Shown here: one piece after another, positions 1 through 64,000 of the stretch
Layout of the letters: each line of letters begins with the position of its first letter
Numbering within the stretch: position 1 is the stretch's first letter
DNA from: Sanghuangporus weigelae
Lineage: Eukaryota > Basidiomycota > Agaricomycetes > Hymenochaetales > Hymenochaetaceae
Length of the DNA stretch: 64,000 bases
NCBI GenBank assembly: GCA_033182465.1
Contig: CP137323.1
Span: 124,001 to 188,000 of the forward strand
Direction of reading: 5' to 3'
Program-made: the position numbers and the translations under genes
Notes under the pieces: generated by a model
What the model was told of the DNA's origin: nothing
The model's database searches: none
Seen by the model: only the letters and a program-made list of their open reading frames with translations

Positions 1-2033
1 TCAGAAATCAGATCGAACTATATCAGATTTAACCTAGGAACTCACGTCATGCGTAAGTGGATAAAAGAATGCTACGAGCGTTCGTCAAGTAAAGACATCA
101 TGGGCCAGTGCTTAGTATGAATACGTACCGAGTATGGTTGGAAATGCTGAGAAAATGAGAGTGTATCGATTCTGTGGTAATATTGTCGATATGGGGTCAA
201 AATCGGAAGGCTAAGACAAACTCACCAGAAACCAAAGAACTGTTATAAATGTGAACCGGCGCCGCCAAAATATCTCGACCTCCCTGTCAAACGTAATGAA
301 GTATTCGTACATGGCCATTGCTATACGCGTTCGCCGTCATTCATTCGTCCGAGATGAGGTGAAAGCAGGTATGTATTTCCAGCTTACTTACCATAGCTCG
401 CAGTTGCATATTGCCTCACTGCCGTCCTAATTTGAAGAAATCGTGAGTCGTTTGCCCAATTAGATGAAAAGCTGCAACACCCACAAGTGTCGGAATGCCG
501 TAACCGGGTCCATGCAAGACTTCGCCAGGAAGCCAGGATCGCTCGCTGCAATCGCTAACGGGGAATACGACAAAGGAGGAAAGGTGTTGAGAGCCAAAAG
601 GCCCGGGCACGTCTTTTAAGCACCTGTTCCTAGTTTAGACCACCGGTGATCTGGAGGCTCCAAGATGTTTTATGCGGCGGCACAAGATCAGGTGGTGGTC
701 ATGGAGGACAAATTCCCATATGGCCAAGGATCGATTTTTCAGGTTATAATGACCTACCGCGATTATGGAATTCCATTCCTCCCAATCGCAGCTCAGTTTC
801 TCGATCCGGCGAACCTTTCGTGCTACCCAGGCCGTCGAATGGGTATTTTGATATCACGCGGCGTTCCGGTCAGAACGCGGTGAATTCAAAATTACCTGAA
901 CTCCCAGAGTTGCTTGGAGATCGAGCCTTCCGTACTATGATCTGATCGATTCGTGGGTCAAACCTGTGCGGATCAGGGTGGTGAATTTTTAGCTTTGATG
1001 AGGCTTTCCGCCCAAGCCCTGAGAAAGGGGCTTCTGAGTCTGAGACATCAAATCAAATCCCGTTCGCGACGCACTGTACTGTACTGCCAGCCACAAGAGC
1101 TTCTCCACTTCGAAGATGAAGTTCTTAGCTTAATTTTCTTGAAGTAAACACTTGCAAAAGACAAAATTTGCGTCTCTTATCCACGACGATGGATCTTTAT
1201 CTAGCGAGCCGGGGCAGGACGTTTTGCTGTATCGTTCTTGAGCTGAGCTGATGGGAAGGGAAGAGCACTTTTTGGTCAGCTTTTCCCAGCATACATCTCG
1301 GAACCCAGATATCACAACGCAATGATCGGTAGCGCGAAGGTTCAAAGATGTCGTCAATGATTAACATGAATCCAGCCTAGCGAGGTGCTTTGATCAGATA
1401 TCCCGAAAGAGAAAGTCAAAAAGACTGTTTAAAAATAAAGGATGGACTTCCAATAGTTGGAGGGCAAGAAGGTCTATTCGGGTCGATTCTAGAATTTATC
1501 GGTAAGGAGACTATATTCACGACGAAATCTCAGAATTCTTCGCAAGCAAGAACGTCATACTTCTTCGGCGCCCACTGGTCTGTATCTCGTCGCTGGAGAA
1601 AATGATGTTCTCTCGGGTGTTGTACGAAGGCTAGAAACCAGGAGAATGCGGAATGGAGAAGCTCCCTCAGTAGCAGTTTCCGAGGAAGCCAGCAGTTTCT
1701 AAAGCAATACCACCGAGGTATTGTCGGATTCACCAAAATCAGTATATTCGCAAACAAGCCCCAAAAAGAGCAGATATCATAGGCAAGAAAATCAAGTTGA
1801 CTAGATCCACCAGTATAGCCGAGACCATCAGTTGTGCATGTGGAGCATTGCTACCTAGAGAATAGTACCGATCTCCGCACGACGAAAATCACGGAGCAAG
1901 GAATAAATTCTTTGCGTCGCAATAGCAAGCACGGATAAGGAGGGAAGCAGTACAGAGTTCGATCTTTTCCTTTTACTTGTGGACGATTAGGCTCCACATG
2001 TCTCCATGATGGTTGTGATGCGCCGGAGGTCGT
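1..2033. other. no recognised gene (downstream of GID4)
   Basis: I find no open frame here that resembles a known family on either strand. The longest uninterrupted frames are about 100 codons (for example 646-945 plus) and have no convincing splice-joined continuation. It lies 3' of the minus-strand GID4 gene, so part of it may be its 3' untranslated region. Confidence 0.4.
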
Positions 2034-3091
2034 TTACATGCCTTTCTTCCCAACATACTTTACCAAAAGTTGCTGATATCTAAACCGGAGTTCCACGAAT
2101 CATCAGCGGTAAGATTTTCTCTCGCGACATGAGTAAAAAAAGCTTAGCAGGCACGTACGGCTCGCGTTTCGGCTCGTAGTAGTAACCACAAATCTTTGCC
2201 TCTGGTGCATTCCCAGACCCAGACAATTCTTCGTCATTCCACAAACGTGACTCTTCGCGGTACTCGGAGGAATTAGAAAAGGCTGGTGGAGGTGCGAACT
2301 CGACGTAGATGTAGTAAAAGCCTATGAGGGGTACTTGTGCTTCAGTCTTTTAGATTCAAGATGAGTCAACGGAAAGACTCACCTGTAAAGCTCGCGCCAT
2401 TAAGGTCCTGTGGTCCATCTTCCGGAACGACGTATCGTTCCTTCCAGCGCATGAATAAATCTGGACGGCTCGTGTTGTCTGGAAGCAACAAATCCGGCTC
2501 GATCAGATCTTTCTTCACCTCGTGGAATCCTCTGAATCGTGACCAATGGACTGTATCATCCTGCCGGCTGGTTACCCAATCCTTCGTATCAAATCCGAAG
2601 CGTGTTCCGATAATCTGAGCGTCGAAATATGTCGTCACATCCGGATGAATACCTGTTAGGCCGTGGATAGACAAGTGACCGCAAAGGAAAGAAGCTTCAA
2701 TGTCGATATCCTATTGCTCATAATATATGGAATGAGAGATTGGTTTAAAAGAGCCAAATTTTAGACTAGACAAGAAACGATAACTTACAATAATGTTTAT
2801 CTCGACGTCATAGCTGTTCCGGCCGCTTCTCTGAACGCCCTTGAAAATGGCGCCCGGTTGGAAACACTTGTATCCTTTGGATCGTACACTCGACAGGGCC
2901 GAATCGGTAGATGGATTGAGGTTCCCAGCAGTTCTCTCTTTCTCTTTCACCTGCGTGCTTCTCATGGCCACCTCTTGACTACCGGCATCTCTCGGTACCT
3001 CAGTGATGTCGCTCTCGCGCCCAATGGAGGACAGTGGGATATCAGAGTTGCATGATGGAGGTTGATCAAAGGCATGTGTTCCTTCCATCAT
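2034..3091 (-). CDS. GID4: GID4/Vid24-type substrate receptor of the GID/CTLH ubiquitin ligase
   Basis: Four exons close in phase: 3091-2789, 2710-2383, 2321-2159, 2079-2034, giving 279 aa. The Vid24 beta-barrel starts near residue 75 with FQPGAIFKG, followed by GRNSYDVEINI, FLCGHLSIHGLTG, the FMRWKERYVVP block and GASFTGFYYIYVEF, all matching GID4 family signatures; the protein ends at GKKGM after EPYQQLLVKYV. In other eukaryotes GID4 binds N-terminal proline degrons, in yeast on gluconeogenic enzymes such as Fbp1 and Pck1, and presents them to the RING subunits of the GID/CTLH E3. The N-terminal ~70 residues are Ser/Glu rich and probably disordered. Introns carry canonical GTAAGT, GTGAGT and GTACGT donors. 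The C-terminal tail after the last barrel strand is a little shorter than in human GID4. The start is the first of two adjacent ATGs. Confidence 0.93.
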
Positions 3092-5245
3092 TGCTGACTC
3101 GGATCGCTATGGGATTGAATATTTTGAGGAAAGATACGCGTACGGTGTATCGTTGGTAAGGAGGGATGAGCGTTATAATGACTGATAGTCAAAGAAGTCA
3201 GGGAATGAAGTGTAATCGCGTACATGGGCGCGACTCACAGATTATTGATGGCCAATAATAGTGGAATAGAGTATGTATATGAGATCAGAGCGCTCTCGAT
3301 GAAATACGGATTGAATCGAGCCTTCGGAGTGAAGCATAATTATCACCAATTGACGCCTGCGGAGAAGAGGAAGTTTATTATCTGGGTGCTTTTCCACCTA
3401 TTCTGCCCGAAGTTTTGCATCCGTATCTTGACATTAAATCTGACGAGGTTTGGCTATGTTTTACTATGAATGTCATCAACCAGGACTTCAACCAGGAAAT
3501 TCGCCTTTTACGACGGGCTTGAGGGCAGGCTTGAATATTACACCGCGACGAGTCACATTCGTTGCCTTCCCTCACTCTCCATCCAGGCGAAGGCCGCAAC
3601 TCGAATATTGAGGGAAAAGACGACTTTGCAATAAGCAGCAAACCACGAACCAGCAATGAATTCACGTCCGACGTCTTCGACAATATATCCTTTCGCATCA
3701 CCTGGGAAATGCGCTTCGGTCCTTCTCGTTCGTGGAATACATCATGGAGGGACATGAAAGTTCCTCAAGTATAAACACCATGGTGAGACGTGGGAAGCTC
3801 GCACAACCCAGGTACTTAGGATGGGGAAAGCCGTCGTCATCTTGTCTACGCGTCGCGTGCACGCGACATCCACGAGGCGTGCTACCTCACCTGGTAAGGT
3901 AAATGGTGTCGTGTGAGCCTCCCTTTCCAACTGCTCCTTCTTCATCTGATTCTCTCTCCCTTTACCAAGCTATTCAGCGAAACACACTGGCGCTTCGTTT
4001 CTCTACCCCCACACGCATCTTCTGCGCGTCATCCCTCGAAACCAGATCTCGGTGTGTACGGGTCTCCGGACAGACAAGGAATAGCAGGGACTGTGAACCT
4101 TGTAGTAAGAATGAAGAAAGAACATGTGGCCAACACGCCTCTCGCTTTCCTACGGGAGAACAGACCCAGGGACATTTTCACTATCTAAGGTTAGTCGGGA
4201 TATGCTTGAATTTTGTCGTATGATGACTCACAGAACACGTATGATGGAGTTACTGCAGGCTGCTGCTTCGCCTTATCGCACAGCCCTATGCCCAACTCTC
4301 TTTTACGCGATCGCCTGGCTGCCATGCTGGTTTCTCGAGGCATGCTCAGAGATTGTTTTCGTTGAATTTCGTGAAGTTGACGCCACAAGACGATTCGAAG
4401 ATCAGTGGGATCCCTTGCAGCCTTCTGTACGCTAAATGCTATCAGGCCAGCGTTATTCGAAGTCATAGAACGCACTGTGGACCTCCTGGTAACGGCGTAC
4501 ATCGACGTCATGTTTTGCCCACCGTCGCAAAAATAACTGTTGATTCTAGCCTGGTGATGCTGATCAAGCGCAAAAAGACGCAAAGGATCATCGACCAGAC
4601 AGACGCAAACACGCGATCTCCTCGTGCTGGCTCGCTTGCGTGGGCGGTGACTAACGGAATGTCCTATTCCTTATCGCAAGACCTCCAGAGCTTCTCTTTG
4701 TTGAAATCTTTCTTTCTGCCTCCAGGATACCGCGTTTTGTTAATCTCAGGAATCGATGTCGAAGATGTTCCAGGAAAAGGAACTACCAAAAAATCAAATG
4801 CAAGAACGAGATGAAGCAGAGGAAGTGATGCTATGAGCATTCTGGTTGGACTAGAGCTCAGTGACGCTTTCGAGTCGCCGCTCTCTAACCGACTACGATC
4901 AACTTATGACGCGCGGACCGTGCAAATATGAATCTTCGCGCTGCGTTATGAATCTTCAGGAGACGCAAAGTCGTTAAGATAACGTCCCGAAGAGGCGCGT
5001 CCGGGTCCTGATCGCCGTCTTTTGGCCGGAACTCATCAATTATGACGCTCTGTCCTGCCTTTGCTACGTGATGAATGCGGGCGTTCGGGCGTTCGGGTTA
5101 CGTCTCACGAATTGAAGCCTGTTGACTCCCGAGTCCCGAATGAGGGGATTCACAGTGAGGTCGAGACTGATTCCCTCCCGGAGGCAATTGGATATCCACG
5201 TCGACGAGATGAGAGAATAGGGATAGATGAACACTGAAATTTGAA
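3092..5245. other. no recognised gene (upstream of GID4)
   Basis: Short frames occur on both strands (longest 153 codons at 4353-4814 plus), but none shows a domain I recognise, and I could not join neighbouring frames by splice sites into a sensible protein. The first part (3092-3230) is the GID4 5' flank. It could hold decayed gene remnants or a fast-evolving gene that cannot be seen by eye. Confidence 0.35.
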
Positions 5246-5250
5246 TAGTT

Positions 5251-5533
5251 GACCACGTTTAGTAGCAACGAGCTCTGTCTCACGTCCTGGTGCCCTTGGC
5301 GTGTTCTCTCGCCGACACGTGTAACGTTTTCGAAGATTGAAAGCGGAAGATTACCACCGGGACAAGGTCCTTTTCTTCAATGCCGAGCTATGCGGAGGCA
5401 ATAATAGCTGCGTTTGGACAACGGCGAATATACATAACTTAATACGAGCCACGTTTAGCAGCGGCGAGGTACCCTTTCTTGCCGTTCCTCTCATTCTGCC
5501 GCTGACACGTGTAACGTTCTAAAAGACTGAAGA
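5251..5533. repeat. imperfect direct repeat with two CACGTG boxes
   Basis: Two ~90 bp segments (about 5251-5341 and 5446-5533) share CCACGTTTAG at the left and GACACGTGTAACGTT at the right, followed by a similar AAGAYTGAA tail. Each contains the palindrome CACGTG (5316-5321 and 5506-5511), so the period is 190 bp. CACGTG is the core bound by bHLH factors; whether it works here is unknown. Confidence 0.55.
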
Positions 5534-6980
5534 ATGAAGAGGACCGTCTCATGCGGAGTTCGTCTCGCCGCCTTTTTCCTACCGGTACGACCAGCGTTTA
5601 AGGTTCCGTCTGGTTACCCACTTCCCTCCTCCTCCTTTCCATTTGAAAGTTTGTCTGTGCCTTTGGAGTGGGAACGCGAGAGCCGGGTTAGGTTAAATTC
5701 GCGCTCATCTGTCTCGTTCTCTTTTCGACGGGTTTGACGGAGAAGAGCTGTGGATTCTGGATACTCTGGATATGCTGGATACGCTGGACGTTCCAGATAG
5801 ACATTCTGGACGTATGTACATACATGCAGTCCCTGCGAAGTCTTCTCCAGTAGACTCCGACGAACGTGCCGAATTCCTCCTGAATTGCGAATTATACAAA
5901 AGATCTTTTCTTTGCTGAGTAGATTGATTATCGATACGATCACCTTCTCCATGCGCAGTGCCTTCTTGATTCGAGCAGGCATGCTGAGATCTGGAAGGAT
6001 CTTTCCAGTTTGAAAGAAAGCGAGAAGAGAGAAGGGTGCACGATGAATAGGTCCCGTTCGCGCGACTTTCGTACCGAAGTTCCGAGGTGTACTGTGCATC
6101 TGCTAGTGATTACCCTACACGCGCAATCGATCCAGCGCCCGTCCACCCATCGAGTCGGCTGGGACCAGACTTAGTTTGGAGCCCGTAGCAGTTTTGCTTC
6201 TTGATTTGATTTGATTTGTATCGTGTTTTGAAGTTTGTATTGTCTGTTACAGTAACACATAGTCAAACCTGACGCTATCGATACCGCTTTCTCATTTTTG
6301 TCCGGGTGTGCATCAAATTCCATATTGATCGGGATGGAGGATGGAAGATCCGGGCCCGCAAGCTGAGGATAGAGAAAGTAACAATATTATTACTACACGA
6401 CTTTATATATGTACTGTACTGCTTTAGATCGGAATGAGATGAAACGAAGTCAAAGAACGGCGCCTAGTAACCAAACGTGTAATTTTTTACATTCATGTAC
6501 ATATTACTTCAAAGGAAAGGGGAAATGCCAATACAAACAGTGGACGCTGTGTAACTGAAAGACAGTTGAATAAAGAATAAGTCAATTCAGAGATCTACGT
6601 ACTGTGTGTATATATATATAGACAAGATGCGGGAAGGCGAGGATGCGATGCATGCATATATAATTTAGGTTCTACATTGTGCTTTATAGAGGGATATTAT
6701 AGTAGCAATATTAATAACAAGATGAAATGAAATAGAGTCAAAGTGGCAGCGGCTTTAGCTTGGTGACAATACGTACAAAGAAAGGCGCTTGCATAGGGAC
6801 AAATAATGTATGTAGAATGTAGAATGTACAGTAAATGAAAGGCAGTCGAGACAGAGATCTAGTAGACGGACAAGAAGCGGGAAGGCAAGATTGAACAATG
6901 TTAGCGTTATAGGTTGGCTGAATACAATAAGAAGAAGAAAAGGCGACGGCGATGACCGAGGCCAAATATACCTGAATAAG
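5534..6980. other. gene-poor stretch with a 9 bp minisatellite
   Basis: No recognised gene. Positions 5753-5789 hold four imperfect tandem copies of a 9 bp unit of the form GATAYGCTG. From about 6440 the sequence becomes AT rich, and one block (about 6440-6600) resembles another at 6735-6860, both ending near an AGAGATCTA motif. Confidence 0.4.
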
Positions 6981-6984
6981 CGAG

Positions 6985-7760
6985 TGAGCGGCGAGCATGA
7001 TAGCATGATAGTATGATGTAGCTGCTGCAGCGGGGTTACGATGCATGATAATCATGTCTGATGACAAGAACGATAAATGACTATAATTAGAGATCGGGAG
7101 GCTATGTTGATACAGTAGCGCCGGCCCAGGCGAGAAAGGGTGTAGAAGATATGTATAGAGGATTAGGTCTTCGTTTGCCCATATGTGTCTAGCTTTGCAG
7201 TTCCAGTAGAAGAGCTCGGGAAGTATGCAAGCGAAGTTAGATGAAGGAACACGACATAGCTGTATTGAGGAAATTGGAGACGAGCTGATCCAGGAATAAT
7301 CAAAGTCGGCAGGCGAGACGTCTCTTATTATTCATGAGAAGAGAGCTAGCACGGAAAAGCCTCGGCTAGGCGAGAGATCGGTCATCTTAAGGAGCGAGCG
7401 CCGAGCATCTTGATGGTGTGTGCGGCGGGATTACGATGATGATGATGACTATAAATGACTATAATAAGAGATCAGGAAGGGCTATGTATGTTGATATAGC
7501 ACCGCCAGCCAGGCGAGAAAGGACATAGAAGTTTGCAATCGGGGAGTAGGACTGGTTTTGCTCAATTGTATCTGTATATGTATGTATAATTTCTTTCAAA
7601 AGAGAGTTTAGCAGGCGAGGAGCACCGGAGTCGGCAGGCGAATTGTTTCTTGTTAAGTACGGCACCGGCGAGAAAGTTCGTCCACGCGTTGTTCATCTGA
7701 GGCGAAGAGCGAGTAAAGACACAGAAGCGCGCAGCACCGGCGAGAACTTTCTCGATTTGT
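6985..7760. repeat. imperfect ~380 bp direct repeats with recurrent GGCGAG motif
   Basis: Segment 7067-7145 recurs at 7451-7530, both starting with ATAAATGACTATAAT and continuing through AGAGATC, GGCTATG, TTGATA and AGGCGAGAAAGG. Flanking parts also correspond (a GATTACGATG-like block precedes each). The word GGCGAG, mostly preceded by A or C, occurs about eight times between 7120 and 7760. I see no coding pattern. Confidence 0.5.
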
Positions 7761-8476
7761 ATTTCGAGAGGCGCCAACGAGACCATTGGAGCCGATGGTA
7801 GATTAAGAGGCTGAATAAGTGGCCCGGGTATGGTATGGCTGTGACGGGATGGCCGGCGGCGGTGGTAATTCGGGAGCCATGCATATCTTGGGCTGATCAA
7901 CATGAAACGTGGAACGCGAAGAAGGAAAAAAAAATAAAAAATAAGCGATCGATCGGGATGCGGATAGACGGTTATGAGGTGCTATACAGCACCTGAGTTC
8001 GCAGGGAGATTGAGACTGCGAGAAAGACTGCTGCGATGAGCAACAACCGGAGAGCGTTGCTGAGCCTATTGGAATACGACAAGAGTGAGTCAGAGACGCC
8101 GATGAAGCTGAATAAGGGCAGTCGATCTATTACCTAATCATAAATTTTCAGATTGTTGTGTGGGCAGCGGGCATTAGCATACAAAACAAAAGCCTGGCAG
8201 CCAGCCCTCCTCGTCCCTCCTTTCTCCTCCCCCTTTTCAGCTGTGTGCCTCGCGCTCTCCCAGCTCGCTCGTCGTCCCTGCACAACGACGAACGTGCTGA
8301 GCTCATCGTGGGCATCCTCCGAGTCACTTCTCTTGACGTCCGCAATCGACTCACCCTGACTCGCTCACTCACCCGCAAGCCCTGCGCAAACAAAATTTTT
8401 TCAAGGCACTTTTACTCTCGTCGTCTCCCCTCGCCTTTGACCGCTACTATCATCATCCCTCAAAAACTAGCACACG
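7761..8476 (+). other. 5' flank of the first RING gene
   Basis: No separate gene is supported. From about 8200 the sequence is pyrimidine rich, as is common just upstream of fungal start codons, and leads straight into the ATG at 8477. Open frames crossing it on both strands are compositional shadows. Confidence 0.4.
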
Positions 8477-10675
8477 ATGCTGACACTCAACGCAGACTCC
8501 GCTTGCGACGTCTGCGCAGAAGAATACGGTCCTTTCAACCTTCCCCGCTGCATCCCTTGCGGTCACGTCCTCTGTGCCACTTGCGCAGAAACAATCATCG
8601 AAAAGACATCCCCGCGTCTCGCACCTTTGTGCCCATTCTGTCGAGAAGGCTTCTCTCGCGATGGCGTTAGGGTCATTCGGATCGACTTCAGTGGGAGCTC
8701 AGGGGGCGGGTCATCGAGTGGCATGAATGGCATCGGTAGCTATGGAGCCAGTGGAGGTGACGGCCTCGGGGATATGGAGACCTGCATTAACGGAGGTGCG
8801 TATAGCGGCCCTGGGGGCATGGACGACGAGACGGTGCTATACGACGTCCGTCAGTCCCGCTCGCCCATTCACTCCTCCCGCCCCTCGCGCGACCCCTCAC
8901 GCGCCGCATCCCCTGAACGAGCCCCTCATCAACAACATCAACAAAACGGCATCTTCAACGCTATCAATGAGGACCACCATGGTGTGCCAGGCGGGTTTGA
9001 CGTCAACGCGCACAAGGAGCGCGCACGCGAGCTGGAGAAGAAGGTCGCCAAGGTCGCGACGAAGCGGTGCAGTGCGCAGGAAGTGCAGGCTCTCCAGCGT
9101 GAACTTGGAGACTGGCTCCAGGCGGATAAGATGCTAGGGTCTAATGGGCTGAGCTCTTCTGATAAACAGGTACTTCCATTCTCTAGGAACAATTTGTCTA
9201 CTGCATATACTCATGCCTTTGCTACGCGTTACTCTCAGCAGCATGCAGCGATACACCTCTCCCATCTCCTCTTACGTGCCATTCTAATGAACCATCTCGC
9301 CCATTCCGAGGCCTCGCGAGTATCGAAGGGCGCCGAAGCTCAACTCCGCGCTCGTGTCGCGGATGGAGAGCTTGTCCGTGAGAAGCTCGACGAGGACCTT
9401 CGGAGGACGAAGACGCTGCTTCTCGCGAAGACTCACGAGGTACAGGCTTTACGCACTGAGCTCGGCCGAGTGAAGGGAGAGGAATCAGCGGAGCATGGAC
9501 ATAGTCATGCGCACGGTGCGGTCACGCCTACTCGAAGGCAGAGCCTTTCTGCTCCAACTTCCCCAGATGGTTACTTCTCTTACGGCTACGCATCTACCGG
9601 CATCTCAACCGCAAGCACCGCTGTTCCTCCTTCTTCCCGATCAAATCCTGCAAGCGGAACCAATAGCCCTTCTTCCAGCGGGAGGACGACTCCTACCGCT
9701 GGTCTGGCACTCAACTCCGCTAACTTGATGCCGATGGGCGGCCAGTTCCCGCCTATTGGTATGACGCTCAGTATGAGTGGTGCTATGGGCTCAATGAATG
9801 GGCCTGGGCCTGGAGGTGGTGGTGATAGAGGAGGATTTATGTCTACGAGCGGCGGGACGTCTTCTGCGTCTGCCGCCGCCTCTTCCTCTGCGGCCAGGGC
9901 TTTCACGATCTCGAATCCGCCGGCGCGTCCCCAGTCCACGGCGCCGACGCGTCCTGGTACATCTAGCGCGTCCTCAACTCCCGCTAGGCCACAGTCGACT
10001 GCTCCTCATGGTCGCGGCGCTCCCGCTAGTCCGACCCCTACTAGTAGGTATGGCGGACATGCAAGGAGTGCGTCGATGATCCATCGTTCTGCTACTGTTG
10101 TCCCGGGGCTCTCTTCCTCTTCTGCCTCGGCCTCCGCAGCTGCTTCAAATGCACCTGTTTCTTCCACTGCGAGCGCGACACCATCAAGAGAACGGGACCG
10201 TAGGTCTATGACCCCCACACTAGCACCGATTCACCAACGCTCTGCGTCTGTAGCGCCAGGAGCGCTTTCTTCCTCTTCAGCGTCTTCCGCCGCGAGGGGT
10301 CTGACGAGGAGCATGACGCCGAACTTGTCTTCTTCTCGGTCTAGCGCGAAAGATGGAACGGGGCAGCAGATGGGAAACGGCTCTTCCGCTGGCGGCGCTA
10401 ATTACTGTGTCGCCAGCGGTATTCCACCCGTCCCTCCACTCCCGTCTAGCGGACTCTCGGGACTCTCTCGTCCACCTGTCCCTCCCAAGCCACGCACACT
10501 TTCACAATCTCCTTCACAAGGCAGAGGAGTTGTGGACGACAGGGACGGGTATAGTACGGAGAAGGAGAGCAGTAAGCGAGGGGAGAAGGAGAAGAAGGAG
10601 AGGAAGATGCATGAGAGGTGGTTACCGAGTGCGCTTATGGATCGGATGACGAGGCCTGCTACGAGTCTTGGTTGA
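8477..10675 (+). CDS. RING-finger protein with coiled coil and Ser-rich tail (paralogue 1)
   Basis: Likely an E3 ubiquitin ligase of unknown substrate. Residues ~10-55 form a C3HC4 RING: CDVCAEEYG, then PCGHVLCATCAE and CPFCREGF, supplying all eight zinc ligands. Residues ~180-230 and ~235-320 are charged heptad-like helices (RARELEKKVAKV; ELVREKLDEDLRRTKTLL). The remaining ~390 residues are Ser/Ala/Pro/Gly rich and probably disordered, with a proline-rich segment (IPPVPPLPSSG) and a basic end. Preferred structure is two exons, 8477-9169 and 9242-10675 (708 aa), with GTACTT donor and CAG acceptor. That acceptor makes the second exon begin HAAIHL, like the matching exon of the neighbouring paralogue. 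The 72 nt intron is in frame and stop-free, so retention would give 732 aa. The RING, coil, tail order matches the gene at 13219. Confidence 0.85.
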   Translation: MLTLNADSACDVCAEEYGPFNLPRCIPCGHVLCATCAETIIEKTSPRLAPLCPFCREGFSRDGVRVIRIDFSGSSGGGSSSGMNGIGSYGASGGDGLGDMETCINGGAYSGPGGMDDETVLYDVRQSRSPIHSSRPSRDPSRAASPERAPHQQHQQNGIFNAINEDHHGVPGGFDVNAHKERARELEKKVAKVATKRCSAQEVQALQRELGDWLQADKMLGSNGLSSSDKQVLPFSRNNLSTAYTHAFATRYSQQHAAIHLSHLLLRAILMNHLAHSEASRVSKGAEAQLRARVADGELVREKLDEDLRRTKTLLLAKTHEVQALRTELGRVKGEESAEHGHSHAHGAVTPTRRQSLSAPTSPDGYFSYGYASTGISTASTAVPPSSRSNPASGTNSPSSSGRTTPTAGLALNSANLMPMGGQFPPIGMTLSMSGAMGSMNGPGPGGGGDRGGFMSTSGGTSSASAAASSSAARAFTISNPPARPQSTAPTRPGTSSASSTPARPQSTAPHGRGAPASPTPTSRYGGHARSASMIHRSATVVPGLSSSSASASAAASNAPVSSTASATPSRERDRRSMTPTLAPIHQRSASVAPGALSSSSASSAARGLTRSMTPNLSSSRSSAKDGTGQQMGNGSSAGGANYCVASGIPPVPPLPSSGLSGLSRPPVPPKPRTLSQSPSQGRGVVDDRDGYSTEKESSKRGEKEKKERKMHERWLPSALMDRMTRPATSLG

Positions 10676-13218
10676 ACGCCTTGCATGGAGCGAATGACAG
10701 TGCCAAACATATGCTCGTCAAACGAGCGAACGATTGAACGATTCCCGCACTGAGCCGCCTTGCAGGAGCGTCCCTGTCTCTCATCTACCTTTCGCGGTGA
10801 AGTTTTTTCTTTTCCTCTCCGTCTTTGCTGTGAATTTTTCGATTTCATGTACATTGCGTTTGACGAACATTCAGTCCTCTGGAGGACATTCGGTTTTCTT
10901 TTCTTTTCTTTTCCTGGATTTTGTTTCGATTTTTTTAATCGCCTTTTTTGCTTCCGAGTTTATTCTGGTATCTCGTATCTCAATCTGTCGTCGCATCCGT
11001 TGTCTTGTCCCGCACCCTCATCTGTCTCGTGTGCTCATCCCGTGTCCATACCCCTCGTGCGCGACCGTGGACCCGTGTTCCAGTTCATATCTTTGTTATC
11101 TTTCCTCCCCCTTGTGCTTGTCAACTTACTTCACTTTGCCTCTTCACGTTTCACGGGACACGTTCGTGTTTCAGTATCTCTCTCAGACCATACCATTCTC
11201 CTGGTTCCCTCTATTTTTGATTCCGAACCTCCTGACGTGTTCCTCGGTCGTCGATCGCATGCATGACCACCTCATCCGACCCCTACTTCTCTTCGACTTC
11301 GACTTCGATCTCGACGCGCCCCCGAGCTGGAGCTCGGCCTCTCAAGATCGAGATTGGGTTTGGGTTTGAGGTCGATTGATGAATTGAGTTTGCCTTTGCT
11401 TCCCGCCCATCTGCTCGCGGGACATACCGTTACTCTTGTCTTCATATCTTCGTATCTCCATCCACAGGCCTTCGCGACTTCGTACTGCTCAGCTGTTACT
11501 CAGCTGGTCCTCTCCGAAGGATGTGTTCGCTATTCCGAAGGCGTTCGAGGTGTTCTCGTGGTCCCTTTCCGGCGGCACTACCTCGTTCTGTTCTTCTTCC
11601 TTTGATTGATATGTTCTTTGTGTTGAATCTTCCTTTCTTTATTGCTATTCGTGTTCAGATATACGCTTTCTTCACGCTCCACGTTCTGCACATTTATGGT
11701 TCGTTATCAGTTCTCATAGCTCTCCTGTTCCGTTGTTTCGTTGCTCGTTTTTGCTTTTGTTTATCTTACAACGTGCGTAGATAGTTGCTCCTCACTTGCT
11801 GCTCCCACTAGAATACATAGGTTAATCTTAATGTACACGCATCGCCTCTTTCTGTTCTCTTCATTCCGTTCTTCTCCACTTTCACTTTGTGTTTGTCCTT
11901 CATGCTTTCGAACCTCGGATTTGTGCCGTGCCTCACCTCGCACCACACGCTTCCTTCTGTTCAGCCCTCCACGCTTTTCGAGTTCCCGTTTGCACACATA
12001 CTCCTGCCACCATCACCACAACTATACGTCTGGTGACTCGTCTTTGGTCTCATGCCCTTAGACCTTTACCCATTGCCCCTATACCGAAACGCCGATACCG
12101 GTGCACCGATATACCTCTCTTCACTTGCGTTACCCCCGCTTCTTCATCCCTCGTCCTTGCGGACATCTGCTGTTATCCTTATCCGACATCACCGTGTTGT
12201 TCATTGTCATCTATCCCATCGCGGGACTGTTCCCGTGTCGACATCCACAGGGACACGCGTTTGAACTTACCACGGCGTGTCCATCCGTCCGTCTATCTGT
12301 CTGTGCGTTTTGCTTAGGGCAACGGACTCTGCCCTTCGCCAAAGTCCCTCGTATGTTCCGATCGATCTAATGCTGCGCTTTTCTTATTTTATTTGCTCTT
12401 GCCTTTCACTGTGGGTTTTCGCTCGCGGCTCGTCTCGCGAGGTCTAGAGCTAGACCTGTATCGATAACTTCTTTCCTTTCCTCTTTCTCTGTCTAAAATT
12501 TCGTTCTCTTTCCGACATGACTGCGTAATCTTATTCTTTCTTCTACTTCTTCGCAACGAAATTCGTTTAATGACACGATCCTCGCCTCCTCCTCCTCCCC
12601 CCCTCTTTTGACGACTCGTTCACGCCTGTTCACGAACGGACTATCTTCTTGAACTTTTGATAATCACTTGCGCTCGTTTCTCCGAAAAGTAATATATAGT
12701 AGTCTTACACACCTACTACTGTCTCTCTCGTTGCTCTTTGGTATGACACCTTTTTGTTTTCTGAATCGTAATGTCTACAAGCGTGAGGTGAACGACTGCC
12801 ATATCAAAGTGGTAGATTTTTCTATCCTCTTTTCCACAAAAAAGGGAAGATGAAGGGGTATGATGATGACCAATGTCGGATCTGAACAAACAAAAGAAAA
12901 ACAATTGAATTCCAACCTCTAACTAACACTCACGGCTATCACTACACTCTCCACCATTCCATTCCAGGGCAGGCGGTTAAATGTTGGTGAAGCTCAGAGT
13001 ATGATGAGACGTCGCTTGGCACTGTACGAGAGACGTCTGATAAAATACCAAGCTCGGTATGCTAGGAGTAGTACGTAGGTTCACATCTATTAGATTATGT
13101 TCGTTGGTTTTGATCTATAAGAACAAAGTGTATGAATGTAGAGATGACTGAATTGGTTACATAAGTAACGAGAGACGGAGGAATTGTATTTTCTTTCCTC
13201 CTATCGTTGAGCGAGCAG
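10676..13218. other. pyrimidine-rich spacer between the two RING genes
   Basis: This 2.5 kb stretch is strongly T/C rich on the plus strand, with runs of TTTTC around 10900. Frames of up to ~210 codons stay open because of this composition, but none has a domain or matching splice sites. It is best read as the 3' untranslated region of the first RING gene plus the promoter/5' untranslated region of the second. Confidence 0.45.
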
Positions 13219-16200
13219 ATGCTTGTTGTCCAGCCCACCTCGACCTGCGACGTCTGTCTCGAGCGATACGTCTGGGACGCGGACTCCGTCTTCCCGCAGC
13301 CGCCGGGCGCGTACGAGCACCTCGGCAGACCGCACGTCATCACTTGCGGGCATGTATTCTGCCATCAGTGCGTCTTCCTCCTTCTTTCCCTTTGGTGGTT
13401 TGCAGCTGACTCGGGTTCATTCGCGGCTCAGATGCCTGCAGAACATCCGGGCACCAAGGACCTGCCCGCTGTGCCGCGCTGCTTTCCACTTGTCGCGCGC
13501 GGTGAGGATACATGTCGACCTTGCGTGCGATGCCGCTGCCTCCGTTAACCACGACAGCAATGGCAACGACGGCTCTGGCTCTGGTTCTGGCGAGAATGAC
13601 GACCAGAGTGGAGGGTTGCGCTTGGAGACAGAGGCGAGGGAGCTGGAGCTGAAGCTCGTGCAAGTGTTCTCTGATACGTCCCAGTCAGCGCCCACGACGG
13701 TGTCACGAGCTACTTCGGAGCGAGATGATGACAGTAGACGCGCAGAACCAGCAAACGAGGACGACGAGGAAAGGATGGCGGAAGTCGAAGCGAGGAGGAA
13801 CGCCGTGCTCGACGAGGCGCGCGCTTGGCTCGAGAATGCGAACGCTGCGCCGGATGCTGTAAGTCCTTCTTCGTTCCCCGTCGTCCGTTTCGTTTCGTTC
13901 TGTTTGGACCGTCTGCCGCGCTTCCCTGCAGTGCCCCCCTTTGCTTCTCTTCTAGCAATATATCTGATCGCATCCTCCTTCCATCGTCCGTCGTTTCACT
14001 TCGATCACCTTTACGTTCTTCGTCTTCCATCCCATCTCATCTCGTCACCTTCCGATCACAAACTCACCCACTTCGTTTCACTACAGCACGCAACCCTCCG
14101 AACCCTCCTTGTCGCACTCCCCTCGCACGCTTCCCTCCCCTCCATCAGCAGGACACTCAACTCGGCGCAAGCAGAGAACGTCCGTCTCCGGAGCGACCGG
14201 GATCATCTGAGGAGGTACGTAAGGAGGGCCGAACGCGCGCGAGAGCAGGAGGCGGCGCTTGCGAAGAGCGCAGAGAAGGGGTGGTTGGTGAGGGTTTCGG
14301 AGATTGAGAGGGAGTGCGAGCTGTAAGTAATTGTTGTCTGATCAATGGGTAGGAGTCGTTTGTTGATTGATCCGGTTATGCTGGTGCTGCTGATGGATGC
14401 ATACGGATTTCTAGGAAGGTATGTGCTACAAATCTAACTCTTTCTTGAAAGCTTATTGAAGGCATCACCGTCTCTTCTTCCTTACACTTTCTGGTACTCA
14501 GCTCACACAGGCAGAAACAGAGCGTCAGCGTCTCGAAGGCGAGCTCGCGAGACTCAGGCTTGCATTGAAAGATGCGCAGACGGCTCAGTCGGATATCCTC
14601 GTCCAGGCGCACATGCAGATTCACGGACAGACTCAAAATCAAAATCCGAGCCAAATTCCTGCACCTCCGTACTCACCTCGCCCTCCGCAAGGTGATCCTT
14701 CCGCGCAACCGCAAGCAGGTCCTTCTGCTACTACTATCCCTTCGACAGATACTACAAATGGTACTTCTGCCGCTTCGGCGTCGGGCGTTGCCTTCCCTCG
14801 TACATCCTCCCCTCCTCCCCCCGCAACAACACCAACAACAGCTTCTGATTCTATCCAATCGCGCTCACACACACAATCCCAAACACCATCTGCATACCCA
14901 GCTTCATCTGCACCTGCACCTGCATCTGCGCACGAGCAGCAACACGGCTATTCATACGATTTCTCGCACGCGCGGAGCCATAACCCGCTCCCTCGGCCTC
15001 CCGAGCCGATCCCGCTCTCGCGTCTACCGGCGTTCGCGCGTCCCCGACCGGGGAGCAGTGCGTATACCGCCGCGAGGGCTTTGGCGCGGCATGGGTCGAG
15101 GAGCGGGCGAGATAGAGAAGATAGAGAAAGGGATAGAGGGAAGAGTGAGACGAGGAGAAGTGAGAGGAGGAGGGAGAAAGAGCGAGAGCGGACTGCGTTG
15201 ATGGCGATGACGGATAGTGAGAAGGATAGGAGGGAGCGGAGACGCGAGCGGGAACGCGAACGAGAACGAGAACGAGAACGAGAGTTGGGCGCTGACTCGG
15301 CTTTGAGTAAAGAGCGTCATCGGGGCCGTACGTCCGGCAAAGAGAAGGATAAGGAGAAAGAGAAAGAAAAAGACAGAGGGACGGATAAAGGGACTGATAC
15401 GTCCGCTACGGACACGCAGGAACGGAGGCGCGCGAGGACGAGGCATGCGAGTCTTGTCGGGACGGCTTCGTCTTCTTCGGCGGCGCATTTGTACGGGGAT
15501 ACCTTCCCGTCGAGCTCTTCGTACTTGAACGACCTCTCGTCCTATCCCAACCCTATCCCGTACGCAACCAGTCAGTCCGATGATCGTTCGAAAGAGCAGA
15601 CGAACGGAGTGGCTGCGAACGCGGACCCGAAGTCGAATCCGATTCCCGCGGATGTAGTCGGCGGGTGGGGACTCGAGCGTTCATGGCGCGCGTCCTACGC
15701 CTCCTCGCATTCAGGTCACTCCGGTGCGTCAGCAGCCGCTTCTGCTCCTGCTTCGCGGGAAGACCTTCGTAGGGACTTTGGCGAGTCCCGCGACGACGCG
15801 GTGGGCGCGGGGAAAAGTAAAAGCGAGGGCAGTGGCAGTCTCGGATCGGGTTTCACGAAGATGAGAGTGCGTGAACGGGATCGCGATCGGGAGGAGGGGA
15901 GGGACAAGGGGAAGGGGAAGGACGTTGAGAAGGAGGGAGAGCTTGGACTGCTCCATTCGTCAGAGCCGTCTCAACGTCCTGCCCGTGAACGAGAACGACA
16001 CGTCTCGTTCACTACTTCTTCGCATCTCTTTCCTTCATCCAGCAACGACACTCGAGATCGCGATCGCGATCGCGACACGACGCACGAACTCCCGCCCTTG
16101 CATCCTCACTCTTCCTATTCTTACTCCAATACTGGGCAAGAGCAAAAGGAAAGAGAAAGACGGACAACGCTGAGTGCGGCTCCCTCCGCTCTAGGGCTCG

Positions 16201-17247
16201 TGCTTGTCCCTTCCCCGGACGGGCGAGGTGGGTACACGTACGAGTACCAATATCGGTATCACTCGCCCGGACAACAATACCAGGTTCAGAGTCAGCAATA
16301 TAGACCTCCGACGCTCCCTCCGCAATCGACGATCCAACCTCCCAGCTCGACTTCGACGAGCGTTACTGTGAATGGGAAGGAATCTGTCACGCCTATAGCT
16401 GCTGCTGCTGTACAGGGAGTCGCAGCTCGTAGCTCGAACATGAGCCGAGGAGCGGAGTATGCGACGCTCACGAGGCGCGCGACGGACTCAGCTCTATCGA
16501 GACAGGCGTATGCACACGCTAGGGAGACGCGCATCGTGAATGGAACGACCGAAGCGAGTATTACTGCGGCGGCAGCGCCGTTGCACGTCCCTCAGCCGCG
16601 GAGGATATCAATGACGATTCCCGAGCCGGAGTCGGATACAAATGATACGTACGTAGGTCGTGCCTGTACCGATGGGCAGGCGGCTTACTCCAGTCATTAT
16701 TATGGGCATGGCCAGCAGCAGCAGCAGCAGGGAAACGGACATCTAGATGGAGGGATGCCGTCGACGATGTACGCTAATGCGAACCCGAGTGCGAATATGA
16801 GCTTGGACAGCGCGCTTGCTTCTCTTTCTCTTGCTTCTTCGTTGCATCCGGGGGTGGGTGCAGCAGCTACAGCAGCTCCTGGCCCTCCCTCGTCAGGACA
16901 GGAAAGCCAGACTCAGACCCTCCGACACAGGACGAGCAACTCGAGCACTACGTCCGCCTCGACTGGGATAAGCCTCACGGGAACGACGAGTAGGGAGAGG
17001 AGGAAGCAGCTGCTCGATGCCCTCTTCTCTTCGGATTCGGAGCGGCATGGACATGGCAATGCGGGCTCGAATCGGTCGTCGTTTGTTAGTAATGGGAATG
17101 GCGAAGGTTACGGAGCCGGCGCGGGGAGTGGGAAGAGAGTGTCGCTTGGGAGGGCGTTGGACGCTGCTACCGCTCTGCGCCCGGCAGGGGTGGGTGCTGT
17201 AGTCGATGCACCTCGCAGTGCAGCGGACGGCGCGCAGAGATCTGAAG

Positions 17248-17279
<32 letters not shown>

Positions 17280-17714
17280 CCCCCGGCTCAATCACAACCG
17301 CAGGCACCGAGAGGTGTACCGAGCCGTGACGGAAGACCTTCCCGCGGGTTGAGCACGCGCCCGAGCACGACTCAGCCAACTCAAACGCATGCTCACTTCG
17401 GTGCTACCGCCGCTTCTTCGTATCCTCACCAGCAAGTCCAACAACTCAGCCATCACCACCACCACCAACAGCAGCAGCAATACCCATCTTCCTCCACCAC
17501 GCACTCTCACGTCAGACAAGCTACCTACCCTCCTCCTTCCTATCCACCTACTACATCCGCGCAATCGGCCGGTATGTACGGCGTGCAGGCCACGTACCCG
17601 ACAACGGCAGTCGGACCGACTGTAGCGTACCAAGTCCACCCTGGATACGCTACCGTCCCGAGCACGACGTCCGTCCCGTATCTGGCGTACTACCATACCG
17701 TTGCTCGAAGGTAG
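13219..17714 (+). CDS. large RING-finger protein with coiled coil and long disordered tail (paralogue 2)
   Basis: Five exons close in phase: 13219-13367, 13432-13858, 14087-14322, a 4 nt micro-exon 14415-14418 and 14511-17714, giving 1339 aa. The RING lies at residues ~10-70 (CDVCLERYV, then CGHVFCHQCLQNI and CPLCRAAF) with an insertion between the first cysteine pair and the histidine. Residues ~100-330 contain coiled coil (ENVLRL-like heptads, RRAERAREQEAALAKSAEK, RQRLEGELARLRLALKDAQ). The last ~1000 residues are low complexity: an RERERERE block near 15240-15300, polyalanine encoded by GCT repeats near 17258, and His/Gln runs near 17450. It is probably an E3 ligase scaffold; the substrate is unknown. 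The layout and the exon starting HATLRT match the gene at 8477, so the two are tandem duplicates that have diverged greatly in the tail. Confidence 0.82.
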
Positions 17715-18419
17715 CGCACCAACGCAAGGTTCTAATGCCGGATTTACGTTGCCCATTTCTGACATTCTCACCTCCCTCATCTTACAACTCTTCCTCTTCT
17801 TTGTAAACTCGCCTTTTTTTCCCCCCTCCGTGTATACATAAATCTTTCTTTCTATTTCCATTTCTCGACTCGACGTCAGACGTTACGATAACTTCGACTT
17901 TTACTTTATCGTCCATATTTTTCCTCGTATTTCTCTGTATCTTGCTGATCACTCTTTTCCTCGACCCTTCTCGAATCTTTCTTTTCAGGTTTATATCCAT
18001 TTAGTTACGCAATGTGTAGTCTTGATTTTTCTTTCTTTTTGCTTTATTCCCAGGTTTTTTGACTTGACTGATTGATTGATTCACGTTTTCCTGACGGGCC
18101 TTGGATTAGATTCTGTACGGCTGTTGTATGCTGTGTATCTTGCCACATGTGGTGAATAAGAGGCAGGTTTCCGCTCCTCAGGAGACGCTCCAAATGGATG
18201 GAATGAATGACGCTCTGAAAGATGTCGGGTACAACAAAGACGTATGAATTCCTCTGCGTGAATGCTTGACTCCGCTGCCATTTTAAAAAACAAGAGTCGA
18301 AAAACTCTGGATCCAATAGACATCAAGTAAACGATAGTCGTCAAACACTATACTCTTTCCATCAACCCTCCCTCACATAAAAAAAACGCAAGAAGGATAA
18401 CAAGCGAAGATAGTGGAAA
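17715..18419. other. 3' flanks between RING gene 2 and Sec61 beta
   Basis: A convergent intergenic stretch, T/C rich to about 18000. I see no gene. It should hold the 3' untranslated regions and poly(A) signals of the two facing genes. Confidence 0.4.
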
Positions 18420-18984
18420 CTAGTTCGAGAACGACTTGATTATGCGCGCGGCGATGTGGAGGAAGACGACAGAGCCGATGAACACGACTGAGAGCATGAG
18501 GACGACGAACGGGTCTCTATAAACAAAAAAAAGCGTAAATCAGTATTCCGTTTATGAAAGCGGAGTGGTGAATAAGGCAACGCACACTCGCAGACCTGGC
18601 GAGTCGTCCGTGTAGAGACGAAGCATGGTGCTGGAGGACCCGCCTGCGCCAGCGGCGCGCGTTGAGTTGGGTTTTGCGACCTGGGAGCTTGCAGCGCGTC
18701 GTCTGCAATGTATGGCCGTGGAGTTCATTCGTTCGTTCATGAGAAAGTTACAGTCGTATGGAAATGAAGGGAATAGTGGATGTCAGATACTGTCTGAGAG
18801 TATACCGCACACGCACACACGAGCAGACTCACCGAACTGCAGTTCCATGGGGCGTAGTGCGAGCTGCAGCAGCAGCTGCGGGCGATGAAGCGCGCGACGA
18901 GTCAGACTGTAGAATAGAATATCGACACATTCGAATGTCAGAAATTTTTGCTTTCGACGACAAAGAATACAGCGAGCTCACCAT
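18420..18984 (-). CDS. SBH1: Sec61 translocon beta subunit
   Basis: Four exons close in phase: 18984-18982 (the ATG alone), 18906-18833, 18702-18586 and 18516-18420, giving 96 aa, the usual size. The protein has a Ser/Ala/Arg-rich cytosolic N-terminus, the family signature AGGSSSTMLRLYTDDSPGLR, and one C-terminal membrane span (VVLMLSVVFIGSVVFLHIAA) ending in a short basic tail, as expected of a tail-anchored ER protein. It is the small non-essential subunit of the protein-conducting channel, next to Sec61 alpha and gamma. Human (SEC61B) and yeast (Sbh1) homologues share the TEDSPG/TDDSPG-type motif just before the span. It is divergently paired with the SNARE gene at 19187 across about 200 bp. 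The solitary start codon exon is followed by a GTGAGC donor. Confidence 0.93.
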
Positions 18985-19186
18985 TATGGAACGACGTGGA
19001 AGGAGTGCAAAGAAATTAAATTAGAAAGCTGGCCTGCGTGCGTGTCACGGACGCCGCGTGAGGTGGCAGAATTGAGTGATGAGAACTAGTTGCCCAAAGT
19101 AATTAATGACATCAGCCATTGATGACATAAGCTATCCGTCTCCAGAGGAGCACTCATCATCGCTCTGAAGCTCTCGTTAAGCCGCC
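18985..19186. promoter_or_regulatory. shared divergent upstream region, Sec61 beta / SNARE
   Basis: The two start codons face away from each other with 202 bp between them. This implies overlapping promoters for two secretory-pathway genes. I see no unambiguous TATA box. Confidence 0.45.
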
Positions 19187-19985
19187 ATGTCTCTCGTGAG
19201 TCGTTCTCGCATCAACTGACAATAATTATTCATAATTATAACGCGCATAGATTCACGCATTAGTAGCACGAGGCTCAGAAGTCCTCGCCGAGCACCATTC
19301 GGGCGCGCGGGACTTCTCACAAGCAACGCAGACCATCCTCTCAAAGATCCCGCCCGAGCCAGGCAAGCTCACCTACGTCTGGGAGCAATACCTCTTCCAC
19401 TTCGTTTCCGATGGGACGCTCGTCTTCCTCGTCATGGCGGACGACGCCGCGGGCCGCCGCATGCCGTTCACTTTCCTCGCGGAGCTGCAGCGCAGGTTCG
19501 CTGTGTCCCCGGCGACCTCGAACCGAGACGTGAGCGAGATACCCTCGCACGGCCTCCAGCAGTCCTTCGGCCCGCAGATTGCTGCTCTCGTGGAAGAGTT
19601 CAACACCGCCCCGCCGACGGACGAACTCCGCCGCGCGCGTGGAGAGCTCGCGGAGGTGCAGAATATCATGGTGCAGAACGTCGAGCAGATCTTGAGCCGC
19701 GGGGAGAGGATCGAGTTGCTTGTCGATAAGACAGATAACATGGCCAGCCAGGCGACCGCATTCCGCCGTGGTGCGCGGACTGTCCGCAGACAGCAGTTCT
19801 GGCGTAATCAGAAGATTATGGTTCTCAGCGTGGCGGTCTTCCTGGTGAGTTTATAATGTGAGAAATCGTCCTTTCTGCTTTGTGCTCATAGGAATATGTT
19901 GTAGGTAATCCTCTGGATGATTTTGGCCTCATTCTGCGGCGCAGGATTGAACAAGTGCGGATCCAAGAGGAGCGGGGACTCGTGA
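19187..19985 (+). CDS. longin-domain R-SNARE, VAMP7/Nyv1-like
   Basis: Three exons close in phase: 19187-19195 (only three codons), 19251-19844 and 19905-19985, giving 227 aa. Residues ~1-115 read as a longin fold (IHALVARGSEVLAEH at the first strand; KLTYVWEQYLFHFVSDG, TLVFLVMADD). Residues ~125-190 form the SNARE helix (ELAEVQNIMVQNVEQIL, then SRGERIELLVDKTDNM), with the arginine of GERIELL at the zero layer of R-SNAREs. A hydrophobic anchor spans the exon 2/3 junction (MVLSVAVFLVILWMILASF). It likely acts in vacuolar/endosomal or secretory fusion. Human VAMP7 is about the same length. A short Cys/Lys/Ser tail after the anchor is unusual. It ends 144 bp from the convergent kinase gene. Confidence 0.88.
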
Positions 19986-20129
19986 TCGTTTCTCGTTTGC
20001 TTTGGTTGATTTATGTTGTACTTTATTCTGCTCGTTCATAATTGTATACTATGGTATAAGAAAAAACGGATCCGTCTAACACCGACTTCTTGTGACTTCC
20101 GATTTGCGCGTCGTGCGCTCTCTCGAGTG

Positions 20130-21785
20130 TCACGATCTGTGCGAACGACGCGAACGATGCGAATGATGTACTGACGGTCCTCGCCTTCTAACCGCCTCCC
20201 TGTCCGGCATCCTCACCCCCACCCTGCGGACAGGAATGCGCCTCCAATCCGCACTTTTACCACGAGCTCGCGCTGTTCGTCCTCGCTTCCTCTTCCCGGC
20301 ATTACGCGACCTCTCGCGTCTCCGCGACCCGAAGTTCTTGTTGATATGTAGAAGAGCAGCCTGAATTCTGATCATTGCAGCCTTGGGTCCACCGTACTTT
20401 CTTGCGCCGAATTTAGAGGGAGTGAATGATTTCTTTCCCGGTGCGCTCGTGAACCACTTTTTTCCATAATGTGTTTTACCGGTTAGGGGATGTCCTTCTG
20501 GGACATGGAAAACTCACCAGATGTTCCATTGTATCCTCAACAGTCGGCCTGAGATTGGGGTTTTTGGTCAATAGTCTCTTCATGAGATCTCGACCTTACA
20601 ACGGAGCAGTATATCAGCGCTCTTGGAAATATACACAACCAGGCAGCGTGCATTCCTCACCGTCGAGTGAAATGCCTTTATAATAGTCACTCCTGAAATC
20701 AATCCTTTTAGTGAGGATTTCTTTTATCAGTCTTTCGTTATCGTCTTCCGATGAGCCAACGAATGGTTTATCCCCAACGAGCAATTCGTGCATGACGACT
20801 CTAATGTCGCATCAATCTGCCATGAAATAATAAATGTGGCGAGCCAAGAACGTACCCAACCGCCCAAACGTCGCCCTTCCGTCCTACTAGCCCGAACTTG
20901 AAAGCTTCTGGAGGGTTGTACGGCATGGTCCCAGCCTTGAAATATTCTGGGACCCACCCGGGATCAAGTCTCCCCGAGCTGAGATTCACATATATCAATG
21001 AACATTATGATCATTACTTGTGGATGGACTTACACCCCAAAGTCCGATAGAGCTGGCTCGTGAGGTAAAGTATCTGTCTTTAGCAGGATGTTCTCTGGTC
21101 TTCAGTTGATGACAGGTCAGGTTCAAAGGAACGAACGACGTCAAAGCGAAATGCCATCTCACTTGATGTCCCGGTGCATTATCCTGTGCTTATGAAGATG
21201 CCTGAGCCCTTCGAATACGCCTCTGGGATCGCCGTCAGAGGCGCAGTTTAAGTATCAACTGCAATAGTACATAGACCTTACCTTAGGATATCTCTGGTAT
21301 CTGCTTCGGAAAACGATCCCATACTCCGGAGTCGAGTAAAGACGTTCCCACCTCCTGCATATTCGAAGACGAAAACAGGGCGTTTTTCGTGGCCATATAC
21401 ATAGTCACCAAGGAAAGTGATCTAGAGAAGAAAAGAAATCAAGAGGTTGATAAGATAAGATAAAGGATCATGATGACGCCACTCCACTCACGATGTTTGG
21501 GTGCCGACCCAAACTTCTCACTTTCTTGTTGTTCCGAAGTTCGAGCCTTATTAGACTTTCGTCTGTCTCTTCCTTGAATATCTTCAGTGCCACCCGTTGG
21601 TGCGTGCGAGGATTTCGTCCTTCCTAAACGTCTCACGTTTACGGGCAATGCTACTAGCAACGAGAAAGGATAGGAAATGTCACGGTATCACTCACATACA
21701 CTCTTCCGAAATGTCCAGAACCAATCTTCCGGTGTATATCGTATGGTAATGGACGCCTTCCGATTCCTGTATCACCATGAGACAT
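20130..21785 (-). CDS. protein kinase (tandem paralogue 1)
   Basis: Nine exons close in phase: 21785-21696, 21623-21492, 21421-21282, 21222-21163, 21099-21034, 20978-20856, 20800-20661, 20594-20518 and 20456-20130, giving 384 aa. All key kinase features are present: P-loop IGSGHFGRVY (~residue 21), VALKIF lysine, HRDIKPEN catalytic loop, DFG, PPEAF in place of APE, DVWAVG, and an arginine in LRPTVED before a terminal HLWF. This suggests an active Ser/Thr kinase. The C-terminal ~75 residues are strongly basic (RRRERSRNAGKRKRGR), perhaps nuclear or nucleic-acid associated. The substrate is unknown. The gene at 22432-24555 shares the exon plan, including identical 140, 60, 66 and 77 nt exons. 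A longer 5' part cannot be excluded. Confidence 0.83.
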
Positions 21786-22431
21786 CTCACCGACGACGGA
21801 CTACTGTCTTCACTGCCAAGAAGCAGCTCGATGCTCAGCAGCTGAGATCGATTAAGTACGACTCGGAGCTATCCCAACTTTGCGCCACCAGGATGGAAAA
21901 ACGTTTTTTAATAATATGCCCCCTTGGGTTATTCATGATATGTAATAAAGTTGAAAAACAGCGCCACGAGATACCGTAAGCGTTTTCTTGCTCGTGGATG
22001 GATGAAACTGTAGACGTTATAAGTACCAGGGAGAGACCATTCGAATCGTTCACCTGAGCGGTATGTTTAGACACTCTCACACGGACCCATTAGGAAACTT
22101 GCCTAAAACAGAAATTTCTCAGGGCGTGAAATTTATGTCAAATCGAGAAAAATCGAGAAAAAAATCCAGTTGATCTGCTTCGTCAAAGTCGCAATCCAGC
22201 GTAAAGTTCAGCGGCATGAACAAGTTGCTCTTGTGATGGGCGTTGCACTAGATGTTCATGCACATTTGCAATGCAGATTTCATAGAATGCTAAAACGAGG
22301 GACATCATAAGAACCACACAAGCTGCAAGGGAAATCATTGACGGGAAATGTTTTTATCTCAATGAATCACGGTGAGTCAGTACAGTATTTTTCGTAACGA
22401 ACGGATAGTTTTGTTTTATATAGTCGTCGGA
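21786..22431. other. spacer between the two kinase genes
   Basis: No gene recognised. It includes the 5' flank of kinase 1 and the 3' flank of kinase 2. Confidence 0.4.
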
Positions 22432-24555
22432 TTATTTCTGTCCTGAAGGATTAGTATTCGTAGACATACGACTTGAAGCGTTAAAATTAAGAGACATATA
22501 ACTTGATGAATTGGTGCTTGCAGACGTATTTCTTGGTGGATTAGTGCTTGTAGACGTATGTCTTGAAGTCCCTCCTGTAACCGCAGCCGCTCTCAATCGT
22601 TCGCGTCTCAGAGTCATTTCCTCTCTCCGGGGGAGCTCTCTGTGCCTACGAGCTGCAATTCTCGGACTTGATGCTAAAGACTCTGAGGACCTCGCAATTG
22701 ATCCGGCATCACTGTTGTTCCTCGAGCTGCTAGAGCCAGGCGCCTTCAGGTGGTTACTATTTCGTTCGGACGCTGTCTTCGAATCGCTGGTACTGTTTCG
22801 TTCTGCCGTTCGACTGCGAATCGGGAGTGCGACTGAGCGCTCCCTGGAAGGCTCTGCATCTTTTCCTGTTGCTACATCTGGCTTGCGCTGGCCGACATTC
22901 TTCGGTGATTCTTTTGGAGCGTCGTTAGTCGCAACACTTTGGCTGCTTCTTCCATCTCGCGCGTTGGATGGCGGAATGCCGTGGCCCGAAGGACTAGACC
23001 GTTCTTCGTGACGCTTCCTTAACTGAAGCTTTTGATGCGCCCTAAATTTATCTTTCTTGAGTTTGAATTCTCTTTCTCTAATAGTTGATATTTTCAAGAG
23101 TTCCCTCTTCCTTTCAGTTTCGAGCCCAGAGGCATAAAAGGTCTTTTGTCTTGACGCTGTCTTAATCCACTGTAACGTTTGACAGCGGTAAGTAACATAT
23201 AACTCCAGTGCTGCTGTAGAGAACCTCACATTGTATTTCAAAGCCTCCTCAGCAGATGGACGAATTGTTTCATCCTTCCGAAGGAGCTCTGCCATGAGAT
23301 GTCGTGCTTATGGAGAAATTCATCAGCTTCATTCACGGAGACGCTGAAAGTAATCCTACCGTCTGGTGAGATAGTTTCAAACAGAGAGTCAAGTTTGTCT
23401 GCAGGCGTATGATCACCATATCCGAGTTCCAGGACTTTAGCTTTTATGTCGTCGACGACTACGCTTGTAGCAAGGTCCTCGTAGTCGAATGGATGATGTC
23501 CGAAAAATAATTGGTACATTATGACTCTGGAGTATACGTGGGAGGTAGGGACATTTCACATGCAAATTGTTTGATGATCAACCAATCAACTTTATGCGGA
23601 TGGACGTCGACATGTATAAGAAACATACCCTATTGGCCAGATGTCTGCTTTTGTTCCGATTTTGTTGAATTCAAAAGCCTCAGGAGGGCTATATGTCAGG
23701 GTCCCGCTGTCATTGTATTCGACTTTCCCATCTGCATCGGGGATAAGTGACGATCTATATAAAGTCAAGTGAATAGAGATGAAGAATACATTCCGAAAAG
23801 TTGCTTACAAGCCAAAGTCTGCTAGCTTTGGCCACAGAGGTAGACCCTCAAATCGAAGAAGGATGTTTGCAGGCCTTTATGCGTTGTGATTTCAAAATGA
23901 GCAAAGATACATTTCTTCTCGTTGTCATTGTTTACTCGATTACGACTTACTTTACATCTCTGTGTATTATGCGCCTTGAGTGCAGGAAATCAAGTCCTCG
24001 CAAGGTCCCTCTGAAGTCGACACAGGTCAGTGAAGAAACGGAATGAAGAGTTTTATGATCACGTACTTAATGACATCTCTCGCATCTACTTCAGTGAATT
24101 TCTTTAAAATTTTCAGCCGAGCGTAAACACTACCACCGGCGGCATATTCAAAGACGAAGACAGTCTGATCTGTAGATGGAATCATAAATTCTTCCAAGAA
24201 GTCGATCTATAGTCTCGAGAAATTTATCAGAGATGCTGAGTTGGACCAGCATACTTCTGAATAACTCGACACGAATCACTCACGATATTATCATGATGGC
24301 CCAGGTCTTTCAAAACGTTGATGATCATGCTCTCACGGTCTATAAGTACCTCATTCGAGTGAATAATCGTTTTGAGGGCAACTATTCTCTTCTCCTCGCG
24401 ATCATAGCACTCCTACGAGAATCGAAGCGAATGCTCAACCGAGGGTAACAAGAGAAGAAGAAGAAACGCACGTAAACATCACCAAAATTACCTGCACCAA
24501 TGAGTTCCATTTTCTTGAAACGCGGAAGATGCTTGTGGTGTGTGGATTTGTTCAT
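22432..24555 (-). CDS. protein kinase (tandem paralogue 2)
   Basis: Nine exons close in phase: 24555-24472, 24412-24284, 24206-24067, 24010-23951, 23874-23809, 23754-23629, 23526-23360, 23306-23230 and 23169-22432, giving 528 aa. The motifs are P-loop LIGAGNFGDVY, IVALKT lysine, IIHRDVKPANILL, ADFG, SPPEAFEF, KADIWPIG and the IRPSAEEAL arginine, so the catalytic core looks intact. The family within eukaryotic kinases is not clear to me. The ~245-residue tail is charged and then Ser/Thr/Asn rich, ending in imperfect repeats of the STNPPRNTS / STNSSSYMS type, probably disordered. The last intron (23229-23170, 60 nt) is stop-free and in frame; reading through it inserts 20 residues. Exon lengths match kinase 1 at four positions, showing a tandem duplication. 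Mid-sized exon 7 is 27 nt longer here. Confidence 0.83.
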
Positions 24556-25446
24556 GACTTCGAACAGCTTGGCGTTTCAGGCATATGTCCACATCCATTC
24601 AGGAGGTCTCAAATTAAAGAATGGCACGACTATGAATATTGCGCAGCATTGCTTTCAGCGAATAGTTTGACCAGCATACTTGGATAAGTATGCACATATT
24701 TCACTGTACTTTGCAAATCATACGTAATGAAAACGCTGGCCTAATTGACATCAGCGGTTTGGCGCAAAGATCAGTCAAAGTCATGACAGCATCGGATGGC
24801 AAATATACTTACTGCCATTACAGCGCTTTCTCTCGTGAGTCTCTTTTGCTTCGTAGCTGACAGTTGACGTGCCTTATCTGAATGAGATGTTAGATGATTT
24901 TTACGGGACGATGATTCTTTTACTTTACTCTGAGTGTGACCGCGCAGATAATTTGCTGTAGTTGCACTTCGCATTGGATGAGATGGGGTGCACAACGAAA
25001 GCACTAGCTTGTTTGACGATGGCACGTCAGCACAATGATCACGCTGAAATCACGAAGGAATAATATTAAGACGGTAGGTAAGTATGCTTACCTCTATTGT
25101 ATCATTTGTTCCGATGAGTTTCTCTTCTTCAAGTCCATCGTGGATTAGAGGTAAGTGTGCCTAATTTGAATGAGAGCTATTTGTTCTGGTTGTTTAGTAG
25201 ATTGGGCGTTGGATCAGAAAATGTTTGCGACGTTCGCCAGGCGATGCATTGAAAGATTCCAATACACTGACCAGTTTGATTGAAATTGAGGTCCGAGTCG
25301 GAGCGGCATCAAACTTTGGCTGTGTAAGTGTGGCACGTGCAGTGGAACCAACCGACACGGAATTGGACGCGTCAACCTGCTTGCCGCTGACCGCATCGTC
25401 GAGAACTCGCAGCAAAAGTAACGATGTTCTTTTATCCACTACTGTC
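24556..25446. other. divergent spacer between kinase 2 and the Aim32-like gene
   Basis: Short minus-strand frames (24771-25025, 25194-25448) can be linked by plausible splice sites and might be extra 5' exons of kinase 2, but no known domain supports this. I leave it unannotated. Confidence 0.35.
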
Positions 25447-26547
25447 ATGTTTCTCGTCCCCTCCAGATCACAATTCTCATATTTTCCTTCAAGGGGTTCT
25501 CTCAGGAGAGCTGACTTACGTCTGATACGATGCGTTCCGTCGACTACCTCTTCACAGCATTTTTCGACATCTCTGGCTGCAAAATATGAGAGCGTGGTCG
25601 GTACTGCACCCTATCACACGTCTTACACGCTGCTCCGGCATCCAAAGCCTCCCTCGACGTATCCTTCGAGATTGGATGCCGACTTCTCGAAGATTGGACG
25701 AGAACTTATGGTACAAGCTGCAAGACGGAAAGCTGTTGTCAACTTCTGGTGGGATGGCTCCCTCGAAGGCGAGCAAAGCGATGGGGCTGGGGAACGGTTT
25801 CCTTTCTTGACGTTCTATTTCCCGACTTCCGAGGAGCGGCCCTCCACGCTGGGCGTGCGGATCCGAAATGGACATGTGACTTCCAATCAAAATACTGAGG
25901 CATTCTTCGACTCCCCGGATCCAGACTCTATCACTACATGGTCAGACAGTTTAGATGAGGATATATATTTGCTCGTCTGCACTCATGGCTCTCGTGACTG
26001 TCGGTGCGGTGACAAAGGAGGAGCTCTCGTAGAAGCCTTGCACAGCGAACTTGCTTCGCATCTGGAACGGAATAGAGAAAACTCTGTGTGGAATAGAATG
26101 AGAGTCGGTGAGATTGCACATGTAGGCGGGCATAAGTACGTACTATTCAACTTGATGCCATCCGAGCAGGCTGATCTATGTTTTTGTCTAATCTATCGAT
26201 TGAAACAGGTACGCTGCAAATCTTCTCGTTTTCCCCTTCGGCGACTGGTGCGTACAATGTCTATTTATCTAGTTATTCAGCTTCCGCTAACGCCTTTGAC
26301 CTGTAGGCTCGCTCAAATCACCCCAGCGGACGTTCCGCAAGTGCTAGATACTATTTCTTCTCGGATCGATTTCCTCAAGCGTATCAAAGATCCAACTGGA
26401 CACGAAAGGGAGCATCTCGCTGAATTTCAGAAAAAACTTTTCGCCCCTCTGATAGTCGATGAAGCGCATTGGAGAGGACGGTCGGGACTGACGAAGGAAG
26501 AACAAGTGCAGTTGCTTAGGATGTATACCTCGCCTGAAAGCCGCTAA
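25447..26547 (+). CDS. Aim32-like thioredoxin-fold ferredoxin (sucrase/ferredoxin-like family)
   Basis: Three exons close in phase: 25447-26135, 26209-26247 and 26307-26547, giving 322 aa. I chose the ATG at 25447 because the first ~45 residues are rich in Arg and Ser without acids, as in a mitochondrial presequence (MFLVPSRSQFSYFPSRG). The core shows the family signatures: VCTHGSRDCRCGDKGG with clustered cysteines, GEIAHVGGHKYAANLLVFP (the HxGGHK motif), FPFGDWLAQITPADVP, and a C-terminal helical end. In the thioredoxin-like [2Fe-2S] ferredoxin family these cysteines and histidines hold the cluster; yeast Aim32 is in the mitochondrial matrix and intermembrane space and acts in thiol redox control of import. 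The 39 nt middle exon is very short. Cytosolic Apd1-type relatives are an alternative, but the presequence favours Aim32. Confidence 0.8.
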   Translation: MFLVPSRSQFSYFPSRGSLRRADLRLIRCVPSTTSSQHFSTSLAAKYESVVGTAPYHTSYTLLRHPKPPSTYPSRLDADFSKIGRELMVQAARRKAVVNFWWDGSLEGEQSDGAGERFPFLTFYFPTSEERPSTLGVRIRNGHVTSNQNTEAFFDSPDPDSITTWSDSLDEDIYLLVCTHGSRDCRCGDKGGALVEALHSELASHLERNRENSVWNRMRVGEIAHVGGHKYVLFNLMPSEQADLCFCLIYRLKQVRCKSSRFPLRRLVRTMSIYLVIQLPLTPLTCRLAQITPADVPQVLDTISSRIDFLKRIKDPTGHEREHLAEFQKKLFAPLIVDEAHWRGRSGLTKEEQVQLLRMYTSPESR

Positions 26548-26967
26548 GATCCTTGGTTGTTACGATTAAGATAAAGATATTAATGCAATCAAACTTACCG
26601 GTAATTAATAACATTTGCACTTCGATGGATCAGGTCTACTGTCCGACAGGATAGACAAACGTGTATTGTACTGTAGCGTACTGTATATAAGAAACAAACT
26701 TTGGCGCGTTACGACCCACGAAAATCAGAGATGACGAAATTTGAGCTACATGATGCGTTACTTCCAAGAAGAATAAGAGATAGTACTAGTGGTTTGTGGC
26801 ATGCATATAGATACACGTACTACTTCCCATCTGATAAAAAAAATCAGGCATTACGCGTTACTTTTCCTGCAGACAGTAAGTGCCTACATTACGTAATAGG
26901 AATTTCCCCTCCCCCTCAAACCACCTGCTGCTTGTGTCCCTTGGTCTTGACCACCACGATAACGGTC

Positions 26968-28506
26968 CATGGTGATAATGTCAGCCAGGACTCTCTTCAG
27001 CTCATCACTAGTATTTTGACCGAGGTGCAGCGTCTAGGTGGAATTGCTTCTAATAGTGAACTATGGTCGTTCATGGACGCAAGTGCAGTGTCGACAGGTG
27101 TCGGGTAGGTGATTCTTTCAACCTCGTCTCCAGAAACTCAGACATGTCCGTAGGTAACCCGTCGAGCTATTGCGTCCCGCGATTATCTATGCGTCATCGT
27201 CAATCAGACGCATCAAAACCATGCAGCTTCCGTTGAACGGAAAACTGGGCGAAATGAAGACTTCGTTAATATCCTTGGCTCTACATTGCACGGATGCTTC
27301 CAGATGAGATTCTTGAAAGCATTCTCGACATCGTCATTCAGGAGGACACTCGGTGGCTTGATCCCTCCCTTCTTCTGTCGCACGTATGTTCCCGGTTTCG
27401 TTCCATTTTGCTCGGACGTCCTTCGTTGTGGACTCGTCAGAGGTCGGGGATGTCCACTTCACATCTTCGGATGCGTGTCGAACGTTCAGGAGATCTTCCG
27501 CTGATGGCGGTGATCCGCGCGGATCGCTTGTGGAAAGGGATTGATCCGATTTACGAACTCATCGTTAACAGCCCTGCACGTTGGAGAAGCGTCATATTCC
27601 TATGGGTAGACCGGTGGGGCATATTTCTCGCCGAAGTATAAAAATAAAATCAACCTGCCGAACGTGGAATACTTCTCTGCGTGCAATATCCACTCCCTCT
27701 TGGATGCCTGGGAAATGCCCAAAGTAACGCGGGTCAAGTTTAAGGACACCTTACCATCTCCTACGTCTCTCTTTTTCTCCTCGTACAGCATTACTATCTT
27801 GGAATTTTGTGCGACTAGAGTTGACATAGTCGCTCCGGACAGAATTTGCAAATTTTTCTGTTCCTTACCCAATGTCGTGGAATTCTGGTTGGAGATATCA
27901 GAAGACTACAGCAATGAAATGCAAAACAACTGTAATTCCTTCTGCATTCTCCCGAATCTGAGGCGCCTGTCCCTGCACGTTCGCTTCGAGTGGACGTTTG
28001 TACACTTCGTCCACATTCAAATGCCTGCGCTGGAGAGACTGGCGTTAGATATCAACGACAAGAAAAGCGGAGACGACTATTTACCATTCTGGATAGAGCT
28101 GCTTGACCACCTGACCTGTCCCTCGGTGAAGGAGTTGGCCTTCAAGTTCCGAAGACGATTCGAACAGACAGTGTCATTAGAGCATTTCTTCAACGCATTC
28201 TCCAATCTGGAGAAACTCGAGCTAGACGTTCCAGATATCTCGGAGGTAGGAGTGATTGAGTATGGATTTGGGAAGTAGATCATACCTCCCTTACGTTCGA
28301 TCCTAATACACCAATCCACGAACTCCAAGATCGCCAAGGACTTTCTGATGGCGTTTGCGTATGAGATGAAGGAGAGCGGGCAGTGGGGTGCATTTGAACG
28401 CTTTGAACTCAAGCCTGGCGGTGTCTTGACTAAACAAGAGGTCGAGCAGATTTTAAGAAAAGGAATTGAGAGGCGTCGTTTACCTCTATGTTCCTCGGGT
28501 TGGTAG
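26968..28506 (+). pseudogene. decayed F-box/LRR-like gene
   Basis: The reading resembles the F-box gene at 31004-32726. Matching parts are an N-terminal block (LQLITSILTEVQRLGG), the F-box-like LPDEILESILDI with LSHVCSRFRSIL, a middle LPNVEYF block and LRR-like C-terminal segments (CILPNLRRLSLHV, LEKLELDVPDISEV, ending LTKQEVEQILRKGIE). The parts lie in different frames: a frame change is needed just before the F-box (~27290), another near 27607-27640, and an in-frame TAG at 28276 separates the last ~75 codons. I therefore call it a pseudogene. A working gene with unusual introns is less likely, because no good splice pair bridges the second break. Confidence 0.65.
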
Positions 28507-28592
28507 AATGTTACTGTACTGGCGATATCATCTCTATACAATTCTTCAAGTTGTCTGAGCTTTTGTACTGTACAATCTCATAATCAGAAAGA

Positions 28593-29625
<1,033 letters not shown>

Positions 29626-29879
29626 TTTGAGATCAAAAGATTACTCTAGACTGAATTTCTTGCGTCGACGACAGTTGCTGCGAGCAATCGATGATGAGGA
29701 TAATGGTGGTAAGCCAAGAAGCGATAGAACGCGGTTGTATGCGGCCGTATAGGTCTTCGGGGCTTGCCGGAATAATGTGCACGTGATCCAATCTCCGACC
29801 ACGGTAGTTGCACGATGAGTACGACACGACCGTCAGCCATCCATGACATAGTCCGCGGGCAGTCGAATACAGTACCGCA
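29626..29879. promoter_or_regulatory. shared divergent upstream region, TPI1 / ATG12
   Basis: The 254 bp between the two start codons must hold both promoters. No clear TATA box or repeated operator is seen. Minus-strand frames through it are shadows. Confidence 0.4.
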
Positions 29880-30467
29880 ATGGCTTCATCATCTTCACCT
29901 CCTCTCGGCAGTAGAAGTGCGATTCCAGGTCTCGATGCGCTCACGACGACTGCCGTTTCACGCGACTCGCCGTCAGGCACTGGTCCAAGCCCGGAAGCTC
30001 TGGCTGCGCTCGAGACATACAAGCAACGGGACACGTCCAAAGTCGTAGTGCGATTTAAAGCTGTTGGAAACGCACCCATCATGAAGCAAAATTTCTACAA
30101 GATCACGGCGAGCAACCGATTCCAGACTGTCATTCAATTCTTGAGGAAGGAGCTGGGCTGGAAAAGCGGAGATCCACTGGTGAGCGCGATTTTGAATACT
30201 TCATTCGTGTGAGAAATTGAGACATCGATGTGTTGTAGTTTACATATATCAATCTCGCTTTCTCTCCTGCACCGGACGACACCGTGTCGAATCTCTTCAA
30301 AGTGAGAAGCATATCCATTCAGTAATTTCTCGCTAACGTAGCGAATATCTTCAACAGTGCTTCCAGACAGATGGGCATTTAATAGTCAACTATAGGTATG
30401 CGAATATTTTTATGATATTGCGGACTGACAGTGACATATACTCAGTACGACGGCGGCTTGGGGGTGA
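29880..30467 (+). CDS. ATG12: ubiquitin-like autophagy protein ATG12
   Basis: Four exons close in phase: 29880-30179, 30239-30301, 30358-30395 and 30446-30467, giving 140 aa. The first ~50 residues are Ser/Pro-rich and disordered. The ubiquitin-like fold follows: VVVRFKAVGNAPIMKQNFYK, FQTVIQFLRKELGW, FTYINLAFSPAPDDTVSNLF, CFQTDGHLIVNYSTTAAWG. The C-terminal glycine that is activated by ATG7 and conjugated to a lysine of ATG5 through ATG10 is the last residue, with no extension, as in all ATG12. The AWG end and CF-DG-L-Y pattern are diagnostic. The ATG12-ATG5-ATG16 complex promotes ATG8 lipidation at the phagophore. Confidence 0.95.
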
Positions 30468-31003
30468 TTACAGGGTTGCCAGTTGTGACAGATCGGTCTT
30501 TCTTTTCTCTCCGTCTCACTACTTTCTAAGGGATTTGCTGTGCATTAATATCTCAGAGCACCAAATGACAGACTGTGCTTGTCGTTTTTGTAATGAAAGC
30601 TGATCCACCGGTCTCGCAACTACAACATGCATTCGGCTTATCCCTCTTGCTGGAGTACGCGAACATGGAACATACTCTGTATATTCTTTTACAACTATGC
30701 GCCGAACCAAGTCCTACACTCGAACTACGACTCGAAGTCCAACAGATCTTTTATATGTTGTTTAGTTTGAGTTTTAGCACTATTAGTTATATTAAAGCTT
30801 TTTTCATATAAGCAGCGGCCGATCGGACTTACTATAACACGCAGAATAGGCTTAGACAAAAGTCAGCTATTCTACTACATTAATCCATACACAAGCCTAC
30901 AGAAACTGGCCTTCATTGAGGAATATCTCAGGAATACTAAGAACTGTTCATCAGATTGAAAAAGAAAACATACAGTACAATGACATTTTCGGTGAGTTTA
31001 GAA
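30468..31003. other. intergenic, ATG12 3' flank to F-box 3' flank
   Basis: No gene seen; AT rich after 30700. Only short open frames occur. Confidence 0.4.
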
Positions 31004-32726
31004 TCATTCATACCACTCCATCTTTTGTTTTGTCAATAAATATTCCGCCTGTGTTCTCGACATTAATCCAGCCGGCTTGAAATATAGACATTCAAAATCC
31101 TCCCATCTGTCGCCCTCCTCCATTGCGTCTGCGAAATCCTCAATGAACGCCTCCGATGGGACTTGCATAGTCAGAGAACGCAAAGGCGGCATTTCTGGTA
31201 GTTCGTGCGAATATTTTCCCATAAACATTGAAGGCTGATTGTCCGGAATATCGAGGCTGAGATGCTCTAACCCCGAGAAGACAGTGAAAAGGCGGTACAG
31301 GAGGAGTCCTTCATGATGCTCGTTTCGGAAAGACAAGTGCAGCCACTTCACGGATGGGCAAGGCTCGAATGGGAAGTTGCTCATCCAATTGCTGATGAAT
31401 AGTAATTATCGTACTCCGAAGATACTTCGTCGTGTATAATAATGTCTAGCTTTTCCAGCATCGGCATCCCCAATTGAATTAGTATCGCAGAGAACACCTT
31501 CGGAACGGACGTCTTCAACGTCAGCTGTTTAAGGTTAGGGAGCTCGTCAAGGGAGGTATCATCACAAAGTACGCGATCTTCTTCGCTGCTCCCTGCTTCG
31601 ATGTCCAGATGCAAATCGGTAAGATTTGGAAGTGATGTTAGGAATTCTATGAGCGGCTCTGTATCGTAACAGTCCCGAGGAGATGAAAATACGACGGATT
31701 GAATGGTGTTCGAGTTAAAAAGTTTCGATTCGGCCCGTGGAATGGTTTCTAGCAGTCTGATACTCTTCGACTTCGGCATGGTCCACGCCTCCAAGGTTGT
31801 TTTCCTGAACTTGACACGAGAGTCGAAATATTCCAAGTTAGGTAAATGAAGTTCTTGTATAAAGTCACTCGTAATGGGCATCCTAGAATTGGGACCCACG
31901 AACTTGATTGCTTTCCAGCGTGAAGCATGCTTTGCGATGAATCCGGAGAATTGCTTGACCTTCTGAGACGGCCCTCTGATGTCCACAACCGCCGACAACG
32001 AGCTGTCCCCAGCGCGCTCTATATGGGCATCAAGTTGAGATGCTGACATTTGGGATGACAAGCGAGACCATAATAGAGGAGTGCTGAGTAAGATCGAACG
32101 AAACCGAGAACAGACGTGGGAGAGAACCAGAGCAGCATCGCTCTTGTCTTCTTCTTGTTCATTTTCGTCTTTTCCATTTTCGTCTTTTTCATTTTTGTCT
32201 TTTTCATTTTCATCTTCGTTTTCTTCATCATACTTGGCATTGCGGAAAATACATTTGAGTATCTCGTCCGGAGTGGCGAGTACTCCGCAATGGAGAAACG
32301 ATGGTCCGAGTTCCAACTTGACTGTGTTCACCTTCCTTTCGAGGGCCTGAGACAAATCATTCAAGGTGCTCCTCATAGCCTTTACGCGTCCCATTACTGT
32401 TAAGATGTCGAGAAGAGCAGTCCTCGTCGTTTCCTTAATCTCTCTACAATAAAGCGACTGTTAGTGAAATGCGGTAAGCGGTAAGAACATGTAAGACAAC
32501 TCACGGGGGCCCTGCTGTGTCTAAGTCGATCCCGGTATGCCTCCCAAGGAATAACCATAATTGGTCGTCGGCCTCCAGCTTTTTGTAACTCTGTGAAAAT
32601 GTTGATAAAGAGCTTAAGAATATTCGGATCGGCATTTATGCTACCATCCGAGTGCGTGTCTGAAGAGCAGTGGCTCGACTCGCTTCTTGAGTCTCTCGGA
32701 GACGATAAAGACGATGCCGACGACAT
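31004..32726 (-). CDS. F-box/LRR-like protein with an acidic insert; possible frame break
   Basis: Exon 1 is about 32726-32506, followed by an intron and a long exon to 31004. An F-box-like region carries TPDEILKCIF and LVLSHVCSRFRSILL, but between them lies a ~30-residue acidic tandem repeat of the EKDENGKDE type, encoded by a degenerate 15 nt repeat at about 32150-32225. Downstream are LRR-like segments (SLPNLTDLHLDIEAG, ELPNLKQLTLKTS, GLEHLSLDIPDN). F-box proteins link substrates to SCF ubiquitin ligases; this type is heavily expanded in mushrooms. Near 31385 the frame of the first part ends (SSAIG) and the next segment (MSNFPFEPC) continues one base out of step, with no room for an intron. 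It may be a young pseudogene or a sequence error. It is related to the decayed gene at 26968. Confidence 0.6.
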
Positions 32727-32924
32727 AGAGTGTCTGGTATGAAAGAAAGAACGAGAGGAGAGCGAACTGAGCAAACCTGTACTTACGTAAGAAAAAGGTA
32801 AATAAATCTCGATACAGGTGAAAAAATCTGGACACCTCTCGTCACCGCCTTTCAGTTACACGCCGCCGCAATGACCTTCGCAAGTCTTTTTTTTTTATGC
32901 CTTACAACCCGTATACTACTACAT

Positions 32925-33560
32925 GTTTCAATTAGGGTTACGCGCGTATATTTTTCAAGCTTATACGCATACAGTCGTATAAAATACGCGCGTATATTTG
33001 ATTCTGAAGTGAGATACGGATACGCGTGTATATTATACGGCGTATACGGTGTATACGGGACCATACTAACAATATAATATTTTGATTATTGCATGTCATG
33101 TTTGGGCCTAGAAAATACTTTCATTTTGTTCCTTAAGTTGAGGACACCTAATACAAATGCTAATTTGTGCATAAACAACGAGATTCTGTCAAGATAAAGT
33201 AGTATGATATTATATAATTTTTGCATTAAGCGAGACAACCCTGAATATTATGCCGAAGCGGTACTCAGGTCATGACCATACATCCAAACAGTAAGATTTC
33301 AGTGAGTAACGTCTCATTTTGAAACAGAAGGGACAAATTATTTCTTATTCAACTCCGAGATTTCTTACTGTTTTCAGCCCCTAAAAATATACGCCCGTAT
33401 ATGCCGTATACACCAAACTTTCTAAAATGTTATACGCATACGAGTGTATAAGTAGGCACATATAATTCAGTTGCTTGAGCTGATACACATACGGCCGTAT
33501 CGTGTATATGACCGTATCGTATACGGTATATACGATATGCTGCGGAACCCTAGTTTCAAT
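32925..33560. mobile_element. hAT-type non-autonomous element (MITE), 620 bp, with 8 bp target duplication
   Basis: The element itself is 32933-33552. The exact 8 bp direct repeat GTTTCAAT flanks it (32925-32932 and 33553-33560). The ends are inverted: TAGGGTTACGC at the left, and TAGGGTTCCGC on the opposite strand at the right. An 8 bp duplication with a TAGGG-type terminus is the hallmark of the hAT superfamily. Both subterminal regions are crowded with ATACG/CGTAT words, including the 12 bp palindromes ATACGCGCGTAT (32984-32995) and ATACGGCCGTAT (33489-33500), plausibly transposase-binding sites. There is no transposase frame, so it needs a helper. It sits about 200 bp upstream of the F-box gene start. 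Confidence 0.85.
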
Positions 33561-33939
33561 TCATCAACAAATGTGATTTCCTTTTCATGACAATGCTCTT
33601 CCCCAGATCACACATTACACTTAACAGCACAATAATCATCCTCTCCCACCAGAGGGAGGGAATAGAGTGGCAATGGCATGGACAAGGCAAAGAAAGAGAA
33701 AATAATTTAACAGTATGAATGGCTCAAGTACCTTAGGGGAAGCAGATATGGAGATGATGTGAGTAACAGATTGTTCCCCTCTATTCACTTGAAGACTTAA
33801 GCGATCTGTTCTATGTAATTATTCACGAGTGCAAGACTAACAAGGACTTGCAAAAGTTGGTAAGTCTTGAAAAGGGAGGTCATGAGAAACTCGTGAGTAT
33901 TCTATAGCTGTTGGTGTCCATTTGTAAACTAAAAGATTG

Positions 33940-35320
33940 AATTTCTGGGTGAATATCATGATCCAATTATGAGCCACACGACCTTTGAATATGCCGTGGG
34001 AGGAAACATCTATTCTCGTCTGGAAGAATAAATTCTCCAAAGCTGATGCAAGGGCTTCTTGTGGCCTTTCGATGTTCACTGACCATCAATTCATGAGATA
34101 ATATCCAAAGGACTTGACTTTCTGCACAGTAAAGGGATCATGTATAGAGATATTAAATGAGTCACGTCCAAAGGCATTGAATCGAATTCCCGTGCTCATA
34201 CATTGATATAAAAGAACCGAGAATGTCCTAATAAGAACGAAAAGCATGCCTCTGAATGCAATACTAACCGATTTTGGTCTGTAAGTAATTCAAATAAATT
34301 TGTGGATAGTATCCCTGATGAACCATCAGTTCAGAAACCGTTGAACCTGACGAGACTGCGCCGTCTATCCAAGTCGGATCCATTGACTACTGCACTCCAG
34401 AGAATTTCAGGCAGGCGGACAGGGTAACAATGAAGACTGACATGCTCCCCGCAGGATACAATGTCAATTTCCATAATTCATACTCACTGATTTCCATTCT
34501 ATGCCTCTTACATCGCAACATTCGATACTGTGCATTGTGTTAATAATGAAAATGTTATCCGGAGAACACCCCTTTGGTTCCAGATTCATTGATGATTGGA
34601 AGTCACCCGGACGTATATTGAGATACATATTTCCACTCGGCTATGGTGATGATAATATGGAGAACTACAACGATGTCAATGGATTCTATACATACATTTG
34701 AAAGGAAGGTGAGCCTCGATTGTTAGTTTTCATTGGCAGTTTAATCGATTATTTCTGTCTTAGGCCGCCAACTTGCAAGTGAGCTTCTAAGAAAGAACGC
34801 AGAGCTCCAGTCGAATGCCAATGATGCTTTGAGATATGTGGTGAGATTGACCAATTACTTCTACTATGATTCATATATCATGTTTGACATGACATTCAAT
34901 GGTTCAGAACAGCTGAATGCAGAGGGTCTCGGCGCTGGCAAATGTGATGTGAAGGTGGAAGTCGCCGATGTTGTAAATAGGGACAAATGCCGAAATGCTC
35001 TAAAGCAAGAAATACGAAGAATTGAAACTGAAGGGATGACAAGAGCGTCAAGGCTCCCAAGCGGAACCTGTGATAAATGTCTAGGCTGCCGTCTCTCTCG
35101 GCATCCGACTCCATTTCAACAGACAAATTCCAACGCCAGAATCGAAACCACAAGCACAACTACCTCTTATTCGAATGCACCAGGAAGTTTAAGATATCAT
35201 TTGTTGACGAATAAAGGCTCTAGTGCTGGATCGGACTCCTTGACCTCAGAATGCGGCAGAGCCTTGCAATACCTAGCGTCGGATCAAGTAATCAGGATGG
35301 AATCATTCAAAATAAAGTAA
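33940..35320 (+). pseudogene. decayed third kinase paralogue
   Basis: In order on the plus strand are recognisable kinase pieces related to the genes at 20130 and 22432: SHTTFEYAVGGNIYSRLEE (about 33970), ISKGLDFLHSKGIMYRDIK (about 34100), ENVLIRTKSM with LTDFGL (34219-34280), PSIQVGSIDYCTPENF (about 34350), MKMLSGEHPFGSRF (about 34550) and SELLRKNAELQSNANDAL (about 34780), then a Ser/Thr tail to ~35320. No P-loop or VALK block is visible upstream. Where both relatives have a GT donor after RDIK, this copy reads ATGAGT, and stops interrupt several joins. The catalytic histidine is replaced by tyrosine (YRD). I call it a pseudogene in opposite orientation to its relatives. Confidence 0.68.
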
Positions 35321-35964
35321 AGACAGGTTTGCTGACTCCAATAGCCGCGGAAGTCAAAAGAGGAAGGAGATACGCAGAACTCGTACGAAGACGGGATAGA
35401 TCGCGAAGTGCTGGGCTTCAAGGAAGTACGACGAGAGAAATGGATTCAGGAGCGGACAGACACGTACATACGGACCAAGCTACGAAACGTAGGCATCACA
35501 GTTCCGAATCATAATGCAACGCCATACTCGGGATGTACTGGTCGCGAAGCAACGTATGCATCTGGTGCTCCAGAGAGATACGTATGCACAAAAAGTGTCT
35601 AAAAAGAATAAATGAGGTTTTTGTGCAATTTTCATTGAAAACGTACCACTTTCGAGAAGCGAGGTGTTGAATATTACCGATCCTACCACGCAACGCGTAG
35701 CCCCTTTCAATTATTTACTGTAATCATTTTATGTCTGTAGGCAGCGAAACTGCCGGCGGGAACGGTCGTTGTGCCGTGCCTGTTTTGAATCGGGATGTAT
35801 TAGCTAAGCGAACTACCATTACGTTATCATCGCATCACATCTCTGGCTGTTGAAACCTTCCCCTTTACTTGGTTTTCACTCCACAACGGTCACCTCTGCC
35901 TTTCTTCGACATCCCATCTCTGCTTGCTCGACGCTGTTCACGACGTTGACGACCACTTGACTGT
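35321..35964. other. intergenic
   Basis: No gene recognised. The last ~150 bp is the 5' flank of the gene starting at 35965. Confidence 0.35.
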
Positions 35965-37842
35965 ATGTCTCCCGACGTCGTGCAAGGTGAGCGTGTTGTG
36001 CATCTGCGCAGCTTACGCCTTGTTACTGATACATTGACTTCTTCCAGTTGCCTCCGCGACCGCTTCATTGCGTCCCGCTAGCCTTCCAGCACAGTTACAG
36101 ACCCAACCGACCTCGAAGACGGCATTGCCTGCATCGCCATTATCTACGGGCTCCTCGCCGCCCACTGTGCAGGCCATCGATCTCCGACACGTCACTTCCA
36201 ACCACAGCGCAGCACCTCCAATGAAGGAAAGAACTGTATCTGCATCGACGGATAGGTCTGGACGACTTGGACACCTGCAAACTCTTTCCTCTGCATCGGC
36301 CCAACAACATCGTATTGGATCGCGCTCGCCTACTTCTATCCCTTCATCCCCAACGTCTGTGTGAGTATCCTGTCAGTTTTCATTATACAGCATCTCCATC
36401 GCAAATGGTGCATCGATGAGTCTATGGCATTCTGCCTGCGCGAGGTGCAGGTATCTGTTACGATATCTCGCTTTATTGCAAGCTGCCTGTGCAATGTTTT
36501 TATCGCATTATCCGGCTACTGTATCGCTGCTTTGTGGCGCGCGGGAGCCTATAGAGATGATATTGAGGACGTGGCGCCCCATTCTTTCCTTTCTTGATTT
36601 TTCTGGATTAGTATATAATTTCGCAAAGTGCTGATTGTCATTTTTAGACACTCGTCATCTTCTGCGATTTTTGAACGCGATATTGAGCCCCCTCCTCATA
36701 TTCTCACCCATGCGCATCCGACTCATCCTCATCGCACTCCTCGATCTAAGACGACAGAGCCCATAGACTCTAGTGTTCCATCTGTGCTAGACAGTGCGGC
36801 CGCGCTCTTAACGTCAACTGATGAGCTGGAAGAGCAGACGGTCGCAGTTGAAGCTCCTGCTTCGAGTTGCGCCGCGAGCACAATAGGCAGTCCGGTTGGT
36901 CGTGGAAGCAGAAGTCCCAGCCCGAGTGCAAGTGCGGGTGCGGGCAGAGGAGGCCGGACAAGCATGCTGCTTAATTTGCCGAGTCCTGTGCAAAGCACGA
37001 TTGTATCCGTACCTTTGTCTCCATCCTCCATGTCATCGGGAGCCGGTCGTGGAGGTGCAAGCCCTCCGCATATTTCATCCCATTCTGGTTCGCCAAGGAT
37101 GTCACCTCCCCCAATATCCACGAGCTTCTCTGGAGGGCAAACAATGCCAGGCGGTTTCTCTCCACCAAGCGAGAAAGAAGCAAGCCCCACATCAACTCCG
37201 CAGCAGCAACGAAACGGTGCAAGCACACCATCTAGCATTGGGGGATCGACACATTATGAAAGTGCACCAAGCTCGCCCAAGACGACTACCCTTGAGCATC
37301 CACCACATTCTCTTCCGACTTCTCCCTCTACTCCTACGGCAACGATGTCCTTCGCTACTTCTCCATCTGCTGACATTGCTTTCCCTCGGGCTCGGCCGCA
37401 GGTGTCTCATCCTCCATCCCCGTCGCAAAATGCGCACAAACGCCTTTCCTTCCTTTCATACAATGATATCCTCAATTCTACGCCCATCTCAACTCTCCCG
37501 CTTAGCAGCCTGACTTCTCCAGCCACTGATCAACCGCCACCGCATATACCTGGTGTCTCTTTGTCCGTAGGAGCAGTTACGAGTGGTTCCCCCTTAGGTT
37601 CGGCCTATGGTGGGGGAGGTAGCCGGAGCGTAAGCTTGGCGAATAGCGCACGCAATTCCCTTGTTCTGGATGGTCTGTTCGGACCAGGACATGTGCATAG
37701 TGGAGCTGCGATAGACGTTAAGGAACCAACTGCCGGAGGAGTTGGGGATGATGTAGGTGGCGAGTGGGAACGTGAGGGACTTGGCCGCGGACTCGAGGAG
37801 CGTCTCGACGCGCTCACGCCTGTCGGATCAGGGAAGGCCTAG
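35965..37842 (+). CDS. Ser/Pro-rich disordered protein, function unknown
   Basis: Three exons close in phase: 35965-35986, 36048-36360 and 36648-37842, giving 509 aa. I do not recognise a domain. The whole chain is rich in Ser, Pro, Gly and Thr, with many SP/TP sites (SPPSEKEASPTSTP, SAPSSPKTTT), as in regulatory phosphoproteins. A short conserved-looking island, RLSFLSYNDILNSTPIS (around residue 315), and an acidic C-terminus (GEWEREGLGRGLEERLDAL) are the only non-repetitive parts. The island is surrounded by Ser/Pro spacer and could be a docking motif. The second intron is 287 nt, four to five times the local norm. No membrane span or signal peptide is present. Confidence 0.68.
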
Positions 37843-39541
37843 TAACCACCGCCTCAGATCATTGCTGCTTGCCTTGACGACACGCTTTATTACGATGGAT
37901 AACTATATTCTTCTGTTCGCTCTTCTCTGGTTTCTGCTCTCTTTTCGTTGTGACTGTACACTGCACTTCGTTTTTTGGTCCTGATATGTCACGAAATCCA
38001 ATTAAAGATGCGTTTTTCTTCCCCTTCTATTCCGTTCGTCATTACCAGAGGTTCCCAATATCGTATAACACAACTTGTCTCTCTGCTGTTAGCCTTTTTT
38101 CTTATCTTTCTCGGTTTGAGGTTATTTACGTACTGTACTATTGTCTCGTTGCTCTATTCGTGGCAGAGAACATCATAATCCAACTCCCTCCTATAGCTCC
38201 TCGATCCTCGGTCTATTCCCTCGCTCACCCATGCATACTCGTAACAGGCCTTTATGCGGTGTAAAGTCATTTCTTTCCCCCTTCACTATCTTTTTGCTAT
38301 GAGACTGATCAGCTGTTACGATGCAAAGTGGCTCGTCTCTTTTGGCGTATACTGATGTTGATGTTTACTCTCTATTTTGAGATTTTGAGAGATACACATG
38401 TTCTTCTTTCTCCTGCCGGTTTCCGATGTTGATTGTGTCGTTTCGAGATGTTCATTTGTGTTTGTGTTTTTGTCCTGCTTCGGGCTTCAGTTCTTTCACT
38501 GTACAAGGGCCGGGTTAGCTCGCGTTACGGTATATATGTATGTCATGCAGATATCGATATTAGTGATACAGAAATGACGCAGACACATCGATTTTTTTAA
38601 TGCATGTCAGTATGAACTGCCTGTTGTCAGACTGCTTTAGAATACTATACTTCAATGGAAATGTCTTTGCATGACAAAGTCCTTTCTGAAGCGTATTATT
38701 TTTCGCCCTCTGTCTGCGGATGTTTCATGGAGCTTTGCAATAGTAATCAAGTAATTCTTTAAGTCCAAAAAGAATACACGTGAACAATGAGCTCCGTGAA
38801 ATCCCCGCAAGACGGTTTCAGATTCGTAATTGCATGGCTTGCTTCAATTTCCATGATTTGATTTTCGGCAAGTTTCGACATCCAAAGGAAAGCCACTATA
38901 GGGCACGTGTCATAACATCCGAGTCGACGATATCTTTTTCAGTTCGCGCTCTCATCTTCGCATATTGTTGGCTGAGATCTATAGATTCAAATTCTCATAC
39001 CGCCGTATATGTATGTCCTAGCTACGCGTTGTCAAACGTCTAGGACATGGCACCGTCCCTATTCTGCTATACTCTCCGAGTTCTGCGACTCCGCTCTATC
39101 CCGCCTACACTCATCAGTGGCGTCCTAGAATCGCTGAAATAGAAAGGCCGAGAGCCTACATTCTCAAGAGCTTCCGCTGAATAAATTATAAGGCGCTGCC
39201 TGCTTGCTACTTACATACGAGCGACCCTATGTCGCAGCTGGTGAATTTGTCCAAGGCCTGATTCTTCTTTGAAGTGGACCGGCGCCGACGTAGTATCATG
39301 CAGTATTAGTGCGCTGAAACGCATGCCGCGCGTTTCTTCATCTCTGTGAGCGATACGTTCTTGTGGTGCTCTCCGAATTTCTGACTGTAACATGTTTTCA
39401 GGAGATTTGAGGATTCCGGTACCCAGGGTTGCGAAGCGCATATAAGAGACACGATTGTTCTCTGCGAAGTTCAGCACAAAGCGACACTTCCTATAGTCTA
39501 CCTCAGCAATAACTTCTCCGCTTTCAAATTCTCCTCAAAAG
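37843..39541. other. long intergenic region
   Basis: T-rich 3' flank to ~38500, then mixed sequence to the ADH start. Small frames only; no gene or RNA recognised. 39211-39477 (minus) is open but matches nothing I know. Confidence 0.35.
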
Positions 39542-41132
39542 ATGCAGGCTGCTGTCTACGTTCCAGGAAACCCTTCTCTGAAGATCGACAACCACTTTGA
39601 GATACCGAAACCAGGTCCAAAGCAGGTTCTTCTCAAGATTCAAGCTTCGGGAGTTTGTCATACGGATGTGCGTTTTAGCGCAATTATTCGGATGTATCAT
39701 GGTTAATCGTACCGTCCTGTAGGTCTTCTTGTTGAGTACGGCGCCTAGCGATGGTCGTACATACATCATGGGACACGAGGCCACAGGCATCGCGGTTGAG
39801 TGAGTCGCGGGTTTGAATCTAAAAGCAAGAATCTCGATTGACATGTAAAATTTCGCAGCTTTGGTAAAGATGTATACACCATCCAGAAGAACAAACGTTA
39901 CGCGGTACTCAGCCTCGGAGGCTGCGTTGCCTGTCTTGCCCGACGAAATGGAATAAAGATAACTCCGGGAGAAAGTGCCTTGGAAGAATTCTTTGCCATT
40001 CCATCTTTTGGATTGGGCGGAAATGGAGGTCACGCAGAATTTGCCGTTGTTGATGCGGATATGCTGGTCCCGGTCGTGAGTTGCTAGATGCTCAGCACGC
40101 CCCTATCTACGTTGCTTATCTGCCATTCACCGTAGCCCGAGAACGTACTACCGGAACATGCAGCAGTGATGGCTGATGCAGGAATAACTGTCTGGAGTGC
40201 ACTCAAGACAACTGCAGAGGTAACATCCCTTTCGCTTCTTTCAACGCACGGCGCTCATGATACTTCTTTTCCTGAAAAGATCAGGAAAGGCGAGCGCGTG
40301 CTGATCACCGGAATCGGAGGTCTTGGCCTACTTGCGGTCCAGCTTGCTGTATATCTCGGAGCAGAAGTTTATGCGGTCGACATCCGCCCAAGCAGTCGTG
40401 AACTTGCGCTCCGTTTCGGCGCACGTAATGCATTTGATTTGGTCGAGCTTGATGCGGTCCTTGCCAAAGGTTTTCAAGTCGACTGTGCAGTTGATTTCGT
40501 CAGCAGCGACACGAGTTGGTATTCTGTCTATTTTTTTTGTTTCTTTGTCTAACGTCTACTAGCATTTCAGAAGGAGGTATCGGCGGTTGGAGGAAATTTC
40601 CTTAATTCCGCGCTACAGAAGAGAGGAAGGATCGTAATTGTACGTCGTCTTCATTTCTGTCTTTGAAATTATGTGGTCTCATGTAGAGTTGTAGGTTGGT
40701 GCTAGTGACCATAATCTCGTTACAAATGCACTCGCCGGGATCGTTATGGGCCTTCAAGGTAATATTTTCTTCACAAATATTATGTGGAGTTTTGACTCAT
40801 CCGTGTCTAGTCCGTTATACTGCCTACGGAGTTAAGGAGGATTTGATCGAAGTACTGGACCTTGCCTCGAAGGTGAGTGCCAGATGATATATGCTTCCCT
40901 CGTACATTATAGTGATACCTTTAACCAGGGGATTGTGAGACCCATTGTCGATAAATTGCCCCTTCACGAAGCAAACAAGGCATATAACGACCTGAGGGCT
41001 AACCTCATTCTGTCACGCAGGGTACGAACACTCTCTCAGCACTGCAGCTCTGACTGTTCTTTGACTCTGACCTTTTATGATTAGGTTTTGATTCCTCCTG
41101 CGTTTTGGGAGGAATCTGTATACCCAAATTGA
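39542..41132 (+). CDS. zinc-type alcohol dehydrogenase (GroES-like MDR family)
   Basis: Ten exons close in phase: 39542-39667, 39723-39799, 39859-40075, 40136-40219, 40280-40514, 40563-40639, 40695-40758, 40811-40872, 40929-41021, 41085-41132 (about 360 aa). It probably oxidises or reduces an alcohol/aldehyde with NAD(P). The catalytic zinc ligands are Cys39 (GVCHTD) and His60-Glu61 (GHEATG); the Rossmann fold carries GIGGLG followed by the acidic VDIR. The structural-zinc loop is degenerate, with only GGCVAC left of the usual four cysteines. The C-terminus reads RRVLIPPAFW. Exon 5 needs a GTTGGT donor at 40515 with acceptor at 40562, which is the only phase-consistent choice I found. The 60 nt intron before exon 5 is stop-free. 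Substrate unknown. Confidence 0.85.
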
Positions 41133-41403
41133 TATAGTCGTGTAGATACAAATCTACGTGTTGCTAGTAATGCAAATATTGTTTTTCTACTTTCCTCGTA
41201 AATTATTGCGCTTTCTCACAGACATTGGTTGCCGTGGTTTTCTGCAATGGTAAGAACTCGAAAATTAGAGAAAATCCTGGCCATGTTGGCTACTCGGCAC
41301 CAGAGTATTCATTAGATGGCCAAATTAGTATTCTGTAATCGTGGGAACAACGGCTATATTACGCGGCATCGAGTCGATCCTTCGTCATCCATCTACGTAC
41401 ATA

Positions 41404-42925
41404 ATGGTCGAGTCGAGAAATACCCAAAACATGGCCTCCGACTCGCCGAATATCATGATTCTTCCGATTGCAAATATTCAACACGATTTCCAAAATGTCA
41501 TTTCTGATGTCCGCGACGGCACTGTAGTTGCTGAGGATATTTGGCTCTCCTGCTATAAGACAGGCTCGCAATCTGTCCATGGCAAGGTACGCGTAGGGCT
41601 TGGAGAGCGACGAGGCGAGCAATCTGGAACGAGGACTGTCGAGCTAGTCGGCAGAGATGGTGTGCATCTGGAGAGGGGCGATAGGGTATGCATTTAAACG
41701 AGTGCTTTCAGATAAATATGTTACTAAATCACAATATCTAGGGGAATTATATTGCATCGTGTGATGCCCTCTCAATACCACCTACCAGTCTACGTGTACC
41801 GAGATATGTCGTTCGAGACTCTGATGACAAGCTAAAGGTCGGAAGCATATCCCTCGGAATGCATTGATCTTTATTTAACTTTAGGACGAACAGTCCAAAC
41901 AAATCAACGCTATTACCGTTGCTCCTGACCTGTCTCAAATCGCGTTAGGGTACGAGAATGGATCAATACGACGTCTTCCGCTTCCCTTTTCAGAGGACTT
42001 GGGGGAATCGCATGGACAACCAGCGGCTCCGCTAACGTACACACCACACCTCAGTGGGACGGCTGTTGAAGCCTTGTCATATTTCCCTTCTTCGCGGGTG
42101 TTGCTTTCCGCAGGTGCGGACTTTATGCTGCATGTCCTCGATGCCGATCCGGGTCTATCGTCACCTTCGAAACCTGCGCGATCCTTCAAGGGACATATCC
42201 GTCCTATTACTAGTGTAGCTATTATCGAGCGCGGAAGGAACGTTTTGTCAGCTGCGCGCGACGGGACGCTTCGGCTTTGGGATGTTTCTGGTGGGAAGCA
42301 GATCAAAGTCATGGGCTCGCAGAAGTACAGCGCGATCAACGCATTGTCGCTCGGGCAGAGTATGTCCACGTCGTCGCCACCAGCTCCTACTTCCGTCACA
42401 AACCCTGAGTTGGACCCCCGCGAAGTTGGGACGGCAGACAAGCACGTATTCCTCGCCTTGCAGAACGGTGATCTCGAATGCATTGATCTTGGGGCCAAGG
42501 CGTCCATTTTCCATTCATCATCGATGCAGAACTACGAACGACACGGACCGCTTATGTCAATTGCGTACGACTCAAGTTCATCCCTGGTTGCGACGGGTTC
42601 TTCTTCTGGCGTCGTCACAATGTTCGACACCCGGCAACTCAATGCACCACTATGCGCCTTTCAAAGGAACTCAGCCGGTATAGAGGGACTTGGATTCGTC
42701 AGAGCGCCAAATGCTGGATCAGCCGAGGAATATTCGGGCGATCCTGACCTAGCTGTAGCCACGTCCGATGGCTTGCCCTTCGTTGCAAGCATCCGACCTC
42801 ACGGACCTGAAGTTCGTGCTGAGCTCGCATGTGGAGGGGATTGCGAGCCAACACGAGCCCTGACAGTCGATTCTAGAGACGCCATATGGCTTGCTGGGGA
42901 TGAGGGAGTTGCTAGGATGTATTAG
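41404..42925 (+). CDS. RPN14: WD40 protein, probable Rpn14/PAAF1 proteasome-assembly chaperone
   Basis: Three exons close in phase: 41404-41685, 41742-41837 and 41885-42925, giving 472 aa. WD-type strands are visible: INAITVAPDLSQIALGYENG, VEALSYFPSSRVLLSAGAD, the classical GHIRPITSVAI...SAARDGTLRLWDV repeat, and MSIAYDSSSSLVATGSSSG. The N-terminal domain before the propeller and the order of repeats fit Rpn14/PAAF1, which binds the Rpt ATPase ring during base assembly of the 26S proteasome; the assignment rests on the layout and could be another WD40 protein. An internal ~35-residue Ser/Pro/Thr loop (SMSTSSPPAPTSVTN) interrupts the propeller. The start is the first ATG in frame. Confidence 0.6.
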
Positions 42926-43414
42926 GATGATTCTTGATTGGAGAAGTAATACAATGTTCAATGACTCCTGAGTAATTTCAGCCTTGGAAGCGTTTGCCGG
43001 GAGGATTACAGGAATTTGGGGAATATAGTAAAAACTACAAACTACAAATCCGATAGCGAGCGAGCAGGTCGGTTTGAAATTCCAATCCGTCTGAGGACCT
43101 CTCATTATCTTATTTTACTTTATTTTTTCCATTTACTTTCCTTCTGCTTCATCATTTTTGAACATTAAGATTCTGTTCGCGTTGATGATTAGAGTGATGT
43201 GTCGTTGAATCAAACACTGCCTTCGTGCGCTGCGACGGGGCCGGATAAAATCGCCCTTGACTCGGTTCACGGTCACACTGCAACCGTGATGTAGCTCAGA
43301 GCTCCTTTGCCTTTTACCATTTCGTCCAAGTGTATTCAAAAAATAGTGAATGTACGTTCGCCTTTCTTTCTGTACTATAGACCAAGCTACTTATGAAATC
43401 GGCACAGAGTGAAG
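42926..43414. other. intergenic
   Basis: No gene seen. It joins the 3' flank of the WD40 gene to the 5' flank of the acetyltransferase gene, same strand. Confidence 0.4.
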
Positions 43415-44313
43415 ATGGCTGAGTCGCCGAACACGTCGCAGCGTCCCGAAGTGAGGATTACTCCTGCAACGTACGATGACCTACCTGGGATCGCGACTTG
43501 CGAGCTCCTCGCCTTTTCTGGGGCGTTTCCTCCTTATGATATTTTCTCGCGTCTGTTGTATCCATTCCGCGCGCCATTGGTCCAATCTGGTGTGCATCCA
43601 CGGCATTGGCCAGACTACGCCTCGACAATTCGTGAACGCGCGACTAACCTGAGAGATGGTTCCATGATCTCCGTAGCGTTCGCAAAAGACGAGAACGGGC
43701 AAGAGATGGTAGTAGGGGTGGCAAAGATGACACCGCCAATTGAGATCATTGAGAGGATGCGCAAGGCTAGGAAGTGGAAGGAACGTGTTTTGGATGACAT
43801 CGTGTTTCCAGCGATAAATAATGTCCGGGATAAGCTTTGGAAGGATAGCGATGGGATGAATACGCGGTTTTGCACCGAATTTAAGAAGGAGCAGAATGCT
43901 GCTAAGGATAGGATAGATAAGGAGCGTCGAAATTTCCAATTGTGCGTTTGCCATGTTCTCCGCATCTTCGGAGAGTTGACCCATCCTTTATGCGTCGGTT
44001 CAGGCATCTCTTCTATGTACATCCGGCTTTCCAGAGACGCGGTGTAGGCTCAGCTCTCCTCGCACATTGCACTTCAGTCGCTGATGCTCAAGGTGTGCCT
44101 ATGATGGTTGAATCTTCGCCGTCGGGCCATCGGCTGTACCAGAATCATGGGTTCATGGATGTCGATTCGATTGACTTTACATTTGCCGGAGAACGAATTG
44201 TCATGCCATGCATGGTCCGGCAACCTGTGGCTCCGCCGCTTCCGCCGAAAGATGAAGGGCAGACGATTGATTCGAGTTCGAACGATGATCTATACGTAGA
44301 GGCGAATTCATGA
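43415..44313 (+). CDS. GNAT-family N-acetyltransferase
   Basis: Two exons, 43415-43941 and 44004-44313, close in phase (278 aa). The N-terminal RITPATYDDLPGIATCELLA is a typical first strand/helix of GNAT proteins. The acetyl-CoA binding motif A is HLFYVHPAFQRRGVGSALL, with the R-x-x-G-x-G loop, and motif B is seen in SPSGHRLYQNHGF. A long charged helix (residues ~110-170) is inserted between the two. This layout occurs in many fungal acyltransferase-like proteins of unknown substrate; cytosolic. The C-terminal ~30 residues are polar. Confidence 0.82.
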
Positions 44314-44859
44314 GCTGAGGACAGGAGTTATTCACTGTAGATGAGTGAATCTGTTTCTATCTTGGTTGTGTAATGCATACTGCATATCCGCCCCTTAAAT
44401 TGGCGATATACTTTTTTATTTACTCGCACAAGCATTTTCCCATTTTATTTCCCCAATGCGTGTCAGGACTCGATGGTTTCTTGCACCACGTAATCAATGA
44501 CTTACGAAGCCGTCCCTTTCGGAAGGATTATAAACTAGACTATGTGCCAATCTGGTTCTCAGTCGCCGGATGGAACGTGGAACGCTCGTTACAGATAATT
44601 TCACCGCTTGCAAAGATATCTACATGGCCCAAGAGGAATTCGAACAGATGTTCTTAGCCTCAAGAAATTAAAGAATGTCCAGAGGAAAGGAGGGTACAGA
44701 TCAAACTTGGAGACAAACGGAGGACACAAGGACACAAGACTGGTACGTAGTAAATGTCTATCAAAGCTTTGAAGAACGAATAATCAGGACGTCTCCAATA
44801 GAGGGTGTACGATGGATTTGAGTGGATGCTCCACGGGCTTCAGCCTCGCTTCGTCATTC
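44314..44859. other. intergenic
   Basis: Convergent 3' flanks of the acetyltransferase and hydrophobin genes; no gene recognised. Confidence 0.4.
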
Positions 44860-45389
44860 TCAGGCGCTGACCGCGCTGCACCCAATCGCGATGATTCCGG
44901 ATTCTGTTCGGGTTGAAAAAAATGGAATTAGAGATCGTTTTACCATGGTGACAGAGCCAGTGATGACAATGAAACTCTTACGAAAACTCTTGTCACAGCA
45001 CAGAGGCTTCAAAGAACTGCGGAATGGGAAATCATGAGTACTGAACCAAAAAGTATATCGACGCAAGGGAGACTGATTATCGCTTACCAGAATCCACTGA
45101 ACTTGGGCAATGTGTTGCATGTCAGACCGACTGGCTCGTTCTTCTGTTCAGGAATGAGGTCGATGTGCAGAAGGTCGATAAGCAGCTTCGCGCTGAACGA
45201 TGTCCAGGATGTCGAGTCGAGGCAGCAGAGGAGCTCCTTGCTGCAGGTTGAAGTCGGCGGAGGCTTTGGAGGCTGCGTCGGTGTCGCCGACGGCTTAGGC
45301 TTTGGTTTGTTGGCAGCGTCAGGAGCGGCCATTACAAGAGACAGGAGAGAGAAGAGGAGAATCAACGGGTATGCGACGCGGAAATGCAT
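44860..45389 (-). CDS. class I type hydrophobin
   Basis: Three exons close in phase: 45389-45088, 45016-44982 and 44903-44860, giving 126 aa. A signal peptide (MHFRVAYPLILLFSLLSLVM) is followed by a Lys/Pro linker and then the eight-cysteine pattern: C-x5-CC-x34-C-x11-C-x5-CC-x12-C. These spacings fall in the class I range. The end, GIIAIGCSAVSA, matches the typical IGC-x-P/A-V ending. Hydrophobins are secreted, self-assemble at air-water interfaces and coat hyphae and fruit bodies. The second exon is only 35 nt. The Pro/Lys stretch (KPKPKPSATPTQPPKPPP) before the first cysteine is a variable feature of the family. The ATG at 45389 is preferred because the hydrophobic core begins a few residues later. 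Confidence 0.93.
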
Positions 45390-46445
45390 CCTTGGGCTTG
45401 CTTGCGATGTGGGCAGCACGTACAGTAAGCACTCTGGGGCAGAGAATCTCCCAGGTTGACCCCAGTATACACATTGGATTTATATATTTCAGGAGACAGA
45501 GGGCGCGCCGTATTTTCAATCCCATCAGTGTAAATAAATATCAACACTCTCGACCGCTCCGGGTGGCAATGTAGACGAGAACGGAAGCACGGTCGAGTCC
45601 GAAAATCACTTCATCATACTTCCATGACGATTCCGCGTTCCTACGCGGGTGTACCTTACATTAAAGTGACCGACTTGGTCTTTACACGCGTCATCGATGC
45701 GCCTTCGTTGCCAGCAGCAGCGACGCCACGGCGGGGAAGCTATTGACCAAAATATGCGTGTACGAACGCGCTCCACGGTATTTCATTACATCTTTATGAA
45801 TTAGCGGACTGACGAGACAAACGTGTTCAGAGGTGAAAATGATAACTGCACGGCAAAGCTCTTCGGCAAATTCAATCCTTTTCCTAACCGACGGCTGCAG
45901 AACAATTCCGCAAGGCAAGCAAATACTGATAGCTGATAGAATCATACGTCGGACATCTCATCTGCGCACTGGGAGCGCAGTGTCCCTGATCACGTCTTCT
46001 CGGATACTCTAGATGCCATGCATGTGCCGCATGGGTAACTCACACACACGTCGTCGAAATTCTATTGATATCTTCCGCTCCGGTCCTTTATGAGTGTGTG
46101 CTATTTATCAGTTTAGCCTCCTGTTGTTACTCGCTTCGAGACGTTGGTGGAAGACGCGAGGTTTGATGTAGCGATCAGCGTCGAATGCGAATGATGATTC
46201 AATGTTGCGTCGCGGGAAGGGTCTCACACAAATGTCTCGACCCAATCTCGTGCAAATATCAATTACATTTTCGTGAAAATATCCCCCGGTATTATTTTGT
46301 ATGTGGATGAAACGGGCGAGTGCAGATCAACTCTAGAAAATCAAACCCTTCATTTAGTCTCCCGCTGTAGTAAGTCAGCGCTAGAAGTCGCGAGTACTTT
46401 GAACTTAAACGGAGCGGATGCCGGGATATAGCATAGTCTGGTGGT
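45390..46445. other. intergenic, hydrophobin 5' flank and GFA gene 3' flank
   Basis: About 1 kb with only small frames on both strands and no recognised gene. Hydrophobin promoters are often long in mushrooms; I see no obvious repeated operator. Confidence 0.35.
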
Positions 46446-47479
46446 CTAGAGCCAGTTCTCATCCACGGGCCGGACTCCTTTCTTGCCAAGGAACTTGGGC
46501 AAGCCGTCGGGTATGTTTTGAACGCGAGGCCCGTAAAACCTGATTAACATCGGATAGATCAATTTACGCTGGCCCTTAGCGAAATGAAATGTAAAAATAG
46601 AAATAGGTAGTACGCACATGTGATGGGTCCTGCAGTATGCCGAAGTTATATTTACAATATTAATACCAAGACGTTAAGATGCGCTAGTCGGAGAAAGCAT
46701 GTGCACCGTGCTTACGCTTTGAATGTATCTAGACACATTCGTGTTCAACTTTGAGTCTGTGGAGACAAGGCGGTGAATCGAGACACCTCAAGAACTTCCA
46801 CGTACCAGGAATCCGGGCCCCTGCAAAGTGGATTGTGACAGGAAACACGAGCATCATATTTCGACCCTCATCTGCAAGTGGAGAGTGGCATGTCGAACAG
46901 AGGACTTTGCATGGTAACTTGTGCTCATTCGAATATTCTCTAGGCGGTTGTCGGTGACGCACACTTTCCGTTTGATTTTTCAAAAGAAACATACTGCGAG
47001 TTATAAAATACGAGGTTTTTAGTGCCGTCAGGGAAGAACACAGCATCTTTATGAATAATCGCTGCCTAAAGCTCTTATGTGATTTTGCGACTCAATAGTA
47101 GATGAGATCCTACTAACCCATTGGTAAGGTGCGCCATGGAGCCTTACTCGATTTATGATAACCTTCAAGCTTTTAAGACATAGTTTCAGCCAAAGCACTC
47201 ACCTCTGACATTGTCGGCTATCCGAAGAAAAACATTTGAAATAAGCCGTACGTGCTGGGAGAAAGTATGGCTCACCAGTGGCAGTAGCTTGCATCTATGG
47301 AGTAAAGATGAAGTAATGCAAAGGTTTTCATGTCAGAAAATATATCAAAACACACCAACAGGATCTTCTGCGATCTCAAACTTCACGCTTCCACAGAAGC
47401 AACTTCCCGTGTACTTTGCTATGAAATCCTCTCGGGTCTTCACATACGGTGGAATTGAGATATTAGTTGTCTGCGACAT
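46446..47479 (-). CDS. GFA/CENP-V domain protein
   Basis: A multi-exon gene. From the ATG at 47479: YTGSCFCGSVKFEIAEDPV, DASYCHC, CRQCQRLHGAPYQW, AAIIHKDAVFFPDGTKNL, CSTCHSPLADEGRNMMLVFP, and near the end FYGPRVQNIPDGLPKF to a TAG at 46446-46448. These are the conserved cysteine blocks (CFC, CHC, CSTC) of the glutathione-dependent formaldehyde-activating / CENP-V fold, a zinc-binding beta-structure. Formaldehyde conjugation is known for bacterial Gfa; many fungal members have unknown activity. Middle exons are 15-35 nt and fit in phase; the join just before FYGPRV could not be settled by eye. The Helitron array lies only 95 bp upstream of the start, so its promoter may be disturbed. Confidence 0.75.
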
Positions 47480-47573
47480 AGTCGATAGTCGTATTTGTCG
47501 AAACTTGAGACAGAACAAGGATGAACGAGTCTCGCAACGTTGTAGTTAACGGACAACATCGAACATCTTAATA

Positions 47574-48216
47574 TCTTAATATTAAAAACAGGACCGTACT
47601 TTTCTTCACAGCCACCGCTGACTAAATTCGGACCTTGAATTTGAGCACTTCTTTTCTCATTTCCCGCGTGATGCCAAGGTGGTTCTACTACATTAAGGAA
47701 CTTGATCGCCGGTGATCTGCAGATCGATCTGCCTCCACACCACTTCATCAACACATTAATTCATTCTTTGAGGGAAAAAAATCAGAAAAAAAGCAGGGAA
47801 ACTCAAAGCATGTATGCATTACATGGATGTGCTCATAAGCCAAAGCACTATTCAAGCCTTGCTGGAAAAAAGGAAAAAAACTAGGAAAGTTTCGGACATG
47901 TATGCAATGAACAAATGTGATCAGCATCCAAAAACTCTGTTCCTCCTTGCATGATTCAATTCAGTGTGTCCCATTGAACTGATTAATTTGGGTAAAGCTG
48001 CAAAAGTTTTTGCCACATATGAACAGACCAGATAAGCTCAATGGAGTTCCTTTTATTTTCTTATTTCTGTATATGCACAAATCAGTGCACCTGATTTCAA
48101 GTGTACAACTGATGTGTTGAATTTATATCAAGATAGATAGACAGAATAACTAGTAATAAAGACTAGAATTTATGGCCAGCAGGTTTTTCGGCAAAGCCGA
48201 AAACACAAGTTGCTAG
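47574..48216 (+). mobile_element. Helitron-like unit 1 of 3
   Basis: Begins TCTTAATATTAAAAACAG after an A and ends with the hairpin TTTTCGGC/GCCGAAAA (48185-48203), a 9 nt spacer and CTAG. A 5' TC, 3' CTRR and hairpin ~10 nt before the end define Helitrons, which transpose by rolling circle and insert between A and T. It has no Rep/helicase, so it is non-autonomous, about 643 bp. Confidence 0.75.
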
Positions 48217-48851
48217 TTTATATTTAAAACAATACGCCGATTTTTACACAGCCACTGCTGACTAAATTCGGACCTTGAATTTGAGCGCTTCTTTTCTCAT
48301 TTCTCGCATGATGCCATGGTGATTCTACTACATTAAGGAATTTGATCGCCAGTGATCTGCAGATCGATCTGCCTCCACACTACTCAACATTAATTCATTC
48401 CCTGAGAGAAAAAAATCACAGAAACAGCAGGGAAGCTTAAAGCATGTATGCATTACATGGATGTTGCTCATCAGCCAAAGCACTATTCAAGTCTTTCAGG
48501 GAAAAAGGAGGAATACTAGGAAAACTTTGGACATATATGCAATGAATAAATGTGATCAGCATCCAAAAACTCTGTTCCTCCTTGCACAATCCAATTCAGT
48601 GTGTCCCATTGAACTGATTAATCTGAGTAAAGCTGTGAAAGTTTCTGCTACATATGAACAGACCAGATTTGCTCAATGGAGTTCCTTTTATTTTCTTATT
48701 TCTGTACATGAGCAAATCAGTGCACCTGACTTCAAGTGTACAACTGATGTGTTGGATTTATATCAAATTGGATAGATAGAATAACCAGTAATGAAAACTA
48801 GGATTTATGGCCAGCAGGGTTTTCGGCGAAGCCGAAAACACAAGTTGCTGG
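48217..48851 (+). mobile_element. Helitron-like unit 2 of 3
   Basis: Directly abuts unit 1. It is the most diverged at its 5' end (TTTATATTTAAAAC instead of TCTTAATATTAAAA) but keeps the body and ends with the perfect hairpin (48820-48838) and CTGG. A frame of ~100 codons (48461-48775) runs through the body but is not a recognised protein. Confidence 0.72.
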
Positions 48852-49500
48852 TCTTAATATTAAAAACAGGACCGTACTTTTTTCTACACAGCCACCACTG
48901 ACTAAATTCGGACCTTGAATTTGAGCACTTCTTTTCTCATTTCCCACGTGATGCCGAGGTAATCTTACTACATTAAGGAGTTTGATTGCTGGTGATCTGC
49001 AGGTCAATCTGCCTCCACATCACTTCATTAACACATTAATTCATTCTTTGAGGGAAAAAAATCAGAAAAAAAACAGGGAAACTCAAAGTATATATGAATT
49101 ACATAGATGTGCTCATAAGCTAAAGCACTATTCAAGCCTTGCTGGAAAAAAGAAAAAAACTAGAAAATTTTCGGACATGTATGCAATAAACAAATGTGAT
49201 CAGCATTCAAAAACTCTGTTCCTCCTTGCACAATTCAATTCAGTGTGTCCCATTGAACTAATTAATTTGGGTAATGCTGCAAAAGTTTTTGCCACATATG
49301 AACAGACCAGATAAGCTCAATAGAGTTTCTTTTATTTTCTTATTTCTGTATATGCACAAATCAGTGCACCTGACTTCAAGTGTACAATACAACTGATGTG
49401 TTGAAATTATATCAAGATGGATAGACAGAATAACCAGTAACAAAGACTAGAATTTATGGCCAGCAAGGTTTTCAGTGAAGCCGAAAACACAAGTTGCTGG
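48852..49500 (+). mobile_element. Helitron-like unit 3 of 3
   Basis: Starts exactly after CTGG of unit 2 with TCTTAATATTAAAAACAG, identical to unit 1 at this end. The 3' hairpin (49469-49487) has lost some pairing (TTTTCAGT versus GCCGAAAA). It ends CTGG at 49500 and is followed by T, completing the A/T insertion site of the whole array. Confidence 0.75.
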
Positions 49501-49593
49501 TTGACTTAGACGAGATGTCATAAATTATGTTACTGGCCTGGTTATGTAATATCAATCGGTCTGTTGCAGCAGGTTTCTGATCAGTCAAACTAG

Positions 49594-50135
49594 AATTTAA
49601 TCACAGTGGGCAAATACCGGTTTCAGCAGTGCTACAATAATGGTCAAAAGTAGAAGCAAAATTAATAATTGCATTAATGATTGCGGCAGGGTCGTGACTT
49701 ATTAATGCAACGTGCCTGACGGCTTTGTTGAGACAATAAATTGCATAATCAATTGCAAAAGAGGTTTCAACCCATCTCATCTGGGATTACAAATAGCAAC
49801 ATGTTTGCAACAGAAAGGGAAATTTGAAGTTGAGTCACGGTGGCAACTTATTATGTCACTCGCGATTTCCCTCTTTGTGGGATTTTAAAAGTCACAACTG
49901 ACGCGATTTGTAATTTTGCTACTGGTTGCACTCGGGTGGGCGATCAGTGGTCACTCAACGGGCCGTTCCACGGGCGATCACCGCATTCAGTGGGCGATCT
50001 GCAGGTGATCTGCGGGCAATCACCGGGCGATCAATGTGGGAGCAATGGGACGCGTCAATTTCTTGTCCTCTTGCCACCGTCATCCTCCATCCTGTCTTCC
50101 TTCACCGTCCCTGCTTACTTTAATGACTCGCAATG
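49594..50135. repeat. left inverted repeat of a gene-capture composite
   Basis: This ~540 bp segment matches, in reverse orientation, 52588-53107. Shared landmarks: GTGGGCAAATACCGGTTTC near the outer end, TTTGTTGAGACAATAAATT, TATGTCACTCGCGATTTCCC, the CAGTGGGCGATC iterations, and TTACTTTAAYGACTCGCAA at the inner end. Several short insertions/deletions show that the copies are not fresh. No coding capacity. Confidence 0.75.
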
Positions 50136-50139
50136 TTAA

Positions 50140-51120
50140 GTAATAAAGGGCACTAGTACTTTATTTCTGGTATCAACTCTGGCACACGCAGGGCAATCAG
50201 TATTTGACAGATTTATAAGTACATGTTCTTCACGCCTCAACATCCTCCGAATCATCAATGAACTGAAGGCCCCTGCTATCGTACGGTCTCGACAAGAAAG
50301 CGCAAGACTAACAATCACGCGAGGTGAACTTGCGGATACCGCAAAGACTATCCTGAACAATAGTCATAACGGTCTTGTTCACTTGGGGCGAAATGATCTA
50401 CCTGAGCACCCACGCTATTTGACTGAGTTCGGCCCGAGTCTCCTAGGCCTGAGGAACGCTACACGGAGATCAGAAATAAAAACACAAGGCGGCAGTGATA
50501 CGACATCACCATCGAAGTCGGCATTATACGAAGGAGTGACAGAAAGATTGAGGCGAAGGCTGCATCAAATTGGTCAGAGTTCAGGCATGAATATATAGGC
50601 CGGTTGGGCATGCACTCGAATAGGGCATTGGTTGGACCCTGTGACACATCATAGACATCTTGTGTAACGATGGCTATCGGTTGAACAGGACATAACTGCA
50701 TTGATAGGTAAAAGATCAAGCGCTACTGAATGGTAGACTTACTCTCCGTTCCTTGAGTGCCTTTCAATGACCCGTCCATATAGAAGAATTGCTTCAGCAC
50801 GCTTATTGTACCAAAGATCTATAGCTCCCCAGTATCTCGAGTCACTTATCGCGTTCCAGTGTATTCTCTTGGTCCGTTCCGCACGAGCTCTTGTAAGCAT
50901 GCGATATTGTACGGAGTCACTGTCAAACAGTTTAAATTACGCATCAATCAAAACGCTCTTTCTACTAACCTCTTCTTGGTACGTAAGAGTCATGGCGATG
51001 CTCTTCGGCACACCAACTTCGTCAAGTTCCAGCTTTGGGTCTCGGTGATGACAGTACGTTCCAAATAATTGACACGTTTCTCCATCAAGTTACCACGTAG
51101 ACGACCCTCCTACTGTAAAA
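50140..51120 (-). pseudogene. captured fragment of RNA polymerase II largest subunit (RPB1)
   Basis: Minus-strand pieces match conserved RPB1 blocks in order: GNLMEKRVNYLERTVIT (~51080), ELDEVGVPKSIAMTLTY (~51020), a VTPYNIACLQELVRNGP block (~50930), DLWYNKRAEAILLYG with IVERH-like RVIERH (~50800), YVLFNR and SLHKMSMMCHRV (~50690), and PQVNKTVMTIVQDSLCGIRK (~50390). The active-site DFDGDE loop between the last two is not visible. Frame changes and stops occur, and intron sequence remains between blocks, so this is a DNA-level copy, not a retrocopy. It cannot encode a polymerase. The 5' edge starts inside an intron acceptor next to the SMC1 fragment. Confidence 0.82.
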
Positions 51121-52197
51121 GAGTACGAATAACTTTGACGGGTCGACCAGACTTTTGTAGAGCTTGAGGTACCCCAGCAATGTCGTTGCCCATGTATATG
51201 GCGACATGGAACTGGACATGACGAGTTTCCTCGTTCGTACAGAGAATTCTCAAGCTAATGACCACAAACTGGAACTCGCCAGACGCTCGAGAACGGATGT
51301 AATTAGCAATCTTGGCGACATTCGTATTGTCGAGTGCTGCATCAACCTCATCAAGAACGAAGAAAGGAGCTGGTTGATAACTACAGTGACCGGCGAAAAA
51401 GAGTATAAGGAAGACAACTGTGAGAACAACGAAGAAAGGTATACCTGTGAATAGCGAAAAGCAACGCGAGAGCAGCGACGGACGGTCTTCTCTCCTCCCG
51501 AGAGCTTGCTTTTCAGCTTCATGCTTCTTTATAGCTGCGTGCTCGACATTTATAGCGGTGTCAAGCATTGCAAGGCGCTCCTGCAGCATTGCCAGTTGCT
51601 GTTCTTCGCATTGCGACCTGGATGCATCGCTCAATAGGCCCGTTCTTCACGCAGATCGAGGGGAAAAGGAACTTACTGATGGGTAAGACGTGCAATCTGT
51701 GTCTCGAAACGCCTACGGACCGCAGCCTCCTCGCTCATGGCTTTCAGCTGCCGCGATTCGTATTCTCGAATGTCTTCCATGCCAATTCGCGCGCAGAATT
51801 GTGCGAATATTCCATCCTCCGCTTTGTTAACGACTGCTGACAGAGCTTCTATCCTTTCGACCAGAGCAGCAAGATTCGTTCTAGCCTGTAAATTCCGTTT
51901 CAGTATCTCCAAAATGGCATTGTGTCACAGGGTGCGATCCTGCTTCAACTCTGGCGCTTTCTTTTTCATTTTGCTCTTGATGTGTCGCAGCTCATCCTGC
52001 TTGCCTTTAAGACTTGAGGTCAAAGCGGTCTGTGGCATTGGAGGTCACTCCTGAGTACCCTGACAAAGGAGCCAACGTTAAGCATACCAAGTCATTTTTT
52101 GCTAGAGTCAAGGATGATTCTATGCGTGTGATCTCGGCCACTAAATTCTCACCTGCTTTACTTCGCGGCCTTGATTTGTTCAGGTCACGCAGTTGCT
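51121..52197 (-). pseudogene. captured fragment of cohesin subunit SMC1
   Basis: On the minus strand: NLVAEITRIESSLTLAKNDL (~52130), KQDELRHIKSKMKKKAPELK (~52000), EDGIFAQFCARIGMEDIREY (~51800), RFETQIARLTHQ (~51690), then the C-terminal ABC signature KLSGGEKTV (~51500) and the Walker B/D-loop [13 protein letters not shown] (~51360) followed by [11 protein letters not shown]. These are typical of SMC1. Most of the second coiled coil between ARLTHQ and KLSGGEKTV is missing, and frame breaks are present. An intron interrupts the block after the signature motif. It is joined head to tail with the RPB1 fragment, both on the minus strand. Confidence 0.82.
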
Positions 52198-52589
52198 TAC
52201 AGCGTGTTCAGAAAACCTTGACAGTGTCAACTTTTCATATATATTTTTTGCTCAGGGTCCTGCCTTATGGGAAAACCTCGGCTGCCCATTTTTGTGTGCA
52301 GTTATGCTATTACACTTCCCACCACAGCTTATCATCCCTCTTGCAATACTGGCAGAGACAAGCATTGCAAGCCATGTTGGTATTAAGTAGGTCATGCACT
52401 GTGCAGGACACAGAGTTCCCAGTCTGAATTGTATTATATTGTGTCTCTTAAACATAGTAGATAGTGTCGAAATCATTCGGGTTCACGCGGAAGTTGTGAG
52501 TGTGCGGCTTTCCCAAACCGGACAGCCGAGGCTAAGCGAAAAAAATATATGAAAAGTTGACACTGTCAAGGTTTTCTGAACACGCTGTA
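52198..52589. mobile_element. TA-flanked MITE (Tc1/mariner-type)
   Basis: The element 52200-52587 (388 bp) has inverted ends of about 50 bp starting CAGCGTGTTCAGAAAACC and continuing through TTGACAGTGTCAACTTTTC and ATATATTTTTT. TA dinucleotides flank both sides (52198-52199, 52588-52589), the Tc1/mariner target. There is no transposase, so it is non-autonomous. It separates the SMC1 fragment from the right inverted repeat. Confidence 0.8.
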
Positions 52590-53107
52590 ATGTTGCGAGT
52601 CGTTAAAGTAAGCGGGAATGGTGAAGGAATGGAGGATAATGATGGCAAGAAGACAAGAGGTTGACGCGCCCGTTCATCGCCCACTGAATGTTAGGTGTCC
52701 CGCAGATCGCCTGCGGATCGCCCGCGGATCGCCCACTGAAAGCGATGATCGCCCACCCGTTGAGTGACCACTGATCGCCCAGTGGCGAAATTACAAATTG
52801 CATCACTTGTGACATTGAAAATCCCACAAAGAGGGAAATCGCGAGTGACATAATAAATTACCACCATGATGCAACTTCAAATTTCCCTTTCCGTGGCAAA
52901 CATGTTGCTATTTGTAATCTCAGATGGGTCGAAACCCCTTTTGCAACCGATTATGTAATTTATTGTCTCAACAAAGCCGACAGGTACGTTGCCATAATAA
53001 GTCACAACCCTGATGCAATCATTGACGCAATCATCAATTTCATTTCTGCTTTCGACCGTTATCACTGCCGAAACCGGTATTTGCCCGCTGTGAATATGTG
53101 TTAAATT
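52588..53107. repeat. right inverted repeat of a gene-capture composite
   Basis: Reverse-complement partner of 49594-50135. The inner part (52680-52800) is rich in GATCGCCC words; the outer end reads CGGTATTTGCCCGCTGTG. The bases just outside the two repeats do not form an obvious matching target duplication. It lies 45 bp from the SDR stop codon. Confidence 0.72.
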
Positions 53108-53151
53108 ATTGGAATTCCGCACGCCAGTTCAAAATACAGACTACTTTTTGT

Positions 53152-54288
53152 CTACCACGACGTGTGACCACCACAAACCTGAATGCTGCATCAGGATGAA
53201 TTAGCATATGAAATTATTAGCCGAGCTAGGTATACTTACTCTGCACCGGTGCAGTACGTTGAGGCATCCGACGCAAGCCATACTGCGGCACCTCGCATCT
53301 CTTCTGGTTTTCCGAGTCGACCAAGAGGGTTCTGGCTCGACCATGCTGCTTCAACTTGCGGATGAGAATCAAGAAACTGAGAAGTCATCCTGAAATTAGA
53401 TTATAAGCATCGAGCAGGGCGGCATTCCAATATAATGTCGGGACCCACTCCGTTCGGATGTATCCTGGAGAAAGGGTGTTAACTCTTATCCTCCTGGAAC
53501 CAAGTTCACACGCCATAGATCTTGCCATCTGAATAACCGCCGATTTGCTCGTGCTGTAGGCCATAACAGTAGAACCCTGGTGATCATAGCATTTAACAGC
53601 ATTGCCAGGGTGATTGTGGTAAAGCGTGACGTACAATAGTTGCCACGGAACCGGCGGCTGAACCTATCAAGATTATACTTCCGCCTCTTTCATTTTTTGT
53701 CATCTGCCGGGCAGAAGCCTGAGCGAGAAAGAAGACACCGTTGACATCGACGCTCAGAACCCTGGAGAAGTCTGCTGCAGAGTAATCAAGGCAGCTCGAA
53801 CTATGAATCACTCCAGCAGATGCGACGCAGACATCCAGCCGATCTCCAGAAGACTTCGCTGCCTTCTCTACCTGAGCCCAAGTTTCTGCCTGATCTGTTA
53901 CGTCTAATTTTGCGTAGTTCAGACGTGCGGTAGGGTGGGAGAGCTTGGAAATATAGTCCGCGGCAGCATTCCAATTCTCTGAGGGAGCTGGTGAAAGGTC
54001 GAAACAATGTACGACGGCGCCTGCCTCAGCGAGTGCCTGTGCAATTTCTAGACCTAGACCACGATTTGCTCCCGAAACGACTGCAACACGTCCCGTCAAG
54101 TCGAACTCCTGGAATATCGCTTGATGTGACGTATGAGAAGAATCGTTTTTTGCTCGAAGAGATGCCTTGACACCAATAAGTGGTCCATTGGGACCTCGGT
54201 CTGTGGATAGCCACCGATACGAGTTTCGCGGCCATGAGTGAAGAAGAGTGATTCGGGCTTGTCTGAGAAAGAGAAGAACGCGCACCAT
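53152..54288 (-). CDS. short-chain dehydrogenase/reductase (polyol dehydrogenase / sorbose reductase-like)
   Basis: Four exons close in phase: 54288-53635, 53576-53449, 53389-53240 and 53185-53152, giving 321 aa. Classical SDR motifs: the TGxxxGxG glycine motif as SGANRGLGLEIA, the NAG-type ASAGV, the catalytic Ser in ILIGSAAGS, Tyr-Lys in AYSTSKSAV, and PGYIRT; the end CTGADIQVCGGHTSW matches the CTG-D-DGG-H-W ending of fungal D-arabinitol 2-dehydrogenase and sorbose reductase relatives. The ~65-residue N-terminal extension is Arg-rich with no acids at first (MVRVLLFLRQARITLLH), suggesting mitochondrial targeting, as for some arabinitol dehydrogenases. VSGANRG in place of VTGANRG is a minor variant. 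The substrate is inferred only from family resemblance. Confidence 0.87.
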
Positions 54289-55505
54289 GTTGACATAGAC
54301 GTGACGAAGGTGAGTACAAACAATTATTCGGAGATGGTGCATTTTAAATAGAGGCAAGAATGAACCTTGGCTTGGAGTTGGAGATACATCTCCAACTGTT
54401 GCCTCGGAGAATGCATCTCTTGGACGCCTATGTCTCAGAACGCGATCCGCCGAGTTCGTGGTCATGCAACATAATCACGTTGAACGACCGATCGTGTTGC
54501 ACGATCGCTTCCTGGGCAATTATATTTCTGCGCCAACGTAGAAGATCCATGTTCTTGATTTGCATTAGTAGAATCACCTCGTGCATTAAAAGCTTCTTTC
54601 GAAGTGTGCATCAGAATCTCGTGGTCTTATCATAAAGCAAACAGCAAAATTCAACGACAAACCTTACAACTTTTCATAACAGAAGAGCCTGTTGGTCAGA
54701 CTAAATCTGTTATTCAGTTTATCTGAACGAGCGAGGCAGCCGCAGTTTAATTTGTCGCAAGCACATGATTTAAGCGATGTGCTACGTTCTCCCTCAACGC
54801 TTCACCGCGAAAACAAATCGGCGGAAGCAAACCATGCCCATGCTCTTCGAAACGTAAAACCAGTATCAATCAACAAATAATCTCACCTTCTCCAATTTCC
54901 ATGAACTTGATTCTGAACTCCTGACGAGACATCTAGATCTCACAGCAATTCTATTTCCATGTCCTCAGGCAATTCTCTCTGAATCGGATTGCAGAGCTCC
55001 GTCAACTTCGATTCTAAGAAACGGATATTTGTTGTCTCTCCCTTTCCTTGTGGTATTTCAGACAAAAAAGCGAGATGACGGCATCCCGTCCCAACGGCGG
55101 AGAATAGTTCTACGTACTACTCTACACTACGAACTTCATTGGCTCATCACGTGCAGATGGAGGGTTTAGTTGATGACTAAACCGAATTTGCATATTCAGA
55201 TTTAGAACTTCGTTAAGAGAATGTTCAAATTTGTCCTTTGAATAAATTGTGTTAACGGAGATACTAAGATATAGACCCAATTTTCCATGTTCTCGATACA
55301 AATTTCCACAGACTACACAGACTATACAGACTACGTTTTCCTCGTTCCTTGGTCAATGAGAGACCAGTGCGTGTGTCGGATCAATTTATAAGATCGCCGG
55401 AGTTACAGCTCTTGTCGGAGTCTTCCTCCCGCCCGTTGGAGATAAATTCATGGTCGCTTAAGCATGTAGATAGGGCCAGAACCATGGTGCGCGGAGGCAA
55501 ATGAC
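54289..55505. other. intergenic, SDR 5' flank and transporter 3' flank
   Basis: No gene seen. The part from about 55260 to 55505 resembles the 3' flank of the second transporter copy (about 60770-60974), so the duplicated unit reached beyond the stop codon. Confidence 0.4.
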
Positions 55506-58500
55506 TCAGACGCTGCGAGCAAACGAACGTTCGTATTCTCCTCTCCATTCTCGGAATCCTTCGAAAGGAATCTCGCCACATAACTCCTTCGTTGTGTCGT
55601 GCAGCTCGTCAAGACACTGATCGAATTCAAATTGTTATAGCCAGGCACAAGACAAAAAATAATACTTTGTTACTCACAGAAGCGATCTGACGCACAGCCG
55701 ACACGGCAGAAGCAAAGTACATAAAATTGATATCTTGGATGCGGTCCTCGTAACTCGTAGCATTTCCAAGCATTTCTTCCTGGATGCCCGTATCCTGCTC
55801 GACGTCCGTATACGCCGTCGAAACAATAGACATCATTGATGCTTTGGGTTTTGGTCTAAGTTGGAGATGTCCTTGGCTCCGAGAGCGACTGTCCGGGAGA
55901 CCTGCTCTGTTCACCTCGGAGATAGATGGTCGCGATTTCTTGTGCCTTGGCTTACGCTCATATTCGGGAAGGCGAGACACGGCATGCGAGTGATGATAAA
56001 GGAGTCTATCCAGAAGTGACGAAGGCATGATTTGATGAAGAGGTTCTCCTGTGCGGAGGGCTTGCGAGATCACTGTGAAGACCGACATTACTTCCGTCAT
56101 CTGTGCAAACTCCAGTAAATCACGGAAACGTATCAAATTCGCAGAAAGACATACAAAGTCCGGATTGAGTACCAAGGTGTCACGAATCAGAGATGCTCTC
56201 CATCCTGGCTCCAAGTGACTCAGAGCACATGCGAGCTGCAGAGTATCGTTTAGCGAATAAGCTCCTGATCGAACCGGGGTCACACACCTGGGTCAGAGCC
56301 GCAAGTATGTCTCCTTCAAGGCCCATCAACTTTTGGTACTCCTGAACAGGCCAAGCTCCACGGAACCCTCCCTCCCATTGCGCAGAGTCCGTTTCAACGT
56401 GAAGACCGCGCAATTGATTAGCCAGAGGAATCGCACGCTTCCTGAACCGCTCAAACCATTTAGGAACGTATTGAGCTTGCGAGGGCATCGGAGGGTATCC
56501 TGAGGGCTTCGTAGCTTTCTCCTCGTCATAGGTATGCGTCTGAGTAAGTGTGAGGAAAATCGTTGATGTGCTCGCGAACCTCCCCTTGATCCGTGTGAAT
56601 TGCGTCTCTTCTTCGTTGATCCATGTAGCCATCAGGAGCTGGTAAAGCTTTCCAAGCTCGTTGATAATTGACGCATTATGGAGACGAACAGCCTTTCGGC
56701 CTGAGACGGGGGGAATTACCATCATCACAAACGACGCTCCGGCACCTTTCGATCAGTCAGTAACCGAACTTACAATAAAAACCCGAGCGAATGGACTAAC
56801 CTATGAACACAATAACTGCTCTCTTCCAAGCTACGGGCCATCCTACTCCAGGGTTATCTTCGGTAAAAATAATTCCGTCAAGCCAGGAGAAACCAACTAC
56901 TAAAGCTATGGCCGCCTGATGACACAATTTCAGATACTCACGGTTTAAGGTGGAAATGTGGCACTCACATTACACATCATGTATGGAATCATGTTTAATG
57001 GCGGAACGAAGATACGGGCATAGAGGACAGGGACGAGGAACACGCCGAGACTAGCAGCAAGTCCATATGGGTTGCCATTACCGTTGCCACAACCTATAGC
57101 TATATGAGTAGTTTGTGGGAAGTAGAATCAGTAAATTTGTTTACCGATGTACCAGATCATCACGCCAAGCACTATCCCTATAACTGTTCCTACGCACCGA
57201 GCCACGAAGCTAAAACAAATGGTTGTCAATGCCTTCGTGATCAGGAAGTGAGGAATACGGCCTTACTTATATAGGTGATCAGAAGCGTAAACATTCATTA
57301 TAGTTTGTGCAGCGACGAGTGCCCTGTGACAAACAGCATCAGTAAAATAGATTCCCCTCAAGAATCATTTTCGTACCAGATAGCCTTCTGAACATAGTAG
57401 ATATCTAAAGGAGACAACGTTAGGCGAAGATAAGGAGAAGAGGAATATGGGACATACGGGCAGTTGTACGGAATACAGATGGTAACCAGAGAGCCATTGT
57501 CACGAATGTATATTTGAAGATGTACTTTCGATATTCGCATTAATAGCTGAAAAGCATACAAAGTGTGACGTACTCACGAGAGCTTCCTTCGATTTGATCG
57601 CCTTGAATCCTTTGTGGATGCGGTTCATGATCTTTTGTAGGGAGTTCGACGGCGGGCGACTGTCCGGATCTCGCTCTGAAGAACGAACCGTTTAGATTCA
57701 TTTCGGATCTTCGCTGAAAAAACGACTCACTGTATGGCTTCTCGTTTACGCTTTCACTATCCCCCTTGGAGATAGGGTCTTGTCCTGTACCCAAGGGATC
57801 CTCAAAGTCATCATCTTCATCATCCTTGTTTCTCTTGAGGAGCCAGTTCCCAAGCGCACGTAGCCCACGTGGAGCCCATAATCGGCTCTTCCGACGTTTG
57901 GCGCAAGTCGACCTCACAAATTCGGCTAGGAGCAGGATGGCATCCGTGACTACCACAAGCTGCGCAGAGAAAGTGGATGCTACAATATATGCTCGCAGCG
58001 GTGGAGTAGCATGAAGAGCTTTCGTAAGTGACGAAATAGACAACGACGGAATCGCAGCAACGAAGGGATCCGCAAGTGACAACCTGCCATCGTTGACAAA
58101 TGACGCACGCTCATGACGTAGACTTTCGAGTACAGCATCCAGCATTTTCTCGACATCAGAACTCGATTGAGATCCCTTCGACCACCGACGAGTGTTCACA
58201 TCTTGGATCACTTTGGCGCAAGCACCAAGAGCATTGACACATGCTTCGCGGAGAGGCATGGATATCACTCGCAACCGAGGAAGGGTCGCTGCGAGTGTGA
58301 GCTCGCGAGCTTGTCTAGGAGAGGAAAATTGAGCTATGAGTCCCATTTCATGGGCACCTTCCGGCTGAGACATTGCAGGCATTGGTGGAACTGGGGGTTG
58401 ATCGGTAAAGACCTGCGATGTTGATGACAGCATCGACTGCCATACTGCTGAACGAGAGGGAGGGATTGAAGAAGAGTGATTCGCTATGAGACGAGGGAAT

Positions 58501-59874
58501 GCTTGGAAACCACCTGTTAAGAATGACACGGTGAGTTATATTTAAATAAAAAAACATTGCAATAAAGCCACCCACCTAGGCGAGAAACAAGCAGCTCTAA
58601 TGGATCTTCCAGCTTCTTACAATCGGTTCCACTCCATCGACACCAGCTAAATTCTGCCTCAACAAGTGCATTCCTCATTTTTACTACGAATCAACCGTCA
58701 GTCATACAACCGCAATAGGTATTGGAAGGAACGCACATCCTTGAAGGGTCATCAGTATCTTCCCTCTTAATCCTGTATTTGCTGCGACAGCACCACCTTT
58801 CTTCGTAACTTCTCCTGCCGTCTGGTCTGGAGGTGCAGCAAGAATGGCATCCTGTGCTTCAATGTAATTCCGCATCAATGCAATCAAACCGCAGCTCATG
58901 TTGAGATGCACATGCGACATAGTCTCCGGAAATATGACCACAATGCAGATGAGCGCTATGCCGACGTAGCAGCCGGTGGAGATGAAAAGCGTGTCGACGA
59001 TCGTGTACTGATTGATTGGAACAAGCGGTCCAATTGTCTATAAAAAGGTGTGTTGGAAGGATAAGGATAGAGAGTATACCAAGAAAACAAACATACGCAG
59101 AACACGTCGGCCGCGATGATGCCGAATGTGCTTAGGAAGATAAGTTTTGGAGACAACGCCCGGATATATGAGAACAAAATCGCCGCAAATGCCATGAAGA
59201 CTCCGTAGACAAGACTTGACCTTGAGGTATCATTTTCAAATTACTTTCCACGCGTTTTACTAGAAGATTGATGATGACCTACCTCCAATCTAAGAAGTCT
59301 CCTCTGAATACCTCGCTGTTGAAAACGGAGTCGGGATTCGCAGAATGTGCTGCACTACACTTCCCTGTCAATTCACTTCCTATCAAAACGATCAATAAGC
59401 TCACGTTTGATTTTCCCGCAAGTATTCAGACTGAAGAAGAGTCTGGCTCCGCACAGCGTTGGCGGCTTTCATTGCGGCTGCACCTATACCCCATCCCATT
59501 CCCATTCCAAAACAGAGCGTACCCAGTAGCTTCAGTGATAAAATATCAGGGGTCTCTCATTAGTAACACAATGGAGGGTGACAGACTTACAAAGATGAAC
59601 ATTTGAACTGGCATACTCGGTGGGAGGATGATCGCAAGAATAAATCCGAAGAAGCCACTGGAGAGTATCAGCATACCAAGGTTGTGTATTGCATCGACGT
59701 CACTTACGCGTTACCGAGTTCTATCGCTGACTTTGTCGGCAGAATTATGACGAAGCTTGCCCATGTCGCTAGCCAACATCTGAAAACCGTCTTCCACGCA
59801 CGAGGAGACCTGAAATGCATCTTGGCCCAAGGCGGCAACATCTCCTCGATCTGCGTTATGACATACAGCGACAT
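55506..59874 (-). CDS. ArAE/FUSC-type membrane transporter with DUF2421 domain (copy 1)
   Basis: A large, many-intron gene of about 1000 residues from the ATG at 59874 (MSLYVITQIEEMLPPWAKM) to the TGA at 55506. The N-terminal half has membrane spans (AWKTVFRCWLATWASFVIIL, LIFLSTFGIIAADVFCV) typical of the putative ER transporter 6TM domain. A soluble helical middle (58500-57750) and a charged linker (57750-57600) follow. A second membrane bundle (57540-56750) precedes the DUF2421-like C-terminal domain (TQFTRIKGRFASTSTIF; LDRLLYHHSHAVSRLPEYE; HDTTKELCGEIPF). The family is related to aromatic acid / fusaric acid efflux proteins; the substrate is unknown. Not all exon borders were fixed. It has a tandem copy at 60975. 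Confidence 0.78.
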
Positions 59875-60974
59875 TGTACTGAGCGCCCGCTTAGGTCGTT
59901 ATAACAACAACAAATGGAGTCAATGGGGAGGGAAGAAGTGAGCGAGATGGACTAGATAAAGTCGGCTGGAGGCATTATATGAAGGCGGGGCTGTAGAGTC
60001 AACAAATTGAAGTCAATGGGGCTTGTCGGGAGTTCGGGCGGGATAAGCAGCCTGTGCGTGATGATTGTTTAGTCTGACTACACAGCGCCCATGGCTGGCT
60101 GGGCTTCGAAGCACCGCCGGATTGATGGGAATAAGCTTCTACCACGTTAAAAATAGTGAGATGTGGTCAAATCCCGGGTTTCTTGGTTTCATATATAAGC
60201 AAAGCTTCGCATGAGCTCACAGGTGGAGTATACCCGTGGCTATAGGCTGCAATAGGCATACGCGGACCTGGAGATGTAAGGCCAAGATCACGTCCATTGG
60301 TCCAGCGTGCCTCGCCTTCCGGCGGTAACGGATTCTCGGTAATCATCGATGGCCTTGAGATTATATACGTCTGCTGTCCCAATATATATATATACGACCA
60401 AACGCGAAAGTCCTTCATTTGCGGGGACGGATAAGCAGAGCTGAGGAAGCTGATTCGGACACCTATCACAGCACATGATGAACCCCGGAAATCCAGCATT
60501 AAGTCACTAGGCGTTCCATTCGCGAATTGGCGCTGCAAGTCACATTCACTAGGGAACGGATTAAATCATCAAACGGAATTTCAAGTTGAAAGAGAGAAAA
60601 CCTCCCTCGAATTGCGTCAATTATGTAATACTGCGCATGACGTAAACAGGAGTAGTTACTTTATAGTTACTTTACTCGGAACGTATGTATTATACGCAAC
60701 GCTACACGGTGAATATTAATGTTGATATGTAAATCTGTACTTTGAATAAATTATAACGGAGCTAGTAAACAAAGGCCCGAATTTCCACAGCATTCCACAC
60801 AGACTATCCAGACTACGTTTCCCTTTTCTTTGGCTTCGGTCAACGAGAGGCCAGTGCACGAGTCGGATCAATTTATCTTGTCGAAAGTCTTCCCACAGCC
60901 CGTTGGAGATAAATTCATGGTCGCTTAAGCATGTAGAATAGGCCCCAAATCGTGGTGCGCGAAAGAAAATGAAC
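59875..60974. other. spacer between transporter copies
   Basis: Holds the 5' flank of copy 1 and the 3' flank of copy 2. A 124-codon minus frame (60167-60538) is not a recognised protein and has no copy elsewhere in the window. Confidence 0.4.
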
Positions 60975-63900
60975 TCAGACACTGCGAGCAAACGAACGTT
61001 CGTACTCTCCTCTCCATTCTCGAAATCCTTCGAAAGGAATCTCGCCACATAACTCCTTCGTTGTGTCGTGCAGCTCGTCAAGACACTGGTCAAATTCAAA
61101 TCATCAAAATCAGGCACAAGACAAAAAATAATACTTTGTTACTCACAGAAGCGATCTGACGCACAGCCGACACGGCAGAAGCAAAGTACATAAAATTGAT
61201 ATCTTGGATGCGGTCCTCGTAACTCGTAGCATTTCCAAGCATTTCTTCCTGGATGCCCGTATCCTGCTCGACGTCCGTATACGCCGTCGAAACAATAGAC
61301 AACATTGATGCCTTATGTTTCGGTCTAAGCTGGGAATGTCCTTGACTCCGAGAGCGACTATCCTGGAGACCTGCTCTGTTCGCCTCGGAGATAGATGGTC
61401 GCGACTTCTTGTGCCTTGGCTTACGCTCATATTCGGGAAGGCGAGATACGGCATGCGCGTGATGATAAAGGAGTCTGTCCAGAAGTGACGAAGGCATGAT
61501 TTGGTGAAGAGGTTCCCCTGTACGGAGAGCCTGCGAGATCACTGTGAAGACCGACATTACTTCCGTCATCTGTGCAAACTCCAGTAAATCACGGAAACGT
61601 AACAAATTCGCAGAAAGACATACAAAGTCCGGATTGAGTACCAAAGTGTCACGAATCAGAGATGCCCTCCATCTTGGTTCCAAGTAGCTTAGAGCACTTG
61701 CGAGCTGCAGAGTATCGTTTAGCAGATAAACTTCCGGTGGAACCGAGTCAACGCACCTGGGTTAAAGCCGCAAGTATCTCCCCTTGAATGCTCATCAACT
61801 TCTGGTACTCCTGAACAGGCCAAGCTCCGCGGATGCTTCCCTCCCATTGCGCAGAGTCCGTTTCAACGTGAAGACCGCGCAATTGGTTGGCCAGAGGAAT
61901 CACGCGCTTCCTGAACTGCGCGAACCACTGGGGAACATATTGAACTTGCGGACGCATTGGAGGGTATCCTGAGGGCTTCGTAGCTTTCTCTTCGTCATCG
62001 GTATGCGTCTGGGTAAGTGTAAGGAAAATCGTCGATGTGCTTGCGAACCTCCCCTTGATCCGTGTGAATTGCGTCTCTTCTTCGTTGATCCATGTAGCCA
62101 TCAGGAGCTGGTAAAGCTTTCCAAGCTCGTTGATAATTGACGCATTATGGAGACGAACAGCCTTTCGGCCTGAGACGGGGGGGATTGCCATCATCACAAA
62201 CGATGCTCCGGCACCTTTCGGTCAGTTAGTAACAGAACCTAAACACCCGAGCGAATGGACCAACCTATGAACACAACAACTACTCTCTTCCAACCAACCG
62301 GCCACCCTACTCCGGGGTTATCTTCGGTAAAGATAGTTCCGTCAAGCCAGGAGAAACCAACGACCAAAGCTATGGTCGCCTAATAATACGGCTTCAGAGA
62401 CCCATGGACGGAGGGGGGATGTATCACTCACATTACACATCATGTACGGGATCATGTTTAATGGCGGAACGAAGATGCGAGCATAGAGGACAGGGACGAG
62501 GAACACGCCGAGACTAGCAGCAAGTCCATATGGGTTGCCATTACCGTTGCCACTACCTATAGCTTTATGAATATATCGAGGAAAGTAGAAGCAATAGAGT
62601 TGTTTACCGATGTACCAGGCCATCACGCCAATCACCATTCCTATAGCCGTTCCTAAGCACCGGACTACCAAGCTACAAGGACCGACATCAATGTTTTCAA
62701 GATTACGAAGTGAAGAACACGGCCGTACTTATATAGGTGATCAGAGGCATAAACATTCATTATAGTTTGTGCCGCAACGAGTGCCCTGTGACAAACAGCA
62801 TCAGTAAAATAAGTTCCCCTCGAGAACCATCTTCATACCAGATACCCTTCTGAACGTAGTAGATGTCTAAAGGAGACAATGCTTTTTAGCCGAGGAAAAG
62901 GAGAACGTGGAATAAGGGACAAACGGGCAGTTGCATGGAATACAGATGGTAACCAGAGAGCAATCGTCATAAATGTATACTTGAACATGAACTTTTGATA
63001 TGGCTTATTAACAGCTGGAAAGCAAACAAAGCACGACATACTGACAAGAGCTTCTTTCGACTTGCTCCACTTGTATCCTTTGTAGATGCTGCTCATGATC
63101 TTCTGTAAGAAGTTCGAGGGTGGACGACTGTCAGGATCTCGTCCTGAATAAAGAACGAGCTGATCAGAATCATTTCGGATCTTCGCTGAAAAACAACCCA
63201 CTGTATGGCTTCTCGTTTACATTTTCACCATCCCCCTTGGAGCCAGGATGTTGCGTCGTACCCAAGGGATCTTCAAAATCACCATCTTCTCCGTCTTTGT
63301 TCCTCCTGAGGAGCCAGTTCCCAAGCGCACGTAGTCCACGTGGAGCCCATAATCGGCTCTTCCGACGCTTTGCGCAAGTCGACCTCACAAATTCGGCTAG
63401 GAGCAGGATGGCATCCGTGACTACCACAAGCTGCGCAGAGAAAGTGGATGCTACAATATATGCTCGCAGCGGTGGAGTAGCATGAAGAGCTTTCGTAAGT
63501 GACGAAATAGACAACGACGGAATCGCAGCAACGAAGGGATCCGCAAGTGACAACCTGCCATCGTTGACAAATGACGCACGCTCATGACGTAGACTTTCGA
63601 GTACAGCATCCAGCATTTTCTCGACATCAGAACTCGATTGAGATCCCTTCGACCACCGACGAGTGTTCACATCTTGGATCACTTTGGCGCAAGCACCAAG
63701 AGCATTGACACATGCTTCGCGGAGAGGCATGGATATCACTCGCAACCGAGGAAGGGTCGCTGCGAGTGTGAGCTCGCGAGCTTGTCTAGGAGAGGAAAAT
63801 TGAGCTATGAGTCCCATTTCGTGGACGCCTTCCGGTTGAGACATTGCAGGCATTGGTGGAACTGGGGGTTGATCGGTAAAGATCTGCGATGTTGATGATA

Positions 63901-64000
63901 GCATCGACTGCCATACTGCTGAACGAGATGAAGGGATTGAAGAAGCGTGATTCGCTATGAGACGAGGGAATGCTTGGAAACCACCTGTTAAGAATGGCGC
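60975..64000 (-). CDS. ArAE/FUSC-type membrane transporter (copy 2, 5' end beyond the window)
   Basis: This is the same gene as copy 1 shifted by ~5.47 kb. The stop is at 60975-60977 (the frame ends RSV, as in copy 1). The C-terminal domain (61096-62200), the second membrane bundle (62342-63050) and the soluble middle (63170-63904) are present; the N-terminal membrane spans lie past position 64000. Matching exons are very similar, and the long exon at 63250-63900 is nearly identical to 57780-58435, while introns near 62700-63050 differ more. The charged linker differs from copy 1 (about 63090-63170). The reading looks intact within the window, so it is probably a functional paralogue. Confidence 0.75.

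Follow-up and report, generated by a model that had tools for sequence, protein, structure and literature searches.

The window analyzed here, a 64,000-nt stretch of the Sanghuangporus weigelae genome (C6:124001-188000; the genome searched comprised 33.87 Mb in 13 contigs), contains at 49602-53092 a 3,491-bp element that is very probably a non-autonomous, hybrid Pack-CACTA-like transposon, with terminal inverted repeats (TIRs) of a CACTA (EnSpm/CMC) family that has ~19-kb, tnp2-bearing members. The TIRs measure 542 bp on the left (49602-50143, plus strand) and 502 bp on the right (52591-53092, minus strand), and the two arms align with each other in inverted orientation at 79% identity (E = 3.1e-130). 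A preliminary description of this DNA had given a span of 49594-53107 with inverted repeats of ~530 bp; the repeats are real, but the exact ends lie slightly inside that span. The termini are of the CAC...GTG type (CACAG...CTGTG), reading CACAGTGGGCAA on the left and CACAGCGGGCAA on the right, and the trinucleotide AAT is duplicated on either side (49599-49601 and 53093-53095). Each arm carries four copies of a subterminal motif (GGGCGATC in the left arm, GATCGCCC in the right), which is absent from the cargo and occurs nine times in the entire window, once outside the arms. The interior is accounted for by cargo, filler, and a nested MITE, and no transposase was seen in the window copy. The filler (50144-50309), located by sequence comparison between the left TIR and the RPB1 piece, is common to three RPB1-bearing elements (L009, L010, and L013) and gave nothing above the cut-off in a Pfam search. 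The MITE (52200-52587; 388 bp, TA duplication) lies outside the capture and matches ten other places at 97 to 100% identity; its site is unoccupied in two SMC1-bearing elements, L011 and L012, and it appears to have inserted later than the gene pieces were captured.

The cargo consists of pieces of two genes, both on the minus strand and directly joined; the preliminary description had placed them in one orientation with almost nothing between them. The RPB1 piece (50310-51222) runs from the end of domain 1 to the start of domain 3 and aligns with C1:3995351-3996292 at 85% identity. The SMC1 part comprises a 3' piece with the Walker B region (51221-51506; PF02463), which is 97% identical to C8:459921-460203, and an upstream piece (51500-52196), which is 89% identical to C8:461350-462053. 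In Pfam searches of the minus strand, PF00623, PF04983, and SMC_N scored above the cut-off, whereas PF04997 fell below it in the frame-wise search and just above it in a six-frame search. RPB1 domains 3 and 2 were found in frames within 50308-51089, and a single 178-aa frame (51110-51646) reads through SMC_N and then RPB1 domain 1, the latter below the Pfam cut-off. In a PDB comparison, this frame matched SMC1 (best match, 6yuf; E = 4.6e-18) as well as RPB1. The RPB1 alignment continues across the introns of the gene, which are thus present in the cargo, and single-base gaps interrupt the exons, so that the reading frames are broken. The two SMC1 pieces correspond to 3422-3704 and 4851-5554 of the SMC1 locus (L015); they overlap by 7 nt, and 1,146 bp of the gene is absent between them. 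Since the identical internal join is found in L011 and L012, it would predate the window element.

Intact RPB1 lies on C1 near 3.99 Mb (locus L014) and intact SMC1 on C8 near 0.46 Mb. The location of the parents on different contigs, the retained introns, and the existence of other copies with other cargo support capture at the DNA level, as the preliminary description had surmised from the introns. On these sequence comparisons, the capture of host gene pieces by a TIR element is well supported, and the cargo would have been copied as DNA. The same TIRs enclose RPB1 alone (L009 and L010), SMC1 alone (L011 and L012), or both (the window element). It had been recognized beforehand that the enclosure would be accidental if the repeats were always free of cargo, which these copies show not to be the case, and that a segmental duplication would suffice if the parents were neighbors. 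Such a duplication, in which adjacent SMC1 and RPB1 genes were copied as a unit and came by chance to lie between inverted repeats, would explain why both pieces share one orientation with no spacer. However, it is refuted by the positions of the parents, it does not account for the TIRs, the target-site duplication, or the sister elements with each cargo alone, and we give it practically no credence.

Assignment to the CACTA class was based on several features of the wider set of elements. An exact 3-bp duplication flanked 14 of the 16 elements for which both ends were fetched (L026 has a shifted duplication and L027 has none; L012, L013, L016, and L017, whose second ends were unreadable, are left out of this count). 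Two long elements with converging end sites carry the same TIRs: C1:195805-215722 (19,918 bp), whose TTT duplication is weak evidence since it sits in a run of T, and C6:2027145-2045731 (18,587 bp; ATT). The fetched parts of these two are ~97% identical to each other, and the TIR pairs within them are 97.4% (425 columns) and 95.7% (515 columns) identical. Genome-wide, the CACTA transposase profile PF02992 matched three places at E values up to 0.1, and two of these fall inside the two long elements. A 532-aa frame within 2 kb of sequence from the C6 element matched PF02992 with an E value of 1.1e-11 and had a weak Plavaka match below the cut-off. Both long elements also carry an RPB1 piece just inside one TIR; at the other end, three frames (437, 381, and 195 aa) had no Pfam match. 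The portions read leave a middle part of 10 kb in the C1 element, and 2 kb was read of the 8.5-kb middle of the C6 element. We infer that the ~19-kb elements may be autonomous, and their tnp2-type transposase would be what moves the window element. The genome further contains eight Plavaka and three KDZ transposase matches, none of them inside the elements studied. A pair of ends at C5:276986-290131 was considered as a 13-kb autonomous element, but its arms, 136 bp long, correspond to a MITE nested within L025, inspection of its frames revealed no long transposase-like frame, and it was judged to be two MITE copies.

CAC...GTG ends, 3-bp duplications, a tnp2-type transposase located within the long elements that share these TIRs, and subterminal repeats, which are a CACTA/EnSpm feature, thus occur together in this family, and the window element has the Pack-TYPE arrangement of host gene pieces between non-autonomous TIRs with the sources elsewhere. 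The length of the TIRs (~400 to 540 bp) counts against the assignment, as those of plant CACTA elements are much shorter. The preliminary description had instead likened the element to Pack-MULEs and Helitrons, both of which are known to carry gene pieces with introns. Pack-MULEs have target-site duplications of 9 to 11 bp, against 3 bp here, and canonical Helitrons, as rolling-circle elements, have neither TIRs nor target-site duplications, against TIRs of 542 and 502 bp and an AAT duplication here. The CAC ends and the CACTA transposase in the same-TIR elements also speak against both classes, and that likeness, which we regard as very improbable, was not upheld.

The arms of the window element differ from each other by 13.9%, and they group with different relatives. 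The left arm is 7.4% distant from L009, 8.2% from L010, and 9.7% from L013, all RPB1 bearing, and the right arm is 5.8 to 6.9% distant from L011 and 10.3% from L012, both SMC1 bearing, and 10.0% from L017; the 5.0% distance of the right arm from the short arm of L020 refers to 141 sites only. FastTree support was 0.973 for the left-arm group and 0.982 for the right-arm group. The closest SMC1-bearing relative, L011 (C10:457026-459395), has arms that are 98.7% identical, a TCC duplication, and SMC1 cargo without RPB1. RPB1 and SMC1 meet at 51221-51222 with ~3 nt of microhomology (AAC in both donors, GAC in the window element); comparison of the sequences and exon limits places this joint within an RPB1 intron, ~10 nt from its acceptor, in agreement with the junction at an intron acceptor noted earlier. 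The arm groupings and the meeting of the two genes at a shared AAC show that the window element is a hybrid of two Pack elements. Its left TIR and RPB1 piece derive from an RPB1-bearing element and its SMC1 piece and right TIR from an SMC1-bearing one, the two having been joined within their cargoes at the microhomology. This joint could have arisen from two neighboring elements mobilized as one or from template switching during repair, and the two routes would leave like traces. Hybrid Pack elements of plants are attributed, in the accessible parts of the two reports, to neighboring insertions that were remobilized together (PMC13317346 and PMC8903248).

RPB1 pieces are widespread in this genome. 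A 4.2-kb RPB1 query returned at least 46 matches, one being the gene itself; the other 45 were merged by hand (within 10 kb) into at least 33 loci, a lower bound for which 40 of 43 candidates were scored. These loci were fetched in part, and membership in a TIR element is established for some of them. Two of the RPB1-matching loci, at C10:1797852 (78%) and C2:2767179 (75%), could be something else. A query with L014 1-2739, which covers the region leading to the 3' end of the gene and beyond it, returned the gene and 15 short matches, each at most 155 bp and all within 1086-1213, which are taken to be the heptad repeat; long copies are confined to the 5' and central portions of RPB1. Three TIR families carry overlapping RPB1 pieces with differing endpoints: L014 3852-4802 in family A (85 to 86% identity; 87% over 107 bp in L013), 2740-4387 in family B (seven copies, 90 to 94% by piece), and 4301-5541 in family C (two copies, 88%). 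L016 carries 3907-4926 (83%).

We compared these pieces with the gene, omitting the interrupted L023 and L025 and the 107-bp piece of L013 from the substitution counts. Families A and B have 16 differences from the gene in common over their overlap, none nonsynonymous, 6 silent, and 10 intronic; over the overlap of A and C, 16 are also in common, 1 nonsynonymous, 13 silent, and 2 intronic. Private changes were mostly nonsynonymous (N) rather than silent (S), with 16N:10S in A and 15N:6S in B over the first overlap and 23N:5S in A and 17N:8S in C over the second. When A, B, and L016 were compared over 457 sites (with three B copies; five gave similar numbers), 13 differences were confined to the gene, 22, 15, and 34 were private to the respective pieces, and 1, 7, and 3 were shared by the pairs A and B, A and L016, and B and L016. 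Given this pattern, the shared differences appear to reflect change in the working gene and the private ones mostly decay, and we favor the reading, based on these substitution counts, that families A, B, and C captured RPB1 separately from the working gene. Alternatively, an ancestor of the three families could have captured a single long segment that was later trimmed differently in each. The end motif common to all three families and the subterminal motif common to A and B (in L028, a family C element, GGGCGATC has no copies) would fit such an ancestor, and the RPB1 tree, unrooted for want of an outgroup RPB1, is compatible with one capture followed by immediate radiation. Against this, no neutral stem common to A and B or to A and C was seen among the shared differences, and the endpoints of the pieces are not nested. 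We weighted the single capture slightly higher because the pooled private changes over both overlaps, 71N:29S, fall below the ~3.5:1 expected for random change (equal rates, computed on the B region) and because four differences, three of which alter an amino acid, unite family C with L016, so that these two may be connected in their history; even so, we consider a single capture unlikely. Selection on the cargo at the protein level was considered and rejected in view of the broken frames and the near-neutral, mostly nonsynonymous private changes, which speak against any role other than that of passengers at this level, and no protein role is proposed.

A search for the end motif CACASCGGGCAA, broader than the exact ends considered below, gave 207 sites (105 forward and 102 reverse), compared to 4 (2 + 2) for a reversed control; many of the listed pairs are MITE-like units of 130 bp or ~380 to 530 bp. 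Among the first 100 of the 207 sites (C1 to C5), eight pairs lie 1 to 25 kb apart; RPB1 is found in seven of them, the exception being the C5 pair judged to be two MITEs. With converging exact ends 1 to 25 kb apart as the rule, six elements had CACAGCGGGCAA ends (RPB1 in four) and seven had CACACCGGGCAAAGA ends (RPB1 in all seven), so that, of the 13 elements with exact ends and a length of 1 kb or more, 11 contain RPB1. This set includes amplified copies of single captures and rests on motifs from elements found by an RPB1-containing query, which biases it towards RPB1. The two without RPB1 are L050 (C11:244474-249337) and C12:1635819-1636932. L050, with a familiar-looking coiled-coil peptide, was considered as a capture of another nuclear gene and rejected, as its interior is a multicopy repeat; Pfam searches in five frames gave nothing over the cut-off, and the peptide had no PDB match. 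Two short palindromes, L048 (761 bp, 93%) and L049 (660 bp, 97%), consist of TIR sequence alone and carry no cargo.

A capture hotspot could underlie the dominance of RPB1, as could the multiplication of a small number of early captures or a benefit at the RNA level. Under the last possibility, the pieces would be kept for their RNA, with antisense or small RNA repressing RPB1 or making silencing costly to the host; the census count and the restriction of long copies to the 5' and central portions of RPB1 are in line with it. We regard this idea as doubtful: the census set has the composition and bias described above, a hotspot or amplified early captures would give the same counts, and in five of the seven fetched B copies the cargo is barely more conserved than the TIRs (1.53% versus 2.16% difference, summed over pairs; single pairs are mixed). 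Similarly tentative is the proposal that several CACTA families took the same part of RPB1 recurrently and independently since its carriage pays. If this were true, small-RNA silencing of the transposon would hit the host's own polymerase gene, and pieces of an essential gene would act as a shield; alternatively, the element could benefit by tuning RPB1 through antisense RNA.

Our literature search, which covered few subscription journals, found no fungal Pack-CACTA element with RPB1 or SMC1. The closest fungal cases found are hAT-borne histone H3 and Helitrons, and gene-packing TIR elements are well described in plants. Basidiomycete Helitrons with captured gene fragments have reportedly been found in Pleurotus ostreatus; canonical Helitrons are rolling-circle elements without TIRs or duplications, in contrast to the TIR element here. 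Plant Pack-CACTA (Pack-TYPE) elements are described, in the accessible parts of the sources, as members of the CACTA superfamily that are non-autonomous, have TIRs, and contain coding DNA taken from a single locus or several (PMC8903248 and PMC13317346). The window element resembles them in being non-autonomous, with gene pieces enclosed by its TIRs, and in a hybrid structure of the kind ascribed there to neighboring insertions. It differs from what those parts describe in its fungal host, its long TIRs, the presence of one gene in several families, and the gene piece carried by the transposase-bearing elements themselves. Transduplication of histone H3 by hAT elements in Pyrenophora tritici-repentis and Mycosphaerellaceae (PMC3538342 and PMC6710886) is likewise a case of a fungal DNA transposon amplifying a housekeeping gene, and the P. 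tritici-repentis element has a long, likely autonomous form and a short, non-autonomous form. As far as the accessible text of these reports goes, hAT elements make an 8-bp duplication, and H3 of P. fijiensis was captured without introns, from a transcript or retrocopy, whereas the elements here are CACTA, retain introns, and carry fragments only. Fungal EnSpm elements are described with 5'-CAC..GTG-3' ends and a 3-bp duplication (PMC12730594), as found here along with the weak Plavaka similarity of the 532-aa frame, although the PlavakaA and PlavakaB ends given there differ from ours. The accessible portion of that report concerns TET/JBP-bearing families and their relatives and does not mention RPB1 or SMC1 pieces. 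In the part of another fungal transposon paper that was available (PMC10853768), Pack terms are confined to the reference list.

With dozens of RPB1-matching loci in a compact genome, apparently separate captures, and a readable joint, this system offers a good setting in which to study the mechanism of capture, the prevalence of a single gene among the cargoes, and the possibility that captured pieces shield a transposon from silencing. Because fungal phylogeny also uses RPB1 as a standard marker, its transposon-borne copies could mislead primer-based sequencing.

Two TIR-only palindromes, L048 (761 bp) and L049 (660 bp; 93% and 97%, respectively), belong to the same TIR group as the element, are bordered by 3-bp duplications, and carry no cargo; they are empty vehicles for capture. 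Self-palindromic elements of ~1.1 kb were also found at L012:1843-2936 (89%), in the locus of an SMC1-bearing relative of the element, and at L023:908-1997 (97%), where the palindrome sits within a family B element.

The ~19-kb elements that share these TIRs have three long frames lying in line at one of their ends (L018:677-3721 and L019:5231-8275; 437, 381, and 195 amino acids in L018). These frames had no Pfam match, and it is possible that they represent a second protein of this CACTA lineage.

A genome search with RPB1 matched its 5′ part, strongly diverged, at C10:1797852-1798718 (78%) and C2:2767179-2768149 (75%); these are perhaps older captures of RPB1.

Nested in the element is a 388-bp MITE with a TA duplication (window 52200-52587). 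Since the genome search placed it at 10 further sites with 97 to 100% identity, this MITE must have been active recently. A numerous 130-bp MITE, with CACACCGGGCAA at both ends (e.g., C1:1193000-1193129), was found across contigs C1 to C5 among the sites listed. Shortly ahead of the element, an array of three tandem copies of an ~640-bp unit stops (window 47574-49502); the copies are 83 to 94% alike, depending on the piece.
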